Shown here: positions 1-64,000 of the stretch, one piece after another
Layout: the number at the start of each line of letters is the position of its first letter
How positions within the stretch are numbered: position 1 is the stretch's first letter
Source: Methanothrix sp.
GTDB taxonomy: Archaea; Halobacteriota; Methanosarcinia; Methanotrichales; Methanotrichaceae
Length of the DNA: 64,000 nucleotides
Reading direction: 5' to 3'
Assembly (NCBI GenBank): GCA_026394565.1
Contig: JAPKYA010000045.1
Span: 46,162-110,161, forward strand
Position numbers and translations under genes: made by a program
Notes under the pieces: model-generated
The model's input: only the letters and a program-made list of their open reading frames with translations
Database searches by the model: none
What the model was told of the DNA's origin: nothing

Positions 1-187
1 TTGATGCACGGCCATGGCAGCGCTGCATGTGCTCTTTCCCGCCTGCCTGCTCACGTTCTCGATCACGTAGCGGGCCGGGGATGTCATCACCTTTTGAGCC
101 CACACATCGGGGTGATAATGCAAGACCTCAGCACACCACAAGACAGCATCGGCCTTGTGGACTTCCCAAATCAGGCCTGCCTTCAGA

Positions 188-718
188 TCATGGCAAAGCA
201 TCGATTACCGCCCGTCTTGCATCGGGAAAAGGCCCCAGCGCCGTTATGATCGTGGTTCTTAATGAGATCCACTCGGCATTTAGCGCGATGTTAATCTGTG
301 GCTGGCTGGCCAACTTGCCTTCCAGCTCTGCTATGAACTTAAGCTGCTCACGGATCTCCTTCAAGTAGGCCACAGGAGCACCATAGACCCGTGTATCCGC
401 CGCCGCCTCTGCCTTATCGAGAAGTGAGAATGTCCTTTCCCTGGCCTTCTTCAGATCGTCTAAGAGGCTGTCGCCGTTGGCTACGTCCTTGATATCCTTT
501 GCCTTCAGAAGCGCACCGGGAAGATGGCCTTTAACGTGCCGTTCAACGCTTGATCGGCTCTTGCATCCTACCTTATCCGCATATTCTTGAAGGGAGATCT
601 CATTATTCAAGTAGGCTTTATCTAACTCCAGATGGCCGGGATATTGACCACATTTACATCTTGAATCGCACTTGTAGCCTTGTGCCACTTGTCCCGCATC
701 GTTCCGCATCTCGGGCAT
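188..718 (-). CDS. Mobile-element protein with HTH-like N-terminus, possibly terminase-small-subunit-like
   Basis: 176 aa ORF; region LQEYADKVGCKSRSSVERHVKGH resembles an HTH; lies last in a minus-strand chain with overlapping stop/start codons. Confidence 0.55.
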   Translation of the reverse strand: MPEMRNDAGQVAQGYKCDSRCKCGQYPGHLELDKAYLNNEISLQEYADKVGCKSRSSVERHVKGHLPGALLKAKDIKDVANGDSLLDDLKKARERTFSLLDKAEAAADTRVYGAPVAYLKEIREQLKFIAELEGKLASQPQINIALNAEWISLRTTIITALGPFPDARRAVIDALP

Positions 719-870
719 TAGCTCTCCTCGCTCGCTGCCTGGTTGCCGTCATAGCTCGCCCTGTTGTAGCCCTTTGCTTTGACCGCTGCTCGGGCCTTCT
801 TTGCGGCGTTTTTAGCGGATCCGTCCAAAAGATGATAGTGTTGGGCTCTGCGTGTTTCGGACTCTGTCAT
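718..870 (-). CDS. Small basic protein (50 aa), not in ORF track
   Basis: Read directly: MTESETRRAQHYHLLDGSAKNAAKKARAAVKAKGYNRASYDGNQAASEES; start overlaps the stop of the 1026 aa primase gene and its TAA overlaps the next ATG (TAATG). Confidence 0.6.
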   Translation of the reverse strand: MTESETRRAQHYHLLDGSAKNAAKKARAAVKAKGYNRASYDGNQAASEES

Positions 871-3800
871 GCCGGTGCCTCTCCTGCTCTGCGCTGCCTG
901 TAGCCTATGCCGCCTCCGGGCCGCTCATAGGCCGTGTAATTCGCCTCAAGCCAGGTCGTGACATCTTCCAAAGGAAGCCTCAAGATAAGGGAGAGCTTTG
1001 TAGGGTCAACCCATCCGGCCATGCCAAACTCGGAGATTGCAGCCGCCTTGATTCTCTCAATATTTGGGTGTAAGGATTTGCTTTCGCTATCTATCGCCTT
1101 GGTGTAAGGGCCGTTAGGATTGCCAGAGGCGGGTGTAAGGATAGTTTTGGGTCCTTCTGTTGTTGATTTCTCTTGGTGTAAGGATTTTTTGCCTTTTCCG
1201 AGAGAGAAAGATATTTTGTCTTTGTCTTCCAGCTCGCTGGGGTGAATAATATTTCCGTCTCTCTCTTTTTCCTTACGGTCCTTACACTCTCTATCTCTCT
1301 CTCTATTCTCTCTCTTGCTGTTGCTGTTTTCCTTACGATCTTCAACCCTTACACTCTCCCTTACGGCTTCCTTACGGTCCTTACGGTCGTTGATGTTATC
1401 GTTTTTGTCTCTGAGAATTACCACAGCACCAAAGCCGGTGATAGGGTCGTATCGGGTGAGCTTGAAGAGAGTCCTCTTGGTAGATCGCCTCTTCCCGTCC
1501 CCGCCGTCCATAAACTCGGAGTCGGTGATTTCAGCAAAGCTAAAACCTGGTAGCTTCTGAGTAAGCCCGCCTTTCTCCTTCTCTCCATGGGCCAACTGAC
1601 TTACACGACTGATAGAGATGTTTAGGGCTTCCGCCGCTTCTTCTCGGGTGAGCCCCCCAGGATGCTTGCTGAGTAGATCCGCAAATTCTCTTTCCTTACG
1701 GGTGAGTCGCTTTACCAACTCTTCAGCGTCCTTGTCAGTGAAAAGGGCCTTTGCTGCCTGAAAGTCCTCTTCTTCCGCCAGGTGTACTCCCTCGGAGTCT
1801 TTCACTCTCTGGTAGCGGTTCATGGCAGTGTGAGCGATCAGGATATCCATGAAAATTGAAGGGTTGCGCCGGTTGCTGATGTCCAACCAGTCTATCCTAT
1901 CCCCAAAAGGAACCCTTACGTTGATGCCGCCCGCTGCTCGGAGTATCCGCCAGATCTCCCGGCAAACCTGTACTGTCTCATCCTCGATAAACTGAGCTTC
2001 GCCTTTGGTGTACCGCTCGATGGTCTTTTTATTTACTAGTCGGGTTAGTTCGGCACTGTCATCTATATTTATCGGTATCTGGCGGTTCAAAACCTGAATA
2101 TCCTGTGAGCTATCTACTGATGTAATCGCCCATGTTTGTTCTGATCCTATCTCCAGTATAACGGGTTGCTGGTTTATAACCGTCTTGTGTTTATATTTTT
2201 CATGAAATACACTTGAAGTTTGCTTGATAATTGTATCGAGGTCTTCATTCCCGGCCTGGTAATCATCTAGGATCCGGATAACGTGGTTGCCATCGTTATG
2301 ATAGAACACCGATTTATTAGACATCGATCCTGTAACCACGGCCTCTTGGGGTAAGTGATGAGAAAAAGCCAACAGCGCCTTAGTCTTACCCGATCCGGAT
2401 TCACCGTTCAGCTTCGGGTGTAGGCCTTCAGACTGCTTGATATCTTGGACGGCCACACAACAGCATAGCTTTTTGAAAGCTGTCTCGGCTCCAAGGACCA
2501 TACGGCCACAGCTATCAGCTATAAACTGTATGGGGTTGCCGTGCTGCAGGATCTCCAGTGCCCTGACCTTGATATCAGGAGATGCTTCTTCCTGCTCCTC
2601 GGATTGGTCTTTCCTGACCAAAGTGTCTATTTCTCGGGCCTTGCCGTCTACCTTCTTGTTAAGATCCCTGACCGACACCAGGCCTTTCAGGATCGCTCGC
2701 ACGCGCTCATATTCTGGCTGGTTATGCTTTTTGACTATTGCCAGGGCATCGATATATTTGGCCTCAAAAGGTAGGCCAGGGTCTTGTTTTATCGTCTCTC
2801 TGTCTTTGAGATCGTCAACCAGAAGAAGCGCTTCCCCTAGTTTTATGCTTGCCGTTGTCTGGCATCCAGACCTTGATTCTAGTATCTCTTCAGAGACCAG
2901 GCCTCGTTTTACGGCGTGCTCCAGTGTCTTCCTTACTACCTGAAAATCCTTCAGCACTCCCGCCCCGGCCCGCGCCCAGGGGACTGCGCCGCACTCGCAC
3001 GCCAAAAATACCCATGGATCACCGCCGCTATTGATTCCGTCGTGCATCCAGGCCCATAGGTTCTTTGCCGGGTTCACTACTAGATTTCTGCCCGTGGTGC
3101 TGCCTTCCGTGGGATGTGAGCCGAAAAGTTGCCCGCCGCTTTCGGTAAAGCCTCCTGTTTCTATCACGTCCAGGATATTAAGTGCTGGAAACCGGCCCAT
3201 GCCCTCTTCGTTTTTTGATTTCTTGGTGAGCCTAGATTTCCCGGCCCCTTTCGTTACAGGATCGGCCAAAAACACTTTTAGCGCCTCCGACAGCGCGACG
3301 GTGCGGTCCCCTGCATTGAGTGAATAGCAATATCCTTCCAACTTCGTACCGGTTATTGAGAGATGTCTATTCGCCTCGTAGATCTCCAGGCCATTGAAAA
3401 CAGGCTGTCCCTTTGCTAGCTTCTCACGGGCTTTCGGCTTTGCCTCCAGGATCGCTTCTTTGTCGGCCTCTGTCAGATCATCCTGGGATCCGGTGCCAAA
3501 GACGTTATCAAGTCCGTTTGGTAGATGTCCCCAACAGAAGAACCTTAAACCTGCTCCGGACGGGCTCACCTCAGTATAAAAGGGTAAGATCTCTCGCAAG
3601 AATGCCGCCGCCCAAGGAGAGATAATGCCAGTGATGGAGCTGCGGCAGCAATCTATGTCTCCACCCAACGGCCTCTTAACATCATCGCTGCTCCTGGCAA
3701 CCAGAAAGCCTATTCCTGTCGCCGGCTGCATCCGTCCATCATGCCAGACTTTAGCGCCTCTCTGCAAGGCTTCTTCGGCCTCTGCGAAAGTCATCCAATC

Positions 3801-3947
3801 TTTCGGATGTAGGGACCACCCGGTAGATGTGAAAGAGTTTTTGCGGTCACCGTCCTTTACAAAAGGCTGCTTCTCGCATCTTATGCAGAACTGCTTGAGA
3901 TTTGCCAGTCCGACTGGGGGGGGCACGGGGGGGGGAGAAGACATCAC
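867..3947 (-). CDS. Primase-polymerase/helicase-like replication protein of a mobile element
   Basis: 1026 aa; N-terminal prim-pol-like region (GGDIDCCRSS...TEVSPSGAGLRFF), Walker A NGESGSGKT, C-terminal HTH (LTREEAAEALNISISRVSQL) and charged low-complexity linker. Confidence 0.75.
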   Translation of the reverse strand: MMSSPPPVPPPVGLANLKQFCIRCEKQPFVKDGDRKNSFTSTGWSLHPKDWMTFAEAEEALQRGAKVWHDGRMQPATGIGFLVARSSDDVKRPLGGDIDCCRSSITGIISPWAAAFLREILPFYTEVSPSGAGLRFFCWGHLPNGLDNVFGTGSQDDLTEADKEAILEAKPKAREKLAKGQPVFNGLEIYEANRHLSITGTKLEGYCYSLNAGDRTVALSEALKVFLADPVTKGAGKSRLTKKSKNEEGMGRFPALNILDVIETGGFTESGGQLFGSHPTEGSTTGRNLVVNPAKNLWAWMHDGINSGGDPWVFLACECGAVPWARAGAGVLKDFQVVRKTLEHAVKRGLVSEEILESRSGCQTTASIKLGEALLLVDDLKDRETIKQDPGLPFEAKYIDALAIVKKHNQPEYERVRAILKGLVSVRDLNKKVDGKAREIDTLVRKDQSEEQEEASPDIKVRALEILQHGNPIQFIADSCGRMVLGAETAFKKLCCCVAVQDIKQSEGLHPKLNGESGSGKTKALLAFSHHLPQEAVVTGSMSNKSVFYHNDGNHVIRILDDYQAGNEDLDTIIKQTSSVFHEKYKHKTVINQQPVILEIGSEQTWAITSVDSSQDIQVLNRQIPINIDDSAELTRLVNKKTIERYTKGEAQFIEDETVQVCREIWRILRAAGGINVRVPFGDRIDWLDISNRRNPSIFMDILIAHTAMNRYQRVKDSEGVHLAEEEDFQAAKALFTDKDAEELVKRLTRKEREFADLLSKHPGGLTREEAAEALNISISRVSQLAHGEKEKGGLTQKLPGFSFAEITDSEFMDGGDGKRRSTKRTLFKLTRYDPITGFGAVVILRDKNDNINDRKDRKEAVRESVRVEDRKENSNSKRENRERDRECKDRKEKERDGNIIHPSELEDKDKISFSLGKGKKSLHQEKSTTEGPKTILTPASGNPNGPYTKAIDSESKSLHPNIERIKAAAISEFGMAGWVDPTKLSLILRLPLEDVTTWLEANYTAYERPGGGIGYRQRRAGEAPA

Positions 3948-4297
3948 GCCCGCCCTTCAAATTGTCGCGAGCTTATACGACAAGGCTTCTTACGTGGTGG
4001 CACTGCCTGTAATAATGGCACGTCGTCTACCAGACCATCTAAATCTACCGCGAATCGAGCCAGACCATGGTAACGGGGGCCCTCCCGCCATTGCTGCCAT
4101 GTGGTTTCGCGGCGTAGCGTGCTAAAAATAAACGATGGTCGCGGTCCAAACAATGCCAGCCAGCCAAATGCTACAGATAGACAGCTTTCGCTCGATTGTG
4201 CGCTCCAGGGAGCGCTTGAAAGCTTCGCGGCGCTAGGCACGACCTCGCCTCCGGCAGCGGCAAAAATCTGACCTCGATAAGACATCTTCCAGGTCAT
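3944..4297 (-). CDS. Hypothetical protein upstream of the primase-helicase
   Basis: 117 aa ORF, 4 bp overlap with the primase start; start codon uncertain. Confidence 0.35.
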   Translation of the reverse strand: MTWKMSYRGQIFAAAGGEVVPSAAKLSSAPWSAQSSESCLSVAFGWLALFGPRPSFIFSTLRRETTWQQWREGPRYHGLARFAVDLDGLVDDVPLLQAVPPRKKPCRISSRQFEGRA

Positions 4298-4387
4298 CGC
4301 AGATCATCCGGCGCGGCCTAAAGCAATCGCCACAGAAAACGCGGTTCGACGCTGGCTTTTCCTGAGTGCGATTGTCAAAAAATTGCG

Positions 4388-4645
4388 TCATTTAATCGCC
4401 CGGCAATGGTAGGCTGGCCCCCCTCGGCCATCTAATCGGAGGATTGCGACGGTCCGGCCTACCAGGGGGGCCAGCTTTTCGCGAAGCTCCTCGGGAAATG
4501 CCACCATGCCCCATGCAAAAACCGCGATGCAGAAATCATCCTTAATGAATACTCGAAGCGGAACGCCTCGCGTCTCGTCCAAGTTTTGCGGATGATAGGG
4601 GCCGGGATCTGAGATAGGCTTAAATGTATTGCTTTCGTAAAACAT
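4388..4645 (-). CDS. Hypothetical protein
   Basis: 85 aa ORF in the same minus-strand cluster. Confidence 0.5.
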   Translation of the reverse strand: MFYESNTFKPISDPGPYHPQNLDETRGVPLRVFIKDDFCIAVFAWGMVAFPEELREKLAPLVGRTVAILRLDGRGGPAYHCRAIK

Positions 4646-4723
4646 ACTGGTAAACTCCTAAGTCGCTGTCTGGAGAGCCGTTCGCCCTGAGGCAGTGCCC
4701 GCTGCCTCGGTGCATATCGTTTT

Positions 4724-4900
4724 TCATGAAACCTCTGCGACCCCTAGCGCTTTTGCTCCAGCTTCGAGCAGCGTTCTGCCGGCCTCCCCAAGAGAAAAGC
4801 GATTTTTAGCTGCGTATTTTTCCACGGCTGCCCGCATTTTCGGCGGCATATGAAGGCAAATGGACGCCGTTAGCAACGGCGGTTTTCTTTTTCTCTGCAT
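4724..4900 (-). CDS. Small ribbon-helix-helix-like DNA-binding protein (58 aa), not in ORF track
   Basis: Read directly: MQRKRKPPLLTASICLHMPPKMRAAVEKYAAKNRFSLGEAGRTLLEAGAKALGVAEVS, a beta strand followed by two helices as in RHH proteins. Confidence 0.6.
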   Translation of the reverse strand: MQRKRKPPLLTASICLHMPPKMRAAVEKYAAKNRFSLGEAGRTLLEAGAKALGVAEVS

Positions 4901-5009
4901 GAGTCAATCGGTGCGCCCTATATGTGTATATATTTTAAGAAAAGGATTTTCATTTAAATACTACATGGAAAAAAGATATTTATACTAATAAGTCAAGTCT
5001 ATTTCGCGC

Positions 5010-5981
5010 ATGTCTACGTCCATAGAAAAACGTATAGAACATCTCTTCTCGGACAGAGGTAGCTGCCTGAAGGAAATTGCCCGTATATTTGCAGAGAGAC
5101 GCGGGCAATGGTTAGTTCAAGAGGATATTATCAATTTGCTTGGTGCCGATTATCCCAATTCGACTATAAGCAACAACTTTAAAATGTTGTCGTCACCCAT
5201 GAAAGAATTGAATGGCCATAGTTATATAGAAACTGGCACACAAGAAAGCCCACGTGGTCGGCCCGCGAAAAAGGGACGGCTCAGTGAAGCTGCCTTTGAG
5301 GTGCTTTTCAAGTTAGTGGCTTCGCATACACTCGACGACATTGGAGCGCCCGCATCCATCCAAATTGGTAGAGTGGTAATACCTCCAATAGTGATAAAAC
5401 CCGATCCAAAAGTTTCCGCAAAACGTCCGGTGTGTCTTCTGCCTAACGATATTGTAGCGCTCCGTAAACAGAAAATCGGAGAAAAAAATGCCGACTGCAT
5501 GTTGCGGGATATTGCGAACAAGGAATACGCATCCGATGGAACAATCTATGCAGAGGACTTCTACGACCTGAAACACCACGCATCCTCCGGCCGCATACCC
5601 AAATTGCGCCGTTTGACCGATAAAGGCGCAGAGGAATACGCATCCGACACGAACTCGGCGATCGCACTCTTATGCGCATATCTCACACCAAATTGGGTAG
5701 GCACTTGGGAAACAGATTTCGGCAAGCTTGAAATAATGCCAGAAATTGAGAACGAGCATCCAAAGTATATTGGAAGATATCCCAATGGGACGATAGAGGG
5801 AAAGACAGAGACCGATACCCTTATCGGCACGTGGCATGAGGAGACGAATTCGGGTGATTTTGAATTCACGATGTTCGGTGGAGGCCAGTCGTTCTGGGGG
5901 GACCGATATGATGGAGCCCACCGGCGCTTGAGGGGGTGGAGTGGCAAAATGGTGGGGCATGAGAAATGCAGCCTCAAATAG
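5010..5981 (+). CDS. HTH-containing protein with C-terminal GTW beta-strand repeats
   Basis: 323 aa; N-terminal winged-helix-like region; C-terminal GTWETDFGKLEI...GTWHEETNSGDFEF...SFWGDRYDG; TATA-like element ~20-30 bp upstream. Confidence 0.6.
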   Translation: MSTSIEKRIEHLFSDRGSCLKEIARIFAERRGQWLVQEDIINLLGADYPNSTISNNFKMLSSPMKELNGHSYIETGTQESPRGRPAKKGRLSEAAFEVLFKLVASHTLDDIGAPASIQIGRVVIPPIVIKPDPKVSAKRPVCLLPNDIVALRKQKIGEKNADCMLRDIANKEYASDGTIYAEDFYDLKHHASSGRIPKLRRLTDKGAEEYASDTNSAIALLCAYLTPNWVGTWETDFGKLEIMPEIENEHPKYIGRYPNGTIEGKTETDTLIGTWHEETNSGDFEFTMFGGGQSFWGDRYDGAHRRLRGWSGKMVGHEKCSLK

Positions 5982-6021
5982 CCTGATCGCTAATCGTTCC
6001 CGCTCATCATAGATAGATAAC

Positions 6022-6450
6022 TCACTTGCGCTTCGGATCACTTTTTGGCTGATACAGATGAGCACACCCAGCGCATTTATCTACTACTATGTCTGGGAAT
6101 GGATCCTCATATTTCAGTTCCTGATGATCATAATACTCGTCTATCTTTAGAATCCCCCGGTCATATTTTTCAAAGCCGATGGGATCGTTCGAGTTCAGGT
6201 CACATATTTGCATATCAACATTGGGCGTTTCCCAATCATGTTCTCTGAGAGACTCGGCATAACCCGAACAAACGTCCCAGAGATTTTTGTTATGCATGGC
6301 CGCGCACTTTGGGCAAACCAATTCGCCACTAACCAGAGACATAACTGCCCCCTTCTTAAAAATCCTTTTCTTGTCGCTCCTGCAAAGAGCACAAGCCGCG
6401 TCCACGGGTTCATCTAGCCACCTGATTACCAACTCGTTTTTGTTTATCAT
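6022..6450 (-). CDS. Zinc-ribbon-type hypothetical protein
   Basis: 142 aa; CALC...CPKC and CAGC cysteine pairs. Confidence 0.5.
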   Translation of the reverse strand: MINKNELVIRWLDEPVDAACALCRSDKKRIFKKGAVMSLVSGELVCPKCAAMHNKNLWDVCSGYAESLREHDWETPNVDMQICDLNSNDPIGFEKYDRGILKIDEYYDHQELKYEDPFPDIVVDKCAGCAHLYQPKSDPKRK

Positions 6451-6567
6451 AGTTATTTAATAGAGGCGTAGGTATTTAAGCAAAACTTGCGCAGAACGAG
6501 AGTAATCCCTACGGCCCCCACAATACACTTCTCGAATTTGTCTCCTGCCGCCACGCAAAGAATCCGG

Positions 6568-6621
6568 GATTTCTTATGTAACATTGTTGATATATTCTTA
6601 TGTCACGTTACATAAGAAATC
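6568..6621. repeat. Inverted repeat, 15 bp arms (GATTTCTTATGTAAC / GTTACATAAGAAATC)
   Basis: Perfect arms 6568-6582 and 6607-6621, just downstream of the 132 aa gene. Confidence 0.8.
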
Positions 6622-6650
6622 GAGAAAAACATGCCCCACAGGTAGCGTTA

Positions 6651-7049
6651 CTATGTGCAAGACGCTGGTGCTTTGATCCCCAGCACTTCCGCCTTCATCT
6701 TCCTGGCCTTCTGTAGTGCCTCGGCCTGGCTCATTTTCTTGCAGGATCCCAGGTAGACCTTGCGGACTCTGTCGCCTTCCCGCCATCCAGCCAGCCAGCG
6801 CCCATATCTCTTCTCGCCCTTTTTGATCTGCTTGACTATGCAGTCCTCCCACACCGAGAGATCTTCCAGTCTGGCCTGCTCATGTAGCTCGCGGGCCTGC
6901 TCCTTCAGCCGGGCTGTCTCGGCTTCCTTCTCACCGGCCAGCAGGGCAGCACCCTCGATACCTTCCAGCGCCCTGGACTCCCTGGCCAGCACCTGCGCCC
7001 GTTTCTTCTGCTCTCTTGCCTCCCGCATGGCCTGCACATCGTGAACCAT
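6651..7049 (-). CDS. Coiled-coil mobile-element protein
   Basis: 132 aa; charged coiled coil followed by KRYGRWLAGWREGDRVRKVYLGSCKKMSQAEALQKARKMKAEVLG. Confidence 0.5.
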   Translation of the reverse strand: MVHDVQAMREAREQKKRAQVLARESRALEGIEGAALLAGEKEAETARLKEQARELHEQARLEDLSVWEDCIVKQIKKGEKRYGRWLAGWREGDRVRKVYLGSCKKMSQAEALQKARKMKAEVLGIKAPASCT

Positions 7050-7078
7050 CTCTGTGTCCTCCGCTTCTCACTATAATA

Positions 7079-7125
7079 AGTAGTGTCACATCATATAGGT
7101 GCTTTGTGTATAATGTGACACTACT
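7079..7125. promoter_or_regulatory. Inverted repeat/operator candidate (AGTAGTGTCACAT / ATGTGACACTACT)
   Basis: Perfect 13 bp arms separated by 21 bp, 30 bp upstream of the start of the 6651-7049 gene. Confidence 0.7.
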
Positions 7126-7602
7126 GATTAAAGAGCAAAATGGTTTTGCGAGAAATCGCTATCCTTGGAAGTGCCATATGCGAGAATCACCATCCATAGA
7201 AGGACTGACTCCTGGTCGGACCAGTTGAATCGCGAGGCAGGAATGAGGTCACCCATGCCCCAACGAAAATGACTTATCCCCGCCGAGCATACTAAAGGTC
7301 AGTTACTCCTGGCGGCGCGCGCCTTTGAGACGCAAGGATGGGGCGGCGGGGTTCTGAAGGAAGGTCATTATCTAGCAAATTTTTGATACAATTAAGACAA
7401 TTAATTATGTTATTAATGGGACACTGATATGGCAATAGCATCATAGAACTTCAATCTTATTAAAAAAAAAATAAAAACTATCATAAACAATTATTTGCGT
7501 TTTTTAGAGAAAAGTTTAAATTTAGATAAAGCCTTTATGAAGAAAACTTAATTTGCTAGTGTTGTTGTTGTCCCGCGATGATGTGTTTTGGAAGGGGTGT
7601 TT

Positions 7603-7824
7603 ATGGGAGTTTGCGTTTGTGATTGGCCCAAGGGCGAGAATTTGGGCAAATATTCAGAATTAATCAGGCTTATAAGCGCCTATAAAAAAGAGATCCCTAT
7701 CGAATTCTTAGCCTATGCGAGTGGAGAATCTCCATCGAGGACCCTAGAGCGGCTCAAAGGGCTCGAAAAAGAAGGCCTCATAATCATCAAAGGCAACAAA
7801 GCAGTTGTAACTGCATTAAGGTAA
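7603..7824 (+). CDS. Small winged-helix protein
   Basis: ORF 7588-7824, alternative start at 7603; YSELIRLISAYKKEIPIEFLAYASGESPSRTLERLKGLEKEGLIIIKG. Confidence 0.55.
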   Translation: MGVCVCDWPKGENLGKYSELIRLISAYKKEIPIEFLAYASGESPSRTLERLKGLEKEGLIIIKGNKAVVTALR

Positions 7825-7893
7825 ACAGTGCCCATTTAAAGATCCTAAATTGCAGATGACGCATCGGCATACTCTTGGAAGGATCATGATTCC

Positions 7894-8526
7894 ATGATTT
7901 ATGGGCCAATGATACTATCTTTTTGTATAGGTGGCTTCATTGCTTTCATTGATTTAATTACGAGCCAATATCCTAGAACGGTAAGCTTCATCAAGGGATC
8001 TTATCATTTGTATTGCTATTCTCTTCTATATGCAATAATAAGTCTTATTACTATGATCGGTTTTTGGGTATTAGTTGAAAATCACATCCTAAATTTGGAC
8101 TTGTGGATTTGTTCTGTTTTAGCAGGAATATTTGCCAGACCGGTGTTCCATACAGCGATCTTTCATGCGATATATCACGGAGAAGCCTTTCCTATAGGAT
8201 TGGAAACCATAGTTAGAAATTTTGATCAATATTTTGCTGTTGGTATAAAGTTAGATTCATTTAACGAGTTGAGCAAATTTGTGGAAGATTCTCGTTTTCA
8301 ACATAGTACTTCAGATCACATCTATGAAATGATCACAAACAATATCCCCCCGATGGAAAAACCCGAAAGAGCTGTAGTCGATAAAGACTTGATAGATATC
8401 ATGAAGGATGATGGCTACACAAATAACCAAAAGTCAAAAACGCTGAAACTATATTATTTAAATAAATTTGGGAAAAAGAATTTTATTCGCGTCTTTGAAA
8501 TACAAGACGGTGACACTATAAGATAA
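7894..8526 (+). CDS. Membrane-associated hypothetical protein
   Basis: 210 aa with several hydrophobic N-terminal segments. Confidence 0.55.
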   Translation: MIYGPMILSFCIGGFIAFIDLITSQYPRTVSFIKGSYHLYCYSLLYAIISLITMIGFWVLVENHILNLDLWICSVLAGIFARPVFHTAIFHAIYHGEAFPIGLETIVRNFDQYFAVGIKLDSFNELSKFVEDSRFQHSTSDHIYEMITNNIPPMEKPERAVVDKDLIDIMKDDGYTNNQKSKTLKLYYLNKFGKKNFIRVFEIQDGDTIR

Positions 8527-8534
8527 TGCGAATT

Positions 8535-9476
8535 TTAAATCCCCAGCTGTGGTATGGCCGCCAAATAAGCTTCTCTCAGCTCCTTTAAATCTATGTGGTT
8601 ATACAGATCAAATGCTTCTGTTCTGCTATCCCCTCGGAGCTCCTTGATGTACTCTCTCCTCATTCCTGCCCTGAAGAGGTGAGTACAGAACCAATGCCGG
8701 CAAGCGTGCGGTGAAAAGTGATCTTCCAACCGCTCCGATTTTGGATTATGCAATCCCACGTGCTTGGCTGCCTCTGTCACAGCTCGATAGACATCATTTC
8801 GGCTTATTCTATATCCCCACGTGCTGAGGAATAAGGCGGTCTCATTCCTTCGGTTCACGCCCTCCCGAACTCGGAGCCATCGCCGGAGGAGATAGGCCGC
8901 CTCATCATCCATGAACAGCGTCCTGTTGCTTCTTTTCGCTGTGGGCTTCAAGCGTATTGTATTTTCCACCAGATTGACATCGCCCAAGTCCAGGGAGAGC
9001 AGCTCGCCGCGTCTCATTCCTGTCTTAAAGAGCAAGCCAAGCATAGCCTTATCCCTGATCGTGGGAGCCCCCCTAATCATCGCGCCGGCATCTTCCACAC
9101 TGATAAGCTGTCTCTCATGACTGTCTCCGTTTTCTTTGTAGCGTTTCAGGTAGCGTTTGCGGATAATTAGAGCAGGATTGGATAAGATCAGGCCCTCGAA
9201 GATCAGGAAATCATAAAAGCTGGAGAGCGTGCTGAAGTATCTCTCTATGGTCTTTTGCGAAGCTCCCCGATCCCTTCGCATATGCTCTATGAAGCCCCGT
9301 AATTCCTCCCTATCAGCTTGTTCCACCAATTGGATCTCAGCTCCGCGCTCGACTAGATAAGCCTGGAAGATCCGTAAGACTGATTTGTAGCGAGAGATGG
9401 AGCCCGGAGCCATGCCGCGGATTACGCAGTCTTCCAGGTAACGGCCTATCAGATTGTCGGCCATCAAGCAACCCAC
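8535..9476 (-). CDS. Tyrosine recombinase/integrase (XerC/D-like)
   Basis: 313 aa; TGMRRGEL (Arg I box), HACRHWFCTHLFRAG (HxxR box), YNHID (Tyr nucleophile region). Confidence 0.88.
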   Translation of the reverse strand: MGCLMADNLIGRYLEDCVIRGMAPGSISRYKSVLRIFQAYLVERGAEIQLVEQADREELRGFIEHMRRDRGASQKTIERYFSTLSSFYDFLIFEGLILSNPALIIRKRYLKRYKENGDSHERQLISVEDAGAMIRGAPTIRDKAMLGLLFKTGMRRGELLSLDLGDVNLVENTIRLKPTAKRSNRTLFMDDEAAYLLRRWLRVREGVNRRNETALFLSTWGYRISRNDVYRAVTEAAKHVGLHNPKSERLEDHFSPHACRHWFCTHLFRAGMRREYIKELRGDSRTEAFDLYNHIDLKELREAYLAAIPQLGI

Positions 9477-9973
9477 TGCAAACTATCTTCTTCTTCTTTG
9501 ACCACACCAAATGCTTCAAGGGTCTCCAGTTGGCCACCAATGGCATTAATGAGATCAGTCTCCCTTCGATCAATTCCAAGCGCCTCAATTAGCTGCGACT
9601 TGTCTAAAGAACCACGAGCTTTGAGAACTCTAACAAGGTCCTCGCTCAACCTCCGAGAGCCTGCAAAATCCGACTTTAACCATGGAGCCGCACGGTAGCG
9701 TTTTAATTCTGCCTCATATCGCTCTAAGAGGATATTTTTTCTTTGGAGATCTTCGCGCATTGTGTTTATTTCATTTTTCAGGCCTGACAGCTCGCGCATG
9801 TGTCGCGGTGCTAACTCCTCTTTCTCATCGATCACACCGTCCACTATTGAAATTATGTACTTTGAAAGGGATGTATGGGCCTTTGCTGCTAGCTTTTCCC
9901 ATCTCTCCTTATGTGGCCTCGATGGATGATAGACATAGGTATAACGGGTTTTATCAGGAATAGGATTGGCCAT
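9464..9973 (-). CDS. Coiled-coil/winged-helix partner of the tyrosine recombinase
   Basis: 169 aa, 13 bp overlap with the recombinase start suggesting translational coupling. Confidence 0.55.
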   Translation of the reverse strand: MANPIPDKTRYTYVYHPSRPHKERWEKLAAKAHTSLSKYIISIVDGVIDEKEELAPRHMRELSGLKNEINTMREDLQRKNILLERYEAELKRYRAAPWLKSDFAGSRRLSEDLVRVLKARGSLDKSQLIEALGIDRRETDLINAIGGQLETLEAFGVVKEEEDSLQWVA

Positions 9974-10063
9974 TGAGATAGAAATAAACGCTATCCTATA
10001 AAGCTTTTACTGAGTAGAAAATAGCTCTATTCCCGACGGGAGCATCACTTTTTCTGGTAGGTT

Positions 10064-12133
10064 TTAGATGCCAAATGGTTCCAAGACGGCTCGCAGATCT
10101 TCCAGCGTTACAGGCTTGCTAAGATAATCATCCATGCCCGCATCAAGGCACTTTTCTCGATCACCTTTGAGTGCATAGGCAGTAATAGCGATTATCTTCG
10201 GTTGATCGGCTGACGCCCAACGCTTCCGAATGGCTCTGGCGGCTTCAAAGCCATCCATTTCTGGCATCTGAACATCCATGAGAATTAGGTCATAGGGCTG
10301 TATTTCCAAGGAACGCAAGACCTCTTTGCCGTTACTTGCCACATCAGCATGATAGCCTAGATTATTTAGCATCTTTAGCATTACCATTTGGTTAACAACA
10401 TTATCTTCAGCCAACAGTATCCGAAGAAATTGGTTTTTATCTATTCCAATGTCGCGATCTTTCCTTGTCTCTGATATCATACTACTGGAGGGCTTGATGA
10501 GGGTCGCATCAGCCAATATTGTGAAGTGAAAGGTTGAACCCTTACCTAATTCGCTCTCCGCCCAGATCCGTCCGCCCATCATTTCCACAAGCTTCTTGCT
10601 TATGGCGAGACCAAGTCCGGTGCCGCCGTAACTGCGTGTAGTCGATGAGTCCACTTGGGTGAATGGTTGGAATAGACGGCTCATCTTATCTTCAGGAATT
10701 CCAATTCCGGTATCTTTCATCTCAAAGTATATCCCGTGACATACGCCATCCAGCTTCTCGCTAGAGACAGAGATGGATATCGCACCTTTATCGGTGAATT
10801 TAACTGCGTTACTGAGCAGATTGGCCAGGATTTGTTGAAGCCTGGTAGAGTCCCCAATAATTGCCCGAGGAGTGGTTTCATCTATGGCATAGGTCAAGTC
10901 CAGGCTTTTCTTAGACGCAATCGCGCGCACAAGATTCAGTGAGTCCTCCACGCACCTTTTGAGTTCAAATGGCCGGGACTCCAACTCCATCATTCCGCTA
11001 TCGACCTTGGAAAAGTCGAGTATATCGTTTATGACCGATAGCAGCGAGTCACCACTGCTTCCGATAATCTTCAAATAATTGCGCTGGTCCGCCGTCAGAT
11101 CAGTTTCCATGAGAAGGTCCGCCAAGCCTATGACGGCGTTCATCGGAGTTCGTATCTCATGGCTCATATTGGCTAGAAAATCAGATTTAGCTTTTGCCGC
11201 AGATTCCGCTGTTTCTTTTGCTTTTCTGAGTTCATCCTCTGCCTTTTTGCGCTTATTAATATCTTCGACCGTCCCATCATAATGCGTGCCATCCTCATCT
11301 TGCACTATTAAAGTGTTCATTGAGACCCAAAACTTGGTGCCGTCCCTTCGCCGCACTTCAAGTTCGAATCCTTCAAGGAAGCCTTGCTCGAGAAGCGTCT
11401 TTATTGCTCTGTCTCGGTCTTGAGGATTAACATAGAACTGATGGCCTATGTCCGTAACAGAAGCAATCAGCTCTTCAGGAGTATCGTATCCGAAAAGCCG
11501 CGCAAAAGCCGGGTTGACGTTTATGTACCTGCCACCCTGAACGCTCTGGTATATGCCCATTATGGAATTTTCAAAGATATTATGATATTTCTCTCTGCTT
11601 CTTCTGAGATCTTCCTCAATCTGCTTAAGTTCTGTTATATCGCGTATCGATTCTATTGCTCCGATAATCTTTCCTGAAGAGTCGTAAAGAGGGGCGGCTT
11701 TTCCCCATGTGTAAGAGCCACCCTGCCTGAAAGAGGAAATTTGCGCTTCGCCACTGATGCTTGTGCCATCTCGTTGCAGATTCCTATATTCGGATTCAAT
11801 TTTTGCATCCGGTTTCAAGACCAGGTCAACTAGAATGGGTCGCCTGCAATTGTAGAAAGGCAGTGCATACACATAGTCCCCTTTTCCCAAAATGTCTATG
11901 GCTTTCATACCAGTCAGATTCTCCATAGCCTTATTCCAGGCGATCACTTTGCCTTTGAGATCAATGGCTAAGGTGGCGTCTGGAACAAAATCTATGATAC
12001 TTGCTGGTTGGATGAAGTCCATCTTGGCTGTTGTTGCAGAGCAATTAGAGATACTCTCCCTTTCTTGATTATCCTTGTCATCTCCTGACATGAACCACCC
12101 AAGACAATGGCTGAAACCTATGATTGGAAGCAT
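10064..12133 (-). CDS. PAS-domain hybrid histidine kinase with C-terminal receiver
   Basis: FLANMSHEIRTPMNAVIGL (HisKA), GTGLGLAISKKLVEMMGG (HATPase), LLAEDNVVNQ...DLILMDVQMPEMDG (REC). Confidence 0.93.
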   Translation of the reverse strand: MLPIIGFSHCLGWFMSGDDKDNQERESISNCSATTAKMDFIQPASIIDFVPDATLAIDLKGKVIAWNKAMENLTGMKAIDILGKGDYVYALPFYNCRRPILVDLVLKPDAKIESEYRNLQRDGTSISGEAQISSFRQGGSYTWGKAAPLYDSSGKIIGAIESIRDITELKQIEEDLRRSREKYHNIFENSIMGIYQSVQGGRYINVNPAFARLFGYDTPEELIASVTDIGHQFYVNPQDRDRAIKTLLEQGFLEGFELEVRRRDGTKFWVSMNTLIVQDEDGTHYDGTVEDINKRKKAEDELRKAKETAESAAKAKSDFLANMSHEIRTPMNAVIGLADLLMETDLTADQRNYLKIIGSSGDSLLSVINDILDFSKVDSGMMELESRPFELKRCVEDSLNLVRAIASKKSLDLTYAIDETTPRAIIGDSTRLQQILANLLSNAVKFTDKGAISISVSSEKLDGVCHGIYFEMKDTGIGIPEDKMSRLFQPFTQVDSSTTRSYGGTGLGLAISKKLVEMMGGRIWAESELGKGSTFHFTILADATLIKPSSSMISETRKDRDIGIDKNQFLRILLAEDNVVNQMVMLKMLNNLGYHADVASNGKEVLRSLEIQPYDLILMDVQMPEMDGFEAARAIRKRWASADQPKIIAITAYALKGDREKCLDAGMDDYLSKPVTLEDLRAVLEPFGI

Positions 12134-12146
12134 CCTGAAGCCAATA

Positions 12147-13400
12147 TTATTTCAGATAACTTTCCATGATAAGTATTGCGCAGTACTTCCCACACATGGA
12201 GCAGGTATCTGCTTTATCCTGATGATGGATCTCCCTCGCCCTATCACCATCTATGGCTGCAATAAATTGACCTTCCCAATCTCTCGCCCTTCTGTACCTG
12301 GCTAAATTCTTGTCTTCGGGCCTCGGGCCGTACTTCAGGGTATCTCCTATGTGAGCTGCTATTTTAAAGGCCACCACTCCTTCCCTGACCTGGGCCACAT
12401 TGGGAAGGGCGAGGTGCTCGGAGGGGGTGATGTAGCAGAGGTAATCAGCTCCAGCGCCGGCCGCAAGAGATCCGCCTACACACCCTGAGATATGGTCATA
12501 CCCAACTCCGATGTCGAGCGGAAGCGGGCCTGCAACGAACAACGGCCTATGATCGGTCTTCTTCTTGTAATGAGCGACATAGGCAGCTATCTTCTCTGGG
12601 CTGACATGCCCGCCCATACCCTCAATGATAACCTGAACGCCCAGCTCATTCGCTCTCCTGGCCAGCTTTGCATTCATGTCCATCTCCATCTCTTGGGGCT
12701 CATCCATGTGGTCGTGGATGCACCCACTCCTCATGGTGTTCCCAAGGGAAAGCACGACATTCTTCAGAGAGAGAGCCTCGCATATCTCATCGAAATGGGA
12801 CCAAAATGGGTTTTCCTTGCCGCTTTGCAGCATCCATGCCGATGTGAAGGATCCGCCTTTGGACACCATCCCCATTATCCTCTTCGTGTTCCTGAGCATC
12901 TCCAGCATCTTATGGGTGAAGCCTGCATGGACGACGATGGATGAAATCCCCATGCTAACCTGCTTTTTGATCATCCGGATAAGATCTTGCTCAGTTATGG
13001 CCTTAAATGAGCCTGCCTCGACAACTGCCTGGTATATAGGCACGGTCGTTAAAGGCGCTGTAGTCTCCTCTAAGATTCTTTGTCGGATCTCATCGATATT
13101 ACCGCCCATTGATAGGTCTGAGATGGTATCCGCTCCGTATTTTTCTGCGATCCTTGCCTTCTCGACCTCAATATCCGGATCAAAAACCTCCGCAGATGTC
13201 CCAATGTTAGCATTGATCTTTGTCTTTAGGCCTTCACCTATGCCCAAGGAGGGCTTTCCATCTCGCTGCATTACAGCAACGCGCCCGGAGGCGATCTGCC
13301 TTCGGAGGAAATCGGGCTTCACCCCTTCTGTTTTAGCCACTTCGTCGATAACTGGAACCTCTTCACCAGCAATTGCAGCCGTTAGAAGGTTCTTGTTCAA
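12147..13400 (-). CDS. thiC: Phosphomethylpyrimidine synthase ThiC paralog
   Basis: NANIGTS, CGKYCAI terminal CxxCx4C cluster motif (CSMCGKYC). Confidence 0.88.
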   Translation of the reverse strand: MNKNLLTAAIAGEEVPVIDEVAKTEGVKPDFLRRQIASGRVAVMQRDGKPSLGIGEGLKTKINANIGTSAEVFDPDIEVEKARIAEKYGADTISDLSMGGNIDEIRQRILEETTAPLTTVPIYQAVVEAGSFKAITEQDLIRMIKKQVSMGISSIVVHAGFTHKMLEMLRNTKRIMGMVSKGGSFTSAWMLQSGKENPFWSHFDEICEALSLKNVVLSLGNTMRSGCIHDHMDEPQEMEMDMNAKLARRANELGVQVIIEGMGGHVSPEKIAAYVAHYKKKTDHRPLFVAGPLPLDIGVGYDHISGCVGGSLAAGAGADYLCYITPSEHLALPNVAQVREGVVAFKIAAHIGDTLKYGPRPEDKNLARYRRARDWEGQFIAAIDGDRAREIHHQDKADTCSMCGKYCAILIMESYLK

Positions 13401-13535
13401 TTGGATCCTCTCTGTAGCGTTATTATCTGCATCTAAATCCTCTTATACCCTTCTGCGATTTAATTTTTATCGTAATAGCTTGCATCGGGGATAAGAGCAT
13501 GCGTAATGGATCCGATCGATTTAGTGCGATCTTCA

Positions 13536-13557
13536 TGCGGCGGGGTGCGCCGCCGCA
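13536..13557. terminator. Hairpin between the two thiC genes
   Basis: TGCGGCGG-GGTGCG-CCGCCGCA, 8 bp perfect stem just 3' of the upstream thiC; no clear T-run. Confidence 0.4.
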
Positions 13558-13572
13558 GTTTGACTTTGGCAG

Positions 13573-14862
13573 CTAGCGTCTCAGATCTATATTTTCTTTT
13601 ATTATCTTTAGGGCGCAATAATCTCCACACATGGTACAGACCATGCTGTCTGATGGTGCTCTCTCGTTCCTGACCTGCTTGGCAGTCTCGGGATCGATGG
13701 CGAGTTGGAACTGTCTCTCCCAGTGCATATCGCGTCTGGCCCTTCCCATTTCCAGGTCCTGACCGCGGGCGTTGTTCTTGACCATATCGCCGATGTGGGC
13801 TGCTATTCTGGCAGTGACGACTCCTTGCCTGACGTCCTCCACATTAGGTAGTGCCAGATGCTCAGCAGGTGTGACATAGCATATGAAGTCTGCACCATAG
13901 GCACTTGACAGACTTGCACCTATGGCCGCTACTATGTGGTCATAGCCCGGAGCTATATCTGTGACCAACGGGCCGAGCATATAGAAAGGCCGCTCGTTGG
14001 TCATCCTCTTCATGACCTTAACATTTGCTTCGATCTCGTCTATGGGGATATGCCCAGGACCCTCGACTATGGTCTGGACACCTGCGGCCTGGGCTCTATC
14101 AGCAAGCTCCGCATTTATTATCAGCTCCTGGATCTGGGCTCGGTCAGTTGAGTCGTGGACCGCTCCAGCTCGCAGGCCGTTGCCCAAGCTCAGAGTCACA
14201 TCATGCTCTTTTAGGATCTCCAGAAGATAGTCGAACTCGCTGTAGAGGGGATTCTCTTTTCCGTTGTGAAGCATCCAGCCGATCATGAAGGCTCCACCCC
14301 TACTGCAGACACCGCCGAACCTTCCACCCTGGCGCTTGAGCCTCTCTATGCAGATGTTGTTAATCCCTGTATGGATGGCCATGAAGTTCGTGCCGAGTTT
14401 TGCCTGTTCTTCCGTGACCCTGAAAAGATCATCCTCGGGCATGTCCACCCCGGCGCCGTACTTTCTTATGGCCTCAATGAATGCCTGGTACAGTGGGACG
14501 CTTCCCACGCTCAAAGCAGTCGCCTCTACAACTCGCCTGCGGATTTCTCTGAAGTTTCCTCCCGTCGATAGCTCCATCAGAGTATCGGCCCCAGTCTGTT
14601 CCGCCACGCGAGCTTTTTTCACCTCCATCTCAACGTCCACGATATCGCTGCTCGTTCCGATAGAAGCGTTCACCTTGGTTCTGAGTCCTTTGCCGATGCC
14701 GACTGGCTTCGTATACCTATAAGGGCTGTGTGGAATGACAATATTGCCGCTGGCGATGCCTCTGCAGATAAACTCGGGAGTAACTCCTTCGTCTTCTGCT
14801 ACGATCCTCATCTCTTCGGTTATCTTCCTCGCCACAGCATCATCAATGATTCCCAAAATCAA
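13573..14862 (-). CDS. thiC: Phosphomethylpyrimidine synthase ThiC
   Basis: NASIGTSSD, EGPGHIP, CTMCGDYCALK motifs. Confidence 0.93.
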   Translation of the reverse strand: MILGIIDDAVARKITEEMRIVAEDEGVTPEFICRGIASGNIVIPHSPYRYTKPVGIGKGLRTKVNASIGTSSDIVDVEMEVKKARVAEQTGADTLMELSTGGNFREIRRRVVEATALSVGSVPLYQAFIEAIRKYGAGVDMPEDDLFRVTEEQAKLGTNFMAIHTGINNICIERLKRQGGRFGGVCSRGGAFMIGWMLHNGKENPLYSEFDYLLEILKEHDVTLSLGNGLRAGAVHDSTDRAQIQELIINAELADRAQAAGVQTIVEGPGHIPIDEIEANVKVMKRMTNERPFYMLGPLVTDIAPGYDHIVAAIGASLSSAYGADFICYVTPAEHLALPNVEDVRQGVVTARIAAHIGDMVKNNARGQDLEMGRARRDMHWERQFQLAIDPETAKQVRNERAPSDSMVCTMCGDYCALKIIKENIDLRR

Positions 14863-14963
14863 TCACCGTACTTGAATAGAGCTGCCTATTATTTAACGTT
14901 GTTTAAAAAATTAAATTTACCAAAAGAAAAGTTAGCTTGATTTAATCTCGCTGCGATCGAATC

Positions 14964-17846
14964 TCATCGTTTGCTTGCCGCAAACAGCAGAGCAGACTTC
15001 AGATCCTCAATTTTTGCGGGCTTACTGAGATAGTTGTCCATGCCTGCCGCCATACACTTCTCTCTATCTCCCTCAAGAGCAGAAGCTGTCATAGCGATGA
15101 TCTTAGGTCCATCCGGCCATCTCTGGCGTATGGCTCTAGTAGCTTCCAGCCCATCCATCTCCGGCATCAGTACATCCATTAAGATCACATCGTAAGTCTG
15201 ATGCTCCAGGGCTTGCAGGACCTCAATGCCACTGGCTACTACATCAGTGCTGTACCCAAGCTTATTGAGCATTCTCTGCGTTACCATCTGGTTAACTTTG
15301 TTATCTTCAGCAATAAGTATGCGCAAGTCATGGTCTAAGTTCTCCTGAATATCTGCCTCGCAGCGAGAAACATGCCTAAGAGTATCAATCGGCTCTTTGA
15401 GGGTCGAATTGGCCTGAATTGTAAAATGAAATGTGGAACCCTTGCCAACCTCACTCTCGACCCATATTTTCCCACCCATCATCTCAACGAGCTTTTTGCT
15501 TATAACTAGGCCTAGACCAGTGCCGCCATATCTGCGTGTGGTCGAAGCATCGACTTGGGAAAACGACTGGAATAAGCGGCCCAGCTTATCTTCAGGAATC
15601 CCAATTCCCGTATCCTTCACGGCAAAATGAATTTCATGGTTGTCCTTTTCGAGCTTTCTACTGAAGACTGAGATTACCGCACCACCCTTTTCCGAAAATT
15701 TCGCTGCATTGCTGAGCAAATTGACCAAAATCTGGCGGAGCCTGGTAGGATCGCCTAAAATTACCATAGGTGTATTCTTGTCGATATAATATGCCACGTT
15801 CAGGCCTTTTTCTGATGCAATAGCAGCAATGAGATGCAAGGACTCTTCAATAGAGCTTCGCAGGGCAAACGGCTGATGCTCAAGCTCCATCATACCTCCT
15901 TCTATCTTGGAGAGGTCGAGAATGTTATTGATTATAGCTAGCAGAGCTTCGCCGCTGTTACCAATGGTCTCAACGCACTCCTTCTGCCTCGGATTGAGGT
16001 TCTCATACAGGAGAAGGTTTGTCATGCCTATGACTGCATTCATTGGCGTGCGGATCTCATGGCTCATGTTGGCCAGGAATTCGGACTTGGCGGCATTGGC
16101 CTGCTTGGCCTGCTTGGCCATCTGTTCGGCATGCTCAGTGGCAATTTCCAGTTGGCGGTTGGTTATTTGCAGATCTTCCTCGTTTTCCTTATACCTGGAG
16201 ATGTCACGTATGGACTCAATTGCACCCACGACAGAGCCGCTGCTATCGTACAGTGGAGAAGCAATGCCCCAGAGGAATACGCCTTTCCTGCTGTTTAGCA
16301 TGGGAATGAAGGCCTCTGCAATCAGTTGATCGCCCTTTCTCAAAATAAAGTAATATTTCTCTTCAATCTCCTTCCGATCCATAAAGATGAGATCGATGAG
16401 GATCGGTCGGCGTTCTCCGTAGAACGGGATTGCGTAAGCATAATTGCTCTTGCCCATCATCTCAGCCTTCGGCACGCCGGCCATCTCCTCAATGGCTCGG
16501 TTCCAGGCGATGACCTTTCCTTCCCTGTCCACTGCGAATGTGGCATCAGGCAGGAAATCAATGATATCGGACAAGCGCTGCTCCGAATCGCGCAGTGCTT
16601 CCAGAGCACGCTTGTTGTCGGTGATATCAGATATAATGCCCAGCAAACCCGTGAACTCACCGTTAGATCCTACCATGCGGCGGCCGTTCATATATCCCCA
16701 GAAATCGCTTCCATCCTTACGGAGATAATGTCGCTCTGTATGAACTGCATCGACCTTATTTTCCATCATCGCCTGCATGATTCTTGTTCCTGCCTGGCGT
16801 TCGTCAGGATTAACAAAGGCAGGATATGGAGTGCCGATAATTGTCTGCAGAGGGCATGAAAACAGCTCGGCCATCCGCTGGTTGGCTTGCGTGATCCGCC
16901 CTTCGGTGTCAACTATAATTATTCCCGCGCCAGAGGTATCGAAAATCGTCCTCAGTCTCAGTTCGCTCACTCGCAACGCTTCCTCAGCCAGCTTGCGCTC
17001 GGTGATGTCGTTGAGCATAACGACCTTGCCACTGAATTTTTCGCTAACATCGAGCATCTGCTTGATCTTGACCTGGAATTGGCAGATGCCCTTGCCGGTT
17101 AGTGCCTGTTTCTCGAAAATGACTTCCATTTGGCCGCTTGCATCCAAGGCAACCAGCTCATCTGCAATCCAGGGAAAGGACTCCACGGTCTTCTGATCAT
17201 CGTAGTATGTAGATCCTGGGACGCTGATGCCGAAGAACAGCTCCGAAGCAGCGTGGTTCATGTTTTCAATGCGATTCTCCGTGTCAAATAGAATGACAGG
17301 GTCCCTGATGCTCTCGAAGATGGTCAGGTACCTGTTCTTCTCGTTGGTCATGCTGCGATTAGTGGATTGCAGCTCCAATATCGTCTGATTCTCTGTCAGA
17401 CTGTTCCATTCTGTGCAGAAGCCAAGCTCGATGCGATCAAAGAAGCGATCGACGGCCAAGCGACATAGCTGCTCCTCTTCGATCCCAAAGCCTGCTTGCA
17501 AGACAAGGTCGATGTAGCTCTGACGGTAATATTTCATCAGACCCAAGAACATACCTAAGCTTACACCCCGACCACGGTGTCTTTTCGCCTCGATGATGCC
17601 GAAAGCGGCAATAGGGTCACTCGTATAGTCCTCGTCTGGCAGAAGCTCCGGCACGCTTGATTGGTTCTTCAGGCACTCCAGAAGAGATTGGGATAAGCCG
17701 GATATGGAGGTTCTCCAGGCTTCGGCTAAAGTCGAGGTATACCTGGTGTAACCGCTCTCCTTTGCATAAGTGAGGGCCTTGTGCATCAGCCAATCTTCAT
17801 GACTCGCAACAAGGTCTGCTAATCTCTTCATCATAATGGATAACAA
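14964..17846 (-). CDS. Multi-PAS hybrid histidine kinase with receiver domain
   Basis: 960 aa; PAS repeats, FLANMSHEIRTPMNAVIGM, GTGLGLVISKKLVEMMGG, ILIAEDNKVNQ...VILMDVLMPEMDG. Confidence 0.93.
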   Translation of the reverse strand: MLSIMMKRLADLVASHEDWLMHKALTYAKESGYTRYTSTLAEAWRTSISGLSQSLLECLKNQSSVPELLPDEDYTSDPIAAFGIIEAKRHRGRGVSLGMFLGLMKYYRQSYIDLVLQAGFGIEEEQLCRLAVDRFFDRIELGFCTEWNSLTENQTILELQSTNRSMTNEKNRYLTIFESIRDPVILFDTENRIENMNHAASELFFGISVPGSTYYDDQKTVESFPWIADELVALDASGQMEVIFEKQALTGKGICQFQVKIKQMLDVSEKFSGKVVMLNDITERKLAEEALRVSELRLRTIFDTSGAGIIIVDTEGRITQANQRMAELFSCPLQTIIGTPYPAFVNPDERQAGTRIMQAMMENKVDAVHTERHYLRKDGSDFWGYMNGRRMVGSNGEFTGLLGIISDITDNKRALEALRDSEQRLSDIIDFLPDATFAVDREGKVIAWNRAIEEMAGVPKAEMMGKSNYAYAIPFYGERRPILIDLIFMDRKEIEEKYYFILRKGDQLIAEAFIPMLNSRKGVFLWGIASPLYDSSGSVVGAIESIRDISRYKENEEDLQITNRQLEIATEHAEQMAKQAKQANAAKSEFLANMSHEIRTPMNAVIGMTNLLLYENLNPRQKECVETIGNSGEALLAIINNILDLSKIEGGMMELEHQPFALRSSIEESLHLIAAIASEKGLNVAYYIDKNTPMVILGDPTRLRQILVNLLSNAAKFSEKGGAVISVFSRKLEKDNHEIHFAVKDTGIGIPEDKLGRLFQSFSQVDASTTRRYGGTGLGLVISKKLVEMMGGKIWVESEVGKGSTFHFTIQANSTLKEPIDTLRHVSRCEADIQENLDHDLRILIAEDNKVNQMVTQRMLNKLGYSTDVVASGIEVLQALEHQTYDVILMDVLMPEMDGLEATRAIRQRWPDGPKIIAMTASALEGDREKCMAAGMDNYLSKPAKIEDLKSALLFAASKR

Positions 17847-18024
17847 ATCTCCTTCAAAACACCATTATTAATTTTGTTTATCTCTAATTGTGTTTGACTC
17901 AGATATATATTCTGCGGGAGTGCTACCGATGGACAAATTAGGCATTTCCAGAGTGTAAATCGGAAGAAGAATCTCAGACCTTAATTGCTGACCTGAGTTG
18001 AGATGGGCTCGCCTTTCTCGTCCG

Positions 18025-18783
18025 TCATCTCCTCCCTCCCTTGCAGTTCCCGCGAAAGAGGCAGACGATGCCGGCCGCCAGAAGCACGGCCATGATGCCC
18101 GTCAGGAAAATGCCGTCGAAGACTCCGGCCCCGCCAATGGAAAGAACCAGGGGCTTGGCCCGGTGCAGCTCCAGCGGCGAGAGGGCAGGCAGAATTCCCG
18201 GCGTGAGCAGGCTGAGCAGGTCCGCCCCGATCAACGTTCCCAGGGTGCCGCTGATGTAGGCCAGGGGCGGAGCGCGGCGAACGCCGCCCGCCAGGAGCAG
18301 GCCCATGAGCGCGGCTAAAAGGGGCGAGAGCCAGACGGGCAGGACGATGCCCTCGCCGGGAACGGCCTGGGCGGCCCAATAGGTGATGCCGGCAACCACG
18401 GCCATGCCCAGCAGGGCTTTTTTGAAGCCGGCCTGGCCGCGCAAGAGAAGATGAGCCGAGATGAGCAGGGGGATGATACAGCCTCCCAAGTTGACTGCCA
18501 GGTAGAGGGGATGAAAGGCAGTGGAAACGTCTTCTGAGGTCAGGCTCAGCAGAGAAGCATACCAGTCCGGATAAGATGATATAGGGGTGCTGATGAACTG
18601 AAAGTCCACCAGGCTTCCCAAGATGGAGCCGAAGACGGCCAGGGTGGCATGCCAGTGGGAAAAGCCCACCATTTCAAAGGCCGTCTCAGAGAGGCGGAGA
18701 AAGAGGTAGATGATGATAAGGGGCGCGACTAAGATAAGCAGCATGATGACGACGGTCAAAGGCAGGAAGAGCAGATCGAACAA
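18025..18783 (-). CDS. DUF1614-type membrane protein
   Basis: 252 aa polytopic protein; conserved HPLYLAVNLGGCIIPLL and GLRTL/GADLL-like segments of the DUF1614 type. Confidence 0.65.
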   Translation of the reverse strand: MFDLLFLPLTVVIMLLILVAPLIIIYLFLRLSETAFEMVGFSHWHATLAVFGSILGSLVDFQFISTPISSYPDWYASLLSLTSEDVSTAFHPLYLAVNLGGCIIPLLISAHLLLRGQAGFKKALLGMAVVAGITYWAAQAVPGEGIVLPVWLSPLLAALMGLLLAGGVRRAPPLAYISGTLGTLIGADLLSLLTPGILPALSPLELHRAKPLVLSIGGAGVFDGIFLTGIMAVLLAAGIVCLFRGNCKGGRR

Positions 18784-18905
18784 GATTTGGCACCCGCAAA
18801 TAAGTTATCTGTGATAGTTAATAGAGCTTTCTGATGTGCGCAACGCTTATTGCCTGGGCGGATTTTTTGCAAAAGAGATACCAATCAAATTCAAGGTGAT
18901 TTGAG

Positions 18906-19397
18906 ATGACCATTCTTACCGGCAGCGAAGCGCGCGGCTTCCTCGAATCTATGATAGACGCTGAGACGCAGACGCAGATGTGCGGCATGGAGCTGACGCT
19001 GCAAAAGATCGAGCGCTTCACATCCGCCGGAGCGGTAGCCTTCGATAACATTGAGAGAGAGCTGCCCCAGACCGAGATGATGGATTTCGCTCCGTCGGGC
19101 TGGATTGATCTGCCTGCGGGCGCCTACCTGGTGACCTTCAACGAGATAGTGAATGTCCCCAAGGATGCGGCTGCTCTGGCCCGAGCCCGCTCCACGCTCC
19201 TGCGCTGCGGAGCCGGCCTGGAGACGGCCCTCTGGGACCCGGGCTACCGGGGGCGCAGCCAGAGTTTGCTGGTGGTCTACAATCCACATGGATTGCGGCT
19301 GAAGAAGAACGCCCGGCTGATGCAACTGGTATTTATGAGGCTGGAAAAAGAGGCTGAGAAGGTGTATTCCGGGAAGTATCAGGGAGAGAACATCTGA
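18906..19397 (+). CDS. dUTPase/dCTP deaminase-superfamily protein
   Basis: 163 aa; ARSTLLRCGAGLETALWDPGYRGRSQSLLVVYNP as in the dUTPase fold. Confidence 0.8.
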   Translation: MTILTGSEARGFLESMIDAETQTQMCGMELTLQKIERFTSAGAVAFDNIERELPQTEMMDFAPSGWIDLPAGAYLVTFNEIVNVPKDAAALARARSTLLRCGAGLETALWDPGYRGRSQSLLVVYNPHGLRLKKNARLMQLVFMRLEKEAEKVYSGKYQGENI

Positions 19398-19542
19398 AGC
19401 GAAAAGCAAAAAAAGTGCTGTCCTGGAACTTTCAGTTGATCTCCCGGGTATTGATTATCTGAATGGTAACAAAAATTATTAATATGAGTCATTGCAGTTG
19501 AATGAATTCTGTATTAAAAAACCAAAAAATGAGTACAGGCCC

Positions 19543-19977
19543 TCAAATGGCCTGGATCTCCTCTTTCGTGGCTATCTTGACGTTCTTTTCGCTCAGCACA
19601 CGTCTGGCCTTGGCAATGTCGTCCACTCGCAGGATGAGCATGGCACGCTCTGCCTTGGCTGTGACAAAGGCGTAGGCATAGTCCACGTTCACGCTGTTCA
19701 GTCCCAGGGTATTCACGATCTCGTAAAGCCCACCGGGAGTGTCCTTCATCTCCACGGCTAAAACATCGGTCATGGACACGGTGAAGGCATTTTCCTTCAG
19801 AACTTTGTACCCCTTCTCCGGATCATCCAGGACCATGCGAATGACACCGAAGTCGCCCGCCTCGGCGATGGTCAGCGCCCTGATGTTCACGCCTGCGTCT
19901 GATAGCGTCTTGGCAACCTTGGCAGTTCTGCCAGGTCGGTTCTCCACAAAAAGGGAAATTTGCTTGATCTCTGACAT
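19543..19977 (-). CDS. Tandem ACT-domain protein
   Basis: 144 aa; QISLFVENRPGRTAKVAKTLSDAGVNIRALTIAE and a second ACT unit; paired with a CoA ligase. Confidence 0.85.
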   Translation of the reverse strand: MSEIKQISLFVENRPGRTAKVAKTLSDAGVNIRALTIAEAGDFGVIRMVLDDPEKGYKVLKENAFTVSMTDVLAVEMKDTPGGLYEIVNTLGLNSVNVDYAYAFVTAKAERAMLILRVDDIAKARRVLSEKNVKIATKEEIQAI

Positions 19978-19990
19978 CTTGAAAGCCTCC

Positions 19991-21295
19991 TTACACCTTG
20001 CGGTTATCTGTGACTCTCTTGGCTTTGCCCATGGAGCGCGGAATAGTGCCCGGCTCGACCAGATCCACCTCTGCAGCTATGTTCAGCACGCCTTTTAATT
20101 CTTTTGAGACTTTCTTCTTGAGCTTCATCAGGTCTCCGATCTTATCTGAGAAGCCGGTCTCTGTCAGCTCCACTCTTACCGTCATCATATCCAGCGGCCC
20201 CTTCCGGTCAACGAGGATCTCCCAGTGGTCGCCAACCTCCGGGATCTTCATCAGCACTGACTCGACTTGGCTGGGGAAGACATTGATGCCGCGAATGATG
20301 AGCATGTCGTCAGTGCGCCCTAAAATCCTCATGATCCTGGGGTGGGTGCGCCCGCACTCGCATGGCTCACTGTTCATGATGCTTAGATCGCCGATCCGGT
20401 AGCGGATTAGGGGCAGGGCAAACTTGTGCAGGGTGGTGAAGACCAATTCGCCCGTCTCGCCGTCCGCCACGTGCTCGTCGGTCTTGGGGTCGAGTACTTC
20501 GATCAAGAACATGTCCGCCCAGACGTGGATGCCCTTCTGGACATAGCACTCCGTGAACAGTGGGCCGGAGATCTCGCTGGTGCCGTAGATGTCGTAGGCC
20601 TTGATGCCGGTTGCATCCTCTATCCTCTTTCGAGTCTCCAGGGACCAGGGCTCGGCTCCGAAGATGCCGGCCTTGAGCTTCGTATCCTTTTTGATGGAGA
20701 CGCCCATCTTCTCAGCCACCTCCATGATGTGCAGGAAGTAGGATGGCGTGCAGGCGATGGCAGTCGTGCCCAGGTCCTGCATCAGCTCTATCTGACGCTC
20801 GGTGTTGCCTGTGCCCACAGGAAGCACTGCTGCTCCGATCCTCTCTGCACCGTAGTGAGCTCCGAGACCACCTGTGAACAGACCGTAGCCATAGCCCACC
20901 TGCACCACATCGTCACTGCCAAGGCCAATGGAGGTAAAGGCCCTGGCCAGCGACTCGGACCAGGTCTCGATGTCGCCCTTGGTGTAGCCGACAACGGTCG
21001 GCTTTCCTGTGGTGCCGCTGGAGACGTGGTAGCGGACCACCTGGCTCTTGGGGGCGCTGAACATGCCTGTGGGGTAGTTGTCCCGCAGGTCCACCTTTCT
21101 GGTGAAGGGCAGCTTGACGATATCGGCCAAGGTCTTAATGTCGCCCGGCTCCACGCCTGCCTCTTTGAATCTCCGCCGGTAGAAGGCGGAATGATCGTAG
21201 ACATATCGCACTACGGATTTGAGCCGATCCTCTTGGAGGGCATGCAGGTCCTCGAGGGGCATGCGCTCAATATGCGGATCCCAGTAACCGGACAT
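19991..21295 (-). CDS. paaK: Phenylacetate-CoA ligase family protein
   Basis: 434 aa; VSSGTTGKPTVVGYT, YDIYGTSEISGP, GRTDDMLIIRGINVFPSQ. Confidence 0.9.
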   Translation of the reverse strand: MSGYWDPHIERMPLEDLHALQEDRLKSVVRYVYDHSAFYRRRFKEAGVEPGDIKTLADIVKLPFTRKVDLRDNYPTGMFSAPKSQVVRYHVSSGTTGKPTVVGYTKGDIETWSESLARAFTSIGLGSDDVVQVGYGYGLFTGGLGAHYGAERIGAAVLPVGTGNTERQIELMQDLGTTAIACTPSYFLHIMEVAEKMGVSIKKDTKLKAGIFGAEPWSLETRKRIEDATGIKAYDIYGTSEISGPLFTECYVQKGIHVWADMFLIEVLDPKTDEHVADGETGELVFTTLHKFALPLIRYRIGDLSIMNSEPCECGRTHPRIMRILGRTDDMLIIRGINVFPSQVESVLMKIPEVGDHWEILVDRKGPLDMMTVRVELTETGFSDKIGDLMKLKKKVSKELKGVLNIAAEVDLVEPGTIPRSMGKAKRVTDNRKV

Positions 21296-21496
21296 TGATG
21301 ATCAACCTGGGGCAACGACTGCTCTGGATGGATAAAAAGCAATCGATCCCACCTCCCTCATTTTTCTTCGTAAAGATTTATATCCCATCTCGTATTGTTC
21401 CATTCAATCAGGAGGGAGTTCAACGGCATCGGTAGCGCTTAATAACGGAGCCATTGACATCCGTGGGAACTCGGTCAGAGCCTACCGGTTGGAAGG

Positions 21497-23017
21497 ATGA
21501 CGATGATCACTCAAAGCGATTCTGTCAAGCCATTCACGCTCTCTGAACTTGAATCGCATCTCTGGGAAGCGGCCAACATCCTTCGAGGTCCGGTGGATGC
21601 AGCGGATTTTAAGACCTACGTCTTCCCGCTACTCTTCTTAAAGAGCCTATCGGACACTTATGAAGAGGAGTACCAGGCGGCCTTGAAGGAGTCCGGTGGA
21701 GATGTGGAATTTGCTCAGTTCACTCAGAACTACAGGTTCAAGATACCGGAGAGTGCTCGCTGGACTGATGTTCGGTCAGTAACCTCCAATGTTGGGCAGG
21801 CGCTCCAGAAGGCGATGCGAAGCATAGAAAAGGCAAATCCCAGCACGCTTTATGGTATTTTCGGTGACGCTCAGTGGACGAACAAAGAACGGCTCTCTGA
21901 CTCGCTGCTCCGTGACCTCATTGAGCACTTCTCTTGCATCAACCTTGGCAATCAGTCGGCTCAAGACGACACACTCGGGCAGTCCTACGAATATTTGATC
22001 AAGAAGTTTGCCGACTCCACTAACAAGAAGGCAGGCGAGTTCTATACTCCGCGCCCGGTGGTGCGGTTGATGGTGAATATCCTTGATCCTAAGGAAGGAG
22101 AGACCATCTACGATCCCGCCTGCGGCACGGGTGGCATGCTGCTGGGGGCCATTCGCCACATCAAGGAGCATCACGGCGACGACCGCAGGCTCTGGGGCAA
22201 GCTCTTTGGACAGGAAAAGAATCTCACCACCCACACCATTGCTCGCATGAACCTTATTCTGCACAATGCTGCGGATTTTCAAATCGTGCATGGCGATGTC
22301 CTACGCCACCCAGCCTTTTTCTCCGGAGACAATCTAGCCACGTTCAACTGCGTCATTGCAAATCCGCCGTTCTCGCTGGAGAACTGGGGTGAAGAGGTCT
22401 GGCCCAACGATTCCTTCGGTCGGAACTTCGCAGGGATACCTCCTAGCAAGAGAGGTGATTACGCCTGGGTGCAACATATGATCCGCTCAATGGCCCCCAA
22501 TACCGGCCGCATGGCTGTGGTACTGCCCCACGGAGCCCTTTTTCGCATGGGCAAAGAGGGAAATATTCGCCAGAAGATTCTCGATATGGACCTGCTCGAA
22601 GCGGTAATCGGCCTTGGCCCTAACTTGTTCTATGGTACTGGGCTGGCTGCCTGTGTTCTGGTTTTCCGCCAACGAAAGGCAATAGACCGAAAAAACAAGA
22701 TAATCATTATCGATGCTTCGAAAGAGTTTAAAATCGGACGCGCTCACAATGAACTGCAGCCTGAGCACATCGAGCGAATATATGGCTGGTATCGGAACTT
22801 TAAAGATGTGGAAGGTGTCGCCCGAGTGGTCCGTCTGGAGGAGATTGCAGCCAACAACTACAATCTCAACATCCCTCGCTACGTGGAGCCCAAAGTCGAG
22901 CCGGAAACGATTACAGTAGAAGAGGCGATGCAACAGCTGCAGACCAGTGCAATGGCTGCCTTTGCCGCCGAAGATCGGCTGATAACTATTCTTCAACGAG
23001 AGGGGCTGCTCGAATGA
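21497..23017 (+). CDS. hsdM: Type I R-M methyltransferase subunit HsdM (copy 1)
   Basis: 506 aa; GEFYTPRPVVRLMV, YDPACGTGGML, ANPPFS. Confidence 0.93.
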   Translation: MTMITQSDSVKPFTLSELESHLWEAANILRGPVDAADFKTYVFPLLFLKSLSDTYEEEYQAALKESGGDVEFAQFTQNYRFKIPESARWTDVRSVTSNVGQALQKAMRSIEKANPSTLYGIFGDAQWTNKERLSDSLLRDLIEHFSCINLGNQSAQDDTLGQSYEYLIKKFADSTNKKAGEFYTPRPVVRLMVNILDPKEGETIYDPACGTGGMLLGAIRHIKEHHGDDRRLWGKLFGQEKNLTTHTIARMNLILHNAADFQIVHGDVLRHPAFFSGDNLATFNCVIANPPFSLENWGEEVWPNDSFGRNFAGIPPSKRGDYAWVQHMIRSMAPNTGRMAVVLPHGALFRMGKEGNIRQKILDMDLLEAVIGLGPNLFYGTGLAACVLVFRQRKAIDRKNKIIIIDASKEFKIGRAHNELQPEHIERIYGWYRNFKDVEGVARVVRLEEIAANNYNLNIPRYVEPKVEPETITVEEAMQQLQTSAMAAFAAEDRLITILQREGLLE

Positions 23018-24348
23018 CCCTCATCACTCAATCAAAACTAGAATCGTACCTATGGGGAGCAGCGATGCGGTTGCGCGGCACCATTGACGCAGGCGACTAT
23101 AAGCAATTCATCTTCCCGCTGTTGTTCTACAAGCGCCTTTGCGATGTCTTCGACGAGGAGACTGATGCTGCCTTGGCCGAATTTGGCGGAGATCAGGCAT
23201 CTACCGATTTCAGAGAGATTCATCGATTTCAAATCCCCCCTGAGGCACACTGGCGAGAAGTGCGTCAGGCAGCCAGAGACGTGGGCAGAGCCCTGCAAAG
23301 CGCTCTGCACACTATTGAGATTGCAAATCCAGGCAAGCTCTACAGTATCTTCGGCGACGCGCAGTGGACCAATAAGGATCGCCTCCCCGACTCCATGTTG
23401 CGTGATCTGATCGAACACTTTTCCTTCCTAGAACTCACAGCGGCCAACCTGCCCGAGGATGAACTGGGCCAGGGCTATGAATACCTGATTAAGAAATTTG
23501 CAGACGACTCCGGCCACACCGCAGCCGAGTTCTACACCAATCGCACCGTCGTTCATCTGATGACCGAGATGCTTCAGCCGGAGCCTGGCGAAAGCATCTA
23601 CGACCCTACCTGTGGCTCGGGCGGCATGCTGCTCTCCGCAATTGCCCATCTGCGCCGGCAGGGCAAGGAATGGCGCAACGTCCGGCTCTTTGGCCAGGAG
23701 CGCAACCTGATGACCTCTTCCATTGCCCGCATGAACTGCTTCCTGCACGGCATTGAAGACTTTCAGATCGAGCGCGGCGACACATTGAGCGAGCCAAAGT
23801 TGGTGCAGGGCGATCGGCTCATGCAGTTTGACATGGTATTGGCCAATCCGCCCTACTCAATCAAGCAGTGGGACCGCGCCGCCTTCGCCTCTGACCCCTG
23901 GGGCCGCAACCTTTACGGCACTCCACCACAGGGTCGTGCTGACTATGCCTTCTGGCAGCACATCCTCTGCAGTCTCGCGCCCAAGAGCGGTCGCTGTGCC
24001 ATTCTCTTTCCGCATGGCGTGCTCTTCCGCCAGGAGGAAACGGAGATGAGAAAAAAATTGATCGAGGCCGACCTTATCGAGTGCGTCCTGGGCCTGGGGC
24101 CGAACCTCTTTTACAACTCGCCAATGGAGGCCTGCGTCGTCATCTGTCGCACGGCCAAGCCCGAGGAGCGCCGGGGTAAAATCCTCTTCATCAACGCTGT
24201 GAATGAGGTCACGCGCGAGCGTGCGCAGAGCTTCCTCACTGGCGAGCATGTTGAGCGGATCGTAAAAGCCTACGAGCGATTCGAGGACGTGCCCGGCTTT
24301 GCACGTATCGCTACTCAGGAGGAGATCCGCGCCAGGGTGGGACCTTGA
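23014..24348 (+). CDS. hsdM: Type I R-M methyltransferase subunit HsdM (copy 2), apparently C-terminally truncated by a frameshift
   Basis: 444 aa; AEFYTNRTVVHLM, YDPTCGSGGML, ANPPYS; ends ...QEEIRARVGP with the expected tail in another frame. Confidence 0.88.
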   Translation: MTLITQSKLESYLWGAAMRLRGTIDAGDYKQFIFPLLFYKRLCDVFDEETDAALAEFGGDQASTDFREIHRFQIPPEAHWREVRQAARDVGRALQSALHTIEIANPGKLYSIFGDAQWTNKDRLPDSMLRDLIEHFSFLELTAANLPEDELGQGYEYLIKKFADDSGHTAAEFYTNRTVVHLMTEMLQPEPGESIYDPTCGSGGMLLSAIAHLRRQGKEWRNVRLFGQERNLMTSSIARMNCFLHGIEDFQIERGDTLSEPKLVQGDRLMQFDMVLANPPYSIKQWDRAAFASDPWGRNLYGTPPQGRADYAFWQHILCSLAPKSGRCAILFPHGVLFRQEETEMRKKLIEADLIECVLGLGPNLFYNSPMEACVVICRTAKPEERRGKILFINAVNEVTRERAQSFLTGEHVERIVKAYERFEDVPGFARIATQEEIRARVGP

Positions 24349-24509
24349 GCATTCCGCAATATGTCGCACCTGCGACACCACAGGGCACGAAAAATGATGC
24401 AGCGGCGTCCGATGGCGAGAATGCGCTGGATATTGTACTTGCCGACTGGCTGGAAAGTTCGCGTCTCTTGAGACAATCATTGGTTGATATCCTGAAGGTG
24501 AAATCGTGA
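24342..24509 (+). pseudogene. Out-of-frame C-terminal tail of HsdM copy 2
   Basis: Reads TLSIPQYVAPATPQGTKNDAAASDGENALDIVLADWLESSRLLRQSLVDILKVKS, aligning with the HsdM1 segment NLNIPRYVEP... Confidence 0.75.
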
Positions 24510-24582
24510 ATTTGCAGGGGCTCACAAAGGGCTCATCAAGGTCTCAAACGGCTCATTCAGATACAAATAAGGAGCATCGGAC

Positions 24583-25875
24583 GTGATCAAGCTGTGCAAG
24601 GCTGAAGGCGTGCCTTCTGCGCAGTTGGGGCTGCACGGCACTTTCCCGATGCAGGGAGACCTGCGGCCCAATCCGAACTGGGCCAGGCTGCCGCTATTCG
24701 ACCGCAAGGACTGGACACAAGTGCAATTTGGGGATGTGGTGCAGAACGTGAACGAAACCGAGCGAAGCCCGGCAGAGGCGGGCATCGAGCGGTTTATCGG
24801 GATGGAGCACCTGGAGCCAGGGTCGCTGCACGTCCGCGCCTGGGGCGATGTGGCCGATGGAACAACATTCACCCGTCGCTGCCGACCGGGGCAGGTGCTC
24901 TTCGGCAAGCAGCGTGCTTATCAGCGAAAGGTGGCCGTGGCAGAGTTCAAAGCAGTGGTGTCGGGCGATATTTACGTGTTTGCTCCGAAGGACGAACGAT
25001 TGCTGCCGGAACTCTTGCCTTTCCTTTGCATGTCTGAGCGATTCTTTCAGTACGCAGTCGAAACTTCTGCCGGTTCGCTCTCGCCGCGCACCAACTGGGG
25101 CAGCCTCGCTAGCTTCGAGTTTGACCTACCGCCGCTCGACCGGCAGCGGCGCATCGCGGAGATGCTGTGGGCGGTGGATTGGGTTGAGCAGAGCTACAAC
25201 ACTTTGTTCGTGTCAGTTAAAAATGCTTATTTTTCCAAAGTTGATGACTTCTTTTTCGCCGAGGGTGAAAACAAGGACCATATAATGTTCAAACCGGGAT
25301 GGAAGACCGTCCAGCTTCAGCAGGTTGTTCCACCAGATGCGCCAATTCGCTATGGTATTGTCCAGGTGGGAAGTTTCTGCGACCATGGCGTGCCAACTGT
25401 TGTAATCAAGAATTTGGGTGGGGAATTCGGAGATCAATTGCACCGAACGGCCCCAGAAATCGAAGCTAGGTACTCCGGTAGTCGTGTGCGCTCGGGAGAT
25501 TTATTACTGTCAATAAAGGCGACCGTTGGTGAAGTTGATTTGGTTCCAGAGAACTTTGAGGGGAACATAAGCCGCGACCTTGCGCGGATTAGGTGTGGCC
25601 CAGATCTTGATTCACGAGTTCTACTCCATCTGTTTCGCTCGGATCGCTTTCGCGCCTATATCGACAAACATGTTGTTGGTTCTACTCGGAAGGAGATTTC
25701 GATTCATCTTTTAAGAAAATTCGAGGTACCATTGCCTACTAAATGCGAATCAGATGAGTTCTTGCATGCAGTAGCCTTATTTGAAACGGTCATAGAGGCC
25801 GCACGAACCGGTGTTCAGCGGATTTCTCGGCTGCGAAACATGTTAATCAATCGTTTTATTGAGGTGGAGTTATGA
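24583..25875 (+). CDS. hsdS: Type I R-M specificity subunit HsdS (two target recognition domains)
   Basis: 430 aa; GTG start with AAGGAG 9-14 bp upstream; PPLDRQRRIAEML and a second TRD ending LPLPTKCESDEF. Confidence 0.88.
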   Translation: MIKLCKAEGVPSAQLGLHGTFPMQGDLRPNPNWARLPLFDRKDWTQVQFGDVVQNVNETERSPAEAGIERFIGMEHLEPGSLHVRAWGDVADGTTFTRRCRPGQVLFGKQRAYQRKVAVAEFKAVVSGDIYVFAPKDERLLPELLPFLCMSERFFQYAVETSAGSLSPRTNWGSLASFEFDLPPLDRQRRIAEMLWAVDWVEQSYNTLFVSVKNAYFSKVDDFFFAEGENKDHIMFKPGWKTVQLQQVVPPDAPIRYGIVQVGSFCDHGVPTVVIKNLGGEFGDQLHRTAPEIEARYSGSRVRSGDLLLSIKATVGEVDLVPENFEGNISRDLARIRCGPDLDSRVLLHLFRSDRFRAYIDKHVVGSTRKEISIHLLRKFEVPLPTKCESDEFLHAVALFETVIEAARTGVQRISRLRNMLINRFIEVEL

Positions 25876-28412
25876 GATTTACAGAATCCAACACCATCGA
25901 GCATATGATCCTCGACGCCGCCACAAAACTTGGCAGCGATCCCCGCCCAGCTCGCTGGACCTACACCCCACCCACAGAGGTCCCCCGCCAGCCCGGCGAC
26001 GTGATGGTCGAGCCGTGGCTGCGTGAAGCTCTCATCCGTCTCAACCCCGAGATCGTCGCCGAGCCGGACCGCGCCGACGAAGTCATCTACAAACTGCGCG
26101 CCATCCTTCTCTCCGTCAATGCGGACGGCCTGGTGCGGGCCAATGAGAACTTCATGGCCTGGCTGAGGGGAGAAAAGACCATGCCCTTCGGCCAGGGCGG
26201 CGAGCATGTGCCGGTGCGCCTGGTGGACGCCTCCGACCCGGCCAACAACCGATTTGCCGTGACCAACCAGTGGACCTACCAGGCCGGTCCTGTGGAGAAG
26301 CGCTTCGATGTGGTATTTGTGGTCAACGGCCTGCCGCTGGTCATCGGCGAAGCCAAGACGCCCACCAGAAGCGCAGTGACCTGGTTTGACGGAGCTTTTC
26401 AGATCAACCAGATCTACGAGAAGGAGGCTCCGGCCATGTTCGTGCCCAATGTATTCTCCTTTGCCACGGAGGGAAAGAAGCTGCGCTACGGCTCCGTCCG
26501 CATGCCCATCGAGATGTGGGGGCCGTGGCGAGACGATGAAAACCGGCAGGAAGGCCAGTTGGAGCACGTCAGAGCCACAGTGCAAAGCTTGCTGCGCCCA
26601 GAGGTCGTGCTGGACATCGCATGGAACTTCACCCTTTTTGCCACCGACAAGAAACACCGCCGCATCAAGATCATCTGCCGCTATCAGCAGTACGAGACCA
26701 CTAACAAAATCGTCGCCCGAGTGGTCAAGGGCTATCCCAAAAAAGGGCTCATCTGGCACTTCCAGGGCAGCGGCAAGTCACTGCTGATGGTCTTTGCCGC
26801 CCAAAAGCTCAGACTGCACCCCAAGCTCGGCAACCCTACGGTCATGATCGTGGTGGACCGAATCGACCTCGACACCCAGATCACCTCCACCTTCAACGCC
26901 GCCGATGTGCCTAACATGGTAGGAGTGGCAAGCAGAGAAGAACTGCAGACGCTGCTCGGGCAAGATGTGCGCAAAGTGCTCATCACCACCATCCACAAGT
27001 TCGCCGAGGCGAACAGCAGGCTCAACGAACGCTCGAACATCATCGTAATGGTAGACGAAGCGCACCGCACGCAAGAAGGCGATCTCGGCAGAAAGATGCG
27101 TGAAGCTCTGCCCAATGCCTTCCTGTTCGGCCTGACAGGCACTCCCATCAACCGCGCCGACAGAAACACCTTCTGGGCTTTTGGAGCCGACGAGGACGAG
27201 CACGGCTACATGAGCCGCTACTCCTTCCAGGATTCCATCCGTGACCATGCCACCCTGCCGCTTCATTTTGAGGCTCCGGAGATCAAGCTCAAGATCGTGA
27301 TCGTCACCAGCAAACTGCTCACGGGCTTCGATGCACCCATATTGCAGGTGATGTACCTTGATAAACCGATGAAGGACCACACTCTCCTGCAAGCCATCTG
27401 CCGGACAAACCGCACCTTCGGCCAGGAGAAGACGCACGGCCTGATCGTGGACTACATCGGCGTATTCGACGATGTGGCCAGAGCGCTGGATTTTGACGAA
27501 AAAGCGGTGCAGAGGGTCATCACCGACATCGAAGAGCTACGCAAAGCCCTACCATTGCAGATGGAAAAGTGCCTGGCATTTTTCGCTGGTGTGGACCGCA
27601 CTGTGGCCGGCTACGAAGGACTTTGCGCCGCTCAACAGTGCTTGCCTGACAACGAGACACGTGACAAGTTTGCCGCAGAGTACATAGTCCTTGGCACAAT
27701 CTGGGAGGCGCTGTCACCCGAGCCGTGCCTCAGCCCCTACGAGAAGGATTACCGCTGGCTGACTCAGGTCTATGAGTCCGTCAAACCGCCCAGCGGAAAC
27801 GGTAAGCTTCTCTGGCATGCACTGGGAGCCAAGACGGTGGACCTCATTAACAAGAATGTGCATGTAGAATCGGTTCGTGACGACATCGAAACCCTCGTCC
27901 TCGACGCTCAAGTATTGAGTGATATCTTGGAGGATGCGGACCCGGAAAAGAAAGGACGTGAGATCGAGATCATGCTGGTTGCCAGACTGCGCAAACACCT
28001 GGGAATTTCCAAGTTCCTGGCGCTGGGCGAGCGTCTGGAAAAAGTGAAGGAACGCCATGAGAAGGGCTTCCTCACCAGCCTGGAATTCCTCAAGCAAATT
28101 CTTGAAATCGCCAGGGAAGTTGTCGAAGCGGAAAAGGAGACCGACCCGGATGAAGAGCGCAACCGCGCTAAGGAGGCACTCACGGAGCTTTTCTCCGAAG
28201 CTAAAAACAAGAACACTCACATCATCGTGGAGCGAATTGTCACCGACATCGATGAGATCGTTAAGAAGGTCCGTTTCCCCGATTGGCAACACACCAGCCA
28301 GGGCGAACGCCTGGTCCAGAAGGAGCTGCGCAAGGCGCTCCTGAAATATAAGCTTCACACCGATCAGGATCTGTTCGATCGGGCGTATGCATACATCCGC
28401 CAGTACTACTAA
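25872..28412 (+). CDS. hsdR: Type I R-M restriction subunit HsdR with apparent internal deletion
   Basis: 846 aa; PD-ExK (FDVVFVVNGLPLVIGEAK), Walker A FQGSGKS, DEAH, TGTPI, LLTGFDAP and QAICRTNR present; region between TGTPI and LLTGFDAP strongly shortened. Confidence 0.88.
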   Translation: MRFTESNTIEHMILDAATKLGSDPRPARWTYTPPTEVPRQPGDVMVEPWLREALIRLNPEIVAEPDRADEVIYKLRAILLSVNADGLVRANENFMAWLRGEKTMPFGQGGEHVPVRLVDASDPANNRFAVTNQWTYQAGPVEKRFDVVFVVNGLPLVIGEAKTPTRSAVTWFDGAFQINQIYEKEAPAMFVPNVFSFATEGKKLRYGSVRMPIEMWGPWRDDENRQEGQLEHVRATVQSLLRPEVVLDIAWNFTLFATDKKHRRIKIICRYQQYETTNKIVARVVKGYPKKGLIWHFQGSGKSLLMVFAAQKLRLHPKLGNPTVMIVVDRIDLDTQITSTFNAADVPNMVGVASREELQTLLGQDVRKVLITTIHKFAEANSRLNERSNIIVMVDEAHRTQEGDLGRKMREALPNAFLFGLTGTPINRADRNTFWAFGADEDEHGYMSRYSFQDSIRDHATLPLHFEAPEIKLKIVIVTSKLLTGFDAPILQVMYLDKPMKDHTLLQAICRTNRTFGQEKTHGLIVDYIGVFDDVARALDFDEKAVQRVITDIEELRKALPLQMEKCLAFFAGVDRTVAGYEGLCAAQQCLPDNETRDKFAAEYIVLGTIWEALSPEPCLSPYEKDYRWLTQVYESVKPPSGNGKLLWHALGAKTVDLINKNVHVESVRDDIETLVLDAQVLSDILEDADPEKKGREIEIMLVARLRKHLGISKFLALGERLEKVKERHEKGFLTSLEFLKQILEIAREVVEAEKETDPDEERNRAKEALTELFSEAKNKNTHIIVERIVTDIDEIVKKVRFPDWQHTSQGERLVQKELRKALLKYKLHTDQDLFDRAYAYIRQYY

Positions 28413-28567
28413 TATGAATGTTTGCCGATTTGGCGTGGATTACCACGTGATAAGGCCTTCAGGCAAGATGGCGTGCCAGTTCGTTCAGATCCTGTGGTGG
28501 TCGGCTGCCATGTCACTATGCAAGTCGGCACCAAGTTGTGATCCTGGAAAAAAGCGTTGCAGATGCG

Positions 28568-28760
28568 ACTTTACTTGAACTGATGGCCATCACCGAGCGA
28601 AGCGACCGCACTAAGTTCCGGCAACAAGTCAATCAATCCTTTGTTGGCTGATGGTCTGATCGAAATGACCATCCCGGACAAGCCCAGGAGCAGCCTACAG
28701 AAATACCGGCTCATGTCTAAAGGGAAGGCTGTGCTAGAATGCACAAAAAATAGCAGGTAG
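28568..28760 (+). pseudogene. C-terminal winged-helix remnant of an AlbA_2/Fic-type ATP-binding or regulator protein
   Basis: TLLELMAITERSDRTKFRQQV then, after a 1 nt shift, INPLLADGLIEMTIPDKPRSSLQKYRLMSKGKAVLECTKNSR-stop. Confidence 0.65.
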
Positions 28761-28948
28761 AGATTCATGAACCGCCCTTGGAATATGCTTTGAGCGACGT
28801 TGAACGGGCCACTTCCGGCGCGATCGCACAAGTCGCCATCTTCTGCCGGACGCCAAGAGCGGCACGGTAGATCATGGAGCACCTCAACCAGGCACCACGG
28901 GAAGACGTTTCAGGCCAATTGCCTGATACTTCTATGGCACTGATATTA

Positions 28949-37590: not shown

Positions 37591-39060
37591 ATGTCCTCTC
37601 TTGCTCTCTGGCTTTGTATTGTTCTTTTGCTCGGATCGGGAATAGCTGCCGACATCCCCTGCGGCTACAACGAAACCGGCTTTCACGAGATCGCCGCGCC
37701 TGATATCTCCCCAGAGCAAATCCAGACGGTAACTTTAAGCGCGCTGTCTCAATATCCGGGCGCTCCCCTGGCAGGAGTTCCCCGATTATCTGAACCTGGC
37801 ATTGAGGTGAAGAGCAACATAGAACTGATCAACGATGCCGTGGACCCTCAGAATACTATCACTCGCAACAAGGCGGTTGAAATTGCCTCAGATGCTCCCG
37901 GACCGTTCAATATCGATCAGATCTGCTATATCTATAAATATGTCAGAGATAACTGGGAATATGTATCCGATCCGAGGGGAATCGATTATATCAGCTCGGG
38001 AAATAACACAATAGCGCTTTCTGAAAAGATCGCTGCTCGCCAGAATAGGAGCGTGGCTGGAGCCGGTGATTGTGATGATTATGCTGTGCTCACCGCATCT
38101 CTCATCGAGGCAATCGGAGGCGCTACAAGGGTGGTGCTGGCTTACGGTGGGGGAGAAGGCCATGCCTACACCGAGGTTTATCTGGGCGATATAGATTCAA
38201 ACTCAACCAAAGCCATTCTCAACTGGCTGCAGAGCAAATACAACAGCAACCTGGTTTATGGCCATCTGACGGAAGAGAACAGGACCTTCTGGCTCAACCT
38301 TGACTGGAACAGCACTCATCCAGGCGGCCCTCTTTACAAATCCCCCAAGCAATCCATAGCCTATGTGCGACAAAAATACCTGAAAACGCCGGTTGGCCTT
38401 CCACCTCAGTATGCTCCTCTGGTCAAGACTGGTATGCTGTCCTGCAAAGTCTCGGACGAGGAGGGCAATCCATTAGCCTCCACGGTGATGGTTGCCGGAG
38501 GCGACCGGCAGTTCCCTGTGAGCGTCGATCTTTCCGGGGGATTCAAACAAAAGCTTCCCGTAGGAGAATATACAGTAACGGCCAGCAAATCCAGCTATAA
38601 TTTCGATACAAAGGTTGTGACGATTCTTGAGGATCTGGAGGCGTCCGTCGATCTCACAGGAACACGTGAAAATGCACCCAATATCCAGATTGTCACCGAG
38701 GCGGTGGACCCTGTTAAACGCTGTGTCTATTACACCAGGGATGGTGAGAATCATCAGGTCTTCAAGATAAAGGTTTACATCACCGGTCCGGACAAGCAAA
38801 AAATCAAATCCGTCAAATACTCACTTCACCAGACCTTTGAGAAGCCGGAGCATGTCAGCACCGATGCCTCTAACAACTTTGAGATGATCATGTGGTCCTG
38901 GGGACGCTTCGTGATGCCCATCACAGTCACTACAATGGACGGAAATGAGTACGAGTACATGTATCCTTTTACCTTCCGCGCTCAATTGGAAGATGCCCAG
39001 AGAAGCGGCATCAGGTTCATAGATGCGACCAGCTCATGGGATGTTATCGGAGGATACTGA
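37591..39060 (+). CDS. Secreted transglutaminase-like protein with carboxypeptidase-regulatory-like and pYEATS-like domains
   Basis: GDCDDYAVLTASLIEAIGG...GHAYTEVYLG; GNPLASTVMVAGG...; IKSVKYSLHQTFEKPEHVSTDASNNFEMIMWSWGRF. Confidence 0.8.
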   Translation: MSSLALWLCIVLLLGSGIAADIPCGYNETGFHEIAAPDISPEQIQTVTLSALSQYPGAPLAGVPRLSEPGIEVKSNIELINDAVDPQNTITRNKAVEIASDAPGPFNIDQICYIYKYVRDNWEYVSDPRGIDYISSGNNTIALSEKIAARQNRSVAGAGDCDDYAVLTASLIEAIGGATRVVLAYGGGEGHAYTEVYLGDIDSNSTKAILNWLQSKYNSNLVYGHLTEENRTFWLNLDWNSTHPGGPLYKSPKQSIAYVRQKYLKTPVGLPPQYAPLVKTGMLSCKVSDEEGNPLASTVMVAGGDRQFPVSVDLSGGFKQKLPVGEYTVTASKSSYNFDTKVVTILEDLEASVDLTGTRENAPNIQIVTEAVDPVKRCVYYTRDGENHQVFKIKVYITGPDKQKIKSVKYSLHQTFEKPEHVSTDASNNFEMIMWSWGRFVMPITVTTMDGNEYEYMYPFTFRAQLEDAQRSGIRFIDATSSWDVIGGY

Positions 39061-39062
39061 TC

Positions 39063-40787
39063 ATGTTCCATCGAGCGCTCTGGCTGTATATCTTTTTCCT
39101 GATGGGATCCGCAGCGGCGGCAGATGTACCCTTCGTATTCGATGCAAGAACCTCAGAAATGGCAGGCTACACCCCGGCTCAACTGGAGCAAGCCTCTGTC
39201 GCCTCTTTGGATCTTGTAGGAATTCCCTCTGTTTCCATCCCATCCGACAACGAGAGCCTTTATTTTCCCATTACAGGCGGTGGCGATAGTCCGGAAGGTA
39301 AAATAGAAAAAAACGTCGGCGAGCTAAAGAAAGCATTAAACTCCAGGGTGGAGCCTGATAATCCCATCGTCCATAGGGAGGCTTTATCTCTGGCAGCCCA
39401 GAATCCGGGCGATTATACAATTGAGCAAGTCAGTGCAATTTATAGCTATCTGAAAGAAAATTGGCGTTATGTAAGGGACCCTAGGGGCGTCGATTATCTA
39501 AATTATGCCAATGAAACCCTTGCGATCGGAACGGACACTAAATGCGTAGGTGCAGGCGACTGTGACGATTTTGCCATTCTTATGTCGGCGCTTGTGGAAT
39601 CAGTAGGTGGAACTACAAGAATTATTCTAGCACGTAACATTAGCTCGGGAGGACATGCCTATGCCGAGGTCTACTTAGGCCAGCTCAATGCACCGGATAG
39701 CCATGTGTACGACATTTTTGACTGGTTAATGCAAAAATTCAAGACAGACAAAATTTTTGCTCATATTGATACAGAAACAAATGATGTATGGCTTAATCTG
39801 GATTGGGGGAAAGACGGGTTGGGCAATGTCCATCCGGGTGGGCCATTCTATCAGGGAGATATTCATTATGTTCTTTGCATCAGAGATCTTCTTAGAAAAA
39901 CGCCATTGAAGGTTCCGGAGGGTTTCGAGCCAAACAAGCCTCCTGTTAGTTCAAACTTGAGAACCAGCTCAAAAGAAGCTTATGCCTTGAACCAGAAGGC
40001 CTCTGCATTATACAAATTGGGTAGAAATGAAGAGGCCCTTGAGGCATCAGAAAAGGCCGTCGAGATTGATCCAAACTACGCCGTAGCTTGGGTCAACAAC
40101 GCAGCCGCTCTGCTTAAATTGAAAAGATACGATGAGGCTCTGCAAGCATCAGAGAAGGCCATTGAGCTGGATCCGAATTATGCCATCGCCTGGAACAACA
40201 AAGCAGCAGCTCTTCATAATCTAGGAAGAAACGACGAAGCACTGGATGCCTCTGAAAAGGCCATCGAACTGGATGCGAATTTTGCGAACCCTTGGGTTAA
40301 TATTGCTGATATTTTAATCGAATTGAAGAGATACGATGAATCTATACAGGCATCGGAAAAGGCCATAGGGATTGATCCAAATTACGCATCGCCTTGGAAC
40401 AATAAAGCAGTAGCTCTCCTTCGTTTGAAAAGAAACAATGAGTCTCTGCAGGCATCAGAAAAGGCCCTCGAGATTGATCCAGGTTTCGCACTGGCTTGGG
40501 TCAACAAAGCAGCAGCTCTCCTTAATTTGGGAAGATACGAAGATAGTCTGCAGGCTTCCGAAAAATCCATCGAACTGGACTCGAAAAACGCAATAGCCTG
40601 GAACAATAAAGGCTATGCACTCTATAAACAAGGCAAGTTTGATGAGGCTGTGCAGGCATATAATAAATGCATTGAGCTGGACCCGAAATACGAAAAAGTC
40701 TGGAACAACATGGGTACAGTCCTGTTGGCGCTTAACCGTGGAGATGAGGCAGACGCAGCTTTCGCCAGAGCCGGTGAGTTGAGCTGA
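39063..40787 (+). CDS. Secreted transglutaminase-like protein with TPR array
   Basis: Start set to ATG 39063 (MFHRALWLYIFFLMGSAAAADVPF); GDCDDFAILMSALVESVGG; TPR units (ALEASEKAVEIDPNYAVAW...). Confidence 0.85.
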   Translation: MFHRALWLYIFFLMGSAAAADVPFVFDARTSEMAGYTPAQLEQASVASLDLVGIPSVSIPSDNESLYFPITGGGDSPEGKIEKNVGELKKALNSRVEPDNPIVHREALSLAAQNPGDYTIEQVSAIYSYLKENWRYVRDPRGVDYLNYANETLAIGTDTKCVGAGDCDDFAILMSALVESVGGTTRIILARNISSGGHAYAEVYLGQLNAPDSHVYDIFDWLMQKFKTDKIFAHIDTETNDVWLNLDWGKDGLGNVHPGGPFYQGDIHYVLCIRDLLRKTPLKVPEGFEPNKPPVSSNLRTSSKEAYALNQKASALYKLGRNEEALEASEKAVEIDPNYAVAWVNNAAALLKLKRYDEALQASEKAIELDPNYAIAWNNKAAALHNLGRNDEALDASEKAIELDANFANPWVNIADILIELKRYDESIQASEKAIGIDPNYASPWNNKAVALLRLKRNNESLQASEKALEIDPGFALAWVNKAAALLNLGRYEDSLQASEKSIELDSKNAIAWNNKGYALYKQGKFDEAVQAYNKCIELDPKYEKVWNNMGTVLLALNRGDEADAAFARAGELS

Positions 40788-40808
40788 ATAGAGGATAAGC
40801 TCCTTCAA

Positions 40809-40829
40809 TGCAAAATAGATATAGTAGTC
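40809..40829 (+). promoter_or_regulatory. Shared promoter element TGCAAAATAGATATAGTAGTC, copy 3
   Basis: 45 bp upstream of ATG 40854. Confidence 0.75.
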
Positions 40830-40853
40830 AAGACCACGACATTCCAGGTCATC

Positions 40854-41891
40854 ATGTTCCACAGAGCCCTCTGGCTGTGCATAGTACTCCTGATTGGATC
40901 AGGGTTGGCGGACGATGTGCCTTTCGTCTTTGACGAGAGCACATCTGCGGTAGCTGGCTATTCCTCAGATCAGATTGAGCAGGCATCTTCAAATTCTTCC
41001 GACCTCGTCGGAGTGCCGTTGATATCCGCACCGTCCGATAGCGAGGTTCTTGAGTTTCCCATTACCGGTGGCAGCGATGCTCCAGACGGCAAAGTAGACA
41101 AGAATGTGGGGGAACTAAAGGTCGTCCTCAACTCCAGAATCGAGCCGGACAATCCTACCGTTCGCCATGAGGCGCTCTTGCTCGCAGGCAAGCATCCTGG
41201 AGACTATACCATTGAACAGGTCAGTGCCATTTACAGCTATCTTAAGAGCGGGGATGACAGAAAGATGGGCTGGAGCTATGTAAGGGACCCGCGAGGTGTT
41301 GACTACTTCAATAATGCCAGCGAATCCCTGGGCGCTGGAAAGGAGATCGGATGCGCGGGCATTGGCGACGGCGACGATTTTGCCATTCTCATGTCTGCGC
41401 TTGTTGAGTCCATCGGCGGCACCACGCGAATTATTCTCGCTCATAATAACAGCACAGGAGGGCACGCATACACCGAGGTTTTTTTGGGCGGTCTTGCGGC
41501 CAGGGGCAATCAGGTCGAAGACATCACCAAATATCTCAGGCAAGAGTTTCGCACAGTGAAGATCTATACTCATATCGATACTGATACAAAAGACGTTTGG
41601 CTGAACCTTGATTGGGGCACAGACGAAAAGGGGAATGCTCATCCAGGCGGGCCATTCTTCCAGGGTGACAAGCACATTGTCCTTTGCATGAGAGATAGGT
41701 TTGGAAAGACGCCGCTTAAGTTGCCTGAGGGATATGCGAAGAGCACTCTGCCGGATGTGGAAAAATTTGGGCTGATTGCGGTGCTGGGAAATCTGTCTAA
41801 TCCCAAGAACTCTGTGGCATTCAGCCCAGATGGTCGCACCCTGGCCTCGGGGAGCGGTGACGGCACCATCCGCCTGTGGAAGGTGGCATGA
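40854..41891 (+). CDS. Secreted transglutaminase-like paralog with Cys-to-Gly change, fused to a partial WD40 repeat
   Basis: CAGIGDGDDFAILMSALVE (paralogs GDCDDFA); C-terminus SVAFSPDGRTLASGSGDGTIRLWKVA. Confidence 0.8.
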   Translation: MFHRALWLCIVLLIGSGLADDVPFVFDESTSAVAGYSSDQIEQASSNSSDLVGVPLISAPSDSEVLEFPITGGSDAPDGKVDKNVGELKVVLNSRIEPDNPTVRHEALLLAGKHPGDYTIEQVSAIYSYLKSGDDRKMGWSYVRDPRGVDYFNNASESLGAGKEIGCAGIGDGDDFAILMSALVESIGGTTRIILAHNNSTGGHAYTEVFLGGLAARGNQVEDITKYLRQEFRTVKIYTHIDTDTKDVWLNLDWGTDEKGNAHPGGPFFQGDKHIVLCMRDRFGKTPLKLPEGYAKSTLPDVEKFGLIAVLGNLSNPKNSVAFSPDGRTLASGSGDGTIRLWKVA

Positions 41892-42058
41892 TCCGGCCCC
41901 GCTCCGAGGCTCTTGCTGTCCGGCTCTTGCGGCTGGCTGGAATGGAAAAAGTTCATATCAAATTTTGGCTCTTCCGATCCAGTCGCTGATGGAAGTGCTC
42001 TCTTCCGCCTCCCCCGTAGTAATCATTAAAATAGCGGGAATGCCAATTATCTAAATCC

Positions 42059-43657
42059 ATGCGCTTCTTCAACACTGCCGGGCCGGTTAATTGTGCCGAT
42101 CATTACTGCCTTCCGCCCCTGACGCGGTTCAATCTGCCACAGATCCTGGGACTGATAGAGCAGAAGAAGTACTTCGTGCTCCACGCGCCCCGGCAGACCG
42201 GCAAGACCACTTGCCTCCTGGCGCTGATGGACTACCTGAACCGGGAAGGGAAGTACCGGGCGCTCTATGCCAACTTCGAGGCCGCCCAGGGCGCGCGGGA
42301 GAACGTTGGGGAAGCGATGAGGGCTATCTTGGGCGTGCTGGGTTCCCAGGCCCGCTACTACCTTGCCGATCCATTTATGAAGAATTCCGTAAATGAGATC
42401 CTTGTCGATGTTGGGCCTTTTGGGGCTCTGGGCGAGGCCCTGAGCCGCTGGTCCGCCGGCAGTCCAAAACCAATTGTGCTCCTGATAGACGAGATCGATG
42501 CGCTGGTTGGAGACACGCTAATCTCTGTGCTCCGCCAGCTCCGGGCCGGCTACACCAATCGGCCATCTCAATTCCCATCCACCATCGTTCTTTGCGGCGT
42601 CAGGGACGTTCGTGACTACAGGATTCATTCTGACCGGGATAAGGTCGTGATCACAGGAGGCAGCGCCTTTAACATCAAAGCCGAGTCGCTGCGACTTGGA
42701 AATTTTTCTCGATCAGAGGTTGAAGCCCTCTACCGCCAGCATACCGAGGAGACCGGCCAGATCTTCGAAGCTCCAGCGCTGGATAAGGCCTGGGCCCTCA
42801 CAGCAGGCCAGCCCTGGCTGGTCAATGCCCTGGCCTACGAGGCCTGTTTCAGAATGGCTGACGGCAGCGACAGGTCCATGCCTATCAGTTGCGAGCTAAT
42901 CGCCCAGGCCAAAGAGAACCTGATCTCAAGACGCGAGACTCACCTGGACCAGTTGGCAGACAAGCTGCGAGAAGAGCGTGTGCGCAGAGTTGTGCAGCCC
43001 ATTCTTGTGGGCGAGCCGTTCGAGGGGCAGTTTCGATCTGATGATGTGGAGTACGTCGCAGATCTGGGGCTCATCACTCAAGAAAAGACTGGAGCCTTGA
43101 GGATCTCCAACGAGATCTACCAGGAGATTATACCGCGCGTACTCTCCTGGGATGCCCAGACCGGTATGACGCTGGAGCCCGCCTGGTACATCCTGCCCGA
43201 TGGCAGACTGGACCTCTCGAAGCTTCTGGAGGCTTTCCAGCAGTTCTTTCGCGAGCACTCCGAGAGCTGGCTTGAGAGGTTCGACTACCGCGAGGCAGGA
43301 CCGCAACTGCTGATGCAGGCCTTTTTGCAGCGGATCGTCAATGGCGGCGGACGTGTTGAGCGCGAGTACGGCTTGGGTCGCGGCCGCACAGATCTGCTCG
43401 TGATCTGGCCGTTTGCAGAAGGTGTGCAAAGAGCAGTCATAGAGCTGAAGGTCATGCATAAGTCCAGGGCCCGGACAATCCATGAGGGACTTGCCCAGGT
43501 CAGGGAGTATGTAGACCGCTGCGGTGCTGCAGAGGCGCATCTGGTGGTCTTTGACAGAACTCCTGGAAAGCCGTGGTCCAGGAAGATCTTTAGGAAAAAG
43601 GAGAGCTACCTGATGCCAGAAGGCATTGAACTGGCCATCGGCATCTGGGGGATGTGA
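42059..43657 (+). CDS. AAA ATPase with C-terminal PD-(D/E)XK nuclease-like domain
   Basis: Walker A APRQTGKTT, VLLIDEIDAL, C-terminal GRTDLLVIWP...AVIELKV. Confidence 0.8.
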   Translation: MRFFNTAGPVNCADHYCLPPLTRFNLPQILGLIEQKKYFVLHAPRQTGKTTCLLALMDYLNREGKYRALYANFEAAQGARENVGEAMRAILGVLGSQARYYLADPFMKNSVNEILVDVGPFGALGEALSRWSAGSPKPIVLLIDEIDALVGDTLISVLRQLRAGYTNRPSQFPSTIVLCGVRDVRDYRIHSDRDKVVITGGSAFNIKAESLRLGNFSRSEVEALYRQHTEETGQIFEAPALDKAWALTAGQPWLVNALAYEACFRMADGSDRSMPISCELIAQAKENLISRRETHLDQLADKLREERVRRVVQPILVGEPFEGQFRSDDVEYVADLGLITQEKTGALRISNEIYQEIIPRVLSWDAQTGMTLEPAWYILPDGRLDLSKLLEAFQQFFREHSESWLERFDYREAGPQLLMQAFLQRIVNGGGRVEREYGLGRGRTDLLVIWPFAEGVQRAVIELKVMHKSRARTIHEGLAQVREYVDRCGAAEAHLVVFDRTPGKPWSRKIFRKKESYLMPEGIELAIGIWGM

Positions 43658-43692
43658 AAGCGCCATCCGCCTGTAGAAGGGTGACGCCGGTC

Positions 43693-44538
43693 TTAATCCA
43701 TCAGCAAGGTGTAAGCAGTCTCCCTTTTGAAGTTTTTCGTGTGCTCATTCTTGTTGATGATGCCGCCCTGGCCGTCCCTCTGCGAGATGGTAATGGTGTG
43801 GGTCTTGTCTCCGCCTATTGTCAGGCTGGCTATCCCGTCCAGAGAGCCATCGCTCGTGTCGCTGCTGAAAAAGACGCCGTCCACATAGACATCGTAGCCC
43901 CTGATTCTCTGGGATTTTATGGTAACAAAAGCGTCACCCATCAAGATCGAATTCACATCCAATGGCGAGAACGACTGCTCGCTTTGTCGGGGCAAGACAT
44001 CTAAGATCAGGGCATTGCCGGGCTCGTTTCCCTGGGCCGGCAGAATGAAGAGCCTGCCGCTCTCCTCCGGCCTCAGTTTGAGCCGATGGTAGCCGGTCGG
44101 GAATTTGAAATTCCAGTGCTTAATGGTGCTATTGGCATAGGATATGAGATAGATATCGCCGCCGCCGTCCTGGGGAGTGTGCACGATCAAATCTACATCT
44201 TCACCGGCCGTGACCTGATCATACCGGCTCCAGACCGCTCCCTTTCGGATCCAAAGCTCGCTGAAAAGGGGTTCGAAGGCGGCAACGGAAATGTAATCCG
44301 AGTAGTTCAACTGCAGCCCTCCCAGGCGGATGAACTGGGGCTCATTGCCGCTCAGGTTGAAGGCGATGGGATCCGAGAGAGTTGAGGCTCTATTTTCCTG
44401 GGGCACCTCTGTGGCGCTTATCCAGGGCTCTTCGGTCCAGCTCTGATTTCCTGATGGCGAGGCATATGCCGAAACCGCAAGCATCGAAATAAGTGCCACA
44501 AGCGCTGCGACATAATGTTTGAAACGCATGATCGTCAC
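43693..44538 (-). CDS. Secreted beta-rich protein with PEGA-like C-terminus
   Basis: 281 aa; signal peptide; YDVYVDGVFFSSDTSDGSLDGIASLTIGGDKTHTI. Confidence 0.6.
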   Translation of the reverse strand: MTIMRFKHYVAALVALISMLAVSAYASPSGNQSWTEEPWISATEVPQENRASTLSDPIAFNLSGNEPQFIRLGGLQLNYSDYISVAAFEPLFSELWIRKGAVWSRYDQVTAGEDVDLIVHTPQDGGGDIYLISYANSTIKHWNFKFPTGYHRLKLRPEESGRLFILPAQGNEPGNALILDVLPRQSEQSFSPLDVNSILMGDAFVTIKSQRIRGYDVYVDGVFFSSDTSDGSLDGIASLTIGGDKTHTITISQRDGQGGIINKNEHTKNFKRETAYTLLMD

Positions 44539-46232
44539 ATCGTCTCTAAAGCCGGTATGCCCAGGGTCTCCAAAGTCGTTCGCAGTGCATTTTTAGCAGC
44601 TCTGGCCAGGGCCATTCTTGCCTGGCGGAGCCTGGGCTCGGCATCCAGCACCGGGCTGTAGCGGTAGAAGAGGTTGAAGCTCTCCGCCAGCTCGCGGGCG
44701 TATGTGGCCAGTTGATGGGGCTTGAGCTCCCGGGCGGCTCTGTCGATGACCAGATCGAACTGAGCGATCTTCTTGATGAGGGCGATCTCGTTTTCGCCGG
44801 TGAGCAGATCGGCCCGGACCTTGGCTTCCTGACCCACCTGCCCCTCTTCACCTTTGCGCAGGATGCTGCAGGCGCGGGCATGTGAGTACTGGATGAAGGG
44901 AGCAGAGAGCTTCTCAAAGTCCAGGGCCTGCTTCCAGTCGAAGGTGGTGGCCTTGTCCGGGGAGACCTTGACCACGTCGTAGCGCACTGCGCCTGCCGCC
45001 ACCTGGGCTGCCACCTCCTTGAGGAAGGCCTCGCTCTCCCCCGGTCGGCGCAGCTTGACCTCCTCATAAGCCCGGCTTTCTACCTCATCGAGCAGCTCAT
45101 CTGCGGAGATGAACTTGCCCTTCCTGGTGCTCATGGAGCCCGTGGGCAAAGAGACGAATTCGAATATTACTACCTCGGGCTCGCGAATGCCCAGCAAGCG
45201 CAGCGCGGTGCGCAGTTGTCCTGAGACCAGCTTGTGGTCGGCTCCCAGGATGTCCACAGAGCGATCTGAGTTTTGGGACTTGTAGCGGTGGTAGGCCAGG
45301 TCGCGGGTGATGTAAAGCGAGGTTCCGTTCGTCCTCTTGAGGACTATCTTCTTCTCAAAGCCGTACTGGGTGAGGTCGAGCTGAAAAGCGCCCTCATCGT
45401 ATTCGGTGAGCCCAGTCTTCTCCAGCAGCCCTACAATCTCGGCCACATCGCCTTTTCGCACAAACTCCGACTCCCAGTGGTAGCTGTCGTGGCGGATGTT
45501 CATCCTATGCAGAGTCTCTTCGATGCCCCGGATGGCATACTTGATGGCGCTCTGGATCTTGGCCACAGTCTCCTCGTCGCCCGCCTCGTAGCGCTGGATA
45601 ACCTGATCAGCCTCATCTCGGATCTCAGGATTGGTTTCCATGAGACGGTTGGCGGCGATGTAGACCTTGGCCACGGCATGGTCGGCCTTGCTGCCGTCAA
45701 GCTGGAAGTGATCGCAGCCGACGACCACCATGGCCTCCTGGCGGCCCATGTCGTTGACGTAGTACTGGGCGTCCACGGTGCACCCCGCCCGGCGCATGAT
45801 TCGCACCAGCGTGTCGCCGATGACCGAGTTTCTGATGTGGCCCACGTGCAGCGGCCCATCCGGATTGGCGGAGGTGTGCTCCACAATGACCTTCTCATTC
45901 ATGCGGCCGGTCCAGGCGTTGTCGGCCAGGGCCTGCTGTAGGATCGTGTCCAGGAACTTTTGGTTCATGAAGAAGTTAAGATAGGGACCGGCAAGCTCCA
46001 CCTTATCTACGTAATTGTAATCCTGGGAGAGGGCCTGATGGAGCTCTTTGGCAATGGCCATCGGGCTCTTCTTTAGCAGCGGAGCCAGCCGGAAGGCCAC
46101 GGACGAGGCCAGGTCGGCATGTGGGCTCACGTCCAGGCCCAGATTGTTTACTCCTTCCTCTACCTTGTAGCCGCAGCGCTCGAGGGCATCGCGGAGAAGG
46201 CCCTCGACCTCGCTCATAAAATCGAGAAACAT
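44535..46232 (-). CDS. argS: Arginyl-tRNA synthetase
   Basis: VEHTSANPDGPLHVGHIRNSVIGD; GSMSTRKGKF; start MFLDFMSEVEG preferred over 46268. Confidence 0.95.
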   Translation of the reverse strand: MFLDFMSEVEGLLRDALERCGYKVEEGVNNLGLDVSPHADLASSVAFRLAPLLKKSPMAIAKELHQALSQDYNYVDKVELAGPYLNFFMNQKFLDTILQQALADNAWTGRMNEKVIVEHTSANPDGPLHVGHIRNSVIGDTLVRIMRRAGCTVDAQYYVNDMGRQEAMVVVGCDHFQLDGSKADHAVAKVYIAANRLMETNPEIRDEADQVIQRYEAGDEETVAKIQSAIKYAIRGIEETLHRMNIRHDSYHWESEFVRKGDVAEIVGLLEKTGLTEYDEGAFQLDLTQYGFEKKIVLKRTNGTSLYITRDLAYHRYKSQNSDRSVDILGADHKLVSGQLRTALRLLGIREPEVVIFEFVSLPTGSMSTRKGKFISADELLDEVESRAYEEVKLRRPGESEAFLKEVAAQVAAGAVRYDVVKVSPDKATTFDWKQALDFEKLSAPFIQYSHARACSILRKGEEGQVGQEAKVRADLLTGENEIALIKKIAQFDLVIDRAARELKPHQLATYARELAESFNLFYRYSPVLDAEPRLRQARMALARAAKNALRTTLETLGIPALETM

Positions 46233-46360
46233 GGGAACACCAGTATGAATAGTATCTTTATCAATCAACTGGATGGGGCGATATAAGCATTACGTCATGT
46301 ACAGCCTTTTTGGGAAAGTATAAGATGTTCGGAGACTTACAATAATGGTGAGGATTTACC

Positions 46361-47590
46361 ATGAAGCTCTTTGCGGCTATTCTAATGCTGTTGTTATGCG
46401 CCCCGGCCCTTGCCGTCTCCGATGAGGAGGGCGCAGTCGAGGCCACTACCGCCATCACACTGCCTGTAGACTCGGTGACCATCTATCCGGACGGCCTGAT
46501 GGCAGTGAAAAGAACGGGAAGCCTGGATGTGACCGAGGGCGTGCACAAGTTTGTGATCAATGTTCCTGAAAAAGCCGAGCAAAGCTCAGTGCTCCTTTCC
46601 GTCAGCAATGCCACCCAGGAGAGGGTGGTCTACGATGCCAATCCCGTTTACACTCTGAACATCTCAGCGCCGGGATCGCAGAGCTTTGACCTCTCCTATC
46701 TCATGTACGATGCCGCCGCCTGGAAGCCGGTGTACGACCTGCACCTTCTCAGTGACTCTGTGCTGGTGAAGGCCAATGCCGTGCTCGGCAATCGAGGCGG
46801 AGAGGATCTCAAGAACGTGCGGCTCAAGCTGGTAGCAGGCCTGCCCCTGGGAACAGAGCCCTATCTTGCCAAGGCCGCGCCCCAGATAAATCAGAGATAT
46901 GCCGAAGCGGCTCCGGCGGCGGAATACATGGACTATGCCGCTTCACCCGCACCGGTCACCGGCGAGCTGGAGACGCTCTACATTTTCGAGCTGGAGGGGC
47001 GAAAGGACCTGGTCATGGACAAGGAGATCGGCTTTCCCCTCTTCGAGGAAGAGTCGCCCCTGGTGAGAGTCTACACCTGGGATGCCTCCAGCCAGGCGGA
47101 GGGCCCCACATTGGAGGAGATCCGGGCCAACAACACCCTGACCAATCCCTGGCCGACGGGAAAAGCTCTGCTTTACAGAAATGACGAGTACGTCTCCACC
47201 ATGGAGATGCCCTACACGCCGGCCGGCACCAATGCCTCTCTAGTGGTTGGCCCCTCTGCCGATCTGAAGGTGGAAAGCAAGCTTTCCGACTACAATAAAA
47301 CCGAGAATATCAGGGAAATAGGCTCCGGTGCAAAAAATCACACCATAAAAGAGACCACTGAGACCTGGACCTACTATCTGAAGATCAAGAGCAACCTGGA
47401 CCGCGCGGCAGCGCTGGAGGTAACCGACACCGTTCCCCAGGAGGCTGTGATCATCTCAGTCACGCCCAAGCCTGCCGAGAGCACGGCCACCAGCCTGAAG
47501 TGGAAGCTGGCACTCGCGCCGCGGCAGAAGACGGCCATCAATTACACCTACCAGGTGATCACGACGGAAAGCCTGGATAGCGTATATTGA
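46361..47590 (+). CDS. Secreted DUF4139-type protein
   Basis: Signal peptide; WKPVYDLHLLSDSVLVKANAVLGNRGGEDLKNVRLKLVAG. Confidence 0.75.
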   Translation: MKLFAAILMLLLCAPALAVSDEEGAVEATTAITLPVDSVTIYPDGLMAVKRTGSLDVTEGVHKFVINVPEKAEQSSVLLSVSNATQERVVYDANPVYTLNISAPGSQSFDLSYLMYDAAAWKPVYDLHLLSDSVLVKANAVLGNRGGEDLKNVRLKLVAGLPLGTEPYLAKAAPQINQRYAEAAPAAEYMDYAASPAPVTGELETLYIFELEGRKDLVMDKEIGFPLFEEESPLVRVYTWDASSQAEGPTLEEIRANNTLTNPWPTGKALLYRNDEYVSTMEMPYTPAGTNASLVVGPSADLKVESKLSDYNKTENIREIGSGAKNHTIKETTETWTYYLKIKSNLDRAAALEVTDTVPQEAVIISVTPKPAESTATSLKWKLALAPRQKTAINYTYQVITTESLDSVY

Positions 47591-47879
47591 TGTAAGACTT
47601 TTTCTTTTTTGTGGGCAATAAAGTGGGTGTAACCTGTAATCTATTTCACCTTTTTTCGATATGCTTAGAACTGCAAGATATTAATATATTCAGGACCAGA
47701 ACCCACCATCCCGAACTCCGGTCCGGGCAGTAACCATCCTTTCGCCCGCGAAGTATCTTCCTGCTTGCCCAATCGTTTTGCGGTTGAACTTTTCATCATA
47801 GTATTAATGGTATATTAATCTAATTACTAAATATTTTTTCTCCAAAATGTATAAATAGTTTCAGGGTCAGAATCGATTT

Positions 47880-48143
47880 ATGCCAGAAGGTAAGAAGTAT
47901 AGCGGCTTGGTTTTTGTCAAGCAGGGAAGAATCGGAACCAAGAGTGAGGGTCCTGATTATTATCTGCAGACCAGGACGAAGGAATATGTTTTGAACCATG
48001 AGAGAGAATTTTTATATAAGCCAGAATACTTTTTGGAGTTTTTCTGTAGGAAGATGGTAGAGGTAACGGGGATACAAGTTGGTAATGAAATCAAAGTCAG
48101 CAACATAAAGGAAATCTGCCAGGCTTTGATTCCGAGTGAGTAA
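47880..48143 (+). CDS. Small conserved protein, tandem copy 1
   Basis: 87 aa; about 60% identical by eye to the next gene. Confidence 0.7.
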   Translation: MPEGKKYSGLVFVKQGRIGTKSEGPDYYLQTRTKEYVLNHEREFLYKPEYFLEFFCRKMVEVTGIQVGNEIKVSNIKEICQALIPSE

Positions 48144-48258
48144 GAATAGAGCAATGGAATATCCGAGTTATTTAAGGTGCTAATAATAGTATATTAATTT
48201 AGCAATTAAATATTTCTTTTTCAAAATGCTTAAATAGTTTTGATGTCAAAATCGATTT

Positions 48259-48522
48259 ATGCCGGAAGCTAAGGATTTTAGTGGCTTGGTTTTTGTCAAG
48301 CAAGGAAGAGTCGGAAGCAGGAGTGAGGGGCCGGATTATTATCTGCAGACCAAGAAGCATGAATATGTCTTGAGCTATAAGCGAGGATCTTTATTCGAGC
48401 CCGATCCTTTTCTGGAGTCCTTCTGTGGGAAGATGGTAGAGGTAATAGGGACCCAAGATGGGAATGAAATCAAAGTCAGCAGCATAATTAAAATCAGCCA
48501 GCCTTCGATTCCTGATGAGTGA
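48259..48522 (+). CDS. Small conserved protein, tandem copy 2
   Basis: 87 aa; upstream region also similar to that of copy 1; start-to-start period 379 bp. Confidence 0.7.
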   Translation: MPEAKDFSGLVFVKQGRVGSRSEGPDYYLQTKKHEYVLSYKRGSLFEPDPFLESFCGKMVEVIGTQDGNEIKVSSIIKISQPSIPDE

Positions 48523-48654
48523 AAATAGTGGGAGGAGATATCCAAATTATTGCCGGGCAATCGATATGCTCGCTAATGCCATGGAAGAGCCCTAAATGCC
48601 GGAAATCATAACTATTGGATACAGCACTATCCGTTTTGAAAAAGGAGGCGCAAA

Positions 48655-49068
48655 ATGAAATTGATGGAGTATTTCAACAAGCAGCCAAGGCTGGGCGTCA
48701 TAAGCACATCGAGCAAGGACGGATGGGTGGACTGTGCCGTTTACGGCTCCCCGCAAATGATCGACGAAAAAACGGTTATCGTGGCACTGGCCAGGGGCCG
48801 CACCTTCGCCAACCTGGAGGAAAATCCCCATGCAGTGTTCATGATAATGGAGCCTGGAGCGGGAGTCCTGGACTGGAAAGGAATCCGGGTTTATCTCAGG
48901 ATGTTGGAGAACGCCACCTCGGGCCCAAAGTTAGAGACGTACAAAAGCCAGATGGCCAAAATTGTGGGCGAGCAGGCGGCAGGGATGATTGCCGTGCTGG
49001 CTACCTTCGAGGTAACGGAAGTCCGGCCGCTGATTGACTTTGGGCAGGGCTGGGAGAAGGGGATCTGA
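48655..49068 (+). CDS. Pyridoxamine 5'-phosphate oxidase family protein
   Basis: MKLMEYFNKQPRLGVISTSSKDGWVDCAVYGSPQMIDEKTVIVALARGRTFANLEENPHAVFMI. Confidence 0.8.
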   Translation: MKLMEYFNKQPRLGVISTSSKDGWVDCAVYGSPQMIDEKTVIVALARGRTFANLEENPHAVFMIMEPGAGVLDWKGIRVYLRMLENATSGPKLETYKSQMAKIVGEQAAGMIAVLATFEVTEVRPLIDFGQGWEKGI

Positions 49069-49211
49069 TGGGCAAAGACATAGACTGCAGCCTTTCGATG
49101 GCAGGACGTGCGCATTATGCGGACTATCGATGGTGATAGACCTCCGACGCAAGTGATTTATTCTTATAGATGGCAACCAATCTCTAAAAACCTTGATGAG
49201 GACTGGCAATT

Positions 49212-49820
49212 ATGGTCAAAGGAAATTTGGCTGGCATCATCCTTTTGTTTTTGGCGATGATCTCAATTGGGCAGGCACAAATCAACAATAATGGCTTCGA
49301 TGTATATCTAAAAAACCTCTCTCTCGAACAGGCAACTGACGAGATCAAGAGCAGGGCGCCTGGAATTATAGAAAATGTGTCTCAGGATTTATTGCAGGTC
49401 AATTCCTCGGATATCCAGAATTTGAGCAATCTCTCTTCGGGATTGTTGAATGGTCTGTCCATTTGCGATATCAATCTCATAGAATCATCTGATCCAGATC
49501 GGAAGCCGGACATCAGGTTATTGGATGTGCGCACAGACACCGGCAGCTTTGATCTCTTGGGCCGCCATGCCGACTGCACTTTCACCCTCAATAATACCGG
49601 AAATGGCGATGGTGTGGCAGTTGTGAACTTCGAGAGAGACAATGGAATACTGCTCAAGAAAGCATCTTTTCTAGTTGCTAAAAACACAGCGCGGAAATTC
49701 AACGAGAAACTGGACCTGCCGCTACTGTCTTTTGGTCAAGTCAAGATCACCTGCTACATCGAGAGCCAAAGAAAGGCCAAGGCCGAGGATTGTCTGGACC
49801 CATACGTTCGGAAAAATTAG
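49212..49820 (+). CDS. Secreted hypothetical protein
   Basis: 202 aa with signal peptide MVKGNLAGIILLFLAMISIGQAQ. Confidence 0.6.
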   Translation: MVKGNLAGIILLFLAMISIGQAQINNNGFDVYLKNLSLEQATDEIKSRAPGIIENVSQDLLQVNSSDIQNLSNLSSGLLNGLSICDINLIESSDPDRKPDIRLLDVRTDTGSFDLLGRHADCTFTLNNTGNGDGVAVVNFERDNGILLKKASFLVAKNTARKFNEKLDLPLLSFGQVKITCYIESQRKAKAEDCLDPYVRKN

Positions 49821-49851
49821 CATGGGGATAAGCCCATGCTTATGTTTTCAT

Positions 49852-50387
49852 CTATCCTCTCGAAAGGACGACATCCTTCCACCCGGCATGATCCAATGTG
49901 GATTCATCTCCAGCATCAACTCTTAGCACGACCTTAATCGGCCTTCCCGTGAATTGAGATGGAATGTAGGCATCGAATGCATTATGAGTATCTTCGCAAT
50001 TGAGCCTAGTAGGACCTACGAGGGTGAAATCAGGTATGCCCTGAGAGCGAATAATGATCTTGAATGTTACATCCCCGCACCATATGCAGCCAATTCCATA
50101 ACATGAATCCGGAAAAAGCCCATACTCTCCGGAAATGTGGTCCCTTTGGTTCGGCGTATATGTCCTGCCCGGAATCATGAAGTTGGTTAGATCGTAGACC
50201 CCCTCGATATATCCATTCGACACCCAGGTCGGATGGGTCCAGAGTAGTAATCCTTCGGCTTGATCTCCTACCAGTTTACCTCTCACAAGAGCAACTGACC
50301 CATCGTCATCGTCAAGAGAACCACCGAAATCGATATTACCCATTGAGTTGGTCCAACTGGCAGAATAGCCATTGGTAATGAAATTAT
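49852..50387 (-). pseudogene. C-terminal part of a secreted protein, 5' end lost at an IS boundary
   Basis: Open frame extends past the track ATG (DNFITNGYSASWTNSMGNIDFGG) up to the IS end without a start codon. Confidence 0.55.
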
Positions 50388-51957
50388 CTTGACTTACCCA
50401 GATTACATTTTAAGGTTAGCTCTTCATAGAAATCCTTAATTATACTATTAAAACATAAATCTTCATTCATTAATTACAGGAGGCTATGAATGAAGTTTGA
50501 GCTAAGTGAAGAGGATCTGGCCAGAATTCTCATGTATTTCTTCATAATTTACGAAAGTTATAAATCCTACTTTGTAACAAAGACACGTAGCGTTGAAACG
50601 GCAGCATCCCAGTACGCACAAGGATTGCTGCTTCAGCAAGGACGTGGCAACATGACCAAGTACGCGAATAATGTTCAAGACGCCAGTGCTCGTCGTTTTC
50701 AGTATTTTATCTCTCATTCGACATGGGAATACAGACCGGTGATTGCCCAAATTCAACGTGATGTCATGGAGCGTATCGGCGATGCAAGAGATGGAGCGAT
50801 ACATATAGATGAAACCGGCTTCCCAAAGCAAGGTGATGATTCTGTAGGAGTCAAACGCCAATATTGTGGTCGTCTCGGCAAAGTGGACAACTGCCAGGTC
50901 GCCGTATGTTTGGGTTACACAAAAGGTTCGCTGCGTACTCTTATTGATACGGAGCTATATATTCCGGAAGACTGGGCAAATGATCTGTATCGTAGAGAAA
51001 AATGTGGTATCCCCGAAGATCTGAAGTTCAAGAAAAAGGCCGAAATCGCCCTTGAGCTGATTCGCGGAGCGCGATCCAACGGAGTTCAATTTGGCTGGGT
51101 AGGCATGGATACCTTCTATGGAAGGGATTCATTTTTGCTTAACACCATTGATTCGGATGGAATCGTGTACATGGCTGATATTCCATCAGATACTCGCGTT
51201 TGGCTGAATCTTCCACGAGTTGGAATACCTGAAAGAAAAAGCAACCGTGGTCGCATGCCTACTGAATCGAGAGTTCTGGATGACGAACCATCTCCGACTG
51301 AAGTGAGGAAGATCAAAGACGAACTTGATCCCTCTCAATGGATTCATACTTTTGTCCGAGACACTGAACGAAGTGAATTGTGGTCTAAGATCGCTTGCTT
51401 GCGTATCTTTGCTGTTGAAGACAAATTGCCCAGCAAAGAACAATGGCTGATCATCAGGGTAGATGATAGTGACGGCGCTACAAAATATCAGTTATCCAAT
51501 GCACCACTTGACACAACTATTGACAGATTTGCCCAGATGTCCTGCAGCAGGTATTGGATCGAAAGGGCTTTTGAAGACGAGAAGGGACTTGCAGGCTTCG
51601 CGGACTTTCAAGGTAGAACCTGGTTAGGATGGCACCATCACATAACTATGGCGATGTTTTCTATGATGGTGATGATGTTCGTCTGCATCGAGTTTGGTCA
51701 ATTTGCCGATCTTTTGACCGTCCAGGATATAAAACGGATCTACGAAAAATCATTTACAAGGAAACAATTTAGTAGCAATGATGTGCTTCATTTCCTGAAA
51801 ACGAGACATAAAGCAAGAGAAGATGCAAAAATATCACACCATCGAGCAAAATATCGTTAGCTAAATGCTTGGTCAGAGATGGCATGATGACCTAAAGGAT
51901 AATGCTGCTCTCATAATAATATAATAATCTTCATAGTCTTAGTGTGGATAAGTCAAG
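50388..51957 (+). mobile_element. IS701-like insertion sequence
   Basis: Imperfect terminal repeats CTTGACTTACCCAGA / CTTGACTTATCCACA (13/15) enclosing a single transposase. Confidence 0.7.
50490..51860 (+). CDS. IS701-family-like DDE transposase
   Basis: HIDETGFPKQGDDSVGVKRQYCGRLGKVDNCQVAVCLGY; WIERAFEDEKGLAGFADFQGRTWLGWHHHITM. Confidence 0.88.
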   Translation: MKFELSEEDLARILMYFFIIYESYKSYFVTKTRSVETAASQYAQGLLLQQGRGNMTKYANNVQDASARRFQYFISHSTWEYRPVIAQIQRDVMERIGDARDGAIHIDETGFPKQGDDSVGVKRQYCGRLGKVDNCQVAVCLGYTKGSLRTLIDTELYIPEDWANDLYRREKCGIPEDLKFKKKAEIALELIRGARSNGVQFGWVGMDTFYGRDSFLLNTIDSDGIVYMADIPSDTRVWLNLPRVGIPERKSNRGRMPTESRVLDDEPSPTEVRKIKDELDPSQWIHTFVRDTERSELWSKIACLRIFAVEDKLPSKEQWLIIRVDDSDGATKYQLSNAPLDTTIDRFAQMSCSRYWIERAFEDEKGLAGFADFQGRTWLGWHHHITMAMFSMMVMMFVCIEFGQFADLLTVQDIKRIYEKSFTRKQFSSNDVLHFLKTRHKAREDAKISHHRAKYR

Positions 51958-53377
51958 TTAAAGTGACGTGATATTTTCCTGTTGCAGAGTATGAGTGCAT
52001 CGCTTTTTCTCCGACTCCCTTTGCCCCATCACCAAAGTCCCACTCATATCTCACATTAGATCCGTTGATGATCTTCTCCCAGATTTCTTTCCCGACTGAA
52101 TTGGTCTTCATTATCCTGAGATCTTTGATTTCATTTAATTTTTCGCTGTTTGTGCCTACAACCACATAGCCATCATCGTCGGTCTCCGTGGCTGACGCAA
52201 TGACCCCATGGAATGCCTCATCCCACATCTCATTCCCCTTCGAATCAACCCTCAAAAGCCAGGATCCCGTAGTGCAATTAGTATCAGAACAGGTAGTATT
52301 AATACCTGAGATTATATTTCCCCCGTCCCGCATCTCTTCTGCAAAGAAAGCCCAGTTTCCAGGTCGATGGAAGATCTTGGCCCGCATGATGCCCCCGTCA
52401 GCATCCGTCTTTATCAGCCAGATCTTAGAGTCGTTTGTGCCATCACCATAAGGCATAGAGGGGCCTAAACCTATGCCTACAACAGCAAAGCCGCCATCTT
52501 GTGTCTCATGGACAGATGTACCCAGAAACATATAATTATGGAGTTCTCTTTTCCATCTCTGAACGCCATCGGAATCAGTTCTTATTAGCACTAGCCTCGT
52601 ATCCGATGACCACAAACTGTCCTTTTTAGCTTCAGCACCCAGGAGGATATAACCTCCGTCGTTTGTAGATTGGACTGCAAGACCCCACTCATTGCCTGAT
52701 CCCCCAAAAGACCTGTTCCACTCTTCTCTGCCCAGAGGGTCGATCTTTATCAGCAAGATATCCTTGCTACTATCTTCGAGAGATTTGTTGTATCCTGTGA
52801 TGATGTACCCACCATCTTGAGTTTGCTGAACTGTATTGCGCAAAACCCAATTCATAAAATCATCTCCATAGGGTTCCAATCCCTGGAAGGTTTTGTTCCA
52901 CTCTTCCTTCCCATCTGAATCTGTCTTTATTAGCCAGACACCATAACCGGAATAACTGTAGGAGGGAGTTCCAGCATTAACAATATATCCACCATCCTCC
53001 GTCTCTTTGACCGATACCCCAAAGTCACGGCCAGATCCCCCGAAGGTCCTGTCCCATTTTTTATTCCCGAAAGAATCTGTTTTTATCAGCCAAACGTCAC
53101 CGGGGTCTTTTTCACCAGTAATAATATAACTGCTGTCTTTTGTCTTTTGAATTGATATCCCGATACTATCTATCTTTTCAAGATGAGGCGAAGCGTTAAA
53201 GGCTATAAGCTCCCCAATATGTGGACTCTTAGAAGAATAATTGAGATCCAAGTTTCCGAGCTGGCCATGCGAAGCGTCCAAAGAGAATAACATTACGAAG
53301 AAAACCAAAAACAAGAATAATTTTAATCTAGTATATCTCTTGAATCTTGTTTCATTTACCACTACCACCCAAATCAT
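51953..53377 (-). CDS. Secreted beta-propeller-repeat/PKD protein, 3' end truncated at the IS
   Basis: Repeated GGYIxxG...DxWLIKTDSxGxxxWxxTFGG units; C-terminus YEWDFGDGAKGVGEKAMHSYSATGKYHVTLT stops inside the IS terminus. Confidence 0.75.
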   Translation of the reverse strand: MIWVVVVNETRFKRYTRLKLFLFLVFFVMLFSLDASHGQLGNLDLNYSSKSPHIGELIAFNASPHLEKIDSIGISIQKTKDSSYIITGEKDPGDVWLIKTDSFGNKKWDRTFGGSGRDFGVSVKETEDGGYIVNAGTPSYSYSGYGVWLIKTDSDGKEEWNKTFQGLEPYGDDFMNWVLRNTVQQTQDGGYIITGYNKSLEDSSKDILLIKIDPLGREEWNRSFGGSGNEWGLAVQSTNDGGYILLGAEAKKDSLWSSDTRLVLIRTDSDGVQRWKRELHNYMFLGTSVHETQDGGFAVVGIGLGPSMPYGDGTNDSKIWLIKTDADGGIMRAKIFHRPGNWAFFAEEMRDGGNIISGINTTCSDTNCTTGSWLLRVDSKGNEMWDEAFHGVIASATETDDDGYVVVGTNSEKLNEIKDLRIMKTNSVGKEIWEKIINGSNVRYEWDFGDGAKGVGEKAMHSYSATGKYHVTLT

Positions 53378-53479
53378 GACAACCGACTCTCCTGACCGAA
53401 TACCATGTCAACAAATAGCAAGGTTCTATAATTTTCTTTGGTTAAAAAACTTTTGGCATTGCGACTTCCCTCTTGCGAG

Positions 53480-53727
53480 GAAATTCGATAAACCAGATCG
53501 CATATACGCCTCCCGCCTGTGGTTTGGATTGGCCTTGAGGATGCCCGTGGTGGCCAGAGACTCATGCCAGCAGGTCCTGGAGATTACCCACATGTACTCC
53601 GCTATCGAGGCTCTTGACTTCAATGCTGTGCCAGAGCAGTTTTGGGTGCATACGATGCCTATTCTTGCCCACCTTATCCTTGCGTTTGACCTACCTGCTG
53701 GATGGAAGTTATACGCACTGTTTTTAT
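53480..53727 (-). pseudogene. Tyrosine recombinase C-terminal remnant
   Basis: VKRKDKVGKNRHRMHPKLLWHSIEVKSLDSGVHVGNLQDLL, frameshift, HESLATTGILKANPNHRREAYMRSGL. Confidence 0.75.
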
Positions 53728-55662
53728 CGCATGTTTGGTACTATATAAATCGACTTATCACGGCTCCACTCCAGGTAGTATGCCGTTCGTAGCCATATTG
53801 AAGACATCTATTAGCGTTCTTGACTCACTGTTGACGCCTCCTAATTTCCGGCGGACTTCAATCTCATCGCCTTTTCCGATTACAATTTCGACTTCTTTTA
53901 GCCGTTCAAGAACGGCCATTGCATCATCCACACTCATGCAAATTTCATTATTTTTTAATTTCATTTTTAAGATCGATCGAAGTTGATACGCCATTGAACA
54001 CACGAAAATATTTCCAAGAACATGCTCTGTTGTTCTAACGTATTGGGGATGGAGACTTAATGCACATTTAAGCGTCTGAATAGCTTTCTCGATCTGATCT
54101 CTTGTTCGATAAGATTCCACAACATCTTTCTCAGTGAGATCAAATTCTGTCGTTGCGAAGATCTGGTATCCATCGTAATTTTTGGCCTCAATGAATGCAT
54201 TACTTCTCTTCATGCTGAATCCAAATCCTTTATTATCTCCTTTTGTATTAATATACCTTGTAACTCCAAATTTGCTCTTAATATGGCCTATTTTCTCATC
54301 TCGTTTCTTTCTAGAGTCAATACGCCCTCTCGTGACAGCATCTTGAATCTTAATAAGTTCTTTTTCTGCCTTTTCAACTCTTGCCTCTCGCTCCTTCCTA
54401 TTCGTAGCCGCAACCGAAGAATTCCAGGTAATTATATATTTTCTTTTATCCTTGATAATAGAAGCACCAACTTCGTTTTCCCCAACATCTATCCACTTCT
54501 CCGATGGCATTCCTACCTCATCCAAGAATTTAGTGGCTTTGATTTTGGCTCGGATTGCGACAAGATACCGCTCCTCATTCTTATCCATATAATCGAGATT
54601 AGCCCATGTGGCGATTCCTCTGTCCATAACTCGTGGTGCATCTAACTTGAACTTCTGCGTCAGACAATCGTCAATCGGTTCTAAACTTTTTGCATCAGAT
54701 TGATTTCCAGACCAAACCCGGTGGGTCACCAGAATGCCCTTTTGGTCTACGATGAACGCTATCACTATTTGAGGTCGATCGGGACGATGATCCCTTGAAT
54801 ATCCAAACGTTGCCAAAATGCATTTATTGCCCTCAAAATATGTAGATGTAAGATCGATATCGAGCCGATCACAATCATAGTGATACACTTTGCGAATATT
54901 TTCATATATTGCCGCTTGCATCTTTATCGTATTTTCCGGTTGAAGATAATCCAGGGCGTTTAGGCTAACATCATATGTTAATTCAGAGCATGGGAACTTA
55001 AGGAAAATAGGCAGTGAGCTCCTTGAGTACCATTCCTGAAGCTTAAAATAGCTACATGGGTCGCAATTCCTGTTGATAGACATAGCTTCAACGATCTTCC
55101 CTATACTTGGTCCACCCCCCTTGTTGCTGAATTTATCGACGATATTGACAAAATCAATCTCTTCACAGACTTTATGAAATGCCAGCTCTCTTCCGTAATC
55201 AAACGTCTCTTCCACAGATATGTCAGTCAATGAAGATGGCAGCTTATATCCAAGAGACACTATGATCGATCTAAACTTTGTAATGAGAGCTGGATCATCT
55301 AATTTTTTTATTTTCTCCTCGAACTCTAATCTCTTGGGCTCGTCAATATTCTCCAGACTGCCAAGATAGAGCTTTGTCTTGCGAGTAACTTTCCCGTTTA
55401 TGCGTTTTCCTTCGTAGATTGCATAATATTTGTGTCCCTTTCGGGGAATTGCTTGAATGAACATGAACTATACTTTGTCTTATCAACATATAAACATTTC
55501 GCTATTACTACCATTAATTGATAGCGTTTATCGTGAAAAATTGGTCTTATCAACAAAAATTGGCTTGATTTGGAACGAATACAAGAGAAATGGTGGTGTT
55601 GAAATGCCATGTGCGCGAAGGGTATTTTCTAGAAAACAAAGTTATATACTACCAAACATGCG
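53728..55662 (-). mobile_element. IS1634-like insertion sequence with 6 bp TSD
   Basis: TIRs CGCATGTTTGGTACTATATAA / CGCATGTTTGGTAGTATATAA; TTTTAT directly repeated at 53722-53727 and 55663-55668. Confidence 0.9.
53758..55464 (-). CDS. IS1634/IS4-type DDE transposase
   Basis: 568 aa; VMDRGIATWANLDYM, YRTRDQIEKAIQTLKCALSLHPQYVRTTEHVLGNIFVCSMAYQLRSIL. Confidence 0.9.
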   Translation of the reverse strand: MFIQAIPRKGHKYYAIYEGKRINGKVTRKTKLYLGSLENIDEPKRLEFEEKIKKLDDPALITKFRSIIVSLGYKLPSSLTDISVEETFDYGRELAFHKVCEEIDFVNIVDKFSNKGGGPSIGKIVEAMSINRNCDPCSYFKLQEWYSRSSLPIFLKFPCSELTYDVSLNALDYLQPENTIKMQAAIYENIRKVYHYDCDRLDIDLTSTYFEGNKCILATFGYSRDHRPDRPQIVIAFIVDQKGILVTHRVWSGNQSDAKSLEPIDDCLTQKFKLDAPRVMDRGIATWANLDYMDKNEERYLVAIRAKIKATKFLDEVGMPSEKWIDVGENEVGASIIKDKRKYIITWNSSVAATNRKEREARVEKAEKELIKIQDAVTRGRIDSRKKRDEKIGHIKSKFGVTRYINTKGDNKGFGFSMKRSNAFIEAKNYDGYQIFATTEFDLTEKDVVESYRTRDQIEKAIQTLKCALSLHPQYVRTTEHVLGNIFVCSMAYQLRSILKMKLKNNEICMSVDDAMAVLERLKEVEIVIGKGDEIEVRRKLGGVNSESRTLIDVFNMATNGILPGVEP

Positions 55663-55934
55663 TTTTATACAATCTTCAGGCTGGTATAATCGGCCAGAAT
55701 AATTTTATAAATATGCTTTCGACCTCATAAGGTATGATGTTGCGCGGCGAATTCTACAGCGCCTTTCTGATTTCACAGATGCTTGTAATTCGATACCGCG
55801 CAATTGTCGATAAATCATTCCATAGTGTCCTAGAATAGTTTGTTTGCCCAAAGCGATTCGTGACCACCCAAGCCACGTGAGAAAATGGGCGGGAAGACTT
55901 GCAGGTTATACGCACATCTCTAATCGAGCCGCTT

Positions 55935-56310
55935 TTAGATCCATGCACTCACCGGTCCGAATCCATGCAGATCATACGCCTCCTTCACCAGCGCCGGCGC
56001 CACCGTGGCGTAGATCTATAGCCTCTTGTGACCCACCCGGCTATCTGGATCATGGGCACCGGCACGCCAGCCATGAGCGCATTCACCACATGGCTGTGCC
56101 TGAGGATATGGGGCGTGACCTTCCTTCTGGAGAGCTTCTGCCGGCGCGAAACCTCCTGGATCCCGGCCTCTTCTGGCAGGCGATCTATTGTCCGGAGCAC
56201 AGTCTTGGTGCTCAGGTGTCCGGAGCTCCTGCCTGGGAAGAGCCACTCCTGGCCAAGCTGGATGCTCTTCCGGATGGCCTGCTACGGTGGGCAGACTCCC
56301 GAGTCATGAC
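55935..56310 (-). pseudogene. Second tyrosine recombinase C-terminal remnant
   Basis: QEWLFPGRSSGHLSTKTVLRTIDRLPEEAGIQEVSRRQKLSRRKVTPHILRHSHVVNALMAGVPVPMIQ, frameshift, IYATVAPALVKEAYDLHGFGPVSAWI. Confidence 0.8.
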
Positions 56311-56368
56311 TCTGGACTCCTGACTCCAGCACCCTGACCCTTGCATCCAGATGCCAGACTCCAGAGTC
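56301..56368. repeat. GAGTC/GACTC palindromic repeats upstream of parA
   Basis: GAGTCATGACTC at 56301-56312, GGACTCC/TGACTCC at 56314-56327, GACTCCAGAGTC at 56357-56368. Confidence 0.75.
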
Positions 56369-56408
56369 AAGCACAATCCTTATAGACATTCATGAAGAGT
56401 TTACAGTT

Positions 56409-57149
56409 ATGGAGGTAATAGCAATAGCCAACCAAAAGGGAGGGTGCGGCAAGACAACGACCACCGTCAATCTCGCCGCATATCTCGCCCTGCGAGGTTC
56501 CCATGTTCTGCTGATAGACCTCGACCCACAGGGCTCTTCGACCACCCATCTTGGCATTGACAAAGACAACCTGCCCAAGAACATGAACGAGGTCATGATG
56601 GATAGGGCGAAGCTGGAGGACATCATCATACCCACGACCGTAAAAGGGCTTGATATCGCTCCCACAAATAACGACCTCGTTGAGGCCGATGCGGTCCTGA
56701 CCAGCAAAGTAGGCCGTGAGAAACGCCTCCGAAAGAAAGTCCAGGCGCTGAACTACGACTACGTGATCATCGACACGCCCCCGGCCCTGGGCAACATGAC
56801 CCTGAACGCACTTGTGGCAAGCGATAGGGTCATTGTCCCGGTGCAGGTGGAGTTCTTCGCAGTAGAAGGACTGAAGACACTCATCAGAATGCTGGATGAG
56901 CTTGATGAACTTGGCTATCAGCCGGAGAGAAGATACCTTCTGACCATGTGCGACAACAGACGGAAGATAACCGAAGAGGTGTCCACCAAAATAAGGAGCT
57001 TATTGGGAGATGCCGTCTTCAAAGTCGTTATTCCCGAGAACGTGCGGCTGGTCGAGGCTCCGTCCCAGGGCCTGCCAATATGTCTCTATGATCCATCCTG
57101 CTCAGGGGCACTGGGCTACAAGGATCTGGCAGATGAGGTGGCGGCATGA
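56409..57149 (+). CDS. parA: ParA/Soj-type partition ATPase
   Basis: NQKGGCGKTTTTVNLAAYLA; LLIDLDPQGSSTTHLG; VIIDTPPALGNMTLNAL. Confidence 0.92.
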   Translation: MEVIAIANQKGGCGKTTTTVNLAAYLALRGSHVLLIDLDPQGSSTTHLGIDKDNLPKNMNEVMMDRAKLEDIIIPTTVKGLDIAPTNNDLVEADAVLTSKVGREKRLRKKVQALNYDYVIIDTPPALGNMTLNALVASDRVIVPVQVEFFAVEGLKTLIRMLDELDELGYQPERRYLLTMCDNRRKITEEVSTKIRSLLGDAVFKVVIPENVRLVEAPSQGLPICLYDPSCSGALGYKDLADEVAA

Positions 57150-57961
57150 GCCCAGGAGATCGCATGACGAAAGGGCTTGACTTCATGCTGAAAGGCATAG
57201 GGCCGAAAGACAAGACACCAGAGTCTGAAGGCACGTCTCAAGAGTCCGGAGTCATGACTCCAGAGTCCGGAGCAGAGAGCCAGGATAAGAGCGTCCAGCT
57301 TCAAGACCCCAGAACCTTGAGTCAGGAGTCAAGAGTCACGACTCAGGAGTTAGAAGTTATTGCCGCTGAAGAAATAGATGTGAAACATGAAGCAAACGTC
57401 AGGCTTCAAGAAGCAAAAGTCACGGCCCCAGAGTCGGGATTAAAGAGGCAAGAAGCAGGGCACAGGCTTCAAGACCCCAGAACCTTGAGTCAGGATTCAA
57501 GAGTCACGACTCCAGAGTCAGTAATTGAGCCCTCCAAAGAAAAAGAAGTGAGACAAGAGTCAAGCATCAGCCATCCGGAGTCAGGAGTCTCGACTCATGA
57601 GTCAGGTGTCAAGACTCAAGACCCAGCAGACCAGCATCAAGAGGCCAGACCCCAGAGTCTGGAAGAGAAAGATAAGACCAAAGTCGTGACTCAGGAGTCC
57701 GGAGTCGTGACAGATGACATAGTAGGCCAGGCAGTAGCCCAAGCCCTGAAGTCGCCCAAGATCTCACTCTACTCTCCCTTGCTACTTGCCGTCCTGGAAA
57801 GCCAGCAGTTGATGCTCTTAAACCGCAAGGAACTGACGCTCCTGCAATACCGCAAATCCACCAAGGCCCGGGAGCTGGTCGAGAACGCCCTCAGGGAAGC
57901 CTACCCGGAGCTTTGCGAGAAGATACAAAAGCGCATAGATGAAGGAAATGGGAAGGCGTAA
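57146..57961 (+). CDS. Putative partition partner protein with repetitive PESGV(M/T)T region
   Basis: 271 aa, ATGA overlap with parA; central repeats rich in GAGTC/GACTC, helical C-terminus. Confidence 0.65.
   Translation: MSPGDRMTKGLDFMLKGIGPKDKTPESEGTSQESGVMTPESGAESQDKSVQLQDPRTLSQESRVTTQELEVIAAEEIDVKHEANVRLQEAKVTAPESGLKRQEAGHRLQDPRTLSQDSRVTTPESVIEPSKEKEVRQESSISHPESGVSTHESGVKTQDPADQHQEARPQSLEEKDKTKVVTQESGVVTDDIVGQAVAQALKSPKISLYSPLLLAVLESQQLMLLNRKELTLLQYRKSTKARELVENALREAYPELCEKIQKRIDEGNGKA

Positions 57962-64000: not shown

Follow-up and report, generated by a model that had tools for sequence, protein, structure and literature searches.

Can the centromere of a segregation cassette lie within the gene of the very protein that binds it? 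This question is raised by a locus of a Methanothrix sp. (contig JAPKYA010000045.1; the window, which is the whole stretch of DNA that was analysed, has 64,000 nucleotides, and all positions refer to it), for which an earlier note made from the sequence alone had described palindromes both upstream of a parA gene and within its partner gene, and had proposed a parS-like array in the latter.

The cassette and its two proteins

All features of the cassette lie on the forward strand. Its first gene (56409..57149) encodes a ParA-family Walker ATPase of 246 aa, which has the deviant Walker A motif KGGCGKT and a Pfam AAA_31 match at 5e-56, and which also matches solved Soj/ParA structures, with chain 7dut at 8.6e-19; this chain is deposited as SOJ protein and belongs to the same 7du/7dv series as the SegB structures. 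The gene of the partner (57146..57961, 271 aa) overlaps the first one by the ATGA at 57146-57149, and gene order and overlap agree with the published segAB arrangement, in which segB follows directly downstream of segA and overlaps with it (PMC12284271). The partner has no match among the Pfam and NCBIfam families, and a bacterial ParB with its HTH and CTPase domain was rejected as an identity, as no ParB family of these two collections matched. Its C-terminal domain (57707..57961) is predicted to bind DNA by a ribbon-helix-helix fold, based on homology to SegB via the family: profiles of the C-terminal family match the solved SegB of S. solfataricus (7duv/7dv2) at 1.1e-13 and 6.5e-14, and the domain of the window, which alone reaches a non-significant E of 1.3 against solved SegB, is linked to members of the C-terminal family at E 1.8e-10, so that its membership rests on this family chain. 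AF2 models of modest confidence (pLDDT 79 and 64) have the order helix-extended-helix-helix, and SegB ranks first in Foldseek for one of the models only, as a weak match at E 1.7. No matches were obtained when phages, plasmids and genome contigs were searched with the complete partner protein, or when viral contigs were searched with the fragment of solved SegB. As far as sequence can tell, the ParA partner is a member of the archaeal SegB family with a putative ribbon-helix-helix domain, and parA is segA. Near its N-terminus, SegB has the conserved peptide MTKGLDFMLKGIG (57164..57202), which reads GLGKGLDSLIP in relatives and, by analogy to ParB and ribbon-helix-helix partners, likely is the peptide that contacts SegA.

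The related genome G018 contains four different genes of the SegB family with different DNA words (contigs C144, C78, C74 and C10), which suggests several compatible elements, and on plasmid pMETEV01 of Methanohalobium evestigatum a SegB-domain protein (L138; NC_014254.1, 162935-163468) is encoded beside a different ATP-binding protein that is not a close SegA. In the window itself, two transposase genes are found just upstream of the cassette (50490-51860, DDE_5, and 53758-55464, DDE_Tnp_1), and the genes at 58013-61729 (encoding 106 aa, a winged-helix protein of 98 aa, 222 aa and 347 aa) are common to genome G035 and in part to G017; judged by this shared occurrence, they are a conserved backbone near segAB. 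A perfect 41-bp tandem duplication at 62381-62462 overlaps the end region of a minus-strand DUF1670 gene.

A 7-bp repeat upstream of segA and inside segB

The palindromes had been placed correctly, with five exact copies of GAGTCNNGACTC at 56301, 57249, 57333, 57501 and 57585, GACTCATGAGTC at 57592 and GACTCCAGAGTC at 56357, but the 12-bp palindrome is not the unit, and of the second form four further exact copies had been overlooked (56294, 57256, 57508, 57688). The real unit is the 7-bp step GASTCNN, and since the whole pattern fits this step, the palindromes are adjacent heptads; GAGTC is the reverse complement of GACTC, and both are covered by GASTC. Seven such cores lie upstream of segA and 24 in segB, there mostly in five contiguous runs, with at most one mismatch allowed per heptad of a run. 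The upstream heptads form an array of five contiguous ones in non-coding DNA (56294..56328; aligned in G022 and G035) and a second array of two contiguous ones, GACTCCA GAGTCAA (56357..56370), the last of which lies about 10 bp before the TATA-like element CTTATAGA (56379..56386). This element is identical in three orthologs in the alignment and lies about 25 bp before the ATG of segA, it probably acts as promoter of a segA transcript with a short leader or none, and the fact that heptads adjoin it suggests an autoregulation. In segB, there are three runs of five heptads with one degenerate heptad each (57235..57269, 57319..57353 and 57487..57521), a run of seven with two degenerate ones (57578..57626) and a run of four with one degenerate (57681..57708), which adjoins the C-terminal domain; shorter runs lie in between. 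In G022, a second upstream-type heptad array (L020:711-736) is found about 2 kb away, past a 530-aa gene.

The genome-wide palindrome count that the earlier note had proposed gave five exact copies in the 2.29-Mb genome, all at the segAB locus. With one mismatch allowed, the window contains 15 and 18 matches to the two forms versus 1.9 and 2.1 expected, numbers that were reached by none of 100 shuffles, and chance or codon usage as origin of the sites was rejected by such shuffles and by synonymous-codon nulls. A genome-wide family of heptad repeats was rejected as well, as the arrays are confined to segAB: the four-heptad pattern was not found elsewhere in the window genome, and in 50 genomes of the family four-heptad arrays occur solely at segAB loci, in five genomes, which are those with a GASTC-type segB.

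The 7-bp unit could in principle have arisen by slippage or spread without any function as a site. Borg elements resemble the cassette in that genes on extrachromosomal DNA of archaea contain repeats, and in-gene tandem repeats are common in them (PMC9879509); the in-gene spacings found here are multiples of 21 bp, suggesting past duplications. However, the units in Borg genes are divisible by three and are read at the protein level (PMC9879509), whereas the step is 7 bp here, the spacer dinucleotides are of 10 kinds while the cores persist, no arrays exist elsewhere in the genome, and upstream region and gene change their word together (see below). Such a neutral origin is thus very improbable.

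The core GASTC is also the centre of the 13-bp motif TCTAGASTCTAGA that has been found for SegB by ChIP-seq in S. solfataricus (PMC12284271). The window genome lacks the full 13-bp motif, and it is the GASTC core alone that is common to both. In G018, where the heptad spacers often are TA, 3.4 Mb contain three exact copies of the motif, all of them at segAB (two in front of segA and one within segB); a single copy is found in G001, in front of its segA, and the 50 family genomes contain only one more.

Constraint on the DNA and joint change of the word

The 24 cores inside segB compare with 8.6 expected from permutation of its own codons, or 7.2 from the codons of the genome (p<0.0005); none of 2000 synonymous permutations reached 24, and the excess is similar in five homologs, being weakest in G001b. 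When orthologs are compared at codon position 3, the core bases differ at 1 of 27 sites and the other linker bases at 50 of 149 (p 0.0009), whereby MAFFT may pair like repeats and so lower the apparent divergence of the cores; the permutation test is independent of the alignment. The C-terminal domain differs at 18 of 84 such positions, the central S position of the core is freer (5 of 23 differ), and comparisons of core and linker with G022 agree. The earlier note had regarded homologs with the same protein repeats and recoded palindromes as evidence against a function of the DNA. What the homologs have is the opposite, the protein linkers diverge and the DNA cores are kept, which by comparison of sequences supports the parS-like array inside the partner gene and an in-gene array that is constrained as DNA.

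It has also to be considered that the seven-residue motif (Q/P)ES(G/R)VxT is selected as a disordered or beta-helical peptide and that the DNA heptads merely follow. QES(G/R)V indeed recurs in linkers of the GASTC class, and large SegB proteins with 14-aa repeats have been published as predicted beta-helices (PMC12284271), but most heptads are lost on synonymous permutation, GASTC is retained in all three reading frames, heptad copies lie in non-coding DNA upstream, and the loci of the CTTAA class encode quite different linker peptides (TLSDKTLS) that nevertheless match their own upstream word. A selection at the peptide level is therefore improbable.

The joint change becomes apparent when the commonest word upstream of segA is determined and then sought in segB. 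Loci with GASTC upstream have GASTC in the gene, and those with CTTAA upstream have CTTAA in the gene, with almost no crossing, in a comparison of loci that are related and hence not independent; for the majority of them, the permutation p for the word of the locus does not exceed 0.022, and it is weaker in G001b. In the ACTTC loci, the agreement between upstream region and gene is weak, and there is no word evidence at G039 and G044. In the SegA tree, the word classes require at least two well-supported changes. The segAB loci of Methanobacteriales, which served as control, mostly have 7-bp arrays upstream and none in the gene, and because upstream arrays can exist without in-gene ones, the in-gene array is an addition and not a by-product of the linker.

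The cassette is also found on viral contigs, with GASTC on L150 and CTTAA on L151 and L167, and L209, which is binned as Micrarchaeota and probably is misbinned or mobile, contains a cassette that closely resembles the one of L167. At L371 (G240:C37:35000-42000), the segA upstream region and the segB linker both have ACTTATC/TATCACT heptads, of which TATCACT fits the omega word WATCACW of pSM19035; this is suggestive of a possible fourth word class in G240 (p 0.005 to 0.19 by word). Several inverted GAGTCNN/GACTCNN heptad arrays occur on each of the viral contigs L029, L044, L062, L064, L081 and L103, in whose analysed DNA no SegA or SegB was found. Most GASTC arrays on viral contigs proved to be plain repeats, or inverted arrays that are unrelated and have no SegAB beside them, and were rejected; TCTAGAS arrays in viral contigs are unrelated.

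Proposed function and known systems

We consider it quite probable that the locus is a SegAB cassette with a centromere array that lies partly in the segB linker, which would place adaptor and docking array in one gene. For its function we infer SegB binding, control of the ATPase, autoregulation and partition. SegA would be the ParA-like ATPase of an archaeal SegAB-type segregation cassette, and SegB dimers would bind the GASTCNN steps via the C-terminal ribbon-helix-helix, side by side on contiguous heptads, while the N-terminal peptide of SegB would contact SegA. The first part of the centromere would be the short array in front of segA, with a probable further role in regulating the operon; the second, larger part would be the about 24 cores within the translated segB linker, and SegB would be loaded on heptads in two blocks that flank segA. 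The linker may be usable as DNA site while being translated, because it tolerates almost any sequence.

Binding sites inside the gene of the own binding protein are known from the parS inside spo0J of Bacillus subtilis and from the lambda ori iterons inside gene O, but these are one site and four iterons, respectively, for unrelated proteins, and no co-diverging array is involved. In the TP228 ParFG centromere, a ribbon-helix-helix adaptor binds to repeated short ACTC boxes that are also the operator, which differ from the heptad array by another spacing and by their position outside the gene. The SegAB systems of Saccharolobus solfataricus and Sulfolobus acidocaldarius likewise have the segA-segB overlap, the homologous SegB C-terminus and GASTC-centred sites upstream of segA, and they have intragenic SegB sites too, in S. 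acidocaldarius also within segAB (PMC12284271). There, however, 32-46 sites of 13 bp with the spacer TA are scattered over the chromosome (PMC12284271), whereas the Methanothrix locus has dozens of 7-bp steps with the spacer NN, which are restricted to the cassette; most of them adjoin one another, and most sit in the segB linker. The delta-omega parS of pSM19035 resembles the cassette by contiguous 7-bp repeats in both orientations and by a partner with the ribbon-helix-helix fold that is predicted for SegB; each repeat is bound by one dimer, and ParA is fully activated only by four or more repeats in a row (PMC9499535), a rule that the Methanothrix runs of 4-7 heptads fit. It differs in its word, WATCACW instead of GASTCNN, and in arrays that overlap promoters only (PMC9499535), and no sequence homology was seen between this system and the cassette.

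These comparisons bear on whether in-gene sites would bind SegB for partition or rather for regulation, as transcriptional roadblock or by SegB titration, or for compaction and bridging. The upstream heptads abut the promoter region, and the Sulfolobus SegB sites lie for the most part inside genes and have been connected with looping and with the organisation of the chromosome (PMC12284271), but the runs of at least four contiguous heptads resemble the pSM19035 minimum for ParA activation, and on viral contigs, which also carry cassettes, partition is the likely benefit. A role in regulation or compaction instead of partition is possible but rather unlikely; it shares its first step with the partition cassette, and the two are not exclusive.

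Both single SegB sites within genes and SegB proteins with repeats have already been published (PMC12284271), and what appears to be new is that the repeats of the linker are recognised as an array of co-evolving sites. The large SegB of Metallosphaera likewise has tandem repeats between N-terminus and ribbon-helix-helix domain, and these are interpreted as a protein beta-helix, in the available part of the source without a link to SegB sites (PMC12284271); the repeat of 14 aa corresponds to 42 bp, which is the length of six heptads. It may be, with the balance about even, that the main centromere of one archaeal lineage has shifted into the coding part of the gene whose protein binds it, that the dual-coding linker is rewritten along with SegB specificity, that segAB is a portable plasmid or virus cassette, and that large SegB repeats elsewhere, such as those of Metallosphaera, are to be read likewise. 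As a clear case, one stretch of DNA would be a centromere-like array and a protein linker at the same time, and its word would evolve in step with the specificity of the protein. The published repeats of large SegB proteins obtain an alternative, testable reading. For methanogens, whose motifs had been described as more degenerate, the heptads provide candidate SegB sites, and portable segregation cassettes for methanogen genetics are suggested.
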